Source: Candidatus Thalassarchaeaceae archaeon (GTDB lineage Archaea > Thermoplasmatota > Poseidoniia > Poseidoniales > Thalassarchaeaceae). Taken from it: a stretch of DNA of 64,000 bases. Shown piece by piece: positions 1 to 64,000 of the stretch. The stretch covers positions 62,001-126,000 of the forward strand of contig JAPYUP010000002.1 in the NCBI GenBank assembly GCA_029940695.1. The letters are read 5' to 3'. The translations under genes and the position numbers were made by a program. The stretch's first letter is position 1, and the number at the start of each line of letters is the position of its first letter. The notes below the pieces were generated by a model. That model had not been told where the DNA came from and did not search any database. It was given only the letters and a program-made list of their open reading frames with translations.

Positions 1-357
1 CTGGTTAGGGCAAGTGCAATCAATCGCTTCCTGATGAACAGAGTCGGAAATCGCGGCTTCAAGATGGTCGCGAGATACTGGATGTGGAACCAGAGTCGCA
101 AGGGCGACGGACTTGCATTCATGCGCTGGCTCTACAAACCCGGCTTGGGGCGGAGAACAATCTGGCCGATGGTTAGGCTCGGAATGCTACGTCGCAAGCA
201 GCTGACCGACGGTAGGACAGTGCACCGCATGCCGTTCAGGAAGGCCCTCAAGAGAGACATTTGGGAGCCGGGTGCAAGGGCGATGGAGATAGGAGAGGAG
301 TGGCGGTCGGTCCAACGAGGCGAGAGGATGAAGCCACGTGGGGAATCTGACTCCTGA
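1..357 (+). CDS. C-terminal fragment of an unidentified protein
   Basis: An open frame enters from the left edge (frame 1) and stops at 355-357, so only the last 118 codons are present. The visible part is rich in Arg, Lys and Trp and has no motif I can name; I see no membrane segment and no zinc or P-loop pattern. It ends about 50 bp before the enoyl-CoA hydratase on the same strand, so the two may be co-transcribed. The first internal ATG is at 34, but the frame is open upstream of it, which makes an internal start unlikely. Function unknown. Confidence 0.55.
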   Translation: MVRASAINRFLMNRVGNRGFKMVARYWMWNQSRKGDGLAFMRWLYKPGLGRRTIWPMVRLGMLRRKQLTDGRTVHRMPFRKALKRDIWEPGARAMEIGEEWRSVQRGERMKPRGESDS

Positions 358-409
358 AGGTGCATCGAGGCTCCGTTTGGTTGATATGGCGTCCCTCGGT
401 GGAATCTCC

Positions 410-1267
410 ATGACATCGTGGCCTGAGCTGGAGCCGATGCAGAACAATCTGGTGAACTACGGGGTCACCGACAACGGCATCGCCGTCATCGAGCTGTCCT
501 CTGACTCGTCCGGAGAGCCCTGGACAGAGGGCAAGACCTCGGTCAACACCTACACCCATGCCATGATGCGTGACATCGACGAGGCCGTGCTGCGCGCCCG
601 CTTCGACGATGACGTCGCTGTGATCATCCTCACCGGGCACGGCGAGAAGTTCTTCTCAGCAGGAGCGAGCATCAGCATGCTCGACTCAGTGAGTCCCGGC
701 TTCAAGTACTTCTTCTGTCTTCACGCCAACGAGACTCTCAGCAGGCTCGAGCAGACCCCCAAGCTGGTCATAGCCGCCCTGAACGGCCACGCAGTCGGCG
801 GAGGGCTCGAGATCGCGATGTCCGCCGATATCCGCGTCGCCCGCAAGGACTCGGGGCAAGTCGGCCTGCCAGAGGTGTCCCTAGGCGTGCTCGCCGGGAC
901 CGGTGGCACCGCTAGGCTCTCTCGCCTCGTCGGCAAGGCGAAGGCGATGGAGATTATGGTGACTGGCAGGAAGTTCTCGTACGAGGAGGCCAAGGACATT
1001 TCCCTGGTCCACGACATCTGGGATGGCAGCCTCGAAGAATTCCAACAGGACGTCATTGACTATGCCGGCCAGTTCACCCTTCCAATGGCAGCCAGCAAGG
1101 CGATTGGGAACATCAAGCGCAGCGTCCAGAGTGGAATGGAGATCCCGCTCGAGTACCACCTCGCATTGGAGCGCGAGCTGCAGTCGGACCTGTTCCAGAG
1201 CTCGGATGCCAAGGAAGGCATAGCCGCCTACGTCGAGAAGAAGACGCCGCGCTTCAAGGGCAAGTGA
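410..1267 (+). CDS. Enoyl-CoA hydratase/isomerase (crotonase family)
   Basis: A crotonase-fold protein of about 285 residues, expected to hydrate or isomerise 2-enoyl-CoA thioesters in the cytoplasm. The first oxyanion-hole segment reads GHGEKFFSAGASI and the second reads ALNGHAVGGGLEIAMSADI. The catalytic-Glu region is GLPEVSLGVLAGTGGTARL, where the Glu typical of hydratases is retained. The frame is open back to an ATG at 338, which overlaps the previous gene. ATGs at 386, 410 and 437 are alternatives, and I prefer 410 because it avoids the overlap and leaves a normal N-terminus. It is one of three crotonases in the window. The acyl-CoA substrate cannot be told from sequence. Confidence 0.9.
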   Translation: MTSWPELEPMQNNLVNYGVTDNGIAVIELSSDSSGEPWTEGKTSVNTYTHAMMRDIDEAVLRARFDDDVAVIILTGHGEKFFSAGASISMLDSVSPGFKYFFCLHANETLSRLEQTPKLVIAALNGHAVGGGLEIAMSADIRVARKDSGQVGLPEVSLGVLAGTGGTARLSRLVGKAKAMEIMVTGRKFSYEEAKDISLVHDIWDGSLEEFQQDVIDYAGQFTLPMAASKAIGNIKRSVQSGMEIPLEYHLALERELQSDLFQSSDAKEGIAAYVEKKTPRFKGK

Positions 1268-1279
1268 GTCGCTGGTCCG

Positions 1280-1726
1280 CTACGGCTGAAACCTCATGAT
1301 TGTCTCAATCGGACAGTTGTCAACTACTGCGATGCCATAGTCATACATCTCCGAGACCCATCTCTCATCGTTCATTTCCGACTGGGACCAAATGATCTTG
1401 ATGTCGCCATACCACTGCATTCGCTGAGATATTCTGGATACCAAGTCCCAATGGTCTAAGTCACCTAGTAGAATGATGACATCCACTTGGGAGTCTATGT
1501 CTTCAATTGTCTCGTGGGCATTCAAGTCGATATTTTCTAAGCGAGTGGATTGCAGGCACACCATGTGAACCGCTCTACCAAGTTTCCTCAGAGCCCCAGT
1601 CAGCTTGTGGATATCCTGATTGAAATCTTGTTTTGTTCCGATAATTGCCCAGTTTTCCTGCTCCATCGCCCACTCCGCTGCTGCCCGCCCCCCAGTCAAC
1701 CTGAGCGTGTGCAAGTCGATGCCCAC
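1280..1726 (-). CDS. CoA-binding-domain (Rossmann) protein
   Basis: A protein of 148 residues resembling the small CoA_binding_2 family. It begins the fold with NWAIIGTKQDF, then has a helix with KLGRAVHMVCLQS and a strand DVIILLGDLD at the positions where the family places its nucleotide or CoA loop and the 'DVV' strand. The C-terminus, GIAVVDNCPIETI, resembles the conserved Cys-containing end of that family. The domain proper starts near residue 22, so an internal ATG (about 1663) is an alternative start. It is transcribed divergently from the CBS-domain gene, and both read away from an intergenic region carrying the CGAACATGTTCG-type sites. Ligand and role are not known. Confidence 0.7.
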   Translation of the reverse strand: MGIDLHTLRLTGGRAAAEWAMEQENWAIIGTKQDFNQDIHKLTGALRKLGRAVHMVCLQSTRLENIDLNAHETIEDIDSQVDVIILLGDLDHWDLVSRISQRMQWYGDIKIIWSQSEMNDERWVSEMYDYGIAVVDNCPIETIMRFQP

Positions 1727-1761
1727 ATCCCTAGAAGTGAAGCCGTGCCCCTAAGTCCTCG

Positions 1762-1777
1762 CCCGAACATAGTCGAA
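1762..1777. promoter_or_regulatory. Imperfect copy of the CCCGAACATGTTCGGG operator
   Basis: CCCGAACATAGTCGAA keeps the whole left arm of the palindrome found perfectly at 6868-6883 and part of the right arm. It lies between two divergent genes (CoA-binding protein and CBS-domain protein). Its centre is 39 bp from the centre of the half-site at 1807, the same spacing as the pair at 6868/6913. Confidence 0.55.
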
Positions 1778-1806
1778 CAAATATTGGTGTGAATCATCAC
1801 ACCTTC

Positions 1807-1815
1807 CATGTTCGG
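1807..1815. promoter_or_regulatory. Half-site CATGTTCGG upstream of the CBS gene
   Basis: CATGTTCGG is the right half of the palindrome. It sits directly upstream of an AT-rich box (TAATTATT, 1821-1828) that could be the TATA element of the CBS-domain gene. The position fits an activator site next to the BRE/TATA, but this is inference. Confidence 0.45.
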
Positions 1816-1874
1816 CGAACTAATTATTCGATGAAACCCCTCCGACCTACTGGCGAGAAAGTCGGGGTTTGGGC

Positions 1875-2360
1875 ATGAATACGAGGAAGGGTTTGCGTGG
1901 CAGAAGGATTCCCAATACTGATGGAAGTGAGATCGCTAGGGGCATTTCCCTGTCGATCAAGAGACTGATGGATCGCCGTATCATCCTTGTCGACGAATCG
2001 ACGACACTGACTGAGGCCATGGAAGAGATGCATGATTCCCAGGTTTGGTCCTTGGTCGTATTACGAGAGGGACAGCCATTTGGAGTCGTGACCGAGAGGG
2101 ATTTGCTCAGGCGCTGCTTCAGGCCAGGACTTGATCCAGATATTCTTACGGTAGGGCAAATCATGAGCTTTCCGTTAGTGACTATCGACAAGGATTTCGG
2201 TGCCGGAGCGGCACTCAATCTACTAATGACCGATGAAATCAGGCGATTGTATGTTGTCGATGGAGAAAAGAAAATTATCGGCAGGGTGACTCAAACCGGA
2301 TGTCTGCGAGGAACACTCGATCTCATCTTAGGGCTGCAGCAGGTCTTCGACCAAAAGTGA
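1875..2360 (+). CDS. Two-CBS-domain protein
   Basis: About 161 residues forming a Bateman module. The first CBS motif spans roughly residues 32-85 (DESTTLTEAMEEM, then GQPFGVVTERDLLRR). The second spans about 93-150 (VGQIMSFPLVTIDKDF, then EIRRLYVVDGEKKIIGRVT). Such modules usually bind adenine nucleotides, S-adenosylmethionine or similar ligands and regulate a partner. There is no fused catalytic or DNA-binding domain. A TTG at 1869 and an ATG at 1875 are both possible starts; I chose the ATG. Upstream lie the operator-like sites at 1762 and 1807. The partner protein is unknown. Confidence 0.85.
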   Translation: MNTRKGLRGRRIPNTDGSEIARGISLSIKRLMDRRIILVDESTTLTEAMEEMHDSQVWSLVVLREGQPFGVVTERDLLRRCFRPGLDPDILTVGQIMSFPLVTIDKDFGAGAALNLLMTDEIRRLYVVDGEKKIIGRVTQTGCLRGTLDLILGLQQVFDQK

Positions 2361-2372
2361 AAATGAGGATTG

Positions 2373-3017
2373 TCAGAAGCCACACCACAGTGAAGGCTCG
2401 TCTTCTGGCAGAAGTTCGCGATCGATCTCCCATGTGCCGACCCAGCCCTCACCCAGTTTCAAGTGGGCTTCGTAAGCGGTGATCGCCCAGCCTCCGGAGT
2501 GCTCAACATCGTATTCACCGAACTCAGCATCGCCGTTCAGCACTCCGAGCAGGACGACGTAGCCCTCGACGGTACTCATGACCGAGGCGGAGTCATCACC
2601 GGATGAGCCGGCGTGGTGGATCTCCTGCCACGAACCGCTAGGCAGGAGGACAGCGAGGAAGACGTCCCTACCTCCGGCCGACTCAATCGGGGTCCCGTCG
2701 AGATTCAGCTCTCCCTCCCAGGTTCCGGCGAGCAGGAGCGCGCCCGAGCCGAGGGGCTCAACGTGGTTGACCGTCGCCTTACCTGCCCTGACATCAGCCG
2801 GGGCACGCGCGAGGTCGAGCGAGGAAAGAGTATCGACTTGGGCTTCGGTTAGGTCGTCGCGAGAGACGATCGCGCTGCCCGGAGCATCACCGAGGAGGAA
2901 TATCGGAGAGACTGCGAGGAACAGTGCCAGCAACGCTGCGGGAAAAATGAGGGAGACTGAGAAAACCCGGTCCCCTGTGTCGGACACAACCCTCCGGGTG
3001 CGTGATGTGAGATTCAT
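2373..3017 (-). CDS. Secreted or membrane-anchored protein with SBBP-like repeats
   Basis: A 214-residue protein with a hydrophobic segment at about residues 20-42, acting as a signal anchor. The exported part contains two copies of a loose pattern typical of SBBP/beta-propeller-like repeats: AGTWEGELNLDG ... GGRDVFLAVLLPSGSW, then LLGVLNGDAEFG ... GGWAITAYEAHLKLGEGW. It ends with a Cys (SLWCGF). Two such repeats are too few for a complete propeller. It is divergent from the cox operon, and a perfect 14-bp palindrome (3024-3037) lies 7 bp upstream of its ATG, so it probably shares control with the oxidase. Exact role unknown. Confidence 0.7.
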   Translation of the reverse strand: MNLTSRTRRVVSDTGDRVFSVSLIFPAALLALFLAVSPIFLLGDAPGSAIVSRDDLTEAQVDTLSSLDLARAPADVRAGKATVNHVEPLGSGALLLAGTWEGELNLDGTPIESAGGRDVFLAVLLPSGSWQEIHHAGSSGDDSASVMSTVEGYVVLLGVLNGDAEFGEYDVEHSGGWAITAYEAHLKLGEGWVGTWEIDRELLPEDEPSLWCGF

Positions 3018-3023
3018 TTCTCA

Positions 3024-3037
3024 CCGAACATGTTCGG
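3024..3037. promoter_or_regulatory. Perfect 14-bp palindrome CCGAACATGTTCGG
   Basis: A perfect inverted repeat in the 94-bp gap between the divergent secreted-protein gene and coxIII. A second copy follows at 3051-3064, with centres 27 bp apart. On the minus strand it lies between a TATA-like element (3044-3050) and the ATG at 3017, overlapping the expected transcription start. Family and binding protein are unknown; the Bat-type HTH gene at 7577 is a candidate. Confidence 0.75.
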
Positions 3038-3043
3038 ATTCAG

Positions 3044-3050
3044 CAAATAT
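3044..3050 (-). promoter_or_regulatory. TATA-like box for the secreted-protein gene
   Basis: CAAATAT on the plus strand reads ATATTTG on the minus strand, 27-33 bp upstream of the ATG at 3017. This is the distance expected for a leaderless or near-leaderless archaeal transcript. It sits between the two palindromes. Confidence 0.4.
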
Positions 3051-3064
3051 CGGAACATGTTCGG
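3051..3064. promoter_or_regulatory. Second palindrome copy (core GAACATGTTC)
   Basis: CGGAACATGTTCGG has a perfect 10-bp core at 3053-3062, one mismatched pair, then a further matching pair. It lies about 16 bp upstream of the TATA-like element of coxIII, a position typical for an activator in archaea. Confidence 0.7.
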
Positions 3065-3079
3065 GGTTCCAATAATGCA

Positions 3080-3090
3080 CCATATTTCTA
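3080..3090 (+). promoter_or_regulatory. TATA-like box of the cox operon
   Basis: CCATATTTCTA lies 22-32 bp upstream of the coxIII ATG at 3112, implying a transcript with almost no leader. No other AT-rich stretch lies closer to the start. Confidence 0.45.
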
Positions 3091-3111
3091 TGGCTCAGAG
3101 AGACTGACACG

Positions 3112-3912
3112 ATGGTGATGAGCTCTATTGAGATGAAAGTGGAAGAGTACGGATTGGAAACCAGTGGAGAAGTGCATAACAGCCCTGCTCCTTTGCTGAT
3201 GGCGCTGGCGATTACACTGTGCCTGGGTGGCCTGCTGATATGGCCGCTAGCGGTTCTGGGAGTGCCGCTCCTGGTGTTCTCGATTTTCACGTGGCTGAGG
3301 GAGGAGGTAGGACTCTGGGCCGGGCGACCGCCGAGGGACCCTGCTGAGTGGGGCGATGCCTCGTGGGCGATGGTCTGGATCATCGTCACCGAGTGCATCA
3401 TCTTCGCCTCCTTCTTCGCCTATTGGTTCTGGACACGTTGGCACACGGTTAGCTGGGACGGTGCTGTAGGGGGTACTTGGCCCGCGTCTGGGGTTGAACA
3501 TGACATAGCACTAGTTGGCTTCAACACCGTTCTGCTGCTGGCCTCAGGCGTACTGGCCCACCACTCGGCCAATAAACACGCCAAGGACGATCGTGCGGGT
3601 GCGACCAAAGTTCTCTACGGTGCCATCCTCCTAGGTGCCGCCTTTCTCGTCATACAGCTCTACGAGTACGCGAACGCCGGCTTCCTCTGGAGCGATCACC
3701 CCTATGGCACAGCATTCTTCTCGCTGACCGGACTACATGGACTCCACGTACTAATAGGCCTAGTCGCGTTATCTGTGATTGGCGCGCTAATGCACGGTGG
3801 GCACATGCCGTCTGAGAAGCACGACGGCTACCGTGCGGTGACGATGTACTGGCACTTCGTGGACGCTGTCTGGGTGTTGCTCTTCCTCATCGTCTACTTG
3901 GAGGTGATCTAA
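3112..3912 (+). CDS. coxC: Haem-copper oxidase subunit III
   Basis: A polytopic membrane subunit of the terminal oxidase, 266 residues with about seven predicted membrane segments. The helix carrying the conserved Glu reads TECIIFASFFAYWFW (Glu94). Further on are GLHGLHVLIGL and the C-terminal MYWHFVDAVWVLLFLIVYL, all typical of subunit III. An N-terminal two-helix segment (residues 27-62) precedes the usual core and may stand in for a small subunit IV. It is first in the coxIII-II-I operon; its stop is followed immediately by the GTG of subunit II. The start ATG at 3112 is followed by another at 3118. Confidence 0.93.
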   Translation: MVMSSIEMKVEEYGLETSGEVHNSPAPLLMALAITLCLGGLLIWPLAVLGVPLLVFSIFTWLREEVGLWAGRPPRDPAEWGDASWAMVWIIVTECIIFASFFAYWFWTRWHTVSWDGAVGGTWPASGVEHDIALVGFNTVLLLASGVLAHHSANKHAKDDRAGATKVLYGAILLGAAFLVIQLYEYANAGFLWSDHPYGTAFFSLTGLHGLHVLIGLVALSVIGALMHGGHMPSEKHDGYRAVTMYWHFVDAVWVLLFLIVYLEVI

Positions 3913-4653
3913 GTGGAGATGGGGAAGCGCACCTTCGGTGCAGTCGCTGGCAGCATCGCCATCCTGCTGCTCACCTTCGCGGCGATCTTCAACTGGTTCC
4001 AGGGACTTGGGGGGACTGGAGAACACGCCGCTGTATACGACGAGTTGTTTACCCTCTACTGGGGCTTGGGGACGGCAATCGGAGTGGCCGTATACATCTA
4101 CTTCCTGTGGCTGCTGACGACCTCCACCGACGAGGGGCTGGACGAGATGACCTGTGGGCAGGCTCCTGTCGACCGTGGCGATAGGAAGGTGGCATACGCA
4201 ATCACAGTGATCATCACACTGTTCCTGCTCGTGCTCTCAGATGTCACCTTCGACTCAATCGACTTCTTCGAGAAACCCGAGACGACCGACGAGTCATTCA
4301 CAATCCAAGTAACAGGCTACCAGTACTACTGGGACTACCAGTATCCCAATGGGATACACTACACGAGTGCGACGGGGGAGCCCCTGCGTATTCCCGTTGA
4401 CGTACCCGTGGTCTTCGAGGTCACCAGCGGAGACGTGTTCCACTCGTTCGCACTGCCCGAGCACCGCATCAAGATCGACGCTCTGCCGAGCCGGACCAAC
4501 ACGGGATGGATCCTGGCGGAGGAGGCTAGTACAGAGCCCTACCCAGTACGGTGCTTCGAGCTCTGCGGTGACAATCACGCAATCATGATGGGTGAGCTCT
4601 TGGTGATGGAGAAGGCTGACTTCGACGCTTGGTACGCAGGAGGTGATGCCTGA
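3913..4653 (+). CDS. coxB: Cytochrome c oxidase subunit II with CuA centre
   Basis: 246 residues with two N-terminal membrane helices (about 10-28 and 50-70, plus one at 94-112) followed by a cupredoxin domain on the outer face. All CuA ligands are visible: His177 in DVFHSFALP, then Cys214-x3-Cys218-x3-His222-x2-Met225 with the bridging Glu216. The aromatic electron-entry patch reads GYQYYWDYQY. It therefore takes electrons from a soluble or tethered donor such as a cytochrome c or blue copper protein, not from quinol. The GTG start touches the preceding TAA. An ATG two codons later is an alternative. The stop overlaps the start of subunit I. Confidence 0.95.
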   Translation: MEMGKRTFGAVAGSIAILLLTFAAIFNWFQGLGGTGEHAAVYDELFTLYWGLGTAIGVAVYIYFLWLLTTSTDEGLDEMTCGQAPVDRGDRKVAYAITVIITLFLLVLSDVTFDSIDFFEKPETTDESFTIQVTGYQYYWDYQYPNGIHYTSATGEPLRIPVDVPVVFEVTSGDVFHSFALPEHRIKIDALPSRTNTGWILAEEASTEPYPVRCFELCGDNHAIMMGELLVMEKADFDAWYAGGDA

Positions 4654-6827
4654 TGCCAGGTATCTTCAAGAGGTCTCGCGCAATCGGCGTATTGCTCGCA
4701 ATCTCCTTGCTCATGGCCGTAGTACCCTCTCTGAATGCCCTGCCAGGGGGGATTTCATCAGTGCATGTTCAGAATGGCTGCAATTGCCACAGTCCAACGT
4801 CTGACAATGGAGTGGTGCTCTCACTGGGGGGCCTGCCCGAATCCTTCGTCGGTGGAGAGGCGTATACCCTCGAAATTTCCTTCATCGGTGGGCCCGATGC
4901 ATCGGGGGAGAACCAAGGGGGGTTCAACCTCCGAGTGAACGGAGGAATATTGATCGCACTCGATTCGACGGTTCAAATCTGGGAAGGTTCTGCAACTCAC
5001 TCTGAAGTAGGAAACGACCAACGCGCTTGGCAGGTTCAGTGGGTGGCACCCGAATCCGACACGATTCGGGCGTCCTTCACGCTGCTCGGAAACTCAGTCG
5101 ACGGTGATGGCACACCTGACTCGGACGACAGGTGGAACGTTCTCGAGTACGAGGTCGCCGGTCAGAACACTGGTTCTGACTCATTCATCGACATAGACGA
5201 GCCGGCATGGCTAATCATCGTTGGCGCACTGGTCGCAATCGTCCTAATCATCGTAGTCGTGCTGTGGAAGATGGAGAGTTTCGGCAAGACCGAGCTCGTC
5301 CACTGGCTGACCACCACCAACCACAAGGACATCGGCTTGCTCTACCTATGGGCCTCGATTATCTTCGGAGTGATAGGAATGGCCCTCTCAGTCCTGATTC
5401 GCCTGCAGATGGTCGTCCCGGATAACGACTTCATGACCGGTGGGCTGTTCAACGAAGCGGTCACGATGCACGGTGCCGTCATGGTACTGTTCACGGTCTC
5501 CCCCATGGCCTTCGCCTTTGCGAACTACATCGTACCGCTGCAGATTGGCGCACGCGACATGGCTTTCCCCAGATTGAACGCCCTCTCGTTCTGGTCCTTC
5601 GTTCTGGGTGGACTGGTCGCGGCATCCGGGTTCTTCTTCGGCGGTGCCGCCGACGTGGGATGGACGTTCTACTCCCCACTGACGAGCATCGAGTACACCC
5701 CCGGTGCGGGGGTGTCTCTGGCTGGTGCGGGGTTGGTCCTGTTGATTCTCTCGGTAACCTGCTCGACGATCAACTTCCTAGTTACGATACTAAGGCACCG
5801 CATCCCCAGTATGGGAATGATGCAGATGCCGATGTACACGTGGACGATGCTGTTCACGGTGTCGCTGATGCTGGTCATCTTCCCGGCGCTACTCGGTGCA
5901 GTACTGATGCTGGTTGGGGACCGGGTGTTCGGGACCCTGTTCTTCGATCCCAGCATAGACGGCACCACCTGGTGGCTGCACATCTTCTGGTTCTTCGGAC
6001 ACCCCGAGGTGTACGTCGTACTGCTGCCGGGTCTAGGCATGGCCATGGAGGTCGTACCGACCTTCGTGCGGCGGCATCTGTACGGTAGGCGGATTATCAT
6101 CTGGGCCTTGGTGGCCTCCGTGGTGCTCAGCGTACTCGTGTGGGGGCACCACATGTTCGTCACAGGCATCAACCCCACCTTCCGGAAGATCGAGACCATA
6201 GGAACAGAGCTCATCTCGGTGCCGTTTGGTCTCGTCTACCTCTGTCTGCTAGGGACCTTCCACAAATCAAAGCCCGACTTCACCAAGCTACCCCTGGCAT
6301 TCGTCATGGGGGCGATTGGCATCTTCCTCATCGGAGGCATCACTGGGGTCTACCTGTCTAGCGTGGCGATGGACGTGCAACTCAGAGGCACCTACTACAT
6401 CGTGGCCCACTTTCACTACACTCTGGGCTCAGTTGCGGTGATGACTCTAGGTGGAATCTACTACTGGTACCCCAAGATGTTCGGCAGGATGCTCGACAGG
6501 ACTATGGGTTGGTGGCACTTCTGGATGACCTTCTTGGGGATGAACCTGACCTTCATCCCGCTGTTCGGGCTGTGGGACATGCCGCGCCGGATTTACGTCT
6601 ACCAAGATAGCGCGGGGTGGGCGACTCAAAATTTGCTCTCTACTGTGGGCTCGCTCGTGGTATTCGTGGCCCAGTTAATCTTCTTCTGGAACTTCATACG
6701 GAGCATGAAGAACGGTGAGCACGCTGGAGACGACCCCTGGGGGGCGAGCACCCTCGAATGGTCGACCTCCTCGCCTCCCCCCAAACACAACTTCGACGAG
6801 TTGCCAGAATTGACTTCCGGAAGCTGA
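4653..6827 (+). CDS. coxA: Cytochrome c oxidase subunit I with N-terminal CxCH domain
   Basis: 724 residues, about 200 more than a normal subunit I. Residues 1-30 form a signal peptide. Residues 31-170 form a choice-of-anchor V/Reeler-like beta domain with an NGCNCH motif (Cys43, Cys45, His46), and residues 185-206 form a membrane helix. The oxidase core starts near TTNHKDIG (222-228). Haem and CuB ligands are all present: His273 in MHGAVMV, HPEVY (His450, Glu452, Tyr454 for the His-Tyr crosslink), GHH (499-500), and HFHY (His586, His588). The Glu in HPEVY indicates an A1-type D-channel. The N-terminal domain is closely similar to the stand-alone protein at 6930. The CxCH might bind haem c or a metal; this is not established. 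Confidence 0.95.
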   Translation: MPGIFKRSRAIGVLLAISLLMAVVPSLNALPGGISSVHVQNGCNCHSPTSDNGVVLSLGGLPESFVGGEAYTLEISFIGGPDASGENQGGFNLRVNGGILIALDSTVQIWEGSATHSEVGNDQRAWQVQWVAPESDTIRASFTLLGNSVDGDGTPDSDDRWNVLEYEVAGQNTGSDSFIDIDEPAWLIIVGALVAIVLIIVVVLWKMESFGKTELVHWLTTTNHKDIGLLYLWASIIFGVIGMALSVLIRLQMVVPDNDFMTGGLFNEAVTMHGAVMVLFTVSPMAFAFANYIVPLQIGARDMAFPRLNALSFWSFVLGGLVAASGFFFGGAADVGWTFYSPLTSIEYTPGAGVSLAGAGLVLLILSVTCSTINFLVTILRHRIPSMGMMQMPMYTWTMLFTVSLMLVIFPALLGAVLMLVGDRVFGTLFFDPSIDGTTWWLHIFWFFGHPEVYVVLLPGLGMAMEVVPTFVRRHLYGRRIIIWALVASVVLSVLVWGHHMFVTGINPTFRKIETIGTELISVPFGLVYLCLLGTFHKSKPDFTKLPLAFVMGAIGIFLIGGITGVYLSSVAMDVQLRGTYYIVAHFHYTLGSVAVMTLGGIYYWYPKMFGRMLDRTMGWWHFWMTFLGMNLTFIPLFGLWDMPRRIYVYQDSAGWATQNLLSTVGSLVVFVAQLIFFWNFIRSMKNGEHAGDDPWGASTLEWSTSSPPPKHNFDELPELTSGS

Positions 6828-6867
6828 AAAGGGCCCCGGGAAAGATCGATTTGAGTTCATTCTGAGG

Positions 6868-6883
6868 CCCGAACATGTTCGGG
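6868..6883. promoter_or_regulatory. Perfect 16-bp palindrome CCCGAACATGTTCGGG
   Basis: The longest perfect copy of the operator, in the gap between coxI and the CxCH-domain gene. With the half-site at 6913 (centres 39 bp apart) it repeats the geometry seen at 1762/1807. The site is symmetrical, but it is too short, and has no loop or T-tract, to look like a terminator. Confidence 0.75.
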
Positions 6884-6912
6884 AAGAGGGTCATTGACCT
6901 ATTGGAACCTGC

Positions 6913-6923
6913 CATGTTCGGGG
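6913..6923. promoter_or_regulatory. Half-site CATGTTCGGGG next to a start codon
   Basis: The right half of the palindrome lies 7 bp before the ATG at 6930, so it overlaps the probable transcription start. A weak ATTGG/TATT stretch (6898-6905) lies between it and the full site. Confidence 0.5.
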
Positions 6924-6929
6924 GGCTAG

Positions 6930-7580
6930 ATGAGAGGAAAGGGAAAAGCGATGGCGTGGAAGCGCGTTGCGATAGCGTTCCTGATTGTTTCCTTACTCTC
7001 GATTCCGTTGGCGAACGCGATTCCGGGCGGCATCAACGGCCCCATGGTGGAGAACGGTTGCATTTGTCATGGTGGGGGTGTGGTAAGCGGGGATGTGCAG
7101 ATCGAAATAGGGGGGCTTCCCGTTGAATGGGAGCTTGGTGAGAAGTACGAGATTCTGATCTCTGTGGTAAGCCAGGTACCTGAATCCGGTAGTGCTTTCG
7201 GGGGCTTCAACCTCGTTGCAGACGGCGGAACTCTAGTCGAAACAGATGAGACCGTGCAGATTCGAAATGGTGAAGCCACCCATACTGAGATTGGCAATAT
7301 GCAAAGGGAGTGGGTTGTCTCTTGGATAGCACCCGACTCTCCGTCAAGAAATGTTGAATTCCGCGTCTATGCTAACACCGTCAACGGCGATGGTGAGGCG
7401 GGCACTGAGGACCAATGGTCCACTAAGAGCGTCAGCATAGAGGGTCCCGAAGGGAAGCCCATCTACCTGACTGAGCCGGGCAAGGCCCGTTCCCTGTTGG
7501 TTGGGCTAGCAATTGCGGCGATAATTGTCAACATCCTGCCCGATACTGGAGGTAAATTGGATGAGAAGGCCGAGGAATGA
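6930..7580 (+). CDS. Exported CxCH-domain protein, paralogue of the coxI N-terminus
   Basis: 216 residues. A signal peptide (from about residue 8, MAWKRVAIAFLIVSLLSIP) ends near AIPGGI. The mature domain has NGCICHGG, GGLPVEWELGEKYEI, FGGFNLVADGG and VNGDG. Each matches the domain fused to oxidase subunit I (PGGI, NGCNCH, GGLP, GGFNL, VDGDG). A C-terminal membrane helix (about 183-201) anchors it to the outer face. The family is choice-of-anchor V/Reeler-like, in which a CxxCH-type motif is usual; here it is CxCH. It may be a redox partner or assembly protein of the oxidase; that is inference from fusion and location. An alternative ATG is at 6951. Confidence 0.8.
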   Translation: MRGKGKAMAWKRVAIAFLIVSLLSIPLANAIPGGINGPMVENGCICHGGGVVSGDVQIEIGGLPVEWELGEKYEILISVVSQVPESGSAFGGFNLVADGGTLVETDETVQIRNGEATHTEIGNMQREWVVSWIAPDSPSRNVEFRVYANTVNGDGEAGTEDQWSTKSVSIEGPEGKPIYLTEPGKARSLLVGLAIAAIIVNILPDTGGKLDEKAEE

Positions 7581-8275
7581 ATATGAATAGTGTGACTGGC
7601 ATGACAAGACACGAGGCAGATATGCAGCATCTACTGATTTCTCTCCGTCTACCGGACGGCCACTGGGCCGGTGACACCACCCGTGAGAATCACCACGTCG
7701 CAGTCAGGATCGAGGAGCACATGCCTCTGCCAGGAGGACGTGGTTCTGCCCAGGGAACCATTAACGGTGAGGGGGTAAAGAGATTCAAGACATCCCTAGA
7801 AGAACATCCGGGAATCGAATCAATCACATACTACGGTGACGAGTCCGATAGTGTAGGGATAGGTCTGACTATTGCGAAGGGCGGTGGTGGCTTCGTACGA
7901 CCTCTCATCAAAGCTGAAGTAGTGCCACAGACACCATTCGAAATCCGTGATGGATGGGTCGAATGGGAGTTCTCCACTGACCACGAACATGTGATCAATC
8001 TAGTAAAGGGACTAAAGAAAAGCGGCCTGCCTCACAGGATTCACTCCCTGTCCAAGGAATCGGCACCCCGTTTGCTAACTGTTCGACAGAGAGAAATCTT
8101 CGACCTCGCCGTTAAGAATGGTTACTACGAAGTCCCTCGGAGGGCCACTCTTACTGAGCTAGCGAAACAGGCAGGCATCTCAAAATCTACGATGTGCGAG
8201 ATAATCCACCTCATAGAGAAGCAAATTGTTAGTGAGTTCGCAGAGTCTGTTCGGAGGCAGAGCCCTAAACAATGA
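7577..8275 (+). CDS. Bat-type HTH_10 transcription regulator
   Basis: 232 residues. The C-terminal 55 or so (LTVRQREIFDLAVKNGYYEVPRRATLTELAKQAGIS split over the helices, then KSTMCEIIHLIEK) are a clear HTH_10 domain, as in bacterioopsin-activator-like regulators of archaea. The N-terminal 165 residues are an uncharacterised sensor half without PAS/GAF motifs that I can recognise. The start ATG overlaps the stop of the CxCH gene (ATGA), so the two are translated together. The promoter of this pair carries the palindrome, so the protein is a reasonable candidate for its binder and could regulate itself. No metal-binding Cys cluster is seen. Confidence 0.85.
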   Translation: MNMNSVTGMTRHEADMQHLLISLRLPDGHWAGDTTRENHHVAVRIEEHMPLPGGRGSAQGTINGEGVKRFKTSLEEHPGIESITYYGDESDSVGIGLTIAKGGGGFVRPLIKAEVVPQTPFEIRDGWVEWEFSTDHEHVINLVKGLKKSGLPHRIHSLSKESAPRLLTVRQREIFDLAVKNGYYEVPRRATLTELAKQAGISKSTMCEIIHLIEKQIVSEFAESVRRQSPKQ

Positions 8276-8310
8276 GCAGTGAAATAGGCTGGAAATGTAG
8301 GGCGGGGCAG

Positions 8311-8320
8311 TTATTCAAAT
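8311..8320 (+). promoter_or_regulatory. TATA-like box upstream of the di-iron oxygenase gene
   Basis: TTATTCAAAT lies 23-32 bp before the ATG at 8343 in a GC-rich surrounding, fitting a leaderless transcript. No palindrome like those of the cox region is present here. Confidence 0.4.
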
Positions 8321-8342
8321 AGACGAGCATGGTGGGATTAAT

Positions 8343-9485
8343 ATGGTTGAGACGGAGGTCGTAGAGAGTTATCCCCCCAACTTCGAAGCGTGGATTCAGG
8401 AGTTCAGCGAATGGCAGACTCGGATTGGCTTCGACCCCTCGTGGCTGGGTGACTACCGCTTCGACATCAAGTTCGACTGGGACACCGCCGGAGGCGAGAT
8501 CGAGTTCGGCGACTTCTCGGGGATGCCGAAGTGGGAGCGACGGATGCAGATTCCCCAGCAGAACATCCGCGACGCCATTGTCAGCATGGTCAACGTCCAG
8601 GGCGATACCGAGTTCGCTAGCGTCGAGCAGCAGAACCATCTCCTTGCGTCCGCACCCACTGAGTACGATCGCAAGTCGGCCCTGCGAATAATGTGCGAGG
8701 AACAGCGCCACGGCTGGCAGATGGCCTACTTGTTGTGCGCCTTCTTCGGAGAGCAAGGGGTGCGCGAGGCAGCCAAGCTGCTGGAGCGCAATGCGCAGGA
8801 CGGCACTAGGATACTCGGCTCGTTCAACGAGCCGATCGATCACTGGCTGGACTTCTTCATGTTCACCCACTTCATCGACCGTGACGGCAAGTACCAACTG
8901 AAGATGCTGAGCACTTCCTCGTTCAAGCCTCTTGCAGCGAGCATGGGTCCGATGCTCAAGGAGGAGTCCTTCCACCTAGGCACCGGGGCCAATGGGTTGC
9001 GCAGGGTGGTGAAGCAGGGGGTGATTCCCTGCGCGCTGGTACAGAAGTACGTCAACAAGTGGGTCAGCACCGGTCTCGACCTGTTCGGCACCGACGACTC
9101 GACCAGTGCCCAGTGGGCCTACGTCTACGGTATCAAGGGGAGATACGACGAGCGCGAGGCGGCTGTGGAAGCAGACCGGGAGCACTTGAACGAGGCTAGC
9201 AGAGAACTGTACTTCCAGGAGTTGCGCGACGAGATGAAGCGAATCAGCAAGGTTCGCATGGAGGGCGAACCGGAACTCTACATCCCCTCTGACAAGTTCC
9301 GCAGGGGCATCGGCAAGTATGCCGGGAAGATGTACACCGTAGAGGGCGAGCAATTCGAGGGCAGCCAGAGGGAGTACGAAGCATACCTATCCTCGGTCCT
9401 GCCGAGTGAGGAGGAGGAGGAGAAGCTCGTCAACGAGTACATGCAGCAGGAGTGGATACAGTACCGCGAGTGGAAGGGAGACTGA
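8343..9485 (+). CDS. BoxB/PaaA-like ferritin-fold di-iron oxygenase
   Basis: 380 residues of the phenylacetate/benzoyl-CoA epoxidase superfamily. Two ExxH motifs (Glu120-Gln-Arg-His123 and Glu208-Ser-Phe-His211), a Glu at 90 and an Asp at 179 form a complete di-iron ligand set. The 30-residue Glu spacing and the position of the second ExxH fit BoxB-type proteins as I remember them. The flanking text, MCEEQRHGWQMAYLLCAFFG and LKEESFHLGTGANGLRR, is also typical. It is longer than PaaA (about 310) and shorter than BoxB (about 470). No adjacent PaaB/C/D or reductase gene is seen. It probably hydroxylates or epoxidises an acyl- or aryl-CoA; the substrate is unknown. Confidence 0.8.
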   Translation: MVETEVVESYPPNFEAWIQEFSEWQTRIGFDPSWLGDYRFDIKFDWDTAGGEIEFGDFSGMPKWERRMQIPQQNIRDAIVSMVNVQGDTEFASVEQQNHLLASAPTEYDRKSALRIMCEEQRHGWQMAYLLCAFFGEQGVREAAKLLERNAQDGTRILGSFNEPIDHWLDFFMFTHFIDRDGKYQLKMLSTSSFKPLAASMGPMLKEESFHLGTGANGLRRVVKQGVIPCALVQKYVNKWVSTGLDLFGTDDSTSAQWAYVYGIKGRYDEREAAVEADREHLNEASRELYFQELRDEMKRISKVRMEGEPELYIPSDKFRRGIGKYAGKMYTVEGEQFEGSQREYEAYLSSVLPSEEEEEKLVNEYMQQEWIQYREWKGD

Positions 9486-9502
9486 ATCCCGGGGGGGCTT
9501 CC

Positions 9503-10066
9503 ATGCAGCATGTCGCTCTGACTTGGTTCGACAAGGGGCGTTGCAAGCCGTTCTTCGACCGCCTGACCGAGTACTTCCACCAACACCATCACTCGGAGGA
9601 GCAGGACGCTGCGGTATACGAGGAATTGCTCTACCGCATCCGTAGGCCCTACACCCCACCGATGCTCGACATGATTGACGAGTGGATGGGTCTCGAACGC
9701 CGTGACTGGCGTGAGGAGGCACAGAGGGAGGTGCTGCTCTCGCTCTACGCCATTCGATACCCAGACACGCTCCTAATCGAGAGTCTGACCGAAAAGGTGC
9801 GCTCGGACATCCGCAGGCTCTCAGCCTACCTGCATTTCACCCACCATACCTACTCCATCTGGGACGAGGACAGTCGCAAGGGACTAGGTAAACTTGGGAT
9901 CGAAATCCCAGCCACTGAGCACGCCGACCCGTTCGTGTACGGGGCCTACGTCACCGCGATCGAGCTGCTCAAGGACGTGGCTCCATACACCTGCTTCCTA
10001 GAGCACGACGTGCCCCGACAACGCCTGTTTCAGGCCGCGCTCGCGGCCTACGGACGCGAGGCGTGA
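9503..10066 (+). CDS. Conserved-looking companion of the di-iron oxygenase, function unknown
   Basis: 187 residues beginning at an ATG 18 bp after the oxygenase stop. The frame is open to 9452, but that would overlap the previous gene. It is rich in His and acidic residues near the N-terminus (FHQHHHSEEQDAAVYEELLYR) and predicted to be mostly helical, with a His pair HFTHHTYSIWDED in the second half. I recognise no family. The tight spacing and the hydroxyacyl-CoA dehydrogenase downstream suggest a role in the same acyl-CoA pathway. A second ferritin-like subunit is possible but no ExxH pair is evident. Confidence 0.7.
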   Translation: MQHVALTWFDKGRCKPFFDRLTEYFHQHHHSEEQDAAVYEELLYRIRRPYTPPMLDMIDEWMGLERRDWREEAQREVLLSLYAIRYPDTLLIESLTEKVRSDIRRLSAYLHFTHHTYSIWDEDSRKGLGKLGIEIPATEHADPFVYGAYVTAIELLKDVAPYTCFLEHDVPRQRLFQAALAAYGREA

Positions 10067-10101
10067 GCACGGCTTATTGCCGTCCTCGGCTCCGCTGAGT
10101 C

Positions 10102-10977
10102 ATGACGATTCGCACTGTGGCCGTAGTCGGTGCCGGAACGATGGGCGCGGGGATAGCACAGGTCTGTGCCCAGACAGGATGGAGGACGCGCCTGTTCGAT
10201 GCGTTTCCCGAGGCGCTCGAGCACGGGATGAACGCGATCGAGGCTTTCTGGGACAGTGGGATAGCGCGGGGCAAGACCACTGCCGAGCAGAAGGCCGAGT
10301 GGTCTGCCAACCTGAGCTCGACTAGCGTACTGGCTAATGCCGTGGACGGAGCCGATCTGGTGGTCGAGGCTATCCCCGAGCGGATTGAGCTCAAGCAGTC
10401 GGTGTTCCAAGAACTTGAGAGCCTAGCACCCGGTCATGCCATCCTCGCTACTAACACGTCAGGGCTGCCGATTTCCGAGATCGCTGCAGCCACCGGTTGT
10501 CCGGATCGGGTCATCGGCATGCACTTCTTCAACCCGGTCCCATTGATGCGGCTTCTGGAGGTGGTGCGCCATGAAGGCGTCTCCGATGAGACCATCTCTG
10601 CAGCCGAGTCCATCGGCGAGGCGATGGGCAAGACCGTTATCTTGGTCCGCGACGTCCCGGGCTTTGCGACCAGCCGCCTCGGGGTGGTGCTAGGCAACGA
10701 GGCGATTCGGATGCTCGCCGAGGGGGTGGCCTCGGCCAGCGACATCGACACAGCGATGCGTCTGGGCTACCGTCACCCAATGGGCCCGCTCGAGCTCTCC
10801 GATTTGGTGGGGCTGGACGTGCGCAGGGACATACTGAACAGCCTAGCCGATGCCTTCCTAGACGAGTCCTACAGGCCCCACCCGATGCTCGACCGCCTAG
10901 TGGAGGCGGGGGATCTTGGGAGGAAAACCGGCAAGGGGATCTACGACTGGACGAGCGGCGAGAGGATTGAACGATGA
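10102..10977 (+). CDS. 3-hydroxyacyl-CoA dehydrogenase (3-hydroxybutyryl-CoA type)
   Basis: 291 residues, the usual size of monofunctional 3-hydroxyacyl-CoA dehydrogenases. The N-terminal NAD fold has VVGAGTMGAGIAQ (GxGxxG, residues 10-19). The catalytic His141 lies in IGMHFFNPVPLM. The C-terminal dimerisation domain has VRDVPGFATSRLG and GYRHPMGPLELSDLVGLD, ending with GRKTGKGIYDW. It oxidises L-3-hydroxyacyl-CoA with NAD+. The preceding oxygenase pair and the crotonases elsewhere in the window would feed such substrates. It overlaps the next gene by ATGA. Confidence 0.92.
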   Translation: MTIRTVAVVGAGTMGAGIAQVCAQTGWRTRLFDAFPEALEHGMNAIEAFWDSGIARGKTTAEQKAEWSANLSSTSVLANAVDGADLVVEAIPERIELKQSVFQELESLAPGHAILATNTSGLPISEIAAATGCPDRVIGMHFFNPVPLMRLLEVVRHEGVSDETISAAESIGEAMGKTVILVRDVPGFATSRLGVVLGNEAIRMLAEGVASASDIDTAMRLGYRHPMGPLELSDLVGLDVRRDILNSLADAFLDESYRPHPMLDRLVEAGDLGRKTGKGIYDWTSGERIER

Positions 10978-11300
10978 AGAATGATGCCTTCCTGTTCCTA
11001 TGGGCGAAACTAGCGAGAATCGTTCGTGGGTGCTCCACTGGTCTCTCGGTGATTGTGGACGAGCCTGGTCACCTGCGGATTGAGTCGCGTTCGGGCCGTC
11101 CATTCGTCAACGTGCGAATCCAGCGAAGCCATGTGGGGGTCTACTTACTGCCGATGTACTACCACCCAGAAGTCCTGGGGCCGCTATCGGAGAGGAAGTC
11201 TGGCAAGGGGACGTTGCGCTTCTGCGAGGATGAGGACCCGTTGATTGACGAGCTGTCGGGGTTGATCGAGCGCTGCGCTGCGCTCGTCGGGCACTACTAA
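10974..11300 (+). CDS. Small hypothetical protein
   Basis: 108 residues, starting inside the stop of the hydroxyacyl-CoA dehydrogenase (ATGA) and so translationally coupled to it. The central part, YLLPMYYHPEVLGPLSERKSGKGTLRF, looks like a small alpha/beta domain, similar in flavour to the DUF1801/DUF5655 class, but I cannot assign it. It has no signal peptide and no membrane helix. It ends 3 bp before the convergent lipoprotein gene. Confidence 0.6.
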   Translation: MKNDAFLFLWAKLARIVRGCSTGLSVIVDEPGHLRIESRSGRPFVNVRIQRSHVGVYLLPMYYHPEVLGPLSERKSGKGTLRFCEDEDPLIDELSGLIERCAALVGHY

Positions 11301-11302
11301 TA

Positions 11303-13399
11303 TCAGGTTGAGTACTTGGACCAGCTCAGGCCCTCTGGGGAGAAGATGCAGGTGCCCTCGCAGGTGTCGTCCACGGTACCGGTGCTCAGGAAGTGGAAGG
11401 CCATCAGCCTGGCCAGGGGTAGGCCGCCGATCGAGTTGTGCGCGGGATGTGGTTCCTCCCCGTACGTGTTTCCCTCGGGGGAATGCTCGTAGCCCCCATC
11501 GAAGAAGACCCCTACGGAGCCAGTGTGACCGTGACTCACAGTGTCCCCCAAGCCGTACGGGGTGATGGTTGAGCTATCTAGGAGTGGAATGCCCCCGGTC
11601 CTCATCATCCTGCTTGAGGAGATGTTGGAAATTTGGAAGTCGCCGATGGAGAACAGGGTCATCAACTCGAAGGGAGCGACCTCGCTGCCGTAGCCGTCAT
11701 TCATCAGGTAGAGGAAGGTGTCCGTCTCGGTGGGGTCCCACAGGGACTGTAGCACCGACATGCCGACGGCCCTGTCCATCTGGTCGGGGTATCCGTACTC
11801 GCTTGAGAAGCCCCAGTAGAACCTGTCGTACTGGGTGCAGCGCTCGATTATTTGCGAGAAGGCCGAGCCCCCCGCCCAAAGCACCCCTCTGTTCAGGTCC
11901 GGGGACAGCCCGATGACGGAGGGGCCCCTGAGGGCGCCATTGGAGTACCCCGTGTATGTCGGGCTGGTGGTGTCGATGAGCTTCGTCCCGTTGTGGTAGT
12001 ATTCCGAGAGGTCCGAGCAGGCCCCCATGAATGTCCTGACCATTACTACCTGGTTGACCATCGCTTGCTCGAGGCGTTCAGACTGGTGCTGGAAGTACTG
12101 CATGTTCAGGACCGCGAACTCGATGCTGGTGAAGTCGTCGGAGGCCCAGCCGTAGAAGCTGGTTCCGAGCATGGCAACGTTGTTCTCGTTCGACCACGCT
12201 CTGAGCCCAGTGGTATTGCCGTCACCTAGGAAGCCATGCCCCCATATCGTGAGCGGCGCAGGATTGCCGGACTCGGCCGCCGTGCTAGGGATGAGCAGCC
12301 AGAAGTTTATCTCCCGGTTCTCGACGAAGATTGGGGTCCTGTCCTCGGCCCTCTGGATTAGTGTGGGGGGATAGAATGACTCTGTGTACTGGGGAGCAGT
12401 GTAGGTTCCCGTAATCAGCCAGTGGCTCCTGTTGCCGTCTTCGAAAACCTCCGAGTTGCTCTCCACCGTGCAGCCCAGTCCATTCCCAATTCTATCCAGT
12501 GCGTCGTTCCTCATCGACAGTAGAGGTCCAATGATGGACTCAGTGGATGCGGTGTGGAACTGCCAGGCTGCCTGCAGGTCAGCGGTGGTCACGTTCGTGT
12601 TGGTGCCTGCCCAAGCGAAGAGAGTCACAAATTGTGATCTTCGGTTCTCGATGTCATAGGAATCGGTTGTCACGCCATCCCGAAGGGCGGCGAATCCCTC
12701 GTGTGCAGCGATTGGCACGTCGTGCGAGTCGGTCAAACCGGAGATTAGTACCACGTAGCTAGTATCGTGATCCAAGGACTGGATGGTCCTGATGTGAAGG
12801 ATGGTCGGGCGGTCATCCTCGGAGCGGGCATCCAACTCGACCCAGTGGGGGATGAGCTCGCCCGTATCTCGATTCAGCAGTTTGGTTGGATGATTGGCTT
12901 CGAGGCTCTTGCCGATCGTGTACTGCCCCGCTAGCTCAGAGACGTCAGGTTCGGTGGAAAAGGCCGTCATGATCTGGGAGGAGGGGCTGACACCGTCTAT
13001 CTGGTTGAGGATAGGGACCTCGACGACGGGAGAGAATGATGAGCCTGGAATCGAGTTCGGGGCGTAGTTCATCCTGACGCCGGTCACCGTGCTTTCATCC
13101 TCGGTTAGGAAGGCGTCTGAAGGGAATGGCAGCATGCAGTGTATGGGATTGGTGTTGTCGCATCCATCCGTATGTGGAATCGAGGTGATTTCTGGGGCGG
13201 GGTCGTCTCCGTTATCAGAAGGGTCTGACGGGGCGCATGAGCCATCGTCGGCAGACGCCAATGGATTGAAGTTGGTCGCTGTAGGGTCGGTGCAACCTGG
13301 AATCTCCTGAGGTTCGTCGGTGACACTGGCAGTGCAGCCAGCGAGAAGCATCGATACGCCCAGCAGTATTGCGGTGGTCTTGCGCCACTGGCCACCCAT
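11303..13399 (-). CDS. Large lipoprotein with alpha/beta-hydrolase features
   Basis: 698 residues. A lipobox signal peptide (SMLLAGC, Cys about 22) is followed by one CTDPTATNFNPLASADDGSC module and a Ser/Asp/Pro-rich linker. The enzymatic part resembles large secreted lipase/esterase-type hydrolases: TIWGHGFLGDGN (oxyanion strand) and GYSNGALRG (nucleophile elbow GxSxG), with a late SHGHTGS that could hold the catalytic His. It is therefore probably a surface hydrolase for esters of exogenous organic matter. The next gene upstream is another esterase-like lipoprotein with the same Cys modules. Confidence 0.75.
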   Translation of the reverse strand: MGGQWRKTTAILLGVSMLLAGCTASVTDEPQEIPGCTDPTATNFNPLASADDGSCAPSDPSDNGDDPAPEITSIPHTDGCDNTNPIHCMLPFPSDAFLTEDESTVTGVRMNYAPNSIPGSSFSPVVEVPILNQIDGVSPSSQIMTAFSTEPDVSELAGQYTIGKSLEANHPTKLLNRDTGELIPHWVELDARSEDDRPTILHIRTIQSLDHDTSYVVLISGLTDSHDVPIAAHEGFAALRDGVTTDSYDIENRRSQFVTLFAWAGTNTNVTTADLQAAWQFHTASTESIIGPLLSMRNDALDRIGNGLGCTVESNSEVFEDGNRSHWLITGTYTAPQYTESFYPPTLIQRAEDRTPIFVENREINFWLLIPSTAAESGNPAPLTIWGHGFLGDGNTTGLRAWSNENNVAMLGTSFYGWASDDFTSIEFAVLNMQYFQHQSERLEQAMVNQVVMVRTFMGACSDLSEYYHNGTKLIDTTSPTYTGYSNGALRGPSVIGLSPDLNRGVLWAGGSAFSQIIERCTQYDRFYWGFSSEYGYPDQMDRAVGMSVLQSLWDPTETDTFLYLMNDGYGSEVAPFELMTLFSIGDFQISNISSSRMMRTGGIPLLDSSTITPYGLGDTVSHGHTGSVGVFFDGGYEHSPEGNTYGEEPHPAHNSIGGLPLARLMAFHFLSTGTVDDTCEGTCIFSPEGLSWSKYST

Positions 13400-13439
13400 G
13401 GCTGCCGGAAGGGGACCGGGTTATCAAACCCCTCACGTG

Positions 13440-14723
13440 CTAACCGCATTGTACGCAGTAGACGCTTTCGGGCTGGCCACCCTCAATGAATGTAGTGAAC
13501 CAGCCGAGGAAGTCCACGCCCTCCACCTCGAGCGTATAGAACCTCTCCGAGGTCAGTATTGTGTGCGCCTGGCCTGGCGAGAGGTATCCCGAGTAGGGCA
13601 TGTCTGCCTCCTCGATCTGGGCATCGGCGCCGACGACGACCATCTTGTAGTCCACAGTCACATCGTTCTCCAGAAGGGCATTGAAGAAGCGCATGGTCTG
13701 GTCGTAGGCATCGTCGAAGCGCGCGAACCTGATGTTGTTGTCGTGCGTCCAAGCCCGAATCAATAGGTCGGCGCTCGTCATCTCGTTGAAGTTGAGCCCG
13801 ACCAGCGGGAAGTCAGTCAGAGTCGAATTGAGGCCCCATATCTCGTAGAAGTCGTAGGTGTTGTTCGAGACCAGTCCGCCGCTGCCATCGTTGAAAACGG
13901 CGATGTTCGTATCGGGGTAGTCATCCGAGGCCAGCGCCCCGTAGAACGGTGCTGGTAGCGATCCTGCGCTGGATCCAGTTACGAAGATGTGTGTGGGATC
14001 CGGGTAGTTATCCAGCATGTAGGCATAGGCTGTCTGGGCGTTCACGTGCCCATTGTGGTGTACCGCCCCACCAGAGTATTCGGTCACAGTGTTACCGAGG
14101 AAGATGTCGCCCGTGCAGTAGGGTACGAACACGAAGGACCAGTCGGCCAGAGGGTTGTCCCTGTTGTTGAGGTTGAAGATCCCGCCGTTGTTCGAGTAGA
14201 CCGAGGAGGCAGTGCTTGGGTTATCCCAGTCCCCTACTGTGGTCTTGAAGGTCCCTCCTTCGAACTGGCAACTGTAGTTCTCCCAGCATCCGCCGCCGCC
14301 CTGGAAGTAGAGAATCACCCGAGACGGGTCGGCGTGCCTTGTCCAGAACGAGTAGTTTGAGCCGTCCGAGCACTCGCAGTCACCACCAGGGTCGTGTCTG
14401 ACCCAATCGATTCCGTAGGACGACTCCCAAGGTGGGTAGAAGCAGGAGTCGTCGTCGTCGGTAGCTGCGGATTGGTAGTTAGTCGCTGTCTCGTCCATGC
14501 AACCTATGATCTCGTTGATGTCCCACACGCCGTCTCCATCCGAATCCGCGTATTCGCAGGAGCCGTCATCCGTCGTGGCCGTGATGTCGTAGTTCGTGGC
14601 AGATTCGTCTATGCACCCCAGAATGTCTGCATTGGAATCCTCGCTCGGCTCTGACACGCAGCCTGAGAGCAGCATGCAGCCAACGAGGGCTAGAGCGATT
14701 GAGGACCGGCGGCAACTACGCAT
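13440..14723 (-). CDS. Pectin acetylesterase/Notum-like lipoprotein esterase
   Basis: 427 residues from an ATG giving a short lipobox signal (ALVGCMLLSGC). Two modules follow, GCIDESATNYDITATTDDGS and GCMDETATNYQSAATDDDDS, each with a pair of Cys. The catalytic domain has VILYFQGGGGCWENY (oxyanion hole), VTGSSAGSLPAPFYG (nucleophile Ser), a late LSPGQAHTIL (probable catalytic His) and NDGSGGLVSN, which fits the pectinacetylesterase/Notum carboxylesterase family. A substrate such as acetylated algal polysaccharide is inference. The ORF is open to 14753 but the signal peptide favours 14723. Confidence 0.82.
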   Translation of the reverse strand: MRSCRRSSIALALVGCMLLSGCVSEPSEDSNADILGCIDESATNYDITATTDDGSCEYADSDGDGVWDINEIIGCMDETATNYQSAATDDDDSCFYPPWESSYGIDWVRHDPGGDCECSDGSNYSFWTRHADPSRVILYFQGGGGCWENYSCQFEGGTFKTTVGDWDNPSTASSVYSNNGGIFNLNNRDNPLADWSFVFVPYCTGDIFLGNTVTEYSGGAVHHNGHVNAQTAYAYMLDNYPDPTHIFVTGSSAGSLPAPFYGALASDDYPDTNIAVFNDGSGGLVSNNTYDFYEIWGLNSTLTDFPLVGLNFNEMTSADLLIRAWTHDNNIRFARFDDAYDQTMRFFNALLENDVTVDYKMVVVGADAQIEEADMPYSGYLSPGQAHTILTSERFYTLEVEGVDFLGWFTTFIEGGQPESVYCVQCG

Positions 14724-14778
14724 GTACGAAAGGGAGAAGGCCAGAGTTATCAAGGTAGTTTTTCTGGATTTCGCAGTG

Positions 14779-15840
14779 CTAGAGGCTCTTTGTCAGCATT
14801 CTATGGAAGTGATGGACCCCGGCCTCCCTGGTCGGGGAGTACCGGCCACGGTCGTAGGCTCCAGCGTCGACGCCACGCTGGGTGGTCTCGACGATTTCCT
14901 GATCCTCGGCCTCGACCTTGTCCAAATCGCCCCCGGCACCCTTTCCTAGCATCGATTTGTTGCCGACGAAGCCATGGTAGATGATGCGCGTTCGATTGAC
15001 TGAGAGGGGAACTACTAGGTTGACCGAGAGCCCCCATGGGTAGAAGTTGAGCATCAACCCAGGGTAGAGCCAGTAGTAGTACGCCGCCACTCGCTCGCCG
15101 TAGTCTGGCGAGGATTCGGGTAGGTCGAAGGCGGACTCGCCCTCGTTGGCAATGCCTATCTGGAGCACGCCGCCTTCGAACAGCTCGGTGCGATAGTCAT
15201 CGTAATCAAGCGAACCGTGGAGGTCCGCGTGGACATACGGTATGTGGAGGCCTTCGAGGTAGTTGTCGACGTACAGCGCCCAATTGGCTTGTATCTCGTA
15301 TGAGCGATGGCGCGATGGATCGTGCTCAAAGTTCTCGATTGGAATCCACTCGAGCCTGTTCTGCAATTCTTCTATGCAGCCCTCGAAGCCGGTTGGATTG
15401 GTACCGGAGAACAAGATCCCTTTCCACCTGTGAACGGGAAATGAGGCGAGGTTGTCCGATGGGCTGGGGAAGCCCGCGACCCCTTCGAACTCAGGCATGT
15501 TCCTGAAGCACCCGTCCAAGCCGAAGGTTCGGCCATGGTATGGGCATCGCAGGGTCTGGGCCGAGCACGGCTCGCTAGCGATCAGCATGCCCCTGTGGGT
15601 GCAGACGTTGGAGATACATCGAACGTCCCCGTCCGTGGTCATGAGCATCGGCTCGCCCACCAATGCTTCCATGTGGTCAAGCGGCAGGACGTTCGATTCG
15701 GTGAGCTGTCTCTCGTGACCGGCGTAGTGCCATGACCCGGAGAAGGCAGCGAGCAGTTTCGAGAACAGCCCATCATCCGTGTAGTAGAGCGAGGGCAGCG
15801 TCTGCGCCTCACGGATATCCGGGTTGATCAAGGGGGACAA
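14779..15840 (-). CDS. Rieske non-haem iron oxygenase, alpha subunit
   Basis: About 353 residues. The Rieske [2Fe-2S] motif is CTHRG ... CPYHG, followed by GRTFGLDGCFRNMPEFEG. The mononuclear iron motif, DNYLEGLHIPYVHADLH, supplies two His ligands. These are the features of ring-hydroxylating or trimethylamine-type oxygenase alpha subunits. No ferredoxin or reductase gene is next to it. The frame is open to a TTG at 15882, overlapping the upstream gene. A TTG at 15840 avoids this and I chose it, with uncertainty. The substrate is unknown; aromatic amines or quaternary amines are possibilities. Confidence 0.88.
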   Translation of the reverse strand: MSPLINPDIREAQTLPSLYYTDDGLFSKLLAAFSGSWHYAGHERQLTESNVLPLDHMEALVGEPMLMTTDGDVRCISNVCTHRGMLIASEPCSAQTLRCPYHGRTFGLDGCFRNMPEFEGVAGFPSPSDNLASFPVHRWKGILFSGTNPTGFEGCIEELQNRLEWIPIENFEHDPSRHRSYEIQANWALYVDNYLEGLHIPYVHADLHGSLDYDDYRTELFEGGVLQIGIANEGESAFDLPESSPDYGERVAAYYYWLYPGLMLNFYPWGLSVNLVVPLSVNRTRIIYHGFVGNKSMLGKGAGGDLDKVEAEDQEIVETTQRGVDAGAYDRGRYSPTREAGVHHFHRMLTKSL

Positions 15841-15853
15841 GGTGAACGCCGTG

Positions 15854-16357
15854 CTAGCCCTCGACGCAATCCGATGTAGCAATTTCGACGCTAGACATGT
15901 GGTTGACGAAGCGCTCGACCCTGTCGTCGTTCACACCAAGATCTCCCGACCCCAGCCTCGACTTTGAGTAGACTTGGAGGACTACGCCTTCCTCGTCACA
16001 GTGACCGTTGACGACGAAGTCGTCTGGGAAGCGCCATAGCAGGGTCCTGAACACAGCATGGGTCTGCTCTGGCCACTCTCCGATGATTTCAGTTCTGGGC
16101 TCGGAGCCTATCCAATATCCAACCTCCCCCATTACGGCCCCTAGGCTCGAATCAAACCTCAACTCCGTAAGGCCCTCCCCTCGGTGGGGATCAGGCCCGA
16201 TCATTGTGCAGTTCCTTGAATTCTCGGGGCATGCAGTCGGGAAGTCACTCGGTTCGATTAGTAGGTCGGGAGCCATCACCTGAATCGAAGCCACGGCAAT
16301 GAGGTAAATTACAACGATTCCTCCGACGGATGCAACAGCGCGCCTTCTGTCAGTCAT
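15854..16357 (-). CDS. DUF1499 family protein
   Basis: 167 residues with an N-terminal membrane helix (about 8-29). The rest fits DUF1499: PTACPENSRNCTMIGPDPHR near the start of the domain, RFPDDFVVNGHC in the middle, and VLQVYSKSRLGSGDLGVNDD at the characteristic 'SxSRxGxxDxGvN' end. The family occurs widely in bacteria and plastids; its function is not established. The start overlaps the grpE stop (ATGA), so it is coupled to grpE. Confidence 0.82.
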   Translation of the reverse strand: MTDRRRAVASVGGIVVIYLIAVASIQVMAPDLLIEPSDFPTACPENSRNCTMIGPDPHRGEGLTELRFDSSLGAVMGEVGYWIGSEPRTEIIGEWPEQTHAVFRTLLWRFPDDFVVNGHCDEEGVVLQVYSKSRLGSGDLGVNDDRVERFVNHMSSVEIATSDCVEG

Positions 16358-16854
16358 GACTCACCTTCGGCTACGATGACCCTAGCCGCCCTGAGTACAC
16401 GGTCGTGGAACGTGTAACCCTGTTCGATGACCTCTATGACGATGCCTGGCTGTGACCCCTTCGGACCCTGAACAGTGGCGATAGCCTCCATGCAAGTTGG
16501 ATCGAATGGTTTGCCAGCGGCCTCGATCGGAGTCACGCCCTCCGCCTCGAGGGCGGAACTGATGCTATCGAGGGTCATTCTGACACCCTCGATGACCGAC
16601 TCGGCCCCGTTGTCCCCCTCTGCGGACTCGAGGGCCTTGCTCAGGCTGTCAACCATCGGCAGCAGTCGCCTGGCGAGTGAGGCGCCACCATACCTGATTG
16701 CCTCTGAGCGGTCTCTAGATGCCCTCTGACGCGTATTGGCTACCTCGGCGTTGGCGTATTGGATCTCCTTCTCGAGTTCGGCCAATCGCCCCTCCAAATC
16801 GGCATCCTCGGCATTCTCGGCCTCAGGGACCTCATCCGAACCCTCCTCTGACAC
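16354..16854 (-). CDS. grpE: GrpE nucleotide-exchange factor
   Basis: About 166 residues from a GTG start (MSEEGSDEV...). An N-terminal acidic stretch is followed by a long coiled coil (LEGRLAELEKEIQYANAEVA) and the GrpE beta-wing (FDPTCMEAIATVQG, IVIEVIEQGYTFHDRVLRAARVIVA), which contains the conserved GY.hhdRvLRpA signature. GrpE releases ADP from DnaK. The frame stays open to an ATG at 17013 within the rli1 gene, which I consider unlikely. It is unlinked to dnaK (57517) and dnaJ (32458), unlike the usual bacterial operon. Confidence 0.9.
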   Translation of the reverse strand: MSEEGSDEVPEAENAEDADLEGRLAELEKEIQYANAEVANTRQRASRDRSEAIRYGGASLARRLLPMVDSLSKALESAEGDNGAESVIEGVRMTLDSISSALEAEGVTPIEAAGKPFDPTCMEAIATVQGPKGSQPGIVIEVIEQGYTFHDRVLRAARVIVAEGES

Positions 16855-16897
16855 GAACGTGGGTTCGGAGCACCACTCAAGAATCCAATGGTCGGAG

Positions 16898-18676
16898 TCA
16901 GTCCGCGTAGAAGTATTCGCCAGCTGCCTTCTGCTCGCGGTCCTTGCGGCTCGACGGCTTGTTAATGCGGGGGCGGTGGGACTCCAGGTCACGACGGAAG
17001 GTGACGTCGACATCTGACAAGAAGAGGTTCATTCCCTCGCGCAAGGAAAGGGGGCCTACGGCGTGGCCGTGCTTGCCACCCTCCCCTTGGAAGACCAGAA
17101 GTGTGTCACTGACGATATCGATGAAGTAGGTGTCGTGGTCGATTACCATGGCAGCCTTCTCGTTGCTTTCCATGGTCCTCCTGATAGCCTTCGCCGCCTC
17201 CATTCTAGCATTGGCGTCGAGAAATGCACTAGGCTCGTCGAACAGATACAGGTCGGCCTCCTTTCCGAGGCAAATCGCGATGCTGACGGCTTGCATCTCG
17301 CCACCAGAGAGCTTCTTGGCCCTGAGTTCAAGCAACTGGTCAATCTGCAGTGTACGGATTACTTGGGTGTGGAACTCGCCTGACCTCCACGAGACGCCAA
17401 TCTCGCTGTCCAGCCACTCCATCACTGTTCCCTCGAAGTCGGTGCTGACATGCTGTGGCTTGTAGGAGACTTTGGAGTCCATGGTGCACCATCCTTGGTC
17501 GAGTTCCATCTCGCCAGCAATCATCCGCACCATGGTCGTCTTCCCAGTAGAATTGGGGCCGACAACGCCGACGACCTCCGCGGACCTCACTTGCCCCTCA
17601 CCGGTCGTGAGTTCAAACTCTCCGAGCGTCTTCTCCATGTCCCCCCACCGAAGCATCGCCTGACCGAGCCCCTCGCCCCTCACTCGGCCCTTCAGAAACC
17701 TGATGGGTTTGTCTCGGATGCGGATGTTCTCCTCGGGGAGGAAACCATCCAGATAGGCATTAATCGCGGTTCTGGTCGATCTTGCGGGAGTGAAAATTCC
17801 GTATGCGGCGCGCTCGCCGTAGACAATGTGGACCAAGTCGCAGAGGACGTCTAGGATAGCAAGGTCGTGCTCGACCACGATTGCCCTCTTGCCTCGCTCG
17901 GCGAGATCCTGGATTATGCGGACGATTCGCATCCTCTCGTGGATATCGAGGTAGGACGAAGGCTCGTCAAAGAAGTAGACGTCGGCCTCCTTCAGCAAGG
18001 TGGCGCAGATGGCGACCCTCTGCAGCTCCCCACCCGAGAGTGACTGGAGGTCGCGATCGAGGATGTGTTCGATAGTTAGTGCTTCAGCATACGATGCCAC
18101 CTCACCGCGCTCGTCAACTCGCTCCAACAGCTCCTTGACCAATCCATCGAATATCTCGGGCAGTTTGTCGACGTACTGCGGCTTGACGGCCACAGTAGCT
18201 TGCTGCTTGGATACCAATGCGAGGTAGTCCCTCAGCTCGCCTCTGGGGAACGAGGGTAGAATCTCCTCCCAAGCCTTTGAGTTCGAAGTCCAGTCCCCTA
18301 GATTGGGTCTGATGGTCCCGGAAAGGAGGTTGATTGCCGTGGACTTGCCCATCCCATTAGGTCCCAGGACCCCAACCACCTTCTCCTCTCGAGGTGCTGG
18401 GAGGCGGAACAGACGGAAGCCGTTCTCGCCATAGCGGTGGGTCATCTCCCCTTCCAGCTCTCCTGGGAGATTGGTGATGATGAGTGCGTCGAAGGGGCAC
18501 TTGTTGACGCAGATGCCGCAGCCAATGCACAGTGGCTCTGAGACAATCGGCTTGCCGGTGTCGTCGTCGAACACAATGCACTCTATGCCGTTGCGGACCG
18601 GGGGACAGAAGGCCCAGCACTCCGCGTTGCACTTCTTGGGTTGGCAACGATCCTCGAGAAGAACGGCCACCCTCAT
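16898..18676 (-). CDS. rli1: Ribosome-recycling ATPase ABCE1/Rli1
   Basis: About 592 residues. The N-terminus holds eight Cys for two [4Fe-4S] clusters (CQPKKCNAECWAFCPP and CIGCGICVNKCPFDAL). Two ABC ATPase domains follow: Walker A GPNGMGKST with signature LSGGELQRVAI, and Walker A GPNSTGKTT with signature LSGGEMQAVSI. Walker B motifs are YFFDEPSSYLD and YLFDEPSAFLD. This is the universal archaeal/eukaryotic factor that splits 70S/80S ribosomes after termination. The ORF is open to an ATG at 18703, but family members begin at the equivalent of MRVAVLLEDRC (18676). It is an archaeal marker gene for the window. Confidence 0.97.
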   Translation of the reverse strand: MRVAVLLEDRCQPKKCNAECWAFCPPVRNGIECIVFDDDTGKPIVSEPLCIGCGICVNKCPFDALIITNLPGELEGEMTHRYGENGFRLFRLPAPREEKVVGVLGPNGMGKSTAINLLSGTIRPNLGDWTSNSKAWEEILPSFPRGELRDYLALVSKQQATVAVKPQYVDKLPEIFDGLVKELLERVDERGEVASYAEALTIEHILDRDLQSLSGGELQRVAICATLLKEADVYFFDEPSSYLDIHERMRIVRIIQDLAERGKRAIVVEHDLAILDVLCDLVHIVYGERAAYGIFTPARSTRTAINAYLDGFLPEENIRIRDKPIRFLKGRVRGEGLGQAMLRWGDMEKTLGEFELTTGEGQVRSAEVVGVVGPNSTGKTTMVRMIAGEMELDQGWCTMDSKVSYKPQHVSTDFEGTVMEWLDSEIGVSWRSGEFHTQVIRTLQIDQLLELRAKKLSGGEMQAVSIAICLGKEADLYLFDEPSAFLDANARMEAAKAIRRTMESNEKAAMVIDHDTYFIDIVSDTLLVFQGEGGKHGHAVGPLSLREGMNLFLSDVDVTFRRDLESHRPRINKPSSRKDREQKAAGEYFYAD

Positions 18677-18744
18677 GCTTCTTTCCCCCTGCGTTTCGTT
18701 CAATATTTCTTCCGTGCGGCTTGCCGGAGGCAGCCACTTTTCGC

Positions 18745-19995
18745 TCAGAGTCCGAGGAACCGGAACCTCACATACACGTATGCTGCCAATAGCATCTTCT
18801 CGGTCTTAGACAGCTGAACCCTCTCAGTGAACACATCGCCATCGCGCTTGATGATCTTCTTCATGATTGACTGATAGAAGAACATCATCGCCGCGGGAGA
18901 GTATCGAGACGATTTGTCGAGCATGGGGAGCAGCTTGAACGCCCGCCCTCTGTAGCCTTCAGCACGCTCAAGGTACTCCTTGACGAACGGGGTCCAGCCG
19001 GGGTGGTCCATCAGCGCCTTTCCGCTCTTGACGTCCTCCTCGGTAATGCCCCAGCGGGCGAGATCCTCGATGGGCAAGTAGATCCTGTCACGCTCAGCGT
19101 CCTCGGCGACGTCGCGGATGATGTTGATCAGTTGCATGAACACCCCCCAGGACTCCGCGGACTCTCTCGCTCGTGGGTCATCGTAGCCGTAGATTTCGAT
19201 GCAGACCAGTCCCACTGTCGAAGCTACTCTGTAGCAGTAGGAGTAGAGGTCCTCGAAGGTTTGGTACCTATTTCGGTGGAAGTCGTTCTCCATCCCACTG
19301 ATCATGTCATCCAAGAGTTGTCGGTGGATGTCAAACGTCCTCACAGTGTCCTTGATTGCAATGAAGATCGGGTCAGTGGAGGTTATGTCCCCATAGGATG
19401 TTGACAATTTCTTCCTGTAGTAGAAGAGTTGTGACATCTTATCGTTGTAGGTCGATCGGTCGAGCACCGGCTTGCCAGGGCTGAGACGCTCGATCTTGGC
19501 TCTGTAATCCACTGACTCCGGATCATCTGAGGATCCCCCGGGGAAAATGTCTACGAAGTCCCCATCGGCGATGTCGTCGGCCCTCCGGCAGAATGCGTAG
19601 TAAGCCATGATGGCACGACGCTCCGTTTCTGGTAGATACTTGAACGAGTGGTAGAAGTTGCCGGCCTCCCGCCGGGTCAGCTCCTCGCAGTACTCGTAGG
19701 CCGTTTCAATCATGTGGTCGGGGACATCGGGCTCAGTCCAGATAGCGGCATCGATATGTCTGAACGGGTTGACCAGTTCCCCTCGTGAGCCGATGACGCC
19801 CATGAAGCGGGCCCCCTCGCGCACTGCCTCGAGTGCGGTGATGCTGATGGCGTGTGCCGCTTCCTTGGTCAGGTCAACTGCGGCCCTGATTCTGTCGATG
19901 GGTTGGTCGGCATCGTCGAAGTCACCAACATAGAGGCTCCGCTGAAGCCCGTCATCGGGCATCTCCGCAACCCGGGTGTCCTGATTCTGCGCCAT
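18745..19995 (-). CDS. Squalene/phytoene synthase family enzyme (phytoene synthase-like)
   Basis: 416 residues, long because of an N-terminal extension of about 95 residues before the catalytic domain. The head-to-head prenyl synthase domain begins at NFYHSFKYLPETERRAIMAY. The first Asp motif is CRRADDIADG (Asp140/141/144), and the second is INIIRDVAEDAERDRIYLP. A substrate-pocket stretch reads YCYRVASTVGLVCIEIYGY, as in phytoene synthases. It probably condenses two geranylgeranyl (or farnesyl) diphosphates. A second family member lies just upstream on the same strand. Carotenoids for retinal would suit a photoheterotroph, but no rhodopsin gene is in the window. Confidence 0.9.
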   Translation of the reverse strand: MAQNQDTRVAEMPDDGLQRSLYVGDFDDADQPIDRIRAAVDLTKEAAHAISITALEAVREGARFMGVIGSRGELVNPFRHIDAAIWTEPDVPDHMIETAYEYCEELTRREAGNFYHSFKYLPETERRAIMAYYAFCRRADDIADGDFVDIFPGGSSDDPESVDYRAKIERLSPGKPVLDRSTYNDKMSQLFYYRKKLSTSYGDITSTDPIFIAIKDTVRTFDIHRQLLDDMISGMENDFHRNRYQTFEDLYSYCYRVASTVGLVCIEIYGYDDPRARESAESWGVFMQLINIIRDVAEDAERDRIYLPIEDLARWGITEEDVKSGKALMDHPGWTPFVKEYLERAEGYRGRAFKLLPMLDKSSRYSPAAMMFFYQSIMKKIIKRDGDVFTERVQLSKTEKMLLAAYVYVRFRFLGL

Positions 19996-20097
19996 AGCGT
20001 CCCCGAATTCGGGTGGCCACGCGCTCCACTTGAATGTCTCCCGAGTGCGATTGCGGAGAGCACCGGATTTCTGACTAGCCCATCAGACGGACTCGCG

Positions 20098-21111
20098 TCA
20101 GGCGTTGCGATTGGAATCTAGGAGGTTCTGACTTCGACGGACAGAGGGCAGGGCAAGGAGGATTCTGTTCCTCAGTCGTTTGATTTCAGGCCGCATGACT
20201 TTGATGCGGCTCTCGGAGTCCAGAACGTTCTGATTGCGCAGCAGCGCCAGCGTTTGTTGACCAATGAGCACCGGCATCATGCATGCTCCGCGCAATCGGA
20301 ATTGCCTGTGGGGTAGCAGGCCGATGTACTCGACCGCAGCATCCAAGTGAGCGGATGCTTTGTCAATATAGACATCAAACAAAGTTCGGAAACGATCGAT
20401 GGACTCCGATTCGAGCAGGTCGTGCGGCGACAAGCCGTGCTCGGACAACGCTTCGCTCGGTAGATAGCAACGCCCCAATCGCAGATCCTCCGGGACATCG
20501 CGCAGGATGTTGATCAGTTGCAGCGCCTTACCGAACCTCACACCAGTCTCGAACAATTGCGCCTTGGTTTCGGCATCGGTCTCGAACAGATGCTCGAGGG
20601 ACATGTGGGTCCAGAACTCGCCGACGCAACCGGCTACACGATAGGTGTAATCGTCGAGTTCCTCCTCCTTGGCGAGCGCGGTGATGGCTGCGCCACTGAC
20701 GTCTGCGAAGCGTCGTAGATCGAGGCTCTGACCGCTGATGATGATATCGAGGCAGTGTCGGATTCGCTGTTGATCAACTGAAGAGAACCGCTTGATGCAG
20801 TCCACGGACGAGGTGCTGCTCTCCAGCAGCTTCGCCTCGTGGGGGTTACTATGGAGACGTGCCAAGGTGGAGAGGTCAGGCAGCGTGGTAGAGCGCTCCT
20901 GAATCCTTTCGTTGAACTGTTCCAGAGCCTGCAGTCGTTGGTCAGACGGACCGTCTTCCGAATCAGCGATAGTGTCGGATGTGCGGGCCAGAAGGTAGAG
21001 CAAGCCGATTTGGGGCCGGATGCCGGAAGGCAGTTCCTTGAGGGTGAGGTAGAACGAGCGCGATGTCCCTTCCAGAATCAAGTCGAGTTCGGGGTCTAAC
21101 AGCTCGGGCAT
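20098..21111 (-). CDS. Squalene/phytoene synthase family enzyme, divergent paralogue
   Basis: 337 residues. Motifs are TSRSFYLTLKELP, LLARTSDTIADSED (first Asp-rich motif), YTYRVAGCVGEFWTHMSLEH, and INILRDVPEDLRLGRCYLP (second Asp motif). The RTSDTIAD form and the GEFW stretch look closer to squalene synthase or HpnC/D-like enzymes than to CrtB. Only 102 bp separate it from the phytoene-synthase-like gene, so they are probably co-transcribed. Squalene, dehydrosqualene or another C30/C40 product is possible. Confidence 0.87.
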   Translation of the reverse strand: MPELLDPELDLILEGTSRSFYLTLKELPSGIRPQIGLLYLLARTSDTIADSEDGPSDQRLQALEQFNERIQERSTTLPDLSTLARLHSNPHEAKLLESSTSSVDCIKRFSSVDQQRIRHCLDIIISGQSLDLRRFADVSGAAITALAKEEELDDYTYRVAGCVGEFWTHMSLEHLFETDAETKAQLFETGVRFGKALQLINILRDVPEDLRLGRCYLPSEALSEHGLSPHDLLESESIDRFRTLFDVYIDKASAHLDAAVEYIGLLPHRQFRLRGACMMPVLIGQQTLALLRNQNVLDSESRIKVMRPEIKRLRNRILLALPSVRRSQNLLDSNRNA

Positions 21112-21146
21112 GAAACCACTACCTCAGCCACGCGGGTGGCTCACTC

Positions 21147-22076
21147 CTAAGACTCTCGCAGGCCCGCTTCGACCAGCACGCCAAGCAGGACCTCTCCGAT
21201 TTTCGAAGGATCCCTCGCGATATGTATACCAGCTGCCTCGAAGGCAGCGAACTTCTCCTCAGCCGTGCCCTTCCCGCCTGAGATGATGGCGCCGGCGTGA
21301 CCCATCCTCTTGCCTGGGGGGGCAGTGGCCCCGGCTACGAAGCCGATGAGTGGCTTGGAGAAATTGTCAGCGGCCCACAGGGCGGCATCCTCCTCGGCCG
21401 TGCCTCCAATCTCTCCAATCATAACAACAGCCTCTGTCTCTGAGTCCTGCTCGAAAGCAGCAAGGCAGTCGATGAAACCAGTCCCGGTAACCGGGTCGCC
21501 ACCGATTCCGACGCAGGTGGTCTGGCCCTCGCCCACGCCCATCGTCTGGGCCACCGCCTCGTAGGTGAGCGTGCCAGACCTAGAGATGATGCCGATGCGC
21601 CCCTTGGCATGGATGTATCCGGGCATGATACCAACCTTGCAGCCACCGCTCTCGCCGGGGCTGATGATGCCAGGGCAGTTAGGTCCGATGAGCCTGACTC
21701 CCGGTCTCTGATCGATGTGAGCTACCACTCTCACCATGTCCAGAGTGGGGATACCTTCGCTGATGCAGATAACCAAGCCACCGCCGTTGAGTTCGTGGAA
21801 GGCGTCAGCGGCCTCCGTGATAGCAGAAACGGCGAACCTGGCAGGTACGTAGATGACGCTGGCCTCTGCACCGGTCTCGGAGATTGCCTCGGACATGGTG
21901 TCGTAGACGGGGACCGAGCGTCCTGGGAGGTCGACCGACTGGCCGCCTTTTCCCGGTGTGACTCCTCCGACGATGTCCGTGCCGTACTCGGTCATCCTGA
22001 TGGCGTGGAACGTCCCTTGGCTGCCCGTGATGCCCTGCACCAGGACCTTGCTGTTCTCGTGGATCCAGATGCTCAT
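21147..22076 (-). CDS. sucD: Succinyl-CoA synthetase alpha subunit
   Basis: 309 residues, starting with the CoA-binding Rossmann domain ([15 protein letters not shown]). The conserved [12 protein letters not shown] and [15 protein letters not shown] segments follow, then [20 protein letters not shown]. The phosphohistidine is in [19 protein letters not shown]. With SucC it forms ATP or GTP from succinyl-CoA in the TCA cycle. The ATG overlaps the sucC stop by four bases, so translation is coupled. Confidence 0.96.
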
Positions 22077-23284
22077 TGGGACGTACCTCTGATGAGCTTG
22101 ACGATTGCCGCTCCTGCCTTCGAGAGGGTGCTTACTGTGACGACGTCCAAGTCGCAGTCGTCGAGGATTTGTTTACCCTCCGAGTGGTTTGTGCCCGAGA
22201 AGCGAACTACGAGGGGGACGTTGAGGCCAATTTCATTGGACGCCTCGATGATGCTGCGGGCGACCATGTCGCATCGGATGATGCCGCCGAAGACGTTGAC
22301 TAGGATCCCATCCAGACGGGGATCCTCGAGAATGATTCCGAAGGCGGCGGTGATAGATTCGCGGTCCGCTCCGCCGCCGATGTCGAGGAAGTTCGCCGGC
22401 TCGCCGCCGTAGAGCTTGATGACATCCATCGTGGCCATAGCGAGGCCGGCGCCGTTGACCAAGCAGCCTATGTTTCCTTCCAGATCGACGTACGAGAGTC
22501 CGTGCTCGTGTGCTCGGATCTCGATGTCGGACTCCTCCGAGAGGTCATGCAAATCGGTGCGCCAAGGATGCCTGAAGGAGGCGTTGTCATCGAAGCTAAT
22601 CTTCGCGTCGAGAGCGACCATCGTGCCGTCCTCGGTCCTGACCAGCGGATTGATCTCGATCATTGAGCAGTCCCTGTCGACGAATAACGATGCGAGCGAC
22701 CCGATCATCTTGACGAAGGAGGCGTGTGCCGGGCCCGAAAGACCCAATGAGTTTGCCAGCGTGCTCTTCTGCTCGTCCTGAAGACCATCCAACGGGTCAA
22801 CCCAAGCCTTGTGGATGGCCTCGGGAGAGGTTTCGGCAACCTCCTCGATGTCCACGCCACCTTCGGTGGAAACCATGATGAGAATCGAGGCCTTTTCGCG
22901 GTCGATGAGCAGGGCCAGATAGTACTCGTGCGAGATGGCGCAGCCGGCCTCGACGTAGAGGTTGCTGACGAGCTTGCCGGATGGGCCGGTCTGTTTGGTC
23001 ACCAGCTTGTGCCCGAGGATGTTCGAGGCGTACTCCTCGACGTCCTCGCGGGAGGATGCTACTTTCACCCCGCCCTCCATGACCAGATCCCCCAAGTCGG
23101 GGCTGTACAGGTTGCCCTTGCCACGCCCGCCGGCATGTATCTGGCTCTTGACGGCGACCGTTCGCGAGCCGAGCGAGTCATAGGCCGCGAGCGCCTGCTC
23201 GACGGTGGTGCAGTGCACTCCTTCCTCGACTGCGACCCCTGCTTCCCTGAACAGGGACTTGGCCTGGTACTCGTGGATGTTCAT
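22073..23284 (-). CDS. sucC: Succinyl-CoA synthetase beta subunit
   Basis: About 403 residues from [16 protein letters not shown], the usual N-terminus of SucC; the ORF is open 24 bp further. An ATP-grasp domain includes [13 protein letters not shown] and [13 protein letters not shown] with [11 protein letters not shown]. The C-terminal flavodoxin-like part has [20 protein letters not shown] and [11 protein letters not shown]. It supplies the nucleotide and succinate site. It is the first gene of the sucCD pair and lies 100 bp from the divergent nucleotidyltransferase. Confidence 0.96.
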
Positions 23285-23384
23285 GCGCCTCGGCCACTCG
23301 CACCACATCCTTGAACGATGCGCCCGGTCAGTTCCCTGACGAAAATCGCGAAGTGATGAAAGGGGGGACTACATCCGTCTTACC

Positions 23385-24347
23385 ATGGATGTGATCGTAC
23401 TCGCAGGTGGGTTCGGAACCAGGCTTCGGCCGTGGACGGACAGTATGCCTAAGCCCCTGCTCCCGATTCTTGACAAGTCGATGATTGAGCACGTCGTGGC
23501 GGTCCTACCCGAGTCCCTGGTCGACAGAGTCCTGATTGCCGCTGGTTACGGGGTAGAACAAATGCGTGAGTACTTCTCAACGCTGAGCCTGCCATACGAG
23601 ATGGTGATCGTGGAGGAAACTGGGCCGCTCGGAACTGGGGGTGCCATAGCGAACTGCAAGGATTATCTGGCCGGGGGGACCTTCTGCGTAATCAACGGTG
23701 ACCTGATTACAAGCCTTCGAGTCGAGGAGATGCTTGAGGTTCACAACACGAACGAGGGAATTGCGACAATCTCGCTCTGGGAGGTAGAGGATCCATCGAG
23801 GTTCGGAGTCGCTGACTTCGACCATGAAGAAGGCAAGATAAGTCGCTTCCAGGAAAAACCACCCAAGGGGGAGGCCTACTCGAATCTCATCAATGCAGGG
23901 ACCTACATCCTAGAGCCTGATATCTTCAAGCTCATGCCCGAAGGAGCTCACAGCATCGAACGGGACGTCTACGAGGACCTCGCAGAGATTGGTGGCCTCA
24001 ATGGGTTCCCGTTCGAGGGGTGGTTCGTCGATGCCGGCACCTCTGACTCCTACATCGAAGCAGCGCAGGTCTGCATAGCCAATGGGTGCTTCAGCAGCGG
24101 GATGATTGAGGGTGACTCGTGGTTCGGCGAGGGCTCCAGCAACGCCGGTGATGTACATAGGAGCGCTGTCGGTGCTGGTGCGGAGATAGCCGAGGGAGCG
24201 ACGATTCGTGACTCCGTAATTCTCGAGGGAGCAACAATTGGGTCTGGATGCAGCATTGACGGGTGCTTAATCGGGTTGGGCGCTAATATTCCTGACGGGG
24301 AGAAGTTGTTCGGCGAAATAGTGAGCCATGTGCTTGGAACAGACTGA
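23385..24347 (+). CDS. Sugar-1-phosphate nucleotidyltransferase
   Basis: 320 residues. The NTP-transferase domain starts with VIVLAGGFGTRLRPWTDSMP and KPLLPILDKSMIEH. The middle has TGPLGTGGAIANCKD, NGDLIT (metal-binding Asp), FQEKP and NAGTYILEPDI. The C-terminal 90 residues form a left-handed beta-helix (AVGAGAEIAEGATIRDSVIL, EGATIGSGCSIDGCLIGLGA). This is the arrangement of mannose-1-phosphate guanylyltransferase or glucose-1-phosphate transferases of archaea; which sugar and nucleotide it uses cannot be decided from sequence. It makes activated sugars for glycans or glycoproteins. Confidence 0.9.
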   Translation: MDVIVLAGGFGTRLRPWTDSMPKPLLPILDKSMIEHVVAVLPESLVDRVLIAAGYGVEQMREYFSTLSLPYEMVIVEETGPLGTGGAIANCKDYLAGGTFCVINGDLITSLRVEEMLEVHNTNEGIATISLWEVEDPSRFGVADFDHEEGKISRFQEKPPKGEAYSNLINAGTYILEPDIFKLMPEGAHSIERDVYEDLAEIGGLNGFPFEGWFVDAGTSDSYIEAAQVCIANGCFSSGMIEGDSWFGEGSSNAGDVHRSAVGAGAEIAEGATIRDSVILEGATIGSGCSIDGCLIGLGANIPDGEKLFGEIVSHVLGTD

Positions 24348-24356
24348 GTCGGTGTA

Positions 24357-27146
24357 ATGGGTGCAGACTTCGGAAAAATAGGATTCTCGGGGGTCCTCAG
24401 ACCATCACAAGTAGTGTCATCGGGCATCATAGAGAGAGAACTCGAGTCCGAATCGAAGGAGTTGCTGATAGTAGCTCCGCCCGGCTCGGGCAAGACCGTT
24501 CTTGGCCTCTACGTCTGGTCGGACCTTGTCAGGCTGCCAACGCTGGTCCTAAGTCCCAACTCGGCCATCCAAGCCCAGTGGGTCGCCCGGGCAAAGGAAC
24601 TCTTCCACTTGGATGGACGCGAGGATCAGATTGGCACCGACCCGAAGAATCCCGGGATACTGACCTCTCTGACCTACCAGTCGGTCACCTTGCCCAAGCG
24701 GGGAGGAGAGAGTATGGACGAGGCGGCCCTAGAGCTTTGGATCTCGAAGCTGATGACGCTAGACGAGGCGGATGGTTCGGTGGAGGCTGAGGATCGGGAG
24801 AGCGCGCTGGCTTGGATCGCCGATCTGGAGGATAAGAATCCGGACTACCACTCGGATAGGCTGGGCCACTACCGCAAGAAGGTGAGGGACGACTTCGCAA
24901 ACCACGGCAACGCCATGTGGACCCTTCACGAGTCCGCTAAGACGAACCTGATGCGGCTGTCCGAAGTCGGCATCGGGCTGATTATCCTAGACGAGTGCCA
25001 CCACCTCATGGAGCACTGGGGCAAGGTGCTGATCGAGGCAAGGGAGTTCTTGGGAAACCCAATCGTACTGGGGCTCACAGCGACCCCCCCTGACGAAGAC
25101 AACGAGGCCTCAATGGACCGGTACCTCGACCTGTTCGGAGAGGTGGACTACGAGGTCCCGGTGCCCGCGCTGGTCAGGGACAGCAACCTATCCCCCTACC
25201 AAGACCTCGCCTACTTCGTGCGACCCTCGCCAGACGAGCTGCGGTACATCGCAAATGTTGACGAGGACTTCAAGGACCTACTAGGAGAACTGAGGAGGGG
25301 GCCTGAAGGAAACAGGGAGGGGCGAACCCCTCAACTGGAGGTTTGGCTCGCAAGGGTGCTGGATGGTCTCACGCTGCCAGCCGGCGCGGCGAAGGACTGG
25401 GACTCGTTCAGAAGGAGGGACCCGCGCCTAGCTGATGCAGCGAGAGCCTATCTGGCCACTGGAGGGCTGAGCCTTCCCCTTGGAGTCCCAGCACCTGAAA
25501 ACGAGCTGGTCGCCACGGGGAGTAGCATGGACACAGTGATGACTGTGCTCGACCGCTATATCAGGAACGGACTGATACGCTCTGAGAGCAAGGAGGACCA
25601 CGCCCTCGCTGAGGAGGCAAAGGAGAAATTGAGGATGCTCGGCGTTCAGATTACCGAGGGTGGGGCGAGGGCCTGCGCATCGCCAGTCGGCAGGGTCATG
25701 GCTTACGCGTCCGCGAAGTACGGTGCGCTCAGGGAGATACTCGCCGCAGAGATGCAGGCTCTCGGGACGGACGTCCGCGCGGTCATAATCACCGACTTCG
25801 AGAAGACTTCGGCAACCGCACTGGTCAAGGGGGTGCTCGACGACGAGGCCGGAGGAGCAGTGGCCGCCTTCCGGGCCGTCCTAGGTGCCGAGGCTACTGA
25901 CAGACTCGACCCGGTTCTGATGACCGGGACCACAGTGCTGGTGGACGACGACCTCCTAGATCGTATCTTCCCGAAGTTCGAGGAGTGGGCAACGGAGCGG
26001 CAACTGGATATCAAGTTCGACTACGTAGAGAGAGGGGGCTACTTCGAGATTAGGGGCAGGGGCAAGGACTGGCTGCCCAGATACTACACGATGATGATTA
26101 CGGAGATGTTCCAAGAGGGGGTCACCAAGTGCCTAGTCGGCACGAGGGGGCTTCTGGGGGAGGGCTGGGACGCAAGTAGAATCAACGTGCTGGTCGACCT
26201 GACCACGGTTACCACGAGCATGAGCATCAACCAGCTCAGGGGCAGGTCGTTCAGGCTAGACAAGCTCTGGCCCGAGAAGGTTGCTAACAACTGGGACATA
26301 GTTTGCCTCGCAGAGGAGTTCAACAAGGGCTTCGACGACTACCACCGTTTCAAGAAGAAGCACAAGCAGTTGTACGGGGTCTGCGATGACGGGGCGATAG
26401 AGAAAGGCGTGGGCCACGTCCACGCGGCGTTCACCGAAGTGAAGCCAGAGGGTGTCTCGGAGACCATGGACGTGTTCAACGAGGAGATGATCAGGCGAGC
26501 TAGGGACCGTCCGCGCACACGAGATCTATGGAAGATAGGGGAGCCGTTCGACGCTGTATCGAGAGAGGCGATAGAGGTAAAGGGGGGGTTCGGAGGAGGC
26601 TTCCCGCCAATGAAGAGGATAGGTTTGGCGGAGTGGTCGGACGAGTCCCTAGTGCTCGCAATAGCAGACGCAGTGGCTTGCTCACTACAGGCACTGGGCG
26701 AACTAGGGCCCAAGGCCAGGATTGCGGGTGGAAGCCGCGGTGGGGGTTGGATGAGGTCTTACCTCGAAGACAGCACGGAGAAGGAGTCTACGATTTTCGC
26801 CGAGGCGATGCAAGAGGTACTGGGGCCCCTGGAAAACCCTCGCTACATCATCTCAAGGGAGGTAAGGATGGTCAGTGAGACCTGGCTGAGCAATATCCTC
26901 CCAGAAGTCGTCGGGAAGTACTTCCGAGCAGGAAAGAACGTGCTGGCCATGTACCACGCTGTCCCCAAGAGGCTGTGCAAGAACAAGGGGGATGCGGAGG
27001 TCTTTCAGCAGCAATGGAACTGGAAGGTCAGCCCGGGCGAGGTCATGTACGGGCGCGGTAAGGATGGGAAGAGCTACGTCCAGGCCGCCAAGCAGGCCGG
27101 CCTGATGCCCAAGGGGTCATTCCATAGGAAGAGCGTGTTCACCTGA
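24357..27146 (+). CDS. Large SF2 helicase-like ATPase with unknown C-terminal region
   Basis: 929 residues. RecA domain 1 has APPGSGKT (residues 40-47), LSPNSAIQAQW (motif Ia), LIILDECHH (DEAH-type box, 208-216) and LGLTATPP (motif III). RecA domain 2 ends with TRGLLGEGWDASRINVLVDL (motif V) and NQLRGRSFRLD (motif VI). Between them are inserts, including about 200 residues after TATPP. The last 270 residues (from about WKIGEPFDAV) match no domain I know. It resembles the COG1061/XPB-like group. It could be a DNA repair or restriction-type helicase. No methylase, nuclease or defence gene is next to it, so I do not call it a defence gene. Confidence 0.82.
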   Translation: MGADFGKIGFSGVLRPSQVVSSGIIERELESESKELLIVAPPGSGKTVLGLYVWSDLVRLPTLVLSPNSAIQAQWVARAKELFHLDGREDQIGTDPKNPGILTSLTYQSVTLPKRGGESMDEAALELWISKLMTLDEADGSVEAEDRESALAWIADLEDKNPDYHSDRLGHYRKKVRDDFANHGNAMWTLHESAKTNLMRLSEVGIGLIILDECHHLMEHWGKVLIEAREFLGNPIVLGLTATPPDEDNEASMDRYLDLFGEVDYEVPVPALVRDSNLSPYQDLAYFVRPSPDELRYIANVDEDFKDLLGELRRGPEGNREGRTPQLEVWLARVLDGLTLPAGAAKDWDSFRRRDPRLADAARAYLATGGLSLPLGVPAPENELVATGSSMDTVMTVLDRYIRNGLIRSESKEDHALAEEAKEKLRMLGVQITEGGARACASPVGRVMAYASAKYGALREILAAEMQALGTDVRAVIITDFEKTSATALVKGVLDDEAGGAVAAFRAVLGAEATDRLDPVLMTGTTVLVDDDLLDRIFPKFEEWATERQLDIKFDYVERGGYFEIRGRGKDWLPRYYTMMITEMFQEGVTKCLVGTRGLLGEGWDASRINVLVDLTTVTTSMSINQLRGRSFRLDKLWPEKVANNWDIVCLAEEFNKGFDDYHRFKKKHKQLYGVCDDGAIEKGVGHVHAAFTEVKPEGVSETMDVFNEEMIRRARDRPRTRDLWKIGEPFDAVSREAIEVKGGFGGGFPPMKRIGLAEWSDESLVLAIADAVACSLQALGELGPKARIAGGSRGGGWMRSYLEDSTEKESTIFAEAMQEVLGPLENPRYIISREVRMVSETWLSNILPEVVGKYFRAGKNVLAMYHAVPKRLCKNKGDAEVFQQQWNWKVSPGEVMYGRGKDGKSYVQAAKQAGLMPKGSFHRKSVFT

Positions 27147-27199
27147 GTCACTTGCCAAAGCCCCGTCACCGTCAAAGGGGTCTGACGGCTCGCGGTGTC

Positions 27200-27862
27200 G
27201 TGAGTGACTGCATCGTCGTTGTCAATTTCAAGACATACCAGAGCGCGCATGGTGCCTCCGCAGAGGCTCTGGCACGAGCCATGGCTGGTATCGAGACTGA
27301 GGCGAGGCTGGTGGCTGCCGTTTCTTCCATTGACCTCGCTGCCGTTGTGGCAGCGGCTCCGGCAATCGAGGTCTGGTGCCAGCACTTAGATCCCATCCAG
27401 TTCGGCTCGAACACCGGTTGGACCCACCCAGCCACAGCCATCGAGCGTGGCGCTTCAGGCACGCTGATCAACCACACCGAGCACAAGGTCAGCCACGAGC
27501 ACGTGGCTGCATTGCTCGAGCAGGTCCCAGATGGCTTCAGCGTGTGCGCTTGCGCCGCCGATATCGATGAGGCGAGGGCGCTGGCCGCGCTCGAGCCGAC
27601 CTTCGTTGCTATCGAACCCCCCGAGCTGATTGGCGGGGACGTCTCGGTGACGAGCGCGGATCCGAGCATCGTCAGCGGCACCGCAGCGGCCGTCAGGGAG
27701 GTCTCCCAAGCCGTTGGGATCCTATGCGGTGCAGGGGTGAAGACCGGGGCCGATGTCGCCAAAGCCATCGATTTGGGGACCTCAGGGGTGCTTCTTGCCA
27801 GCGGAGTCACCAAGGCAGACGACCCTCAAGCCGCATTGCACGACCTAGTCTCGAAACTCTGA
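27200..27862 (+). CDS. tpiA: Triosephosphate isomerase, archaeal type
   Basis: About 220 residues from a GTG start, the size of the short archaeal enzyme. The active-site Lys is in VVVNFKTYQ, the His in LINHTEHKVSHEH, and the Glu in VAIEPPELIGG. The phosphate loop CGAGVKTGADV and LLASGVTKADDP close the barrel. It interconverts dihydroxyacetone phosphate and glyceraldehyde 3-phosphate. The ORF is open upstream to a TTG at 27152, but the family begins at the equivalent of the GTG. Confidence 0.93.
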   Translation: MSDCIVVVNFKTYQSAHGASAEALARAMAGIETEARLVAAVSSIDLAAVVAAAPAIEVWCQHLDPIQFGSNTGWTHPATAIERGASGTLINHTEHKVSHEHVAALLEQVPDGFSVCACAADIDEARALAALEPTFVAIEPPELIGGDVSVTSADPSIVSGTAAAVREVSQAVGILCGAGVKTGADVAKAIDLGTSGVLLASGVTKADDPQAALHDLVSKL

Positions 27863-27946
27863 GCATGGATGGTCGGGACCCTCGGGAAGGACTTCGTATC
27901 CAACCACAGCCCTTTTGTCGTTGTCGGCAATCGGGGGTTGGTTATC

Positions 27947-28765
27947 ATGGGCGACGGCGAAGACGGGAAACTCGATAGAATTGGCAAGAAGAAGTACAAT
28001 GAGGAGCTCTTCAGGCTCCAGCTCGACCTAATCAAACTGCAGGAGTGGGTCAAGGCGGAGGGGCTCAAGGTCGTCGTAATCTTCGAGGGCCGCGACGCAG
28101 CGGGCAAGGGCGGCGTCATCAAGCGCATAACCCAATACCTGAACCCGCGCGTCGCGCGGGTCGCCGCGCTGCCAGCACCAACTGAGAGGCAGAAGACCGA
28201 GTGGTACTTCCAGCGCTACGTCAACCACCTGCCAGCGGCCGGGGAGATTGTGCTGTTCGATCGCAGTTGGTACAACCGCTCCGGAGTGGAGCGCGTGATG
28301 GGCTTCTGCACTGAAGATGAGTTTCGCGACTTCATGCGATCCTGCCCGAATTTTGAGAGGATGCTGATTAGGTCAGGGACGATCCTACTCAAGTACTGGT
28401 TCTCAGTGTCAGACGATGAGCAGCTCAAGAGATTCAAGGCTAGACTAGACGAGCCTCACAAGCGATGGAAGCTGAGCCCGATGGACCTCGAGTCACTGAC
28501 CCGGTGGGAGGACTATTCGGAAGCGAAGGACATCATGTTCGCGCACACCGACACCAAGCAGGCCCCCTGGTACGTGGTCAACTCGGAAATCAAGCGTCAC
28601 GCCCACCTCAACTGCATCAGCCATTTCCTATCGATGATCCCGCACGAGGACCTGACGCCGCCACCAATCAAGCTGCCCAAGCGCAAGAAAGCCAAGGGCT
28701 ACGTACGCCCGCCGATGTCCGAGCAGACCTTCGTACCGAACCATCACGAGTCACTTATGGACTGA
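27947..28765 (+). CDS. ppk2: Polyphosphate kinase 2 family
   Basis: About 272 residues. Walker A is VIFEGRDAAGKGGVIKRI, Walker B is VLFDRSWYNRSGVERVMGF, and the lid region reads RWKLSPMDLESLTRWEDY. These are diagnostic of PPK2, which transfers phosphate between polyphosphate and nucleotides. The usual C-terminal YVVNSEIKRHAHLNCISH is present. An ATG at 27869 would add 26 residues and sit 6 bp behind tpiA; the internal ATG at 27947 fits the family better. Whether it acts on ADP, AMP or GDP cannot be told. Confidence 0.92.
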   Translation: MGDGEDGKLDRIGKKKYNEELFRLQLDLIKLQEWVKAEGLKVVVIFEGRDAAGKGGVIKRITQYLNPRVARVAALPAPTERQKTEWYFQRYVNHLPAAGEIVLFDRSWYNRSGVERVMGFCTEDEFRDFMRSCPNFERMLIRSGTILLKYWFSVSDDEQLKRFKARLDEPHKRWKLSPMDLESLTRWEDYSEAKDIMFAHTDTKQAPWYVVNSEIKRHAHLNCISHFLSMIPHEDLTPPPIKLPKRKKAKGYVRPPMSEQTFVPNHHESLMD

Positions 28766-28769
28766 GGAA

Positions 28770-29168
28770 ATGGAACAGGGGCCAGTAAATCTCTCAGAGG
28801 CCCTTTCATCATTCCATGCACTCTGGAGCCCGCACATCATTGCGCAGATAAATGACTACGACGTCCGTATCGCGCATGTCGAGGGCGAGCACGTGTGGCA
28901 TGCGCACGATGACACTGACGAGTTCTTTCTCGTTCTCGGAGGGGAGTTCAACATCGCAATACGCAGTGACGATGGCGATGAGCGGGTCGTGAGGCTGCAA
29001 GAGGGTGATGCCTACGTGGTTCCCAAGGGAGTTTCTCATAGGCCATTCTCGCCCGGCGCATCGATTCTGATGTTCGAGCCTACGGGCACCCTGTCAACTG
29101 GCGACAGCGAAGAGGGAGGCATCCCCGAGGGCGTGGACAAGACCACTGGTCACAAGCTCAACTATTGA
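28770..29168 (+). CDS. Small cupin protein
   Basis: 132 residues with one cupin beta-barrel. Motif 1 is HVWHAHDDTDEFFLVLGGEF (two His and a Glu as metal ligands), and motif 2 is GDAYVVPKGVSHRPF (His). It starts 4 bp after the ppk2 stop, so they are probably co-transcribed. Such single-domain cupins may be isomerases, dioxygenases or ligand sensors; no specific reaction can be given. Confidence 0.85.
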   Translation: MEQGPVNLSEALSSFHALWSPHIIAQINDYDVRIAHVEGEHVWHAHDDTDEFFLVLGGEFNIAIRSDDGDERVVRLQEGDAYVVPKGVSHRPFSPGASILMFEPTGTLSTGDSEEGGIPEGVDKTTGHKLNY

Positions 29169-29196
29169 TTTGGCAGGATTATTGGGTGCCCGGTGG

Positions 29197-32100
29197 CTAC
29201 GATGGGCCCATGGGGGTCAGCGACTTCCGGTGGAGCAGTCCGAGCACAGCGGGGGCGAGAATCATGCTGGCCAGAAGCGAGAGAGCGATCATGATGGCGC
29301 AGAACAACCCGAAGGTCGAGAAGAAGCCCATCTTTGACTGGTTGATCACCATGAATCCGGAGATGTCCGATACTGCGGAGCCGAACAGCGCGATACCCGA
29401 AGCGCTGCCAACGGCTGCCAGTGAGAGGTGGGGCGTCGCCCCCTTCTCACGCTCCTCGCGGTACCTCTCGATGACGTGTATGACGTAGTCTATACCCACT
29501 CCGAGAGACATTGCTGCGATTGCAACGGTGACCATGTTGAGCCCGTAGCCGGCCAGTTCAATCAACGCATACAGCCAGACAATTACGACTAAGATGGGGC
29601 CGGTGGTCACTGTAGCGATGAAGAAAGGCAGGGTGCCCCAGAGGATGGAGAGGACAAGAGCGAGGACTGTAAAGAAGACTGCGTAACCTGTTCCCAACAG
29701 GAAATAGGTAATCACTCCGGTAACTAAGATTGTCAACCCCACTCTGCGAGCGAACTCAGCGCGGTCCTGCATCCCCTCCTCCCATCTCTGCCTCGCCGAG
29801 GTCTCCTCCCGGAAGCCCCACCACAGGGTGATTGTGCAGAGCACCACGCCCAGAAGCAGGGTGTCCTGCATCTCGTCCTGCATCGAGTCAGCGGCGACGA
29901 ACCTGATGACCGGCTCGCCGGTCGGGATCGCCCAAGTGACCGGATACTCCTCGTCGGCCGAGGAAATCTCTCCGCGCTCCCTGAGAGGACTCCGCGCGAG
30001 CTCCTGTAATGGTGCCATGTCCCCCTCTAGTTGAGTTAGGGTAGGCCCAACCAAAGCGAACTGCTCGGGGCTGGAGATGCCGAAGCTAATCGAGGCACGA
30101 GGGTAGTGCGGGGTCTCACCGAAAACAGTGAGCCATGGGCTTTCGTAGTCCAACTCCTCGGCTGCTTGGATAAACTCGGCGACTATGGAAGGTGGCATTG
30201 CGGGGTAGCCGCCACTCTCTGGGATTCCACGGGTCAGCACGAAGCCATATAGGAATATCAGGCACTCCCTGTCATCCAGCGAAGGCAGGCCTAGGATGTC
30301 CTTGTTGCAGCCGACACCCCCGTCATCTGTGGATGGGTCCCAACCCGCCTCGACGAAGGGGGTGACATTCCATGCCATCGCGGCCTTGGTGAAGGTTAGT
30401 ATCCCGTCCACGGCGCGCAGCTCGACCTCTCCCGTCGGAAGGCTAGAAATCTGGTCCGGGTCCTCCGGTCCGTGCGAGTTCACGTTGATACGGAGCTCTC
30501 CGAAGGCGGCTATCACCTTGGGATTCGCCATGTCGCCCTCGACCAATATGGAGGCGGGTTCGCCCTCGTCGCTGAAGCGCTCGTTGACCAGACTGATTCC
30601 CATCGCTAGGTCGGATTCGACCTCGATGAAATCCTCGACCTGGAAATCTCCCTCCAAAGAGAGCATCAGCGGAACGGCCATCGCGGTGATCAAGATAGTC
30701 AGCACGGCGACCACTGGAGCATATCTCGCTGAATTGGTCGTGACTGCGGACAGCCACGCCTTAGGTATCATGTGCACCAGACCCTCATTCTCATCCTGCA
30801 ACTTCCCTTTTGACCCCAGCCATTGGTCGAAGTCGTAGCGGACCAGAGGGACCCAAAGGCCTGTGAGGACGAATGCGGACAGCACTCCGAGACCGGCCTC
30901 TATGCCAAAGGAGCGCAGGGCGGCAATGTTCGAAGTCATGTTGGCCATGAATGCGACTATCGTGGTCGTTGAGGTCAGCAGGATAGCACGGCCGACTCTG
31001 GTGACAGCGGTGTGAGCAGCCTGCTCGGGATTGGCTCCCCCTCTCCTCTCCTCCTTGTATCTGTGCAGCGCGTGCAGGCTGTCGTCTATGCCCAGAGCCA
31101 GAACCAGAATCGGCAGGAGATTGGAGAACTGTGAGCGGAATATCACTTCCATCCCGTATCTCTGTCCCAAGATAATCGTCCATCCGATCAGACCCTGCAT
31201 CCAGATCAACGACAGAATCAGGCCAACTGACACGATGGCCACATCGGACACTCTCCTGAGACTGAGCCACAGCAGTATGGTAATCACCAACGCCATTATC
31301 GCGATCAGATAGGCGCTCGACAGCAGCTCGCGGTTTATTTCGACGTTGACGCCCTCGGCTAGCATCAGAGTGACGACCATGTCATCAGTGTCTCTCAGGT
31401 CCTCCTCGAGGGCCAGATAGAGCCATTCCATTGAGCAGCGCTCCTCGCTCGCCAGAGCTCTCTCACGGCATTGCTCGACCGAGTTGTGGATTGGTTTGGT
31501 CTCAAGTGTGACTCCGTTCCACTCATATCCGAAATCCGAACTGGAGTTCAACCATGAGAATGACCAACCGTTGCTCTGCATGGCCTCTCTTTCGAAGTTG
31601 ATGAGCAGCCATGCAGAAGACGCTGACCATCGCCCGGGGCCCCATTCCTCCGCAGTGATGGTCCCATCCGCGAGGAGTTGGTGGTCGTAAGGTCCGAACA
31701 CAGGGCTTGATTGGTCTGGGGTGAATCCACGATCCTGAGACAGGAGTCTGAGAAAGGCGCCTGAGCTGTAATTGGCCAACCTGTGTGCAGCTAAGTCGAT
31801 GTGGGCCTGAGTGAGGTTCTCGTCGTCGAATGACAGGCACTCGAGGACGCCGCAGTCGGCCCAGTCGGTTGACGGAGGGGCCATGGTCAGGGTCTCGGGG
31901 TCGATTCTAGGGCTAGTCAAGGCTGATTGACCCGACATGAATGCCCTGAAGTCAGTTGCGAGGTCAAGTATGCCCACCACAGGCTCGCCGGTAATCTCGG
32001 ATGCGAACGAGAGATAGAATTCGGAGATCTCGTGCTGCCTCAGGTACTCGGCCTTGGCGTCAATTTCTCTCAGCACGGTGAGGTTGAGTATTCCTCCCAC

Positions 32101-32412
32101 GGGGTCGGTCACACCTAGTCCGTCACCGGTGTAATCGGCTATCATCACGACATCGGAGTTAGGCTCGCCAAAGTAATTCGGGTCCCGCAGGTATATTCCA
32201 AAGGCCTCGATTCCACCGGCTGAGGAGAATTCCTCCAGGAGGACATCGTTGGCTTCGAGCTCCGGCGACTCTAGGTCGTAGGACTCGATATCGATTGGGC
32301 TGAATGCAGCTGATAGCCCGGGGAGCATCAGCAGAGTGATGACGAGAACTAAGGGATGGGACTGCCGACTCCTAGGGACAAGGAAGTCCGCGACACGGGC
32401 GAAGTCCCTCAT
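29197..32412 (-). CDS. MMPL/RND-family transporter (HAE3-like)
   Basis: 1071 residues in two repeated halves. Each half has one membrane helix, a large extracytoplasmic domain, then a block of about five helices. The loops after the central helices read ALGIDDSLHALHRYKEE and LGVGIDYVIHVIERYREE, which is the GIDxxxHxxxRYxEE pattern of MMPL/sterol-sensing-type RND proteins. The extracytoplasmic domains are long and acidic. Relatives export lipids, hopanoids or hydrophobic compounds using ion gradients. The substrate here is unknown; a C30/C40 isoprenoid would fit the prenyl synthases nearby but is only a guess. Confidence 0.88.
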   Translation of the reverse strand: MRDFARVADFLVPRSRQSHPLVLVITLLMLPGLSAAFSPIDIESYDLESPELEANDVLLEEFSSAGGIEAFGIYLRDPNYFGEPNSDVVMIADYTGDGLGVTDPVGGILNLTVLREIDAKAEYLRQHEISEFYLSFASEITGEPVVGILDLATDFRAFMSGQSALTSPRIDPETLTMAPPSTDWADCGVLECLSFDDENLTQAHIDLAAHRLANYSSGAFLRLLSQDRGFTPDQSSPVFGPYDHQLLADGTITAEEWGPGRWSASSAWLLINFEREAMQSNGWSFSWLNSSSDFGYEWNGVTLETKPIHNSVEQCRERALASEERCSMEWLYLALEEDLRDTDDMVVTLMLAEGVNVEINRELLSSAYLIAIMALVITILLWLSLRRVSDVAIVSVGLILSLIWMQGLIGWTIILGQRYGMEVIFRSQFSNLLPILVLALGIDDSLHALHRYKEERRGGANPEQAAHTAVTRVGRAILLTSTTTIVAFMANMTSNIAALRSFGIEAGLGVLSAFVLTGLWVPLVRYDFDQWLGSKGKLQDENEGLVHMIPKAWLSAVTTNSARYAPVVAVLTILITAMAVPLMLSLEGDFQVEDFIEVESDLAMGISLVNERFSDEGEPASILVEGDMANPKVIAAFGELRINVNSHGPEDPDQISSLPTGEVELRAVDGILTFTKAAMAWNVTPFVEAGWDPSTDDGGVGCNKDILGLPSLDDRECLIFLYGFVLTRGIPESGGYPAMPPSIVAEFIQAAEELDYESPWLTVFGETPHYPRASISFGISSPEQFALVGPTLTQLEGDMAPLQELARSPLRERGEISSADEEYPVTWAIPTGEPVIRFVAADSMQDEMQDTLLLGVVLCTITLWWGFREETSARQRWEEGMQDRAEFARRVGLTILVTGVITYFLLGTGYAVFFTVLALVLSILWGTLPFFIATVTTGPILVVIVWLYALIELAGYGLNMVTVAIAAMSLGVGIDYVIHVIERYREEREKGATPHLSLAAVGSASGIALFGSAVSDISGFMVINQSKMGFFSTFGLFCAIMIALSLLASMILAPAVLGLLHRKSLTPMGPS

Positions 32413-32457
32413 AGCGCGGCCCCGTGTGAGAATGGTATTTCACTGATTGCGTATGAC

Positions 32458-33426
32458 TCACAGACCACTGTCCCTAAGCCTCTCGAGTGCCCCTCGTTGG
32501 GACTTGCTGAGTTTGTCTGGCTCGGCGATAGAGAACTCGATGTCGAGCGGCCCTCCGGCGTGACCGTGTCCCTGCAGCCTCCTTCGGTCACCGATGCGGG
32601 TTCTCTCTGGCACGTCGATCTGTACTCTCTTTCCTGCAGGCGTCCTGATCCTAACCTTACCTCCTAGAAGCAGGGTCGTGAGAGGTACGGTCACCTCCTG
32701 GATGAGCCTACCGTCCTCCCAGCGACGTCCCTCGTCGGCGTCGAGCCTGAGCGTGATTAGCAGGTCCCCGGACTCTCCCTCAGGGTGCTCGTGTCCCATG
32801 CCCTTGAGGCGCAGCAGCTGCCCGTGTTCAGCAGCAGGCGGGACCTTGACCGTCAGCGTGCTGCCCTTGGTCTGGACCCCGGTGCCATTGCAGGTCGCGC
32901 AGCGCTTGGAGGTCCCGAAACTGGAGCCCCTACACTTGGCGCACCGCCTCATGCGGCGGTGGCTAAATCTGACCTCGGTACCGCTGACAGCTTGCTCCAA
33001 AGTGATATCCAGCCCTGCCTCGATGTCTGCCCCTCGTGTCGGCTGCACCGACTGTGAACGCTGTGGGGGGTGCTGCTCGAAACGGACGTCGGGGCCGGGT
33101 GTGGCGGTGGCTCCTCGCCCGCCCATGAACTGGGAGAATATGTCACCTAGGTCAACCCCGCCGAAGCCGCCACTGAAGGGTGAACTCCCTCTCCCGTCTC
33201 GGAACATGTCCTCCATGCGCCTGCGCTGGTCGTGCTCGCTGCGGGCTTCGGCAGTGCCGATAGCCTCGTAGGCGGCCTGTATCGCTTTGAAGCGCTCCTC
33301 TGCCGCCGCATCGTCGGGATTTCTGTCGGGGTGGTACTGCCGAGCCAACTTGCGGTACGCCCGCTTAATCTCGGCATCGGTTGCATCCCTAGAGACGTCG
33401 AGCACGCGGTACGGGTCCTCGGTCAT
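32458..33426 (-). CDS. dnaJ: DnaJ-like co-chaperone with reduced zinc finger
   Basis: About 322 residues from MTEDPYRVLDVSR. The J domain (1-65) has the HPD motif (residues 32-34). A Gly/Phe-rich linker (75-105) follows, containing DIFSQFMGGRG. The zinc region has only two Cys pairs, CAKCRGS (162-165) and CATCNGTG (176-179), where a type I DnaJ has four CxxCxGxG motifs and about 75 residues. The C-terminal substrate domains (VKVPPAAEHGQLLRLKGMG; TVPLTTLLLGGKVRIRTPAG) are complete. It should deliver clients to the DnaK at 57517. The ORF is open 30 bp upstream of the chosen ATG. Confidence 0.9.
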   Translation of the reverse strand: MTEDPYRVLDVSRDATDAEIKRAYRKLARQYHPDRNPDDAAAEERFKAIQAAYEAIGTAEARSEHDQRRRMEDMFRDGRGSSPFSGGFGGVDLGDIFSQFMGGRGATATPGPDVRFEQHPPQRSQSVQPTRGADIEAGLDITLEQAVSGTEVRFSHRRMRRCAKCRGSSFGTSKRCATCNGTGVQTKGSTLTVKVPPAAEHGQLLRLKGMGHEHPEGESGDLLITLRLDADEGRRWEDGRLIQEVTVPLTTLLLGGKVRIRTPAGKRVQIDVPERTRIGDRRRLQGHGHAGGPLDIEFSIAEPDKLSKSQRGALERLRDSGL

Positions 33427-33515
33427 CGAATCTGTCCGGCAGGGGCGTGCCTTCAATCTGATGAGTAAGAAATAGGTGCCGATGCGCTAATCACGAGGGT
33501 TGGATTCGGGGTGCC

Positions 33516-34115
33516 ATGGGCGTAGGGTGGGCGGTCTTCCGCAACTACGTCGAGCATGCCAAGGAGATCTACGGTGACATCACCGACTATCCTCGCTTCT
33601 TCCTTATGCCTCCCTCGGCCATGGTCGAAGCCGACGAGCGCGGGGGAAACGTCGTCACTCTGCTGGCTCCCGACGAGCACATCGACCACGAGGTCGAGAT
33701 GGTGATTCGGCTCGGGGACGACCTCAATCCCATCGAAATGTGCGTCGGCATCGACACGACCAACAGAACTCGGCAGAGCCTCGCGAAGAAGAAGGGGTGG
33801 CCGTGGCTCGAGGGGAAGGGTTTCCGAGGCTCAGGGGTGCTTGGCACCTGGGTGGCGTGGGACAACAGAGCAGTGGAGATCGGACTCTCTCTGAACGGTG
33901 ATACCAAGCAGCAGGCATCGACCGAACTGATGGTGCACTCGGTGGATTCGATCATGGGGCACCTGAGTGGTTGGTACGACCTCTCGCCGGGTGATCTAGT
34001 GTGGACCGGAACCCCGAAGGGCGTGGGACCAATGCACTCTGGAGATCTCATCGAGGCGTGGATGAGGAACGCTGAAGGCGATACAATCAGCGTGCTCAAC
34101 GCCGTCTGCGAGTAG
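33516..34115 (+). CDS. Fumarylacetoacetate hydrolase (FAH) family protein
   Basis: 199 residues, the short FAHD1-like type. RNYVEHAKEIYGD near the N-terminus, the metal ligands in HEVEMVIRLG (two Glu) and in CVGIDTTNRTRQ (Asp), then KGFRGSGVLGTWV and VWTGTPKGVGPM are all family hallmarks. Relatives split acylpyruvates, decarboxylate oxaloacetate, or act on products of aromatic ring cleavage. In this neighbourhood a role after ring opening is plausible but unproven. The N-terminus begins almost at the first motif, so a few residues may be missing compared with relatives. Confidence 0.87.
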   Translation: MGVGWAVFRNYVEHAKEIYGDITDYPRFFLMPPSAMVEADERGGNVVTLLAPDEHIDHEVEMVIRLGDDLNPIEMCVGIDTTNRTRQSLAKKKGWPWLEGKGFRGSGVLGTWVAWDNRAVEIGLSLNGDTKQQASTELMVHSVDSIMGHLSGWYDLSPGDLVWTGTPKGVGPMHSGDLIEAWMRNAEGDTISVLNAVCE

Positions 34116-34152
34116 GACAAACATTCAGTATCATCGTCCTCGGTGAGCCCTC

Positions 34153-35406
34153 ATGGATGGAGGCACCCGTCGCATCACAGGAACCCGGCTGATCGACCAT
34201 GATGGCGCGGTCCAGCAGGGTGACTTCCTGCTTCATCCGGACGGCACCGTGTCACCCAGCAAGGGTGACGAGGACGTGGTCGAGAACATCGACGGCTCGA
34301 TGCGTCTGGTCACGCGATCATTCCAGAACTGGCACACCCACCTCAGTATGGTCCTCAACAAGTCGATGGGCGAGGCCCTCCCGCTAATGGAGTGGCTCGA
34401 GACCTCAATCTTCCCGGTCGAGAAGAATCTGACCGCCGGGTTTGTGGAGGCGGGCACGAGGGCCGCGGCCGCGGAGATGATTGCCACAGGAACCACCTTT
34501 GCATGCGACATGTACTATCACCCAGATGTAGTCGGCCATACGCTCTCAAAGAGCGGAGTGAGGGGAATCGTCTGCGGGCCCATCACAGAATTCCCGACGC
34601 CCTCCTACCCCGAGGGGCCGGGACAGGCGCTCAACACAATGGAGCGCCTGATTGCCGAGGGCTCGCCTCGCCCGGAGAGAATCGATTACGGCATCGGTAC
34701 CCACTCTGTCTACACCTGTTCCGAGGAGACCCTGAAGAAAGCCTCCGAGATCTCCCGGGACACTGGCTGCACCCTGAGCATCCACACCTCGGAGACCAGA
34801 AAGGAGGTGGCGGACTGCCATGCTGAGCACGGCATGTACCCGATCGAATACCTCGACTCAATCGACTACTTTACAGAGGGCACAGTTTGCGCGCACTGCG
34901 GCTGGGTCACCAAGAAGGAGATGCGGATTCTCGCTGGCCACCACGCCCACGCAGTCCACTGCCCCGTCAGCAACCAGAAGCTGGCGTGCGGAGGGACGAT
35001 GTCCTATCCCGCGATGAGGGAAGCAGGGGTCGACGTGCGCCTGGGTACCGACGGGGCGGCGAGTAACAACGCTCTGGACATGCGCGCTGAGGCCAAGGCC
35101 GCCAGCCTAGTTCAGCGCCACGACCACTGGGATGCGAGGATCCTCGATCCGTTCGAGACCTGGGGGCTTGCCACCAACGGCTCGACCGACTGGGTCACGT
35201 GGGACCTCGATGACATCAGGATGCGGCCTTGGGGCCGTGGTGGTAGAAGGCTTCTCGCCAACCTGATCTACTCCGGTGGCAGGGTGCTCGACGTCTTCGT
35301 CGATGGTGAGGCGCTGCGGCGGGATGGCACTACCCTGACTATTGACGAGCGTTCGGCCGCGAGCTCGCTCGAGGATGCAGTTACGGAATACTATGCAAAT
35401 CTCTGA
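34153..35406 (+). CDS. Amidohydrolase, MTA/SAH or 5'-deoxyadenosine deaminase type
   Basis: 417 residues. A TIM-barrel metal hydrolase with NWHTHLSM (HxH), the GTHSVYTCSEETL substrate segment, HTSETRKEV (His and Glu), CAHCGWVT (His), CPVSNQKLACGG, and LGTDGAASNNALDM (metal Asp). This order fits the 5-methylthioadenosine/S-adenosylhomocysteine deaminase branch of the ATZ/TRZ family. It would release ammonia and make the inosine derivative. A related deaminase acting on another amino compound cannot be excluded. It ends convergent to the PLP enzyme. Confidence 0.85.
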   Translation: MDGGTRRITGTRLIDHDGAVQQGDFLLHPDGTVSPSKGDEDVVENIDGSMRLVTRSFQNWHTHLSMVLNKSMGEALPLMEWLETSIFPVEKNLTAGFVEAGTRAAAAEMIATGTTFACDMYYHPDVVGHTLSKSGVRGIVCGPITEFPTPSYPEGPGQALNTMERLIAEGSPRPERIDYGIGTHSVYTCSEETLKKASEISRDTGCTLSIHTSETRKEVADCHAEHGMYPIEYLDSIDYFTEGTVCAHCGWVTKKEMRILAGHHAHAVHCPVSNQKLACGGTMSYPAMREAGVDVRLGTDGAASNNALDMRAEAKAASLVQRHDHWDARILDPFETWGLATNGSTDWVTWDLDDIRMRPWGRGGRRLLANLIYSGGRVLDVFVDGEALRRDGTTLTIDERSAASSLEDAVTEYYANL

Positions 35407-35444
35407 CTCCATAGGTAGCCTATGCTTAGTACAATAATAATGAG

Positions 35445-36668
35445 TTAGAGTCCTGCTAGTGCCCTGTCGAAGTCGGCAATGATGTCTTCCGAGGCTTCGA
35501 TGCCCACAGATATCCGGATCATCCCGTCAGTTATCCCGACTGCATGCCTGTCCTCTGGAGACATCAGCCTGTGGGTCATCGACGCGGGGTGCTGTACGAG
35601 GGTGTCCACGTTGCCCAAGCTGACGGCTAGGGAGGACATCGAGAGGCCGTCCATGAAACGGGAGGCAGTCCCGAAGTCTCCGAGCTCGATTGAAATCATA
35701 GCCCCGAAATCGTCCATCTGACGAGATGCGAGCAGGTGCTGGGGATGACTCTCCAAGCCCGGCCAGTAGGTCGTCCTGATCTTTTGATGTGATTCCAAGA
35801 ACTCCGCGAGGGCACGTGCATTTGCGCAGTGCTCCCTCATCCTGAGTGGCAGAGTCTTCAGGCCGATGCTCGTGAGCCAGCAGTCCAATGGGCTGGGGAC
35901 GGCTCCCATGTACCGGACCAGCGCACCGCCGCCGTTCTCGATGAAGTCGGGGTCCCTGCTGACCAATGCGCCCCCTATGACCGTGCCATGACCGTTGATG
36001 AACTTCGTAGTGCTGTGGACAACTACGTCTGCACCCAAGGCGAGGGGGCGCTGTAGGACCGGAGTCGCGAACGTGTTGTCCACAACGACGCTTGCACCGT
36101 GCGAGTGGGCAATCTCCGCCGTCTTGGCAATGTCGATTACCGACATCGTCGGGTTTGCCGGCGTCTCAACGTAGACTATCTTGGTATTCGGGTTCAAGGC
36201 TAGCTCCGCCTCGAGCAGGGTGGGCTCAAGAAGAGGGACCCTAGAGGTAGTGATACCGTAATTCGGGAGTACCTCCTGAACCAGATGGTTGGTAGTTCCG
36301 TAGAGTACTGACTGAGCAACTATGTGATCTCCCGATCCAGCGAGACCGAGTAGGGAGGAAGTGACGGCGCCCATTCCAGATGCGAAAATCTCCGCCGCTA
36401 CCGACTCCTCCATGCCGAAACCCTCCAGAGCTGCCAGCTTCCTTGCCAGTGATTCTCTGTTCGGGTTCCCAACTCTCGAGTAGACGTGTGCCTCGGTCTC
36501 CCCGGAGCCCCAGGACCGAATTGCTTCGGCGTTCTCGAACACGTAAGTCGAAGTCATGTGGATAGGATCAATGTGTGATCCGGAGGGGTCGTGCATCTCT
36601 CCGGCATGGACTGCTTCCGTAGACATCTTCCGATTCAAGTCGCCCTCTATATTTCCATTCATGTTCAT
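35445..36668 (-). CDS. PLP enzyme of the Cys/Met metabolism family (gamma-synthase/lyase)
   Basis: 407 residues. YSRVGNPNRESLARKLAALE binds the phosphate of the neighbouring subunit's PLP. VYVETPANPTMSVIDI and VVDNTFATPVLQRPLALGAD surround the PLP-ring Asp. The Schiff-base Lys is in VVHSTTKFINGHGTVIGG. Members include cystathionine gamma-synthase, cystathionine gamma-lyase, methionine gamma-lyase and O-acetylhomoserine sulfhydrylase, which cannot be separated reliably by eye. A TATA-like box lies 23-30 bp upstream of the ATG. Confidence 0.92.
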   Translation of the reverse strand: MNMNGNIEGDLNRKMSTEAVHAGEMHDPSGSHIDPIHMTSTYVFENAEAIRSWGSGETEAHVYSRVGNPNRESLARKLAALEGFGMEESVAAEIFASGMGAVTSSLLGLAGSGDHIVAQSVLYGTTNHLVQEVLPNYGITTSRVPLLEPTLLEAELALNPNTKIVYVETPANPTMSVIDIAKTAEIAHSHGASVVVDNTFATPVLQRPLALGADVVVHSTTKFINGHGTVIGGALVSRDPDFIENGGGALVRYMGAVPSPLDCWLTSIGLKTLPLRMREHCANARALAEFLESHQKIRTTYWPGLESHPQHLLASRQMDDFGAMISIELGDFGTASRFMDGLSMSSLAVSLGNVDTLVQHPASMTHRLMSPEDRHAVGITDGMIRISVGIEASEDIIADFDRALAGL

Positions 36669-36690
36669 CGAACTGCGGATGCTGGCTCAT

Positions 36691-36698
36691 CATATAAC
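36691..36698 (-). promoter_or_regulatory. TATA-like box of the PLP enzyme gene
   Basis: CATATAAC on the plus strand reads GTTATATG on the minus strand, 23-30 bp upstream of the ATG at 36668. The position fits a leaderless archaeal mRNA. Confidence 0.45.
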
Positions 36699-36766
36699 GT
36701 ATCCAAGAGTTAACTAGCGGTGTCCATTCAATCACTTAGTGATGCAAGGAGTAGTGACTGCTCCGA

Positions 36767-37879
36767 CTAATTCAGTCGCTGATCCGTTGTCTCTTTCCTC
36801 GTGACTCGGAGGAAGGTGCCATACTCAGTGCCGCCTGTGCCTTCGGCGAACTCGTCGCCCTGCTGGGTGATGTACCGGGCAGTAATCGCCATGTGGGCAC
36901 GTCGAAATCGATCTAGGGCGTCGATAGCACAGTCGTAATCGTCCGTTGCACCGATTCGACGAGCCCCGTCCTGCAGGGATGGACCGGATTCTAGCCACTG
37001 GAGGAACCGGCGATGGGCCGGGGGCATGTAGTCACGCATGGTTCTCAGGAAGGGGCGACTGCGGTCGTCCTCGTGCATCACACCCATGGCCGCGTCGAAG
37101 GCCTGAAGCAGCGAACTCTGGGCGGCGCTGCCCCCGATAAGATGCTGCGGGGTCTTGTCGACGCCCTCGTAGATCACTCCCGCCTTCGGCCAGCTGGAAA
37201 GATAGGGTCGGACGTGGTCGTAGAATACACGGGGGCGGCAGCGTTCTTCCATCCGGTTCATGAGATCGGTAATGGCGTAGATCCTATTCGTGATTGCAGC
37301 GAGGCATCCGGGGACGGTGGTGGCGTCCCCCTGCTCGAGGCCAATCCTAGCCTCGATGATAGCCGGTATGGCTGCAGCGCCCTCAGCTTCAATCGAGACG
37401 GTCACTAGGTAGAACCAGTCTTCGTCGTCGCCGCCTGCGAACCTCGTGTGAGTGCGCAGGGTTTCGGGGCGACGCGGGTCGCCGCCCTCCTCCATGGACC
37501 AGTTGTCGATTACGATCGAGGCGTGCGAGATAATCATGGGTCGACCCAGGCGATTCGCAACCTGTTTCCAGGGTAAGCTGACGCATGCGGGAATCAGCTC
37601 GGCGGGAGTTTCGCCGGCATGCACGTAACCGCTGCCTAGTACCGACAGCAGCAGCATGGCACGTCGGCAGATACCGCGGTCGTCCAGCAGCGGTTGCGCG
37701 TCCAGTACGGGCAAATCCCCTATGGAGGCCCGGGCCGAGAGCGGGTCTTCGCCAAAGGCAGCGGCCGCTTGCTCCCATGCTGTGTAGGCCTTAGGAAGTT
37801 TCACGACTGGGTCGGTCCCGGGGAGGAACCCTCGAACTGGGTCGATGTCATGTTCACAAAGGATGGTATCGACGTTCAT
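36767..37879 (-). CDS. Indoleamine/tryptophan 2,3-dioxygenase (IDO family)
   Basis: 370 residues from MNVDTILCEHDIDPVRGFLP. The IDO signatures are all visible: IGGSAAQSSLLQAFD (248-262), RPFLRTMRDYMPPAHRRFL (275-293), the proximal haem ligand His329 in DRFRRAHMAITARYI, and GTGGTEYGTFLRVTRKET near the C-terminus. IDO is a haem enzyme opening the indole ring of tryptophan to N-formylkynurenine. The ORF is open to 37978, but this ATG lies 5 bp after the stop of the SixA-like gene, in an operon with it and a crotonase. HAAO and ACMSD-like genes 7 kb away support a kynurenine route. Formamidase, kynurenine hydroxylase and kynureninase are not in the window. Confidence 0.9.
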   Translation of the reverse strand: MNVDTILCEHDIDPVRGFLPGTDPVVKLPKAYTAWEQAAAAFGEDPLSARASIGDLPVLDAQPLLDDRGICRRAMLLLSVLGSGYVHAGETPAELIPACVSLPWKQVANRLGRPMIISHASIVIDNWSMEEGGDPRRPETLRTHTRFAGGDDEDWFYLVTVSIEAEGAAAIPAIIEARIGLEQGDATTVPGCLAAITNRIYAITDLMNRMEERCRPRVFYDHVRPYLSSWPKAGVIYEGVDKTPQHLIGGSAAQSSLLQAFDAAMGVMHEDDRSRPFLRTMRDYMPPAHRRFLQWLESGPSLQDGARRIGATDDYDCAIDALDRFRRAHMAITARYITQQGDEFAEGTGGTEYGTFLRVTRKETTDQRLN

Positions 37880-37884
37880 GGGAC

Positions 37885-38343
37885 TCAGATTTCCTTGGGC
37901 CGGAGGATTTCCTCCACCGTCCAGCCGCCGTCTGACTCGACGAGCAGCGCGGCCGCTGCCGTGGGCATGATGTGCCACTGGCCGCTCAGGTGGTTGATGA
38001 GCATCTCAGAGCCCGGATTGTGACCTAGGATCATGGTAGTCCCCTCGCCGAGCATGTCCTGTAGCTCGTGCATGAGGTCGTGCACACCGGCATGATATAT
38101 TCCGGGTCTGACCTCGGTCGGAACCTCGCCAAACTGGTGCGACATCCCATCTAGGGTTTCCCTAGTCCGCACCGCGCTGCTGACGAGGATGAGTTCGGGG
38201 GCCCAGCCGCGCTCGGCCAGCGCGTCGGCCATGCGAGGCGCGTCGCGCTGGCCACGTGGATTCAGCGAGCGGTCGTGGTCGCGAAGCCTAGGTTGGTCCC
38301 AACTGCTCTTCGCGTGCCGCATGACGATGAGTCTACGAGCCAC
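37885..38343 (-). CDS. SixA-like histidine phosphatase
   Basis: About 152 residues from a GTG (MARRLIVMRHAKSSW). The RHAKSSW signature is that of SixA-type members of the histidine phosphatase superfamily, with the nucleophilic His in RHA. The remaining catalytic elements are SSAVRTRETLDGM (Arg) and MILGHNPGSEMLINHL (second His). The substrate may be a phosphohistidine protein or a small phosphate ester. A GTG two codons upstream (38349) overlaps the crotonase stop and is an alternative start. The ORF is open far upstream inside the crotonase, which I reject. Confidence 0.87.
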   Translation of the reverse strand: MARRLIVMRHAKSSWDQPRLRDHDRSLNPRGQRDAPRMADALAERGWAPELILVSSAVRTRETLDGMSHQFGEVPTEVRPGIYHAGVHDLMHELQDMLGEGTTMILGHNPGSEMLINHLSGQWHIMPTAAAALLVESDGGWTVEEILRPKEI

Positions 38344-38345
38344 TC

Positions 38346-39143
38346 TCACTCCTCCTCTGCATTTCCGAACGAAGGAGGGCGCTTCTCTTTGAAGGCAGTG
38401 ACACCCTCTACAAAGTCCGGTGTCTGAGACGAGGCAACCATGAGAGACTGCTCGAACTGGAGCTGGGTCTCGAAGAAGGTTGAGGTGGCTGCGTCCAGCA
38501 GCTGCTTGGTGCCCCTTCGGCTGTTTACCGACCACCCTCCCCAGTCCCTAGCTACTTCGATTGCCCTAGGTACTAGGTCAATCTCATCGACGACCTCATC
38601 CACTGCACCTCGTTCGAGCGCCTGCTCTCCGGACCACACCTCGCCTTCGAAGAAGAACCTCTTTGCCACCTGATGGCCAACTAGACGTGGCAGCAGCCAT
38701 GTCGTGCCTCCGTCGGGAGACAAGCCGAGAGCGAAGAAGGCGGCGGCGATCTTTGCCTCGGGAACGCACACACGGTAGTCGGCGGACAGCGCGAGCCCCA
38801 GCCCACCGCCAGCAGTGGCACCGTTGATTGCGCACACGAACACGGTGTCTGACCCCTTGATCCTGAGTAGGAGGGGGTGGAGGTAGTCGGTCATCTCCTT
38901 GACCATATCCCCGATGGTCTCGTTCTCGATGCCCTCCGAGAAGTCGTCGATGTTGCCCCCAGCCGAGAAGAATTTGCCTGAACCAGTCAGCACCACACCT
39001 ACGCATGAGGGGTCTGCCATCAACTGGTCCAGTGTGGCTATCAACGGACGAATGTTCTGGGGGGCGAAAGTATTCGAAGAGGTCTTTGGAGAGAGTGATA
39101 CTACTACTACCCCGCCGTCGACCCGTTCCGAGGACAGGGGCAT
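38346..39143 (-). CDS. Enoyl-CoA hydratase/isomerase (crotonase family)
   Basis: 265 residues. Oxyanion-hole segments are GSGKFFSAGGNIDDF and AINGATAGGGLGLALSADYR. The active-site region reads FFALGLSPDGGTTWLLPRLV, where Asp rather than the hydratase Glu stands at the second acid position (LSPDGG), more like PaaG/isomerase-type members. It is first in the minus-strand set crotonase, SixA-like, IDO. The substrate is unknown. Confidence 0.9.
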   Translation of the reverse strand: MPLSSERVDGGVVVVSLSPKTSSNTFAPQNIRPLIATLDQLMADPSCVGVVLTGSGKFFSAGGNIDDFSEGIENETIGDMVKEMTDYLHPLLLRIKGSDTVFVCAINGATAGGGLGLALSADYRVCVPEAKIAAAFFALGLSPDGGTTWLLPRLVGHQVAKRFFFEGEVWSGEQALERGAVDEVVDEIDLVPRAIEVARDWGGWSVNSRRGTKQLLDAATSTFFETQLQFEQSLMVASSQTPDFVEGVTAFKEKRPPSFGNAEEE

Positions 39144-39211
39144 GGCGGGCGAGGAGGGCTGGCGCTCTTGAAGTGCATGAATCTCATAAGAAGGCGCACG
39201 GTGGGGCGCTC

Positions 39212-40630
39212 GTGCACGACCGCGAGCAACTCTACATCGGCGGTTCGTGGGTCCGACCCAACGGAGAAGGCTCTATCGAGGTAGTCAACCCGGCCACCGA
39301 GGAGCGCATCGGTTCGGTGCCCGTAGGCGATGCCAACGACGTCGATGCTGCGGTTGCTGCAGCACAGGAGGCTTTTCCGGACTGGTCGCAGACTTCGATC
39401 GAGGAGCGCGCCGAGCTGCTGAACCAGCTGTCCGCGGGGATCAATGAACGGAGCGAAGAACTTGCGCAACTCATTACCGCCGAAGTGGGGACTCCGATAG
39501 AGTACTCGCGCATGGCCATGGTGGGAACGCCGCGGGTCGTCTCGCGCTCCTATGCCAAGATTCTGGACGGCTTCGTGTGGGAGGAGGAGGTTCGCAACTC
39601 GCTCGTAGTCAAGGAGGCCATCGGCGTGGTCGCGATGATTACCCCCTGGAACTTCCCACTCCACCAAATCATTGGCAAGGTAGCACCGGCGCTCGCCGCG
39701 GGGTGCACGATGGTTCTCAAACCCTCCAAGGAGGCCCCCCTCAACGCCTTCGTCTTGGCTGACATGCTCCATGACATTGGCCTGCCCGCTGGCGTGTTCA
39801 ACCTCATCTCCGGTCACGGCCGCCAGATAGGCGAGACGATGGTCGGGCATCTAGGCGTTGATATGGTCAGCTTTACGGGCTCCACCAGCGCGGGGGTGCG
39901 CGTCACCGAGCTCGCCGCGCCGACCGTGAAGCGTGTCACGCTCGAACTCGGTGGCAAGAGCGCGAACATCGTGCTCGACGACGCAGATATCCAGCGGGCT
40001 GCCAGCTCGGCCATCTACGCCTGCTTCGGCAACTCCGGCCAGGAGTGCTCAGCGCTGACCAGGCTGCTTATCCCCGAGGACAAGAGGGAGGAGGTCATCG
40101 AGGTCATCGCATCGAAGATTGGTCGGTACACAGTAGGAGATCCGCTCGACGAGGCTAACCGCTGTGGACCTCTGGTGTCCGAGAGGCAGCAAGAGAGCGT
40201 GTCGGACTACATCGCCAAAGGAATCGACGAGGGGGCAACGCTAGTCGCTGGTGGAGAGGGGATGCCCGAAGGCACGAATCGGGGATTCTACGTCAAGCCG
40301 ACCGTGTTCGCGGATGTCACACCCGAAATGACGATCTTTCGCGAGGAGATCTTCGGCCCTGTCCTCTCGATTACCACATACTCGACGGAGGAGGAGGCAA
40401 TCGCCCTCGCCAACGATTCCGATTACGGCCTCTCTGGCGGCGTTTGGTCGGGCGACGAGGTGCGGGCTGTTCGAGTTGCACGTCGGATGCGTACCGGTCA
40501 GGTCAGCATCAATGGCGGCGCGTTCAACGTGTCCGCTCCCTTCGGGGGCTACAAGCGCTCGGGACTCGGTCGCGAGCTGGGGGTCCATGGACTCGAGGAG
40601 TACCTCGAGATCAAGTCGATTCAACGCTGA
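39212..40630 (+). CDS. NAD(P)-dependent aldehyde dehydrogenase
   Basis: About 472 residues. MITPWNFPLHQ holds the conserved Asn, FTGSTSAGVRV the cofactor loop, LELGGKSANIVLDDAD the general-base Glu, and FGNSGQECSALTRL the nucleophile Cys. FREEIFGPVLSI and FGGYKRSGLGRELG close the domain. It oxidises an aldehyde to a carboxylate. Given the HAAO and ACMSD genes at 44.5-46.2 kb, 2-aminomuconate-6-semialdehyde is a candidate substrate, but betaine or other aldehydes are equally compatible. Start codon: GTG 39212 fits the family; GTG 39173 is an alternative, and the ORF is open to 39005 within the opposite gene. Confidence 0.9.
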   Translation: MHDREQLYIGGSWVRPNGEGSIEVVNPATEERIGSVPVGDANDVDAAVAAAQEAFPDWSQTSIEERAELLNQLSAGINERSEELAQLITAEVGTPIEYSRMAMVGTPRVVSRSYAKILDGFVWEEEVRNSLVVKEAIGVVAMITPWNFPLHQIIGKVAPALAAGCTMVLKPSKEAPLNAFVLADMLHDIGLPAGVFNLISGHGRQIGETMVGHLGVDMVSFTGSTSAGVRVTELAAPTVKRVTLELGGKSANIVLDDADIQRAASSAIYACFGNSGQECSALTRLLIPEDKREEVIEVIASKIGRYTVGDPLDEANRCGPLVSERQQESVSDYIAKGIDEGATLVAGGEGMPEGTNRGFYVKPTVFADVTPEMTIFREEIFGPVLSITTYSTEEEAIALANDSDYGLSGGVWSGDEVRAVRVARRMRTGQVSINGGAFNVSAPFGGYKRSGLGRELGVHGLEEYLEIKSIQR

Positions 40631-40639
40631 GGCGTTCGC

Positions 40640-41224
40640 ATGGGCAAGTCCAGACTACTGATAATAACCGGCACGAGCGGCGTAGGCAAGTCCACTCTGA
40701 CCTCCAAAGTGGCATCTTCACTGGGCTTCTGCAAGGTGGCAGCGACCGACACCGTTCGAGAGGTGCTTCGCACCCAGTTCGACGCCGATCAGGAGCCAGC
40801 GCTGCATCGCTCTTCCTTCGAGCCTGCTGGCAGCGGCGTCATCGTGGACTGGCATGCCACGGTTGCGGTCCTATCTGAAGGGGTGTCGGCGATAATCGAC
40901 AGGGCACTCGGGAAAGGGGGGGATCTTCTGTTCGAAGGCGTGCACGTAATCCCCGGCTCCAAAGTCATGGAGAATTGGAGGGCAGCGGGCGGCACTGCTT
41001 GTGGGGTGGTTCTGAACGTGCCCGATGAGGAGAGGCACATGGAGATGATCCTGCGTCGCGAGCATCACAACGGTAGGGCAGCGTCCCACTATCTAGACAA
41101 CCTCGACCGAATCCGAGCCATCCAGGACGAGATGATTAGGAACGCTGGGGCCTCTGGCTGGATTGTAATCGACGTGACCGACGACGACGATCCAATCGGG
41201 CGAATTGAGGGCGGGCTCGTCTAA
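40640..41224 (+). CDS. 2-phosphoglycerate kinase-like P-loop protein
   Basis: 194 residues. A P-loop ITGTSGVGKSTLTSKVA is followed by AATDTVREVLRTQ, the TDxxREVLR signature of archaeal 2-phosphoglycerate kinase (COG2074). A second strand LLFEGVHVIPGSK and an Arg-rich lid (MILRREHHNGRAASHYLDN) complete the kinase fold. The known enzyme makes 2,3-diphosphoglycerate, the precursor of cyclic 2,3-DPG in methanogens. Only the kinase domain is present and no cDPG synthetase is in the window, so another phosphorylated substrate is possible. Its stop overlaps that of the convergent crotonase. Confidence 0.78.
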   Translation: MGKSRLLIITGTSGVGKSTLTSKVASSLGFCKVAATDTVREVLRTQFDADQEPALHRSSFEPAGSGVIVDWHATVAVLSEGVSAIIDRALGKGGDLLFEGVHVIPGSKVMENWRAAGGTACGVVLNVPDEERHMEMILRREHHNGRAASHYLDNLDRIRAIQDEMIRNAGASGWIVIDVTDDDDPIGRIEGGLV

Positions 41225-42057
41225 CGACCGACCCACTCGGCCTCGGAGCGCTCGAGGAAGGCGCTTACACCGACTTCCTTGTCCTCCGTATCGAACAACG
41301 CCACGAACTCCGAGCGCTCCATTAGGACGCCTTCGGTGAATGGAAGGTCCAGAGCGGCGCGCACTGCTCGTTTGGCTACCCCGATAGTGTAGGGTGATTT
41401 CTTCGCCATCGACTCGGCAATCGCCATCGTGGCAGTCTCGAGATCCCCCCTACCAACCATCTTGTTGATGAGTCCGATGGCAAGTGCTTCCTGGGCCGAA
41501 ACCATGTCTCCGGTGAGTACCATCTCCATCGCCTTGCCGTAGCCGACCAGACGGCATAGCCTCTGGGTCCCGCCTCCGCCCGGAATGAGCCCGAGGTTGA
41601 TTTCAGGTTGTCCGAAGGTCGCCCTATCGGAGGCGATCCTAATGTCGCACGATAGCGCGAGCTCGGTGCCGCCACCGAGTGCGAAACCATCGACCATGGC
41701 GATAGTCGGTTTGGAGAGGTTCCATATCGCCTCCCATGCGTTGTCCTCGAAGAACGGGCGCACGTCGTCCGAGGTTTTGCCAACGAACTCCGAGATGTCT
41801 GCCCCTGCAGCGAATGCAGCCGGCTTCTGGCGCTTCCCCTCGAGTGGCTCTGGAGGTGGTGCGCCCCGGATAACCACACAGCGCACGTCGTCATCGGCCT
41901 CGACGCGTATACACTGGGCCTTGATTGCCTGATGGGACTGCAAATTGAGGGCGTTGAGCTTCTCCGGGCGGTTCAGAGTCCACACCGAGACCGAGCCACC
42001 AGCAGGGCTCGATCCCCCTATGGGGACGTCTTCGACTAGGAGGACCTCATCGCTCAT
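41221..42057 (-). CDS. Enoyl-CoA hydratase (crotonase family)
   Basis: 278 residues. AAFAAGADISEFVG and VDGFALGGGTELALSCDIR form the oxyanion hole. FGQPEINLGLIPGGGGTQRL contains the catalytic Glu, as in true enoyl-CoA hydratases. The C-terminal trimerisation part is AISESMAKKSP-like and is followed by FLERSEAEW. An insert (PPPEPLEGKRQKP, about residues 66-78) lengthens the first loop. It probably hydrates short-chain enoyl-CoA in beta-oxidation. The frame ends in a stop shared with the kinase on the other strand. Confidence 0.93.
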   Translation of the reverse strand: MSDEVLLVEDVPIGGSSPAGGSVSVWTLNRPEKLNALNLQSHQAIKAQCIRVEADDDVRCVVIRGAPPPEPLEGKRQKPAAFAAGADISEFVGKTSDDVRPFFEDNAWEAIWNLSKPTIAMVDGFALGGGTELALSCDIRIASDRATFGQPEINLGLIPGGGGTQRLCRLVGYGKAMEMVLTGDMVSAQEALAIGLINKMVGRGDLETATMAIAESMAKKSPYTIGVAKRAVRAALDLPFTEGVLMERSEFVALFDTEDKEVGVSAFLERSEAEWVGR

Positions 42058-42098
42058 GCGATGGCGAGCATCGCCTTTCGCTTCAACATATCACAGGG

Positions 42099-43019
42099 CT
42101 ATTCGCCCGGGCGGGCCGGTGGTGGGAGGTTTGGCGGACCAGGCAGGGGTGAGGGTGGTGGAGGCATGTCTGAGGCAGAGGGTGAAGGGGGCATGAGAGG
42201 GTCGGGGGGGAGCATAGAGAGGGTCGGCTCCGGCAACTCTGGTTCAGGTGTTCCTCCGGGTCGGCGTGGTACGTCTAGGGACACCCTAACCTTGACAATC
42301 CTGTTGGCATCGATCCTTACGTAGGAGATTCCCTGCGGTATGCTTGGATCGGGCTCCTCGGGCTCCGTGAGCACGGTGAGGCCATGATTTGGATTCTCCA
42401 GTAGCCCAGAGATGTCCTCGCCGTCCTCAACCTCGGTCCACTTGCTCACCTCCGAAGCGACCCGGCGGGCGAGCTCGATCCGACGCTCACGGTAGATTCT
42501 ATCGCGGATCTCATCCTTCTTTACCCGCCTATGGGCTAGGTAGTTCTCGACTTCGGTTTCCATCTGAGACTCTGGGTCCGAGGTGGCGATGTACACTTTG
42601 GCCAGTCCGGCCTCGCTGTCACCCATCTGGAGCCCGCTATCTTCGAGCTCGATGGCCGCTGCCTGGATGGGTATGGGAATCGGTGGAGGCAGGGAAGATG
42701 GGCTCACGGGTTCGGTCGCCTGCCGGCCCCTGCTTCTCCTGAGCTTCCCCTCTCTGCGCTGGCCCACCCCCTCCTCCGCAAGAACAGGTGGTGGTAGCTC
42801 AATGACTCCGACCATGTCAATCTGGGGAGCCTTTCTAACACTGGGAGTATCGACCATGACATTCTGTCTGCCCGTGAATAGCAGCAAGGAGACTAGGAAG
42901 AGGATTACAACGACGCCCGCAATTTGCACCAGCAGGCCCTCGCTAGCGATGAAAACGTAGTAGATCGGTATGGCGACGATGATCGAGGCAATCAGGAAGA
43001 GTCGTGGGGTCGGGGCCAT
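42099..43019 (-). CDS. Membrane protein with proline-rich tail, function unknown
   Basis: 306 residues. Two membrane helices (about 5-24 and 29-48) are followed by a charged cytoplasmic or exterior part. That part contains a helical stretch (ENYLAHRRVKKDEIRDRIYR) and an alpha/beta portion ending in IPQGISYVRIDANRIVKVRV. The last 50 residues are almost entirely Pro, Ser, Gly and Leu (PPDPLMPPSPSASDMPPPPS). A second proline-rich patch lies at about 117-133. No family is recognised. Proline-rich tails often serve as spacers or protein-interaction segments. Confidence 0.65.
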   Translation of the reverse strand: MAPTPRLFLIASIIVAIPIYYVFIASEGLLVQIAGVVVILFLVSLLLFTGRQNVMVDTPSVRKAPQIDMVGVIELPPPVLAEEGVGQRREGKLRRSRGRQATEPVSPSSLPPPIPIPIQAAAIELEDSGLQMGDSEAGLAKVYIATSDPESQMETEVENYLAHRRVKKDEIRDRIYRERRIELARRVASEVSKWTEVEDGEDISGLLENPNHGLTVLTEPEEPDPSIPQGISYVRIDANRIVKVRVSLDVPRRPGGTPEPELPEPTLSMLPPDPLMPPSPSASDMPPPPSPLPGPPNLPPPARPGE

Positions 43020-43051
43020 GCTACCATCACGTCACGAAAGAACTCGTCTAT

Positions 43052-43645
43052 TCACTTTGACGGGGATTTGAGGAGTTCAGACAGCCCCTTCAGGGCCCGT
43101 CCGCGATGGGAGAGGGCGGATTTCTCCAATGCTGACATCTGGCCGCACGTGCGGCCATCTCCCTCCTCTGGAATGAAGATCGGGTCGTACCCAAAGCCTT
43201 GCTCGCCCATTCCCTCATCGGCGATTCGTCCGCGGCACACACCGGTGGCCTGCAACGTTTTGCTACCGAGGTCGATAATAGCGACGGCGCGATATTCGGC
43301 TTCGCGATCATAACTCCCCTCAAGCAGTCTCAACACTCCATCCAAGCCGATAGTGCTCTCGATGTATGACGAATACACGCCCGGGAAGCCATCGAGCGCA
43401 TCGATGAACAGCCCCGAATCCTCGACTAGGATGGCCGAACCAACGAGCGGGGTGCCTTCGACCATCGAGCGAGCCTGCTCGATTTTGGCCATAGCGACGG
43501 CCTCTAGGCCATCGGACTGGGGTTCTATGAACTCGGGGAGCGTTCCGTTCACGACGAGGGGAGACACCCTGTGGCCGAGGGGCTGGAGCAGAGCTGCCGC
43601 TTCGGTGACCTTGTGCTCGTTACCGGTCGCGAACAGAATTCTCAT
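43052..43645 (-). CDS. rdgB: XTP/dITP pyrophosphatase (RdgB/HAM1)
   Basis: 197 residues. The N-terminus, ILFATGNEHKVTEAAALL, has the (T/S)xNxxK signature. VEDSGLFIDALDGFPGVYSS is the catalytic loop with the metal Asp. The C-terminal GFGYDPIFIPEEGD and LSHRGRALK bind the base and phosphate. It removes ITP/XTP and deoxy forms from the nucleotide pool. It lies 8 bp after the Bud32 gene on the same strand, a pairing often seen in archaea. Confidence 0.95.
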   Translation of the reverse strand: MRILFATGNEHKVTEAAALLQPLGHRVSPLVVNGTLPEFIEPQSDGLEAVAMAKIEQARSMVEGTPLVGSAILVEDSGLFIDALDGFPGVYSSYIESTIGLDGVLRLLEGSYDREAEYRAVAIIDLGSKTLQATGVCRGRIADEGMGEQGFGYDPIFIPEEGDGRTCGQMSALEKSALSHRGRALKGLSELLKSPSK

Positions 43646-43653
43646 CCAATCAC

Positions 43654-44319
43654 CTACCCGTGGTACCTCACTCTGCCCGTAATCTTCTGGAAGCGCTCGA
43701 TCACCTGATTGGCGGGCTCTACGTCGGATGGTGCGCTGTCGCCCTCTAGGTAACCGCGCACGACGGCATCAACGGCGCCCCCCACGACCGAGTGGCTGGC
43801 AGTCAGGCACTCGTTGAGGACCTGAAGATCCAACCCGAGGTGCTCGAGCTCGGGCGATTGCCGCGCTAGGCCGAAGTCGATGAGGTGCAACTGCCCGTCC
43901 TCGGAGACCATCACGTTGTGCGTGGTCAGGTCCCCGTGTGAGACCCCGGCCTCATGCAGACTCCTGATTATGGAGCCTAGACGCTCGAGGCTTTCGACAT
44001 CGGACGTTCCATCCCTCAGGGAATCGTACATGGGACGTCCCTCAATCCTAGACATCAGGAGCCACGCTGCCTCCTGATCTACGTCCATCAACGACGGGAC
44101 TGGGAAGCCAAGCCCTTGCAGCCTGCCGAGAATACGTGCCTCGGCTGTGAGTCTCTGGCGCGTTAGCCTTCTATCGAGATCAGGATGCCTGTAACCCCGG
44201 GCTCGTCTGGTCTTCAGCACTGCCGACTTGCCCAACCACGAGCCCGCTGTGACCGTTGCCTCAGCTCCCTCATGCATAATCCCCTGGGGGATCCACATGG
44301 GAATCGTCTCGACCGCCAT
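43654..44319 (-). CDS. bud32: KEOPS complex kinase Bud32, stand-alone
   Basis: 221 residues. The short RIO-like kinase shows IMHEGAEATV (N-lobe Gly loop of this family), SAVLKTRRARGYRHPDLD (catalytic Lys), HGDLTTHNVMV (catalytic loop), LIDFGLAR (DFG), and the C-terminal KITGRVRYHG typical of Bud32. It activates the Kae1 partner that makes tRNA t6A. In many euryarchaea Bud32 is fused behind Kae1; here it is separate. ATGs at 44298 or 44277 are possible later starts, as relatives often begin close to IMHEGAE. Confidence 0.93.
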   Translation of the reverse strand: MAVETIPMWIPQGIMHEGAEATVTAGSWLGKSAVLKTRRARGYRHPDLDRRLTRQRLTAEARILGRLQGLGFPVPSLMDVDQEAAWLLMSRIEGRPMYDSLRDGTSDVESLERLGSIIRSLHEAGVSHGDLTTHNVMVSEDGQLHLIDFGLARQSPELEHLGLDLQVLNECLTASHSVVGGAVDAVVRGYLEGDSAPSDVEPANQVIERFQKITGRVRYHG

Positions 44320-44444
44320 GCAACTCCGAGGCTAGGTGACTTGAAAGCGGTTGCACATACGATTGCTAGGTCGGCATGTTCATCGATACGCGCGCGGGCT
44401 ACCAGATACATTCTCCGTGATGAGAAATTACGTGCACAATCTTC

Positions 44445-44461
44445 GCTCGACGTCATCGAGC
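44445..44461. other. Short hairpin upstream of the HAAO gene
   Basis: GCTCGA-cgtca-TCGAGC is a perfect 6-bp stem with a 5-nt loop in the 197-bp gap between the divergent bud32 and HAAO-like genes. It is about 55 bp before the HAAO ATG. The rest of the gap shows only a weak AT-rich stretch (GGAAATAGTAG near 44468-44480). The hairpin could be an operator; no second copy is seen. Confidence 0.3.
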
Positions 44462-44516
44462 AATGATTGGAAATAGTAGAAAGGTCACGTGGCGTTGATT
44501 CTGAGAGGATAGAAGT

Positions 44517-45104
44517 ATGTCAACGACCGTCTTAGGTACTGTGCTCTCGCCGATCAATATCAAGCAGTGGTGCGAGGAACACGCTGACGAGTTCAAGCCC
44601 CCTGTGAGCAACAAGTACCTCTATCTTGGCGAGGATTTCTTCGTCATGGTCATTGGCGGGCCCAACGCCCGCAATGACTTCCACAAGACCAAATCCGAGG
44701 AGTACTTCTACCAGTTCAAGGGTGACATCTGCGTCCAGACTATCGAAGATGGGGGGGTCGTCAACCATGTCATTCGGGAGGGTGAGACATTCTTCATTCC
44801 GCCCAACGTGCCACATGCGCCCCAGCGCCCACCTGACACCATCGGTATCGTCGTAGAGCGTAATCGTCATGCCGGCGAAACCGAGCACCAGCAGTTCTAC
44901 TGCCCCGACTGCCACCAGTTGGCCTGGGACGAGGAGTTTGACTGCGATGACATCGTCGACCACTTCAGCGCGTCCATGGAGGCATTCTGGGCCGATGTGG
45001 AACGGGCCACCTGTCCCAACTGCAATACCCGCATCATGAAGCCAGCACCTGTTGCCAGGATTGAGACGGAACCCAAGGTCCGGATTATCCGCCAGGGAGA
45101 GTAA
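44517..45104 (+). CDS. 3-hydroxyanthranilate 3,4-dioxygenase
   Basis: 195 residues. The cupin Fe(II) ligands are His56, Glu62 (FHKTKSEEYFYQ) and His100 (PPNVPHAPQRP). Substrate-binding Arg52, Arg104 and Glu114 are at the places expected from the bacterial enzyme. The C-terminal rubredoxin-like site is CPDC (129-132) and CPNC (166-169), as in bacterial HAAO. It opens the ring of 3-hydroxyanthranilate to 2-amino-3-carboxymuconate semialdehyde. The ACMSD gene follows 17 bp later, matching the next step. This is the most securely assigned member of the kynurenine route here. Confidence 0.94.
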   Translation: MSTTVLGTVLSPINIKQWCEEHADEFKPPVSNKYLYLGEDFFVMVIGGPNARNDFHKTKSEEYFYQFKGDICVQTIEDGGVVNHVIREGETFFIPPNVPHAPQRPPDTIGIVVERNRHAGETEHQQFYCPDCHQLAWDEEFDCDDIVDHFSASMEAFWADVERATCPNCNTRIMKPAPVARIETEPKVRIIRQGE

Positions 45105-45121
45105 TCCGGGAGTCACTGCAC

Positions 45122-46165
45122 ATGCTCAAGATTGACATGCACACTCACATCATTCCTCGCAACTGGCCCGACCTGCATGAACGATATGGATACGGGGAGT
45201 GGATCCAGCTGCGGCACCATGAGTCGGGCAAGGCCGAAATGCATTCAGGAGGGACTGTCTTTCGTGTCATCGAGGAAAACTGCTGGGATGCCCATGCCCG
45301 CCTCCAGGACATGGAGAAGACGGGAGTTGACGTGCAGGTCATCTGTACGATTCCCGTGCTCTTCTCCTACTGGGCAGAGCCCAAGGACACCCTGGACTTC
45401 TCACAGATTCTCAACGATGACATCGCGCGGACCGTGAACAAACATCCAGGCCGCTTCATCGGCCTTGGTACAGTTCCCATGCAAGACACGGACATGGCCA
45501 TCGAGGAACTTGAACGCTGCGTGAAAGACCTGGGCTTTCCCGGCATCCAGATTGGGTCTAACATCAATGAGCGCAACCTTGACGACGAGGACTTCTACCC
45601 GATCTTCGAGGCTGCGCAGAACCTCGATGCCTGCGTCTTCATCCATCCCTGGAAGATGCTCGGGCAGGATCGGACGAGGGATCACTGGCTGACCTGGTTG
45701 GTGGGTATGCCTGCCGAAACGGCCCTTGCCATTTGCTCTCTAACCATGGGTGGCGTGCTCGAGCGACTTCCGGATCTACGCGTGAGCTTCGCCCATGGCG
45801 GAGGCAGCTTCCCCCTGACCGTCGACCGAATCGTTCACGGCTTCCAGGCCCGCCCCGACCTATGCCAGACCAAGACAAAGACACCCCCGAGCGAGATGCT
45901 CAAGCGCATCTATGTTGATTCGGCCCTCCATGGCGAGGAGGCGCTTCGATATGTCATCAGTCGCTTCGGTGCCAATCGTGTCTACTTGGGTTCCGACTAC
46001 CCTTTCCCGCTGGGGGAGGACCCCTCGGGCTACATCATCGAGAGCATGGATGATCTCGACCAGGCCACGCAGCAGAGACTTCTCTCTGGAACTGCCCTTG
46101 AGTTCTTGGGAATGTCCGAAGCTGACCTAGGGGGCTTTTCGCCCAAGCATCCAACCAAAGCATGA
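45122..46165 (+). CDS. 2-amino-3-carboxymuconate-6-semialdehyde decarboxylase (ACMSD)
   Basis: 347 residues of the ACMSD branch of the amidohydrolases. DMHTHIIPRNWPD gives His7 and His9. FIHPWKMLG and FAHGGGSFPLTVDRI give the two later His ligands, and YLGSDYPFPLGE gives the metal Asp. IGLGTVPMQD and GIQIGSNINERNLDD are typical of this family. It removes the carboxylate from the product of the upstream dioxygenase, diverting it from quinolinate (NAD synthesis) toward complete oxidation. It forms an operon with the dioxygenase gene. Confidence 0.93.
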   Translation: MLKIDMHTHIIPRNWPDLHERYGYGEWIQLRHHESGKAEMHSGGTVFRVIEENCWDAHARLQDMEKTGVDVQVICTIPVLFSYWAEPKDTLDFSQILNDDIARTVNKHPGRFIGLGTVPMQDTDMAIEELERCVKDLGFPGIQIGSNINERNLDDEDFYPIFEAAQNLDACVFIHPWKMLGQDRTRDHWLTWLVGMPAETALAICSLTMGGVLERLPDLRVSFAHGGGSFPLTVDRIVHGFQARPDLCQTKTKTPPSEMLKRIYVDSALHGEEALRYVISRFGANRVYLGSDYPFPLGEDPSGYIIESMDDLDQATQQRLLSGTALEFLGMSEADLGGFSPKHPTKA

Positions 46166-46185
46166 CGTTGCAGGCTAGCAGAGGG

Positions 46186-48279
46186 TCAGGCTTCCTTCCT
46201 AGTGGCGGACTGATGCGCCCAAACAAACAGAAGGGGTACTAGCATCATGATTGAAGCCTGTAGGAGTAGGGACGAGTATGGATCTATGGCCTCGCCCAAG
46301 GAATGGACGATTACCTCAACGGTGCCATCATCGTTGTGCGCCACCCAAGCCACGCCATCGGCCAGCACCTGGGGCTGCGTCTGGTCTACGTCCTCGTCGT
46401 GAGTCAGTTGGATCAAACCTCCCTCAGCCAAGTCTGAGACGTAGACGTCGTTGTTCCTTGCGAACTCGCCAGAGGGTGCAGAGGGGTCGTCCCTCGTGAC
46501 TTGCAGGAATGCCACGCGGTCATTTGAGATGCTGGGGGATGATGAGTCCCACCGTGGGTTCGACAGCAGGGTCTGGTTGATGGAGAGCGTGTTGACCAGC
46601 ACGGTCCTGTTAACCGGGCCCACGTCGACCACAGCCACGACCCAGTGAGAATCCATTGCCAAGTCGGTCACTGTGGAATTGTTGTAGTCGAAAACCATGC
46701 CCGAGTCCGCCAGCGATTGCTCGATTCTCTCTTCCGCCCTCGGATCGAGGGGGATGCTGATGGTCAGCTGCGACTCGATGGAGGTGATGTTGACCACCGG
46801 GCCAGTTCCAGTGGGCTCGGACCACGCGATGAGTGAGCCGGAGGAGGCGATGACCGTGGTGTTGATACTGCCCGTGGGCATCTCGATCTCCTGCGACGAG
46901 CTGTCCATCAGATGCAGGCCTTCTTCAGTGAGGGAGACAATTAGCGTCTCACCGCTCTGACTAGTTCCCAGAGCGAGGTCGATGATGGGCAAGTCGGAAT
47001 CCTCGCTGAAGGTGGGATGAAGCACCCCCACACCATCGTCGTGTTCGAAGTAGTCAAGCCTATGCTCTCCAAAGACGACGAAACTCGACCCAGAGGTGAT
47101 GACTTGAGGTGCCTGAGCCCAATGATCTCCCCCGACCGACCGATTGCTCTGTGAGGTGATGTTCCATACTGTGATGGACACCCCCTCATCAGCAGCCTCT
47201 TCGACGCCTACGAGCCATTCCCCTGAGCCTGAAGCGGAGGTCGGTGACTCCGCCTCATTAATCGTAAAATTCTGGTGAGTGGCATCCCAGAGGAGGACGG
47301 AGCCAGTTAGCACAATCAGTGCTGTGATGAAGGCCCCGGTCTGCTCTCTGCCAGGCTCCCTGAACGGGTCGAGCAGAGAGGATGCGGAACGCAGAGTCCG
47401 GCTAATCGAAGTCCCGGGGTCATCGAGAATCCTCGCGAGTCGGCGGGTGAACAGTCTCTCGTCTGCGATGCGCCAGATTGGCTCATGGGTCCTCGCAGTC
47501 ATGTTGACTGCCATGATACCAATCGTCATACCGCCGATGATATCCACGATCCAGTGGATTCCAAGGTAGAGAATCGAGAACGCCGTGAGTATGATGAAGA
47601 AAACTAGGAACATACGATATCTGCTCCATCTCCCGTCCTCGTCCCATCGATGCATGGACAGCCAAATCGCGAAGGGTAGGCCGATGTGGAGGCTCGGCAT
47701 CCCGTTGGTGAAGGGGTCAATGCGGTTGAACCAGTTATGGATCTCGGGCGTCAGATCGTAGGCGATGGTCTCCATCGTTGGGATGTAGTCGCCGGCGACC
47801 CTGACGTTGAGGAACAGGTAGAACGGGATTGCCAAGAGGTAGACCCAGAACATCGAGAGCGATACGCGATCGGCCATGTGCCTGTCATCGAAGTAGATTG
47901 GGTAGAGGAAGGAGGCGAAGGTCGCTGTCATGAATCCCATCACGTAGAAGTGCGTCAGCGCGACGTCGAGGAAGTCATTTCTCAGGCCCTCCTGGACCCA
48001 CAAAACGATGTCCCCCTCTATCGCATAGACTAGTGCGGTCATGTCGAGTTGCGTGTTGGCCATGAGCACACGATCCAAGCCATCGAGCACGTCCTTCCAA
48101 AGATAGACTGAGAAGACCACTAGCATGTGCGCCCAGTATCGTCTGAACATGTCAATGAAGCCGTCCAAACTGACTTTGGCATAGGGCGGTTTGAAAATCG
48201 GGATCATCGCGATGCTGATCAGAATCGCGCCCGTCACCCAAGTGATGTAGATCCCGGTATCTGCTGCCATTCTAGACAT
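46186..48279 (-). CDS. PAP2-type membrane phosphatase fused to a beta-propeller-like domain
   Basis: 697 residues. The first half has six or so membrane helices with the PAP2/AUR1-like motifs GMPSLHIGLPFAIWLSMHRW and YLGIHWIVDIIGGMTIG, containing the catalytic His residues. From about residue 340 a membrane helix (ALIVLTGSVLLWD) leads to an exported region of about 320 residues with WD/TolB-like strand repeats, such as SGEWLVGVEE and LADGVAWVAHNDDG. It ends with a C-terminal membrane helix (LLLQASIMMLVPLLFVWAH). PAP2 enzymes dephosphorylate lipids or transfer phospho-head-groups. The extra domain is unusual. Substrate unknown. Confidence 0.82.
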   Translation of the reverse strand: MSRMAADTGIYITWVTGAILISIAMIPIFKPPYAKVSLDGFIDMFRRYWAHMLVVFSVYLWKDVLDGLDRVLMANTQLDMTALVYAIEGDIVLWVQEGLRNDFLDVALTHFYVMGFMTATFASFLYPIYFDDRHMADRVSLSMFWVYLLAIPFYLFLNVRVAGDYIPTMETIAYDLTPEIHNWFNRIDPFTNGMPSLHIGLPFAIWLSMHRWDEDGRWSRYRMFLVFFIILTAFSILYLGIHWIVDIIGGMTIGIMAVNMTARTHEPIWRIADERLFTRRLARILDDPGTSISRTLRSASSLLDPFREPGREQTGAFITALIVLTGSVLLWDATHQNFTINEAESPTSASGSGEWLVGVEEAADEGVSITVWNITSQSNRSVGGDHWAQAPQVITSGSSFVVFGEHRLDYFEHDDGVGVLHPTFSEDSDLPIIDLALGTSQSGETLIVSLTEEGLHLMDSSSQEIEMPTGSINTTVIASSGSLIAWSEPTGTGPVVNITSIESQLTISIPLDPRAEERIEQSLADSGMVFDYNNSTVTDLAMDSHWVVAVVDVGPVNRTVLVNTLSINQTLLSNPRWDSSSPSISNDRVAFLQVTRDDPSAPSGEFARNNDVYVSDLAEGGLIQLTHDEDVDQTQPQVLADGVAWVAHNDDGTVEVIVHSLGEAIDPYSSLLLQASIMMLVPLLFVWAHQSATRKEA

Positions 48280-48326
48280 CTCGGGATGCGGCTATGACAT
48301 CAAATCGACCCACGTCGACTGCGCGG

Positions 48327-49349
48327 TCATGTGATTCTGAGTGAGGGACCAGAACCTCTCTCTAGCTTTTCGGTGATACGGGCCACGATGGAATCGAAGG
48401 CCTGGGCCGTCTCCCCGTCGGGCTCAGAAACGATCCTGTGAACACCATCGTCGCCACCCCTGACTATTCCAGGATCGAAGGGGAGTGAGCCTAGAAAGGG
48501 GACGTCTAACTCCTTCGCGGATTCTTCTCCCCCGCCCGATTTGAAGACGTTGAGGGTTAGTGCCCAGTTGCCCTCGTCATCCGTCTCGCACTCAAGCGGA
48601 ATACCGCTCGGCCCCATAACCGAGATGATGGTGTTGGCCTCCGCAGTCCCTCGAATGGTGTAGCCGCTCATGTTCTCGATTACACCGAGGACAGGGATCG
48701 AGATGGTCTTGGCGAAGTTGATCGACTTGCGGCTGTCGAGCAGCGCGATCTCCTGCGGAGTCGTTACAATGACGACGCCATCTATCCCGGGCAGGCTCTG
48801 GCTGACGGTCAACGGCTCGTCGCTGGTGCCTGGTGGAAAGTCGATAATCAGGGCGTCTAGCTCCCCCCAAGCCACGTCACCGATGAACTGCTGGATGGCC
48901 CCGAGCTTGATTGGCCCACGCCAGATTACCGGTTTATCAGGGTCCTCGATCAGGAAGGCCATCGAGATCACCTCAAGGCCGTGCGGGCCGATGGCGGGGA
49001 AGATCTGTCCGTCCTCGACGTTGAGGTCGGCATTCTCGAGCCCGAGCATCTTGGGAACGTTTGGACCGGTGATGTCGATGTCCATCAATCCCACCTTCTT
49101 GCCCTGGCGGGCGAGCGACAGCGCGAGCCCGGTGGCGACAGTGGACTTGCCGACGCCGCCCTTGCCTGAGAGCACCATCACCTTGTGCTTGATTCCCTCG
49201 TCCATCTTGGAGATGCGCATCTTTCGCTGCATCTGCTGGTACGCCTGCTCCATCTGAGCGCGCTGCTCGTGCGAGGTATCCGGGGCATCTACCTCTGGTG
49301 GCTGCTGACTGCTGCCCGCGGGATGGTGGGATACAGGTGAATCTGCCAT
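48327..49349 (-). CDS. Mrp/Nbp35-family P-loop ATPase without Fe-S Cys pair
   Basis: 340 residues. VLSGKGGVGKSTVATGLA (deviant Walker A), MDIDITGPNVPKMLG, and LIIDFPPGTSDEPLTV are diagnostic of the Mrp/ApbC/Nbp35 group that handles Fe-S clusters. The usual CxxC after ENMS is absent: the sequence reads ENMSGYTIRGTAEANT and continues into about 40 residues of extra sequence (231-270) before GGGEESAKELDVPFLGSLP resumes the family pattern. Cys254 is the only Cys in the protein. It may act on another substrate or bind a cluster with other subunits. Confidence 0.88.
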   Translation of the reverse strand: MADSPVSHHPAGSSQQPPEVDAPDTSHEQRAQMEQAYQQMQRKMRISKMDEGIKHKVMVLSGKGGVGKSTVATGLALSLARQGKKVGLMDIDITGPNVPKMLGLENADLNVEDGQIFPAIGPHGLEVISMAFLIEDPDKPVIWRGPIKLGAIQQFIGDVAWGELDALIIDFPPGTSDEPLTVSQSLPGIDGVVIVTTPQEIALLDSRKSINFAKTISIPVLGVIENMSGYTIRGTAEANTIISVMGPSGIPLECETDDEGNWALTLNVFKSGGGEESAKELDVPFLGSLPFDPGIVRGGDDGVHRIVSEPDGETAQAFDSIVARITEKLERGSGPSLRIT

Positions 49350-49461
49350 CGTTCGGAGGGTATCGCCGGACGTACTTCAAACCTGTTCTGCTGCCCCGGC
49401 GGCACTCACTGTGGAATCGAGCTTGGTGTGGTTAATTACCCAAGGCACTTTTCGTCTCAGC

Positions 49462-49827
49462 GTGCGACTGCTGTTCGTGTGCTTAGGGAACACCTGCCGT
49501 AGCCAGATGGCCGAGTCGCTCGCCAGGGACTTGGGCCACGAGGCAGCGTCCGCTGGAACCAATGCCAGAGGCAATGTCAATGTCGCTGAGTATGCCCTGG
49601 AGGTGCTGAGGGAGATCGGTGTCGATGCGACGGGACAATATCCGAAGTCCGTCGACACGATTGACACCACGGGATTCGACAGGATCATCAGCATGGGATG
49701 CGGAGTTGAGTGTCCATCCCTACCGATAGATGTTGACTGGGGGCTGGATGACCCAATCGGCGAGGAAATTGAAGTCTACAGGGAGACTCGTGATAGGATA
49801 CTCGCGAACCTTACGGGGCTATCCTGA
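49462..49827 (+). CDS. ArsC-like/low-molecular-weight phosphatase-fold protein
   Basis: 121 residues from a GTG start (MRLLFVCLGNTCRSQMAES). The P-loop C-x5-R is Cys7 to Arg13. Cys80 and Cys84 in SMGCGVECPSL resemble the second and third redox Cys of thioredoxin-coupled arsenate reductase, and WGLDDPIG contains the general-acid Asp. It could therefore be arsenate reductase, or a tyrosine phosphatase of the same fold. The upstream ORF extension to 49411 adds no family sequence. Confidence 0.85.
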   Translation: MRLLFVCLGNTCRSQMAESLARDLGHEAASAGTNARGNVNVAEYALEVLREIGVDATGQYPKSVDTIDTTGFDRIISMGCGVECPSLPIDVDWGLDDPIGEEIEVYRETRDRILANLTGLS

Positions 49828-49870
49828 GGTCCGACGCTTAGAAAAGCCGCTCTGGTTTCCAGCGGGCTAC

Positions 49871-49945
49871 GCGAGTGTAGTGTAGCGGTTATCACCCCAC
49901 GTTGCCAACGTGGGAACCCGGGTTCAAATCCCGGCACTCGCACCA
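49871..49945 (+). tRNA. tRNA-Gly (anticodon GCC), CCA encoded
   Basis: The acceptor stem is GCGAGTG/CACTCGC (49871-49877 with 49935-49941). The D arm GTG...CAC closes around TAGCGGTTAT. The anticodon stem CCACG/CGTGG encloses the loop TTGCCAA with anticodon GCC. The T arm is CCGGG-TTCAAAT-CCCGG. The discriminator is A, followed by a genomically encoded CCA (49943-49945). No intron is present. It lies between the ArsC-like gene and a convergent surface-protein gene. Confidence 0.96.
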
Positions 49946-49956
49946 CTGCGCGACAC

Positions 49957-52900
49957 TCATTCTAGTTTCGAGTTGCGCATGGCGTAGACGAAGGCACCGA
50001 CGCCGAGCACTAGCATGAGGCCCAGAGACGCGATAATCAGATTGGTCGAGTGCTCGGTGAACCAGTTACTGCCGTCGCCACCAGAGGAGGTCTTCTCGAG
50101 AGTAATCAGGTGGTTCCGCTCGCCAGATGGGGTCATGGAAAGGTAACTATCGGTGGCTCGAATCAGAATCGTCATCTCCCCCTCACTCAGGGTCGACCTA
50201 GCACTGAACTCGAGAGTGTAGATGTCATCGCCAGCAACGCGGTCCGGTCCGATTCCGTCATCGGACAGCAGCATCCATGAGTCGGACTGGCCTATGGGGG
50301 CCAGCCTGCCAATCTTCGCCTGTGCTGAGGAGACACCGTCGTAATCCTGGATGGTGACCTCGAAGATGTGGTTAATCGGGGCGCCCGACAGTGGTACTTG
50401 GACGGTTTCAACCATGATCTGGTTACGCACAAGGGTGAGGTTCGAAATGCGCGGCGAGTCGTTCTCTATCTCGAGTCGCTTAGCTGCCTGACCATAGGAG
50501 TCCGGGCCCGTGTGGACGCTAATCGTTGAGACTGATGCGCCCTCCCCGTCAGTGATGAGTATGGGGATGTTCTGCTTGCCCGGAGCCATGCTATGTGGGA
50601 CGGTGAAGGCTCCGAGCCACGACTCGCCGGTGTTCGTAAGTGGAGTCACGCCCCCTCCAACGCTCATCAGATCTACGACGGCCGACTCGACTCCGTGGCC
50701 ATCCTCCGCTGTGACAGTGACCTCGACCTGCTCACCGCGCAGGGTGGTCTCGGGTGAGAATTCGATGGACGTCATCCGTGGAGGAGCGTTGGTTACCAGA
50801 AGGCTGGCATCGATGTTGACCGTGACCCAGACGTCCTGCATCGTCACAGTCACTGGGATCTCGCCAAACTGTAGGCCCTCGTGGGTAATGCGAGCAGTCC
50901 AGACGCTGTCGTGGATGACTTGGTCACCTAGGAGGCCCGAGTCAGAGAGCTCGATAGTTCCAAGGTCGATTCCCGAGAGGTCGACGCTCACGGCGATGAT
51001 GTCCGTATCGACATCGTCGACGATGACCTCGAGATGAGCCACACCCCCCTCGGTCGTCAGGATGCCCCCACTAAACCTGACCGAGGACTGGGAATCAGAG
51101 GCAAAGGCCGGGGGAGTGTTTTCAGCGAGGGTAATGATAGCGGGGTAGAGGACTCGGTCGATGGTCTGATGCTCTAGGAAGGCGATGTCGTTGTCTGAGC
51201 CGGAATCGCCCAGTTCGACTTCCACCCAGCGGTTCACCTCGCTGAGGAGGCCAGCGAGCGCGCCCTCGTTAATCACGCTTCCAGAGGCCATGCTGATTTC
51301 GCCGAAAACACCGTGCCAATCAGCGGTGGTGACGTTGTGGCCATCGACCTCCTGTTCGCTGTAATCGGTGACGGTGACATCCAGCACCATCGCTCTGTTG
51401 CCCACCAGCGAGAAACTGTCTCCGACCAGGAGAATCATGGGGCAAACTCCGGTCTCCCTGGAAATGGGATTCGAGAAGATGGAAGAGGACTCAGGAACCT
51501 CGGCCTGGCGTATGATGGGAGAGTTCTCAGGGAACTCGTCCTCTACCGAGCCGTTGTCCTCGATGTAGGTGTAGCGTATGGTACGGTTCTCCCAGTCCTC
51601 TTGGGGAACAGTGTATTCGTAAGTCAGGTTGTGCTCGGCTTCGAACTCCTGCTCTATGGGCCCGAAGGGCGTGGCCGAGACGTTGAACCAGAACTCATTC
51701 TGGATCTTGTCCGCCTCAAACAGGTTCCCACTGGAGTTCTCGTAGACGCTCGACTCGACGATTCTCCTCACTAGGCCGAAGCTGCCCTCGGCGTCACCAC
51801 CATAAGTGCCGTCGACGATAACGGTGTTCGCGACAGTCTCACCGCCCTCGGATTGAATGTGTAAAATCGGGATGGTGCCGTTTACTTCGATGTACGGATA
51901 CTCTTCCGAGGCGACAAAGTCGAATTCACCACTGCCATAGAGGCGCGTGTACTGATCGGTTCGGATGCCTTCCTCCCACTTCTCTCGGATGATGAGTTCA
52001 TCGAGCTCGAAGGAGAAACTCTCGGTTGCCCCTGCAGACAGCCTCACCGAGGCATTGGCCTCGATCTGAATGTCCTGGAGTCGTCGGAAGCCGTCGTCGT
52101 CCCACGTCTCGAAGTAGAGCAGCGAGATTTCGCCGTAGGCACCAGCGGTGCTGTTGTTGTCTCCCCCGTTGAAGGAGAGCCAGCCGGAACCCTCGAAACG
52201 CATGCGCTCGGTGACCTCTCCCTCGGAGAAGGAGCGAAGGACGTAAGCATCCCTGATTTGAGCGTCAATGACGAAGTCCTCCCCATCTTCGCCGCCTCGC
52301 AAGGACAGGGTTCCGTCCCCGGACATCTCGAAGTTCTGCTGGATTAGCTCGACGCCGTCGTAGGTCTCGTTGAGCCAAATCCTGTCTAAGTTCAGGCTCA
52401 CCACGGCACCCTCCGAACCGTTGGTCATATCGAGGAAGAGGGTGCCATTGCCGAGCTCGTTCGACTCGAGGATGGTGCCAGTCCTCCTCTGCCATCCTCT
52501 GCCCTCGAATGAGATGCCTTGACCTTCGGTCTCCTCCGTCTCCGTCAACGACCATTCGGTTTCCCGAGTCACCTCGTGGTCTGCAATAGGCTGGTTCCAA
52601 TTGGTGACCTTGAGCGTCCTGCTGCAAGCCGCTTCGACGGTTTCGATCTCGATGGTCACGACATCGTCAAAGGCTGGGGTGGTGGAGAGCAATACGTCAA
52701 TCTCCCCCCCAGCGCTGATTATTGAGACGTTGATGTTGTCAATGATGTCCACGCCTTCGCGAAGGTGCTGCACGCTGAGGTTAATCGCTCCGGGCGAGGA
52801 GCCGTTGGTGAAGGGGGGATCGAAGGTGACGCGGTACCTGTGTAGGACGCCGATCGTGTAGTTCCCATCGTCGTCCCACTGCCAATCCTCATCCCAGTCG

Positions 52901-53010
52901 ACGAGGACCTGACAGGTCGTTGCCTGCTCCTCCTGAGCGCCTACCATGAAAGCGGAGAAGCTCAGCAAGAGCATGGACAGCACTGCCAGAGCCGCATAGC
53001 ATCGTGACAC
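49957..53010 (-). CDS. Large secreted, C-terminally anchored surface protein
   Basis: 1017 residues. A signal peptide (1-24, ends MVGAQ) starts the protein and a single C-terminal helix (LIIASLGLMLVLGVGAFVYA) with a short charged tail ends it. The exterior is acidic and rich in Glu, Asp, Ser, Thr and Asn. The first 500 residues contain many NGT/NNS glycosylation-type sequons and repeated strands with GEG/FEGRGW patterns. The second half contains Ig-like/cadherin-like pieces (TVTAEDGHGVESAVVDLMSV, ATDSYLSMTPSGERN). There is no enzymatic motif. It is probably a cell-surface or S-layer-associated protein. Confidence 0.78.
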   Translation of the reverse strand: MSRCYAALAVLSMLLLSFSAFMVGAQEEQATTCQVLVDWDEDWQWDDDGNYTIGVLHRYRVTFDPPFTNGSSPGAINLSVQHLREGVDIIDNINVSIISAGGEIDVLLSTTPAFDDVVTIEIETVEAACSRTLKVTNWNQPIADHEVTRETEWSLTETEETEGQGISFEGRGWQRRTGTILESNELGNGTLFLDMTNGSEGAVVSLNLDRIWLNETYDGVELIQQNFEMSGDGTLSLRGGEDGEDFVIDAQIRDAYVLRSFSEGEVTERMRFEGSGWLSFNGGDNNSTAGAYGEISLLYFETWDDDGFRRLQDIQIEANASVRLSAGATESFSFELDELIIREKWEEGIRTDQYTRLYGSGEFDFVASEEYPYIEVNGTIPILHIQSEGGETVANTVIVDGTYGGDAEGSFGLVRRIVESSVYENSSGNLFEADKIQNEFWFNVSATPFGPIEQEFEAEHNLTYEYTVPQEDWENRTIRYTYIEDNGSVEDEFPENSPIIRQAEVPESSSIFSNPISRETGVCPMILLVGDSFSLVGNRAMVLDVTVTDYSEQEVDGHNVTTADWHGVFGEISMASGSVINEGALAGLLSEVNRWVEVELGDSGSDNDIAFLEHQTIDRVLYPAIITLAENTPPAFASDSQSSVRFSGGILTTEGGVAHLEVIVDDVDTDIIAVSVDLSGIDLGTIELSDSGLLGDQVIHDSVWTARITHEGLQFGEIPVTVTMQDVWVTVNIDASLLVTNAPPRMTSIEFSPETTLRGEQVEVTVTAEDGHGVESAVVDLMSVGGGVTPLTNTGESWLGAFTVPHSMAPGKQNIPILITDGEGASVSTISVHTGPDSYGQAAKRLEIENDSPRISNLTLVRNQIMVETVQVPLSGAPINHIFEVTIQDYDGVSSAQAKIGRLAPIGQSDSWMLLSDDGIGPDRVAGDDIYTLEFSARSTLSEGEMTILIRATDSYLSMTPSGERNHLITLEKTSSGGDGSNWFTEHSTNLIIASLGLMLVLGVGAFVYAMRNSKLE

Positions 53011-53069
53011 GCCACTCTCCCGAGATTAGGGCATTTCAACCAATGCCCGCCATGACAGGCGCTCTGACA

Positions 53070-53486
53070 TCAGAAGAGGGGTTCCTCGTAGTCGTCGTCG
53101 GCGCCCGAACGTTCCCTCCAGAGATTCGCAGGCATGCCGTCGTAAATGTGGGCATAAGGGTCCTCGTTCGCGGATTTGTTCTTCTGTGCCTCCGCCGCGG
53201 CCTTGGCGAAGTTCTCTGCGTTGGGCTTGAACTTCCAGTAATGAATTCGCCACTCCCTACCATCCCACAATGTGGTCTCCTCGGACTCGGTGGTAAGGAG
53301 GTCGTAGTCTTGGAGCTGGTAGAACAGGTTCCTGTCAGTCGGCTCGAGGGCATTGTCGATAATGCGGTTCGAGAAGCCGAAGAAGCCGAGCGCGTGTTCG
53401 GCAATCGACTCTGCAACGGTGGTCTCCATGTCCATGTCGACCTTGCTCTTAATCGCCTGAGTAAGTTGCGCCAGCGTCAGTCCCAT
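53070..53486 (-). CDS. DUF6015-like protein
   Basis: 138 residues, no signal or membrane segment. The N-terminal helices TLAQLTQAIKSKVDM and AESIAEHALGFFGFSNRIID are followed by NALEPTDRNLFYQLQDYDLL and a strand pair around WRIHYWKF. This is the arrangement I associate with the DUF6015 family of Thermoplasmatota. A winged-helix-like fold is possible. The acidic tail is DDDYEEPLF. It lies between the surface protein and an agmatinase-family gene transcribed the other way. Function unknown. Confidence 0.68.
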   Translation of the reverse strand: MGLTLAQLTQAIKSKVDMDMETTVAESIAEHALGFFGFSNRIIDNALEPTDRNLFYQLQDYDLLTTESEETTLWDGREWRIHYWKFKPNAENFAKAAAEAQKNKSANEDPYAHIYDGMPANLWRERSGADDDYEEPLF

Positions 53487-53604
53487 GCCTTCCCACTCAT
53501 TGCAAGTTGGGGGTCGACGTTATTTCAAACATCGTACCACATGGGCCGATTCCGGTGTTCGGAGTCCCCGAAGCGGTTAATCTGAGCGCCCGTGTCGCTG
53601 GCCT

Positions 53605-54537
53605 GTGAGTGATTCGGATGCACCGAGGTTTCTAGGTCTCGAAGAGTCCAAGTCGGGGCCGTGGGACATCGCGGTCCTCCAAGTCCCGTTCGAGATGACC
53701 GTCAGCTATGGCGAGGGCACGGCCAGCGGGCCCTCCGCGTGCGTCAGGGCGAGCTCACAAGTCGAACTGCACGATCCCATCCTGCCAGACGAGCTTCCGT
53801 GCGGCACCTCAATCCACACTGCAAAGCCTTGGTTCTCCGAGGCCCCGAGCCTGCGCGAGCAACTCGACTCGATAGCCGATTACCTCGGTCCTTGGATGCG
53901 AGGGCATCACTTCCCGCTAGTCTTGGGGGGCGAGCACGGAATCCTACTGCCGATTGTGGAGGCGATAGAGGGTCACCCAAGGGTTCCGAGCCTATCTGAA
54001 CTGACAATAGTGCAGGTCGACGCACATGCGGATTTGCGTGACGAGCTCAACGGAGAGCGATTCTCTCACGGCACAGTAATCAGGAGGGCCCTAGATGCCG
54101 GGGTGGGTGGTGTAATTCAGGTCGGCGTCAGGGCATACAGCAAGGAGGAAGCCGAACTCATCGAGCAAGACGAGCGCGTCGAGACGTGGCTGGCACGCGA
54201 TCTTGTCGGGGTCGCTGACGGGCAGTCAAAATGGACGAGGCTGCTAGAGAGGATTGCTCAAATCGAGGGTGCCGTTTGGCTGACCTTCGATATCGATGGG
54301 CTCGAAGGCGCTCTGGTGCCGTCGACAGGAACGCCGACCCCAGGAGGACTGTCCCACTGGGGGGCGGTCGAGCTCATCGAAACGCTCTTCGCCGCTCCGG
54401 GATGCGAGGTCATAGGAGCAGACGTGAACGAGATTGTCCCGGATGCAGAGGGTACGCTGACGGAGTTCAGTGCGGCGCTCACCGCCACCAAGATTGTGTC
54501 TTGCCACATCCTCGCACAGTACCCACAGAAGGGTTGA
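53605..54537 (+). CDS. Agmatinase/arginase (ureohydrolase) family
   Basis: 310 residues from a GTG start. Manganese ligands are in LVLGGEHGI, VQVDAHADLRDELNGERFSH and LTFDIDGLEGAL. TGTPTPGGLSHW is the conserved substrate loop. The metal set is complete. The usual SxDxDxxDP is changed to FDIDGLEG, and the GGDHS motif to GGEHG. Agmatine (polyamine synthesis) is the most likely substrate for an archaeal member, but guanidino acids are possible. Confidence 0.9.
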   Translation: MSDSDAPRFLGLEESKSGPWDIAVLQVPFEMTVSYGEGTASGPSACVRASSQVELHDPILPDELPCGTSIHTAKPWFSEAPSLREQLDSIADYLGPWMRGHHFPLVLGGEHGILLPIVEAIEGHPRVPSLSELTIVQVDAHADLRDELNGERFSHGTVIRRALDAGVGGVIQVGVRAYSKEEAELIEQDERVETWLARDLVGVADGQSKWTRLLERIAQIEGAVWLTFDIDGLEGALVPSTGTPTPGGLSHWGAVELIETLFAAPGCEVIGADVNEIVPDAEGTLTEFSAALTATKIVSCHILAQYPQKG

Positions 54538-54562
54538 ATCACCCCTGCTGACTCCCGTTTCC

Positions 54563-55897
54563 ATGCAGCGTACCGCGGCGCTGGTGCTGTTTGCGATTGT
54601 CGTCGTCGGTGGAGCTGCCCCCGTCACCAGTTCTCAGCAGCCGAGCATAATCCAGGAACACTGGTACCACAGCTATGCCACGCTGACCGTGGATCTGCAA
54701 GCCTGGGAGGACGACTACCCAGAGGTGGTCAGGTTGGTCAGTGCTGGTACCACGCTGCACGGCAGGCAACAGTGGGTGCTGCAAATCTCTGACTGGTCGG
54801 TCGAGAACAAGAGCGACGGCTCGCCCAAGGAAAAGGTGTACATCGACGGGGGACACCACGGCAACGAGCACCTCGGGACCGAGCTCGCATTCCTGACCGC
54901 TGAGTTATACATCGAGGGATGGAGCGACGGCGACGCCGGGGCCATCGAGGTGCTGAAGAGCACCGAGATTCACATCATGGTGCTGCTCAATGCCGACGGT
55001 AACGATGCCGACAGCCGGTGGAACATGAACCAAGTCGACCTGAACCGCAACTACGACCACCACTGGACAACTGACGAGACTGCTAGTGGAGATGGGCCGT
55101 TCAGTGAGCCTGAGACCAGCAACAACGCCGACTACATGCACGAGTGGGTGACCGACGCCGACCTCTACGTCACCATGCACACGGGCACGTGGATTCTGGC
55201 CTACCCGTGGGGCTTCACTCCCAGCATGCCCTCAGACTGGGAGCTCTTCGAGTTCATCCGTGACGACATTCACGAGAAAATCGACGGCGACCTACCAATC
55301 CGCAACGCCAACGCCGGCATCTACCCAACCCACGGCACAAGCCGCGACTACGGATACGGAGTGATGGGCTACCCATGCTTCACCTTCGAGACCGATGACG
55401 AGCAGTTCCTGCTCGGCAGCATTCAATCAGTCAGCGACCGTCTAGCGCTCGAACTAGAGGTGATGCGCTACTTGATTTCCAACGTCTGGTACTGGCGAGC
55501 CAGGCTCAGTGTGGATTCGCTGGTAATGGAGGACGGCTACGTCGACCTGAGCGTAATCAATTTGGGACGGGCCAGCACGACCAACGCTACCGTGCACTAC
55601 ATGAACGAGGCGGGTGAGGTGCTGTGGCACTCGGACAACTTCAGCGTCAACGGCAGCAATCACACCGATGTACGGCTCGACGCAAGCGATTTGGCCATGA
55701 CGACGGGGGGCGGCTTCGAACTCCACTACCAGAAGCGTGTGACTGACGCTGCCCTGTGGGTCAACGAGCCGGTCAACGAGTCGGTGGTGACAATGATGGA
55801 GGGCAGTGATGGGCTGCTGCCTGCGCCCTCGCTGATACTGAGCCTACTGTGCGTCCTAGTCGCAGCGACTAGGGTGAGAAAGTCGGAATCAGCATAA
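54563..55897 (+). CDS. Secreted M14 zinc carboxypeptidase
   Basis: 444 residues. A signal peptide (about 1-22) leads to a typical M14 domain: zinc ligands in DGGHHGNEHLGTE (HxxE), substrate residues in MNQVDLNRNYDHHW, the third zinc His in VTMHTGTW, and the general-base Glu in YPCFTFETDDEQ. A beta-sandwich module (about 340-425) follows. The protein ends in LPAPSLILSLLCVLVAATRV plus a basic tail, the form of a sorting or anchoring signal. It would cleave C-terminal residues from peptides outside the cell. The ORF is open to 54470, but the signal peptide starts at 54563. Confidence 0.9.
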   Translation: MQRTAALVLFAIVVVGGAAPVTSSQQPSIIQEHWYHSYATLTVDLQAWEDDYPEVVRLVSAGTTLHGRQQWVLQISDWSVENKSDGSPKEKVYIDGGHHGNEHLGTELAFLTAELYIEGWSDGDAGAIEVLKSTEIHIMVLLNADGNDADSRWNMNQVDLNRNYDHHWTTDETASGDGPFSEPETSNNADYMHEWVTDADLYVTMHTGTWILAYPWGFTPSMPSDWELFEFIRDDIHEKIDGDLPIRNANAGIYPTHGTSRDYGYGVMGYPCFTFETDDEQFLLGSIQSVSDRLALELEVMRYLISNVWYWRARLSVDSLVMEDGYVDLSVINLGRASTTNATVHYMNEAGEVLWHSDNFSVNGSNHTDVRLDASDLAMTTGGGFELHYQKRVTDAALWVNEPVNESVVTMMEGSDGLLPAPSLILSLLCVLVAATRVRKSESA

Positions 55898-55955
55898 ATT
55901 CACAAATATGTTATTGAATAATTACTCCAAGAGGAGATTTTTCAAGGCAATTCTT

Positions 55956-55963
55956 TGTATATC
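55956..55963 (+). promoter_or_regulatory. TATA box upstream of the leucyl aminopeptidase gene
   Basis: TGTATATC lies 30-37 bp before the ATG at 55993 in a 95-bp AT-rich spacer (55898-55992), which also contains the run AATATGTTATTGAATAATTA just after the previous stop. The latter may help terminate the M14 transcript. Nothing else is seen in the spacer. Confidence 0.5.
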
Positions 55964-55992
55964 AAGAACGAATCGGCACGTTCGACGTAATT

Positions 55993-57516
55993 ATGGATTG
56001 GAGTAGTTGTGAATTTAGAGACGTAGGCGGGCAGTTGGTTCTACCTTTGTTTGAAGGCATCGAAAAGGCGCCCAACAACGCGCTCTCAGGGTTGAGTCGG
56101 AGCCAGCGCGCGCTAGTTAGGAAGGCGATAGCATCCGACGATTTCGAGGCCAAGAAGGGAGGGCGGATGTCCGTGTGGACGCCAGGATGCAACATACTGC
56201 TGGTCGGCATGGGCGAGAAGAAGGGGCTAGGGAACAAACGAGCTCGGGACACCGGCGCTCGGTCGATTGCAGGGATGTCTAAGAGGAAGGGGCTCGATGT
56301 GACCGTCAGATTCACCTCTGGATGGACCAGCGAGCGCATGGTTGACTTCGCAGAGGGAATGATGCTGCGAGACTACGAGTTCCTCAATCACCAGGAGGTT
56401 GACGATGAGCACATCGCCGATCCGTGGCGCGTTGAGTTCCAAGCAAGCGCTCGTCACCAGGGGGCGCTCAGCGAGGGACTGGGGCGCACCCATGCCGTGG
56501 TGGGGGGCGTCCACCTAGCGAGGAACCTAGGCAACGAGCCCGCAAACGTGCTGTACCCAATGGAGTACGCCCGCAGAGCGGTTGAGTGGGCTGAGGGCAA
56601 GGACGATGTCGCGGTCGAGGTCTATGACTGGGACAAGCTGCAGGAACTCGGCATGGGTGGCCTAATCAATGTCGGAAAGGGCAGTGAGCGCAAGCCGTGC
56701 ATGGTCCTGTTCACACTCAACCCCGACGCCGACGAGGGGGTTCAGAGACCCTGTGTAGTCGGCAAGGGTATCACCTTCGACACAGGGGGGATTTCGATTA
56801 AGCCGTCAAGCGGCATGTGGGACATGAAGTACGACATGTGCGGGGCTGCCACGGTCTTCGGGCTCATGCAAGCGCTGCACGAGACTGGTTACGACCGGAG
56901 AGTGAACGGTATCACCTGCCTCGCAGAGAACATGCCAAGCGCGGGTGCGTACCGCCCTGGTGATGTATTCAAGACGTACTCTGGCAAGACCGTGGAGGTA
57001 TTCAGCACCGACGCCGAGGGCCGCAACGTACTGGCAGACGGCCTGTGGAAGGCCGGAGAGTTCGACCCAGAGTACATTGTCGACCTAGCCACGCTGACGG
57101 GGGCCATCGTAGTGGCACTAGGCAATCAGATTACCGGAATGTGGAGCAACGACAGCGACGTGCGCAGACATCTCGTAAAGGCCGCCAGCAGGTCGGACGA
57201 GCCGGTGTGGCACATGCCACTGAACGCCCAGTTCCGCAAATACATGACCGACTCTGCCTTCGCCGACATCCGTAACGGCTCGATAGGCGGACGCGCCGGC
57301 TCGTCCAACGCCGCTGCTTCCTTCCTCGAGTTCTTCGTGCCGCACCGTGGCTACGACGAGGATGCCGAAAAAATCCCGTGGATACACCTAGACATAGCAG
57401 GTACGGCGTGGGGACCGGGCTCCAAAGCTCGTTCAGAAGGCGCTAACCCGCTGTTCCAATACGGGGTCTCCGGCGTTCACGTCAGGACACTGTACCGGCT
57501 GATCACCGAAGGCTGA
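55993..57516 (+). CDS. pepA: Leucyl aminopeptidase, M17 family
   Basis: 507 residues. The C-terminal catalytic domain has GKGITFDTGGISIKPSSGMW (metal Asp and Lys), MKYDMCGAATVFG (Asp) and FSTDAEGRNVLADGLW (metal Asp/Glu and catalytic Arg), plus DLATLTGAIVVALGNQ and GTAWGPGSKARSEGANP. The N-terminal macro-like half is less conserved. It is a cytoplasmic two-metal exopeptidase that recycles peptides. Its stop TGA is followed directly by the reversed stop of dnaK (TGATCA). Confidence 0.94.
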   Translation: MDWSSCEFRDVGGQLVLPLFEGIEKAPNNALSGLSRSQRALVRKAIASDDFEAKKGGRMSVWTPGCNILLVGMGEKKGLGNKRARDTGARSIAGMSKRKGLDVTVRFTSGWTSERMVDFAEGMMLRDYEFLNHQEVDDEHIADPWRVEFQASARHQGALSEGLGRTHAVVGGVHLARNLGNEPANVLYPMEYARRAVEWAEGKDDVAVEVYDWDKLQELGMGGLINVGKGSERKPCMVLFTLNPDADEGVQRPCVVGKGITFDTGGISIKPSSGMWDMKYDMCGAATVFGLMQALHETGYDRRVNGITCLAENMPSAGAYRPGDVFKTYSGKTVEVFSTDAEGRNVLADGLWKAGEFDPEYIVDLATLTGAIVVALGNQITGMWSNDSDVRRHLVKAASRSDEPVWHMPLNAQFRKYMTDSAFADIRNGSIGGRAGSSNAAASFLEFFVPHRGYDEDAEKIPWIHLDIAGTAWGPGSKARSEGANPLFQYGVSGVHVRTLYRLITEG

Positions 57517-59394
57517 TCAGGACTCGTCGTCATCGTCGGCATCTACGACTTCGAAGTCGGCATCGACGACTTCCTCACCTTCGTCGGATTCCTGCTCGGC
57601 CATCTCGGCAGCCGCTGCCTCGTAGAGCTTGGTCGAAACTGCGTGCATGGACTGTTCGAGCTCGCTCATCTTGGTCTGTATTGTGGCCTCGTCGAGGTCC
57701 TCGAGAGCTATCGGCTGGTCATCCTTCATGATGAGGGCTTCGAGCTCGTCCAACTTGGCTCGGACAGGTTCGGTATCCTCATCGGTGAGTTTGTCCTCGG
57801 CATCGTCGAGCATCTTGCGAGTCTGGTAGACGACGCTGTCCGCGGTGTTTCGCATCTCAACTTGTGTCTTGCGTCGCTTGTCCTCGTCGGCGAACTTCTC
57901 GGCCTCGACGACCTTCTGCTGGATTTCATCCTCGGACAGAGAGGTCTGACTTTCAATCTTGATCGACTGCTCCGTGCCCGTTCCGAGGTCCTTGGCAGAG
58001 ACGTCAACGATACCGTTGGCATCGATGTCGAAGGTGACTTCAATTTGCGGGATGCCCCGTGGCGCGGCTGGTATCCCCATCAGGTGGAAGCGCCCGAGCG
58101 TGATGTTGTCCTTTGCGAAGTCGCGCTCCCCCTGTAGTACGTGGACCTCGACTGCAGGCTGGTTGTCCGATGCAGTAGAGAAGGTTTCGGACCTGCGAGT
58201 GGGGATGGTCGTGTTGCGCTCAATCATCGTGGTGGTGACGCCGCCCAGCGTTTCGATTCCTAAGGTCAGCGGCGTGACATCGAGCAGGAGCACGTCGGTG
58301 ACGCCCTCGTCACCCACTATGATGCCAGCTTGGAGGGCCGCACCCATGGCAACCGCCTCGTCTGGGTTGATGCCCTTGAACGGAGCCTTGCCGACCTCCT
58401 TTTCGATCGCCGTTTGTACGGCAGGGACCCTCGTGGAGCCACCCACCAAGAGGACCTTGTCGATGACGTTGCCCCTCTTGATTTCAGCGTCCTTCATGGC
58501 TTGGCGAGTCGGGCCCATCGTGCGTTCGATTAGGGGGGAGATCAGCTTCTCGAACTTGGAGCGGGAGAGCGCCATGTCGAGGTGCTCGGGCTGACCGTCC
58601 CTCATCGTGATGAACGGGAGGTTAATCTGGGTGGTTGCCGTTCCAGATAGCTCGATCTTGGCCTTCTCGGCACCCTCTCGAATCCTGCTAATAGCCTGAA
58701 GATCCTTCTTCAGGTCGATTCCGGTCGACTTCTTGAACTCGGAGACAACCCAATCGATGACGACATCGTCGAAGTCGTCCCCCCCGAGGCGGTTGTCGCC
58801 GCTTGTGGACTTGACCTCGATTTGCGGCTGGCCATCGACTTGGTAAATCTCTAGGATCGACACGTCGAAAGTCCCCCCTCCGAGGTCGTAGACTAGGATG
58901 GTCTGGTCCTCATCCTTGTCCACACCGTACGCGAGTGCGGCTGCGGTCGGCTCGTTGATGATTCGCAGGACATCGAGGCCGGCGATTCTGCCGGCGTCCT
59001 TGGTGGCCTTGCGCTGGGCGTCGGAGAAGTAGGCGGGGCAGGTCACCACGGCCTGCTTGACTTCGGCTCCGAGGTACTCCTCGGCGTCGGTCTTGAGCTT
59101 CTGGAGTATGAACGCCGAGATCTCCTGCGGGGAGTACTGCTCGCCGTCGATCTCTCTTGTCCAGTCCGTTCCCATCTCTCGCTTGACCGAAATGATGGTT
59201 CGCTCCGAGTTGGTCACGGCCTGCCGTTTGGCGGTGACACCGACCAGTCGCTCCCCGTCCTTGGTGAACGCGACCACGCTGGGGGTGGTCCTTGAGCCCT
59301 CTGAGTTGGGGATGATCACGGCCTTCCCCCCCTCTATAGTGGCCACACAACTGTTGGTGGTTCCCAAGTCGATGCCTATCACTGCTAAACTCAT
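57517..59394 (-). CDS. dnaK: Hsp70 chaperone DnaK
   Basis: 625 residues. [41 protein letters not shown] and [13 protein letters not shown] are the actin-fold ATPase signatures. The substrate domain begins [14 protein letters not shown], and the helical lid ends in an acidic tail ([10 protein letters not shown]) without EEVD. DnaK is of bacterial origin and occurs only in some archaea. GrpE (16.4 kb) and DnaJ (32.5 kb) are in the window but not adjacent. It is co-oriented with an Hsp20-like gene 30 bp upstream. Confidence 0.97.
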
Positions 59395-59424
59395 GCTCTT
59401 GTCTCCTATGTCTTGTCCGTCCGT

Positions 59425-60030
59425 CTACTGCAGGTCGAAAGTGATGTCCAGAATTCCGTTGTTGAGGTCCCAATGAGGTTGTCCCATTGCAACCTGAGGC
59501 AGAACGTAGTGCTTGAACGGGTGGAGCTGCGTGGTCCGCATCAACTGCAGAACCTCTCCCCCTCCGGTCAGGCTTAACTCGATGTTGCCCGCATCGATGT
59601 CGCTGTGCCTGGAGATATCGATGGTGATATGCATCTGTCCGTCATCGACGTACACGTCGTCGTCGGGAATCGAGTCGTCGTCGGGGGCCTGTGTGCTCTC
59701 AACGCTGACCTCGGCCTCGGCCTCGGTCTCCGTCGGCTTGACCTGGATGTCGATGCCCATATTCTTGAGGAATTCCCCGAGTCCCTGGGGGCCGCTCAAC
59801 ATTGATTCCATATGTTTCCTGAATTCCTCTGGGTTCGAGTTCAATTCGAACTTAGTCTCGCTCATTGCCATGCGGCTGGGGTCGATGCCCAGATTCTCGA
59901 ACTGATCCCTGACCTGATCAATCATCGATCTGAGGGTCTGTTTGTCTATCGGCATCCCCATCTCCTCGAACATTCGGACCATCTCCTCGATGATCTTCGG
60001 GTCGAAATCGTCTCTCTCACTACCGGACAT
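59425..60030 (-). CDS. Hsp20/CS-domain-like protein upstream of dnaK
   Basis: About 201 residues from MSGSERDDFDPKIIEEMVRM. The N-terminal 100 residues are helical and rich in Met, Glu and Lys. An acidic linker (EAEAEVSVES ... PDDDVYVDD) leads to a beta-sandwich with GQMHITIDISRHSDIDAGNI, ELSLTGGGEVLQL and LNNGILDITF, reminiscent of alpha-crystallin/CS domains; the final GILDITF matches the GxLxIxx end of small heat-shock proteins. It is probably a co-chaperone. The frame is open to 60216, but this ATG follows a TATA-like box. Confidence 0.72.
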   Translation of the reverse strand: MSGSERDDFDPKIIEEMVRMFEEMGMPIDKQTLRSMIDQVRDQFENLGIDPSRMAMSETKFELNSNPEEFRKHMESMLSGPQGLGEFLKNMGIDIQVKPTETEAEAEVSVESTQAPDDDSIPDDDVYVDDGQMHITIDISRHSDIDAGNIELSLTGGGEVLQLMRTTQLHPFKHYVLPQVAMGQPHWDLNNGILDITFDLQ

Positions 60031-60052
60031 AATCTCACTACTCAACCTGAGG

Positions 60053-60060
60053 TTGTATAG
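60053..60060 (-). promoter_or_regulatory. TATA-like box of the Hsp20-like/dnaK genes
   Basis: TTGTATAG on the plus strand reads CTATACAA on the minus strand, 23-30 bp upstream of the ATG at 60030. On the opposite strand GGTATTTCAAT (60075-60085) could serve the thermosome gene, so the two chaperone promoters lie within about 35 bp of each other. Confidence 0.45.
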
Positions 60061-60165
60061 TGGGATAGAGTGGGGGTATTTCAATAGAACGGATACAATG
60101 TGCCTTATTGGGTCCTGAACGAGTATGAACGGATTCAAAACGGGGCCGAGACTCGGCACCTCATC

Positions 60166-61767
60166 ATGGTCGAATCGGAGCAGGACGTCGCACTCGAGGA
60201 CACCGATCGCATCCACGGACGGGCCGCGCTCGTGAACAACGTCAAGGCAGCTTCCTCCCTAGCCGGTGCGGTACGCTCGACGTTGGGGCCCAAGGGGCTA
60301 GACAAGATGCTCGTCAAGGCCGATGGTTCGGCACTGGTGACAAACGATGGAGTGACCGTGCTGGAGACCGCCCAGGTCGAGCACCCGACTGCTAGGCTAC
60401 TCATCGAGGCTTCGTCCTCGCAGGACCGGGCCGCCCGTGACGGGACGACCACCACTGTGCTTCTCATTTCGGAGATGCTCCATAACGCACTGGAACTCGT
60501 TCGCATGGGAGTCCATCCCTCTGTGGTCGTCAATGGCTACGGAATCGCCCTCGAGGAGGCGCTAGAGGAAGTCGAGAGGGTGTCGCGAGAGGCTGACGAG
60601 TCGCAGAGGTTGCAGGTCGTCAGCACGTCCCTAGAGGGCAAAGCGGACTCGAAACTGCGCGGTCTGTTCGCAGGACTCGCAATCGAGGGCGCTGATGCGC
60701 TAGCCGAGGAGGATGGCGGAGGGGACCTAGAGAGGTTGCGGGTCAAGCGCCTGCAAGTGAGGCAAGGTAACGTGATGGACAGCATCCTGATTCAGGGGCT
60801 CATGCTCCCGAAGTCGAGGGTCGACATCTCCACTCCCACGAGTTCGAGCGGTGGGGTGGTCGCTATCGTCGATGGCGGCCTCGACCACCCGAAGTTGGAG
60901 ATTAGCGCGAAGATCGAGGTCGACAGGCCCGGCGTGATTCAGGGCTTCCACGACAGGGCCATCGAGAACCTGCAGAGGCAGGTAGACCACCTTGCCTCAC
61001 TGGGAGTCGATCTTCTAATCGTGCGTGACGGGATCGCAGACGAAGCCATCTCACTGCTCACGAAAGCGGGCATCACGGCCTACAGGCGCTTCGAGCGCAC
61101 CGATCTGGAGCTGCTGTCGAAGATGACTGGGGCCAAGCTCTCCAGAGATGCCCTTCACATCGACGAGGGTGATGTGGGGAGTTATGCCGGCCGCTCCGAG
61201 GAGGCCATCGCCGAAGTCAAACACACTCTGATTGAGGGTACCTGCGGTGGCGCGATGACGCTCGTGGTGAGAGGTTCCTCGCCTGCAGTACGAGAGGAGG
61301 CGATGCGAATCTTTGACGATGCAATCGGAGTTGCCCACAGGCTCACGAGTAAGCCCGGAATCCTACCTGGTGGAGGCGCGATACAGACCCATTTGGCTCG
61401 GCACCTGCGAGCGTACGCACCGAGCCAGGTGGGTCGCGAGCAACTTGCGATAGAGGCCTATGCGGCCGCTTTGGAGGTTGTCCCCCGAACCCTCGCCGAC
61501 AACGGAGGGTTCGACCCCGTCGGCGTCGTCCTAGCCCTGTCGGCAGACCAGTTGGAGTCAGGTGCGTGGGTCGGCTTCGACCTCGGCAAGGGGAAGAACG
61601 GCGATATGGGTAAGGCTGGCATCCTAGACCCCCTGTTCCTAGTCAGGCACGCGCTCTCGGGCGCGACCGAGACGGCTATCAGCGTCCTTAGGATTGATGA
61701 CGTGCTGTGGGCCAAGACGGAGATTGGAACTCCCGATTGGAAGGAAGAAGAGGACTCCGAGGGCTAG
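60166..61767 (+). CDS. Thermosome (group II chaperonin) subunit
   Basis: About 533 residues. Chaperonin motifs are VRSTLGPKGLDKMLV and TNDGVTVLETAQVEHP, ARDGTTTTVLLISEML (catalytic Asp), and LPGGGAIQTHLARHL; the apical domain includes NVMDSILIQG and VVAIVDGGLDHPKLEI. It folds proteins in a double ring with a built-in lid. It departs somewhat from standard thermosomes (RDGTTTT in place of GDGTTT, AALEVVPRTLADNGG). The ORF is open from 60100, but the ATG at 60166 suits the family. It is divergent from the Hsp20-like/dnaK pair. Confidence 0.94.
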   Translation: MVESEQDVALEDTDRIHGRAALVNNVKAASSLAGAVRSTLGPKGLDKMLVKADGSALVTNDGVTVLETAQVEHPTARLLIEASSSQDRAARDGTTTTVLLISEMLHNALELVRMGVHPSVVVNGYGIALEEALEEVERVSREADESQRLQVVSTSLEGKADSKLRGLFAGLAIEGADALAEEDGGGDLERLRVKRLQVRQGNVMDSILIQGLMLPKSRVDISTPTSSSGGVVAIVDGGLDHPKLEISAKIEVDRPGVIQGFHDRAIENLQRQVDHLASLGVDLLIVRDGIADEAISLLTKAGITAYRRFERTDLELLSKMTGAKLSRDALHIDEGDVGSYAGRSEEAIAEVKHTLIEGTCGGAMTLVVRGSSPAVREEAMRIFDDAIGVAHRLTSKPGILPGGGAIQTHLARHLRAYAPSQVGREQLAIEAYAAALEVVPRTLADNGGFDPVGVVLALSADQLESGAWVGFDLGKGKNGDMGKAGILDPLFLVRHALSGATETAISVLRIDDVLWAKTEIGTPDWKEEEDSEG

Positions 61768-62717
61768 TTGCTCGAAATGCTCTCAATCATCGCATCGACC
61801 ATGGCATCCAAGTCGTACTCGGCCTTCCAGCCCCACTCTTCTTGGGCAGCGGAATCATCGACGGTGTCGGGCCACGAGTCCGCGTACGCTTGACGCCCGT
61901 CGGGGACGAAGTCGCAGGTGAAGCCATCAATACGCTCTGCAATCGAATCGGCTAGCTCCAGCGCCGAGAACGAGATTCCCGAGACGTTGTAGCCGGCCCT
62001 CGAGGAGCCTAGTGACTCCGCCGGTGCGTCCATCAGTTCCAGCGTAGCTCGAATCGCATCGTCGATGTACATCATCGGCAGTCGCGTATCGGGGCCCACG
62101 AAGCATTCGTAGTGCCCCTTCTCGAGGGCTGCGTGGAAGATTTCCACTGCGTAGTCGGTGGTCCCTCCACCAGCTGGAGCCTTCCACGATACCAGGCCGG
62201 GGTAGCGGATCCCGCGGCAGTCTACACCGAAGTTCGCCAGATACTCCCTCGCCAGCGCCTCGCCAGTGCGCTTTGTCTCTCCGTAGGTGGTCGTTGGGTT
62301 GAGGGGAGAGTTTTGAGCGGCGATTTTGGAGGCGTCAGGTCCGAAGACGGCTATCGAGGAGGGGGCGTAGACCCTCAGGTCATTGTTCATAGCAGTCTCC
62401 AGCACGTTGGTCATGCCCCCTACGTTCACCCTCTGGCACAGATCTGGATCCTTCTCACCGGTTGCGGAGAGTATTGCCGCGAGGTGGTAAATCGTTCCTA
62501 CTTCATCTTCCCTCACCACAGCATCCATCCCGTCACCGTCTAGCACGCTCAGCAAACGGAATGGGCCGTCCTCGAGGAACGGGTGTTCGGGCATCTCTCG
62601 CACGTCCGAGGCGATGACGTTGTCAGTCCCGTGGCGGGCCCTCAGTTCCTCCACGAGATCCGTGCCAATCTGCCCGAGAGCCCCGGTGACGAGAATCTTG
62701 TCACCGGGAGGTGCCAT
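61764..62717 (-). CDS. NAD-dependent epimerase/L-threonine 3-dehydrogenase type
   Basis: About 317 residues from [20 protein letters not shown]. The short-chain Rossmann fold has GALGQIG (GxxGxxG), [16 protein letters not shown], and the catalytic Tyr-Lys in [41 protein letters not shown] and [20 protein letters not shown] are characteristic of the epimerase-like L-threonine dehydrogenases, which make 2-amino-3-ketobutyrate. The stop shares the CTAG tetranucleotide with the thermosome stop. The ORF is open to 62930 but overlaps pyrG there. Confidence 0.9.
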
Positions 62718-62826
62718 GCGCGGCGACGGTATCAGACGATACTTGAACATGGAGTGTAAGGTGCGCATGTGTTTCAGAGCCAATGTAGAAATACAAGAGT
62801 CAACGGCTTCGAACCCCGTTGATTGC

Positions 62827-64000
62827 ATGAAATATGTCATAGTTACGGGAGGCGTATTGAGTGGGCTGGGGAAAGGAGTCACGGCGAGTAGCATCGGCGT
62901 TCTCCTGAAAAGCGCTGGATTGCGCGTCACTGCGGTGAAAATAGACCCCTACCTGAACAGCGATGCTGGAACCATGAGTCCGTTCGAGCACGGAGAGGTC
63001 TTCGTGCTCGATGACGGGGGAGAGGTCGATCTCGACCTAGGGAACTACGAGCGCTTCCTCGACGTCTGCCTGACTAGCGAGAACAACATCACCACCGGAA
63101 AGGTCTACGACAACGTAATCCAGAAAGAAAGGAGGGGCGATTACCTCGGAAAGACTGTGCAGGTGATTCCACACATCACCAACGAGATTCAGGAATGGAT
63201 CGAGCGCGTGGCGCACATTCCCAGCGATGGTAACGGCAAGGTGCCCGACGCCTGCGTCATTGAGCTCGGCGGGACAGTCGGCGATATCGAAAGCGCCCCA
63301 TTCATCGAGGCATTACGCCAGTTCCAGTTCAGGGTAGGGCAAGACAATGTCTGCTTCGTACATGTCAGCCTGATTCCAGTAATGGGTCCGGTAGGTGAGC
63401 AGAAGACCAAGCCAACCCAGCACACGGTCAAGGATCTGCGTGGCCTAGGAATCAACCCCCACATGCTGGTGTGCAGGTCGCAGAGTCCCTTGATAGATGA
63501 GACCCGCCAGAAGGTCTCCGCTTTCTGTCACGTCCCACCCGAGGCGGTAATTTCCGCACACGACGCGTCTAACATCTACCAGGTCCCTATCATGCTCGAC
63601 TCACAGGGGGTCGCAGGCATGCTCTCCGAGAGGCTAGGATTCAAACTGCCTTCCAAGAGGCCGATGCTAGAGAGATGGAAGGTTATGGCCGACCACGTCG
63701 ATTCCCTAGAAGATGCCAAGGAGGTGCACATCGCTACGGTCGGGAAGTACACTGGGCTCTCTGACTCCTACCTCAGCGTAATCAAGGCACTACAGCACTC
63801 CTCATTCAAAGTCAACCGCAAGCTGGTGATCGACTGGATAGAATCGACGGAGCTCGACGAGGAGACTGCGGGCACCGACCCCGAGGCGCACGCCGCTGCA
63901 TGGGAGCTGCTGAAGGCAGCCGATGGGATTCTCGTCCCCGGTGGTTTCGGGATCAGGGGCATAGAGGGGAAGATCAAGGCCGCTGAGTACGCGAGGGAAA
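62827..64000 (+). CDS. pyrG: CTP synthase, 5' part (continues past the window)
   Basis: 391 codons visible, starting [20 protein letters not shown]; no stop before the window ends. The synthetase domain has [63 protein letters not shown] and CRSQSPL. The glutaminase domain begins around [18 protein letters not shown] and [12 protein letters not shown], while the Cys nucleophile lies beyond the edge. It makes CTP from UTP, ATP and glutamine. The 109-bp gap to the divergent threonine-dehydrogenase-type gene would hold both promoters; only weak AT-rich boxes are seen. Confidence 0.96.

Follow-up and report, generated by a model that had tools for sequence, protein, structure and literature searches.

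Poseidoniales (Marine Group II), which have not been cultured, rank with the most abundant archaea in surface ocean waters. In Marine Group II, cytochrome b and Rieske proteins are present and the canonical bc1 complex is missing (PMC6336850), and cytochromes c of the PF00034 and PF01322 families were absent in every Thermoplasmatota examined (PMC9287336). CuA-type oxidases are nevertheless present in Poseidoniales despite the missing canonical cytochromes c. Because CuA oxidases occur where neither a canonical complex III nor cytochromes c have been reported, the electron route from complex III to the oxidase is a puzzle.

In the caa3 oxidases, a cytochrome c domain is carried by subunit II. 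The oxidase described here resembles them in having a tethered outer-face domain that would be able to feed the CuA of an aa3-type oxidase, but this domain is a predicted beta-sandwich with a CxCH motif and is located at the N-terminus of subunit I. Its coxB stops after the CuA domain and contains no fused cytochrome c domain, so the enzyme does not fall into the caa3 type. The quinol oxidase subunits QoxB and CyoB share with it an extra helix ahead of the 12-helix core (their profiles align from residues 188 and 181, respectively), whereas here subunit II has CuA and the helix comes after an exported domain. The CuA site in the partner subunit II points to a cytochrome or cupredoxin oxidase and not to a quinol oxidase.

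The exported domain itself belongs by sequence to the choice-of-anchor V family (NCBIfam NF041895), above the family cut-off, and shares by Foldseek the fold of the Reeler domain (PF02014), whose Pfam cut-off its sequence does not reach. To our knowledge, descriptions of the two families mention neither haem c binding nor a place in an oxidase. In the literature searched, no paper brought CXCH together with haem, none mentioned choice-of-anchor V, and none tied the domain to the missing bc1 complex or cytochromes c. We propose that this exported domain carries one electron at a time, most likely as a Reeler-fold c-type cytochrome that feeds CuA from complex III, and assign a probability of roughly 0.68 to this reading.

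Organization of the Fused coxA Gene

The window is the whole stretch of 64,000 nucleotides that was analysed, from a Candidatus Thalassarchaeaceae archaeon (contig JAPYUP010000002.1, positions 62,001 to 126,000). The genes run coxC-coxB-coxA, with a freestanding paralogue of the CxCH domain next in line. The features are as follows.

3112..3912, + strand: coxC, subunit III (PF00510, E 1.6e-35)
3913..4653, + strand: coxB, subunit II (PF00116, E 3.2e-15; CuA motif CFELCGDNHAIM)
4640..4655, + strand: ribosome binding site GGAGGTGAT; the coxB stop and the start of the fused coxA overlap as TGATG, which couples the two genes (direct sequence reading)
4653..6827, + strand: fused coxA, 724 aa, with signal peptide, CxCH Reeler-like domain, extra helix and aa3-type subunit I
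4653..4739, + strand: signal peptide, residues 1-29 (hydropathy; also kept in the domain-less gene of one relative, G116)
4740..5168, + strand: predicted CxCH choice-of-anchor-V/Reeler-like domain, residues 30-172 (NF041895, AlphaFold2, Foldseek)
4779..4790, + strand: C43-N-C45-H46, candidate covalent haem site, with His46 as candidate proximal ligand (conservation)
4998..5000, + strand: His116, invariant in alignments, candidate distal axial ligand
5193..5270, + strand: extra N-terminal membrane helix, about residues 181-206 (hydropathy)
5304..6824, + strand: subunit I core (PF00115; haem/CuB ligand motifs MHGAVM, GHPEVY, GHH and HFH)
6930..7580, + strand: freestanding paralogue, 216 aa, with signal peptide, domain and C-terminal helix (NF041895, 75.5 bits)

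The fused gene is an uninterrupted open reading frame of 724 aa (window 4653-6827) that encodes a signal peptide, the CxCH domain, a helix and a complete aa3-type subunit I. Its ATG at 4653 overlaps the coxB stop, and the strong GGAGGTGAT lies immediately 5′ of the start. Hydropathy revealed two hydrophobic segments ahead of the core, at residues 7-32 and 178-212. The first belongs to a signal peptide with a KRSR n-region, a hydrophobic core and an LNA cleavage-like site, and GCNCH (residues 42-46) follows 13 residues past this site. The NF041895 profile (choice_anch_V) matched residues 24-163 with 71.9 bits, and 75.5 bits when residues 1-208 were used, above the curated cut-off of 42 bits. 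PF00115 (COX1) matched residues 226-669 (E 1.5e-125, 420 bits), and this match together with the haem/CuB ligand motifs places the protein among the A-type haem-copper oxidase subunits I. The TIGR02891 CtaD score of the fused protein was 563.5, under the equivalog cut-off of 670.75.

The initial annotation had read a signal peptide, a choice-of-anchor-V/Reeler-like domain with C43-N-C45-H46 and a helix before subunit I, and both the profiles and the hydropathy bear this out. It had also placed the domain outside the cell, on the outer face at the CuA side, and the topology deduced from hydropathy agrees. The extra helix would leave the CxCH domain outside and let the subunit I core begin inside. 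Such a position on the CuA side favours a role in electron entry.

The freestanding paralogue is 39% identical to the fused domain and carries C44-I-C46-H47 at 7059-7070. The second subunit I of this genome (a 775-aa type, L101) also bears an N-terminal CxCH domain, and the CuA motif CAEYCGDAHSVM is present in the second oxidase operon.

Fold and Motif Conservation of the N-terminal Domain

The structure of residues 30-172 was predicted with AlphaFold2 from 57 sequences, giving a beta sandwich with pLDDT 90.2 and pTM 0.85. The top Foldseek matches were F-spondin Reeler domains (E 2e-6, TM 0.52-0.58), and the predicted fold of the domain is Reeler-like. Against PF02014 (Reeler), with a gathering score of 21 bits, the fused domain gave no match and the freestanding copy reached 15.9 bits; the search of domain databases thus returned NF041895 above its cut-off and missed that of the Pfam Reeler family. 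Homology to cytochrome f had been suggested by the architecture and was ruled out on fold, as neither cytochrome f nor c1 was among the top 50 Foldseek structures. A profile search of the PDB returned cytochrome c-553 as its sole match, with an E of 0.52, which was taken as chance. Reeler domains of eukaryotes also occur alongside DOMON and cytochrome b561 domains, so that the fold already has redox associations.

Seven copies of the domain are present in this genome. Two are located on the subunit I paralogues, one is freestanding and one is linked to complex III (L102:7332-8177); the others are found on an endonuclease-like protein, a 340-aa membrane protein and an 894-aa protein with Ig-like repeats. 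An alignment of 34 divergent copies, spanning Cox1-fused, complex III-linked, freestanding, nuclease-linked and Ig-repeat-linked members, showed G42, C43, C45, H46, G90, F91, G98, H116, W126, W130, P133 and D159 as invariant columns, with one row (L175) reading CxxCH, that is, one extra residue between the cysteines. His46 and His116 do not vary among the aligned copies and are therefore candidate axial ligands. The 84 copies taken from named genomes all had C-x-C-H and the distal His (84/84), although they were gathered by a GC.CH pattern and their one-residue spacing is partly owed to that selection. The same residues were kept in all 85 distinct fused domains gathered by a signature without the motif; these domains thus have CxCH, and none the CxxCH haem attachment motif. 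The invariance of G-C-x-C-H and the distal His, together with the two Trp, Pro and Asp, across the copy types argues for a bound haem.

The spacer is not fixed throughout the family. Long paralogues within the order carry longer forms at the same site, namely GCGGCH (CxxCH) in L175 and GCGGGSCH and GCGAGVCH (both CX4CH) in L182 and L191, and they retain the distal His. Among other Thermoplasmatota, CTACH, CTPCH, CNSCH, CSSCH, CAHCH, one CxxxCH and a single-Cys ATCH were found. CxxCH, CxxxCH and CX4CH are known haem c spacings, and their occurrence at this same site in paralogues and outside the class likewise points to haem; for CxCH we know of no haem c precedent. The distal His is missing in some divergent outgroup forms. 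Motif-less relatives were found in five genomes (G173, G285, G290, G344 and G346) in which PF01578 was not found, and two further motif-less matches came from the PF01578-positive genomes G167 and G177. A plasmid search returned no bacterial homologue.

The Complex III Operon

A CxCH protein with a signal peptide and a C-terminal helix opens the complex III operon in 9/9 loci, comprising this genome and eight relatives that span both families of the order. The operon encodes, in order, the CxCH protein, a Rieske-type protein (TIGR01416 E 1e-8, under the cut-off; motifs CPHLCC and CICHSS), cytochrome b6 (PF00033 E 7e-41) and a 942-aa protein. The N-terminal part of the last occupies the expected place of the C-terminal subunit of cytochrome b, and its C-terminal part bears 4Fe-4S and CCG domains. 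The CxCH copy of this operon had no Pfam match.

Like cytochrome f or c1, the CxCH protein has a signal peptide, a haem-type motif near the mature N-terminus and a C-terminal helix, and its gene adjoins those for the Rieske protein and cytochrome b. The CxCH domain and cytochrome f are both mainly beta; the differences from cytochromes f and c1 are the Reeler fold, CxCH instead of CxxCH and the absence of PF00034. In gene order, the CxCH gene occupies the slot of cytochrome c1/f, and a CxCH protein in this slot is a further argument for haem.

Haem Attachment Genes and Their Possible Substrates

Genes for haem c maturation are present in the genome. They encode CcmF (PF01578 and CcmF_C), CcmC (TIGR01191, 67 bits, under the cut-off), a CcmA-like ATPase whose C-terminal half is membrane, and CcmE with the archaeal CPSKY motif. 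PF01578 was detected in 27/28 genomes of the genus and CcmE in 21/28. In Methanosarcina, CcmABCEF were sufficient for cytochrome c (PMC9084895).

Canonical cytochromes c were considered as the substrates of this system and rejected. After removal of one contaminant contig, PF00034 matched in none of the 146 genomes of the order; the single match (G045) was on a contig with an alphaproteobacterial-looking gene set and was treated as contamination. The genome contains 123 CxxCH DNA sites, versus 81 in the reversed control. All 123 were read, and there was no exported CxxCH cytochrome among them; apart from frame noise, they comprised a thioredoxin-like CGNCH, one ferredoxin-type protein, one zinc-type protein encoded in the window and one membrane protein. 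The presence of Ccm genes though no PF00034 or exported CxxCH cytochrome was detected therefore also speaks for haem on the CxCH domain. A scan for longer spacings, which covered 717 kb including overlaps, or roughly half of the genome, yielded another candidate Ccm substrate, an exported conserved CxxxCH protein (L104:2658-3782) encoded beside the Ig-repeat CxCH gene. In twelve listed Poseidoniales genomes, about 10-15 kb separate CcmF from the Ig-repeat CxCH gene.

The link to Ccm extends outside the class. Here, the genomes with strong domain matches (E < 1e-6) all contained PF01578 (20/20), versus about 19/177 of the remainder (Fisher P 6e-17, a statistic that ignores phylogeny). The domain gene was at most 6 kb from a Ccm gene in 9/19 genomes, whereas 0.87 would be expected within 12.5 kb if genes were placed uniformly. 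With gene names assigned by reading the sequences, CcmF-CcmC-CcmE are followed in G177 by CLDCH and CSTCH proteins; in G342, CSTDCH and CDDCH proteins and a multihaem cytochrome accompany CcmF, E, C, B and A; and in G204 and G178 a CNSCH or CAHCH protein is immediately ahead of a Ccm fragment. This co-occurrence and proximity are again in favour of haem.

Proposed Function and Alternative Readings

We infer that the Ccm system attaches haem covalently to Cys43 and Cys45 and that the iron is ligated axially by His46 and His116. The extra helix would tether the domain at the outer face of subunit I, where it would take electrons from complex III and pass them to the CuA of subunit II, much as the cytochrome c domain carried by subunit II does in the caa3 oxidases. 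As donor we envisage the CxCH protein whose gene opens the complex III operon; it would reach the tethered domain either directly or by way of the freestanding CxCH protein or halocyanin. Halocyanin is highly transcribed (PMC9723583). The CxCH Reeler-fold domain would in this way substitute for both cytochrome c1 and cytochrome c. With somewhat less confidence, we think it probable that Poseidoniales respire by way of an unrecognised class of c-type cytochromes, with Reeler fold, CxCH and bis-His ligation, that is present in complexes III and IV and in a membrane-anchored carrier.

Of the three roles that the initial annotation had entertained, electron entry is clearly favoured, because a CxCH domain is also the first product of the complex III operon, where there is no copper to be loaded, and because the homologues cluster with genes for haem c attachment and not with copper chaperones. 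Metal loading and assembly found no positive support here.

Several observations count against haem. The one-residue spacing is no accepted haem c motif, and altered spacing leads the E. coli Ccm system to form aberrant persulfide linkages and to mis-attach haem (PMC3601427). The predicted fold matches Reeler and no known cytochrome, and the exported CxxxCH protein described above gives the Ccm system at least one further candidate substrate. In one relative (G116), the type A subunit I is without the domain. The presence of the domain on endonuclease-like and long Ig-repeat proteins suggests a general surface module.

The domain might accordingly be a generic surface or anchoring module, held by a structural disulfide or a zinc knuckle, with an architectural role in assembly, in contact between complexes III and IV or in contact with the S-layer. 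The name of the NCBIfam family refers to variable anchors, Reeler is an extracellular fold, and both the nuclease-like and Ig-repeat copies and the G116 gene would fit such a module. However, a disulfide needs neither His46 nor a fixed distal His, and spacers of one, two, three and four residues with C-CH retained are haem c-like and not disulfide-like. The module would also leave the Ccm linkage and the distribution over complexes III and IV unexplained, and we regard it as unlikely.

Copper or another metal could instead be bound by C-x-C-H and His116, as an electron-carrying copper site or for loading CuA/CuB during assembly. Cys/His sites are able to bind copper, the domain is located on the CuA side, and Foldseek gave a weak match to the copper protein YcnI at rank 36; moreover, Thalassarchaeaceae transcribe their blue copper proteins strongly (PMC9723583). 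Yet complex III, whose operon likewise begins with the domain, has no copper centre, and both the Ccm linkage and the substitution of CxxCH, CxxxCH or CX4CH for the motif at this site indicate haem. A site for copper or another metal is quite unlikely.

If the domain is a Reeler-fold cytochrome, the presence of this CxCH type in both complexes would explain how electrons are transferred to the oxidase, and the accepted motif for haem c attachment would be extended to a one-residue spacing. Cytochromes overlooked by CxxCH scans would be revealed, and a domain family annotated so far merely as a variable-anchor surface domain would receive a function.

Distribution of the Fusion in Poseidoniales

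The domain was found by search in 146/146 genomes of the order. The N-termini of subunit I in Poseidoniales were surveyed with the subunit I core alone (about 507 aa) as query, and 130/133 near-full-length matches were located in open frames of 700-826 aa, that is, fused. The initial suggestion of one odd oxidase was wrong, since the fusion is the rule in Poseidoniales and also occurs in related lineages.

That translation starts near residue 208, or that a sequencing error joined two genes, has next to no likelihood: subunit I commonly begins shortly before the NHKDIG region and a Met codon is present at residue 207, but the ribosome binding site and TGATG overlap support the start at 4653, the frame is free of any frameshift, comparison between relatives gave a dN/dS of about 0.03-0.14 for the domain, a sign of purifying selection, and the fusion recurs in the 130/133 sampled genes and in independent single-cell assemblies, a conservation that in practice refutes an artefact. 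Together with the motif kept in all 85 fused domains, this recurrence greatly exceeds chance.

Short subunit I genes were inspected individually. The one in G011 is truncated by a contig end, and that in G078 resembles mitochondrial cox1 and was treated as contamination. In G116, the domain is missing in frame from the type A subunit I in the assembly, so that the signal peptide directly joins the helix. This genome retains the freestanding CxCH protein, and in the domain tree a separate 252-aa protein joins the fused domains of type A, though on a long branch. The arrangement fits a modular role of the domain.

The fusion was also found in the single-cell genomes AG-319-P11, AG-422-I20, AG-313-L18, AG-457-A01 and AH-287-M04. 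The named relatives were either records of Marine Group II/Ca. Poseidoniales or Thalassarchaeaceae, or metagenome-assembled genomes of unresolved Euryarchaeota/Thermoplasmatota, and one record was labelled Acidiferrobacter.

The CxCH domain on and around subunit I

Because a genome outside the class (G185, locus L293) carries the exported CxCH domain and cytochrome oxidase subunit I in fused form, with a subunit I core ~57% identical to the window type, the fusion either predates Poseidoniales or was transferred. A natural variant lacking the domain was found in G116:

L304:2805-4547 (G116), type A subunit I without the CxCH domain

Here the signal peptide runs straight into the extra helix, and the downstream freestanding CxCH gene is retained. 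Two contigs in public MAGs are probably contaminants: one, alphaproteobacterial in appearance, carries a cytochrome c (L301, G045), and the other a mitochondrial-like cox1 (L302, G078).

Other settings of the domain

L300:5883-10787 (G191), three tandem CxCH-domain genes immediately upstream of a molybdopterin oxidoreductase-like gene
L005 / L105 (G000:C38, the window's own genome), endonuclease-I-like protein bearing a fused CxCH domain

The tandem genes are a further redox setting for the domain; in the endonuclease-I-like fusion, a redox cofactor is not obviously needed.

Associated proteins

L102:10366-13194 (G000:C42), 942-aa protein of the complex III operon, in equivalent position in L282-L289
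L104:2658-3782 and L356:700-1827, exported protein with a CxxxCH motif (CGGSCH), conserved

The membrane N-terminal part of the 942-aa protein occupies the expected place of the cytochrome b C-terminal subunit, and 4Fe-4S and CCG (HdrD-like) domains are also present. This is an unusual quinol-to-FeS architecture, kept across both Poseidoniales families. The CxxxCH protein is encoded beside the Ig-repeat CxCH protein and a membrane protein with four helices. In other Thermoplasmatota (L298, L345), comparable pairs occur within Ccm clusters; in G316 and G336 the motif is CxCH.
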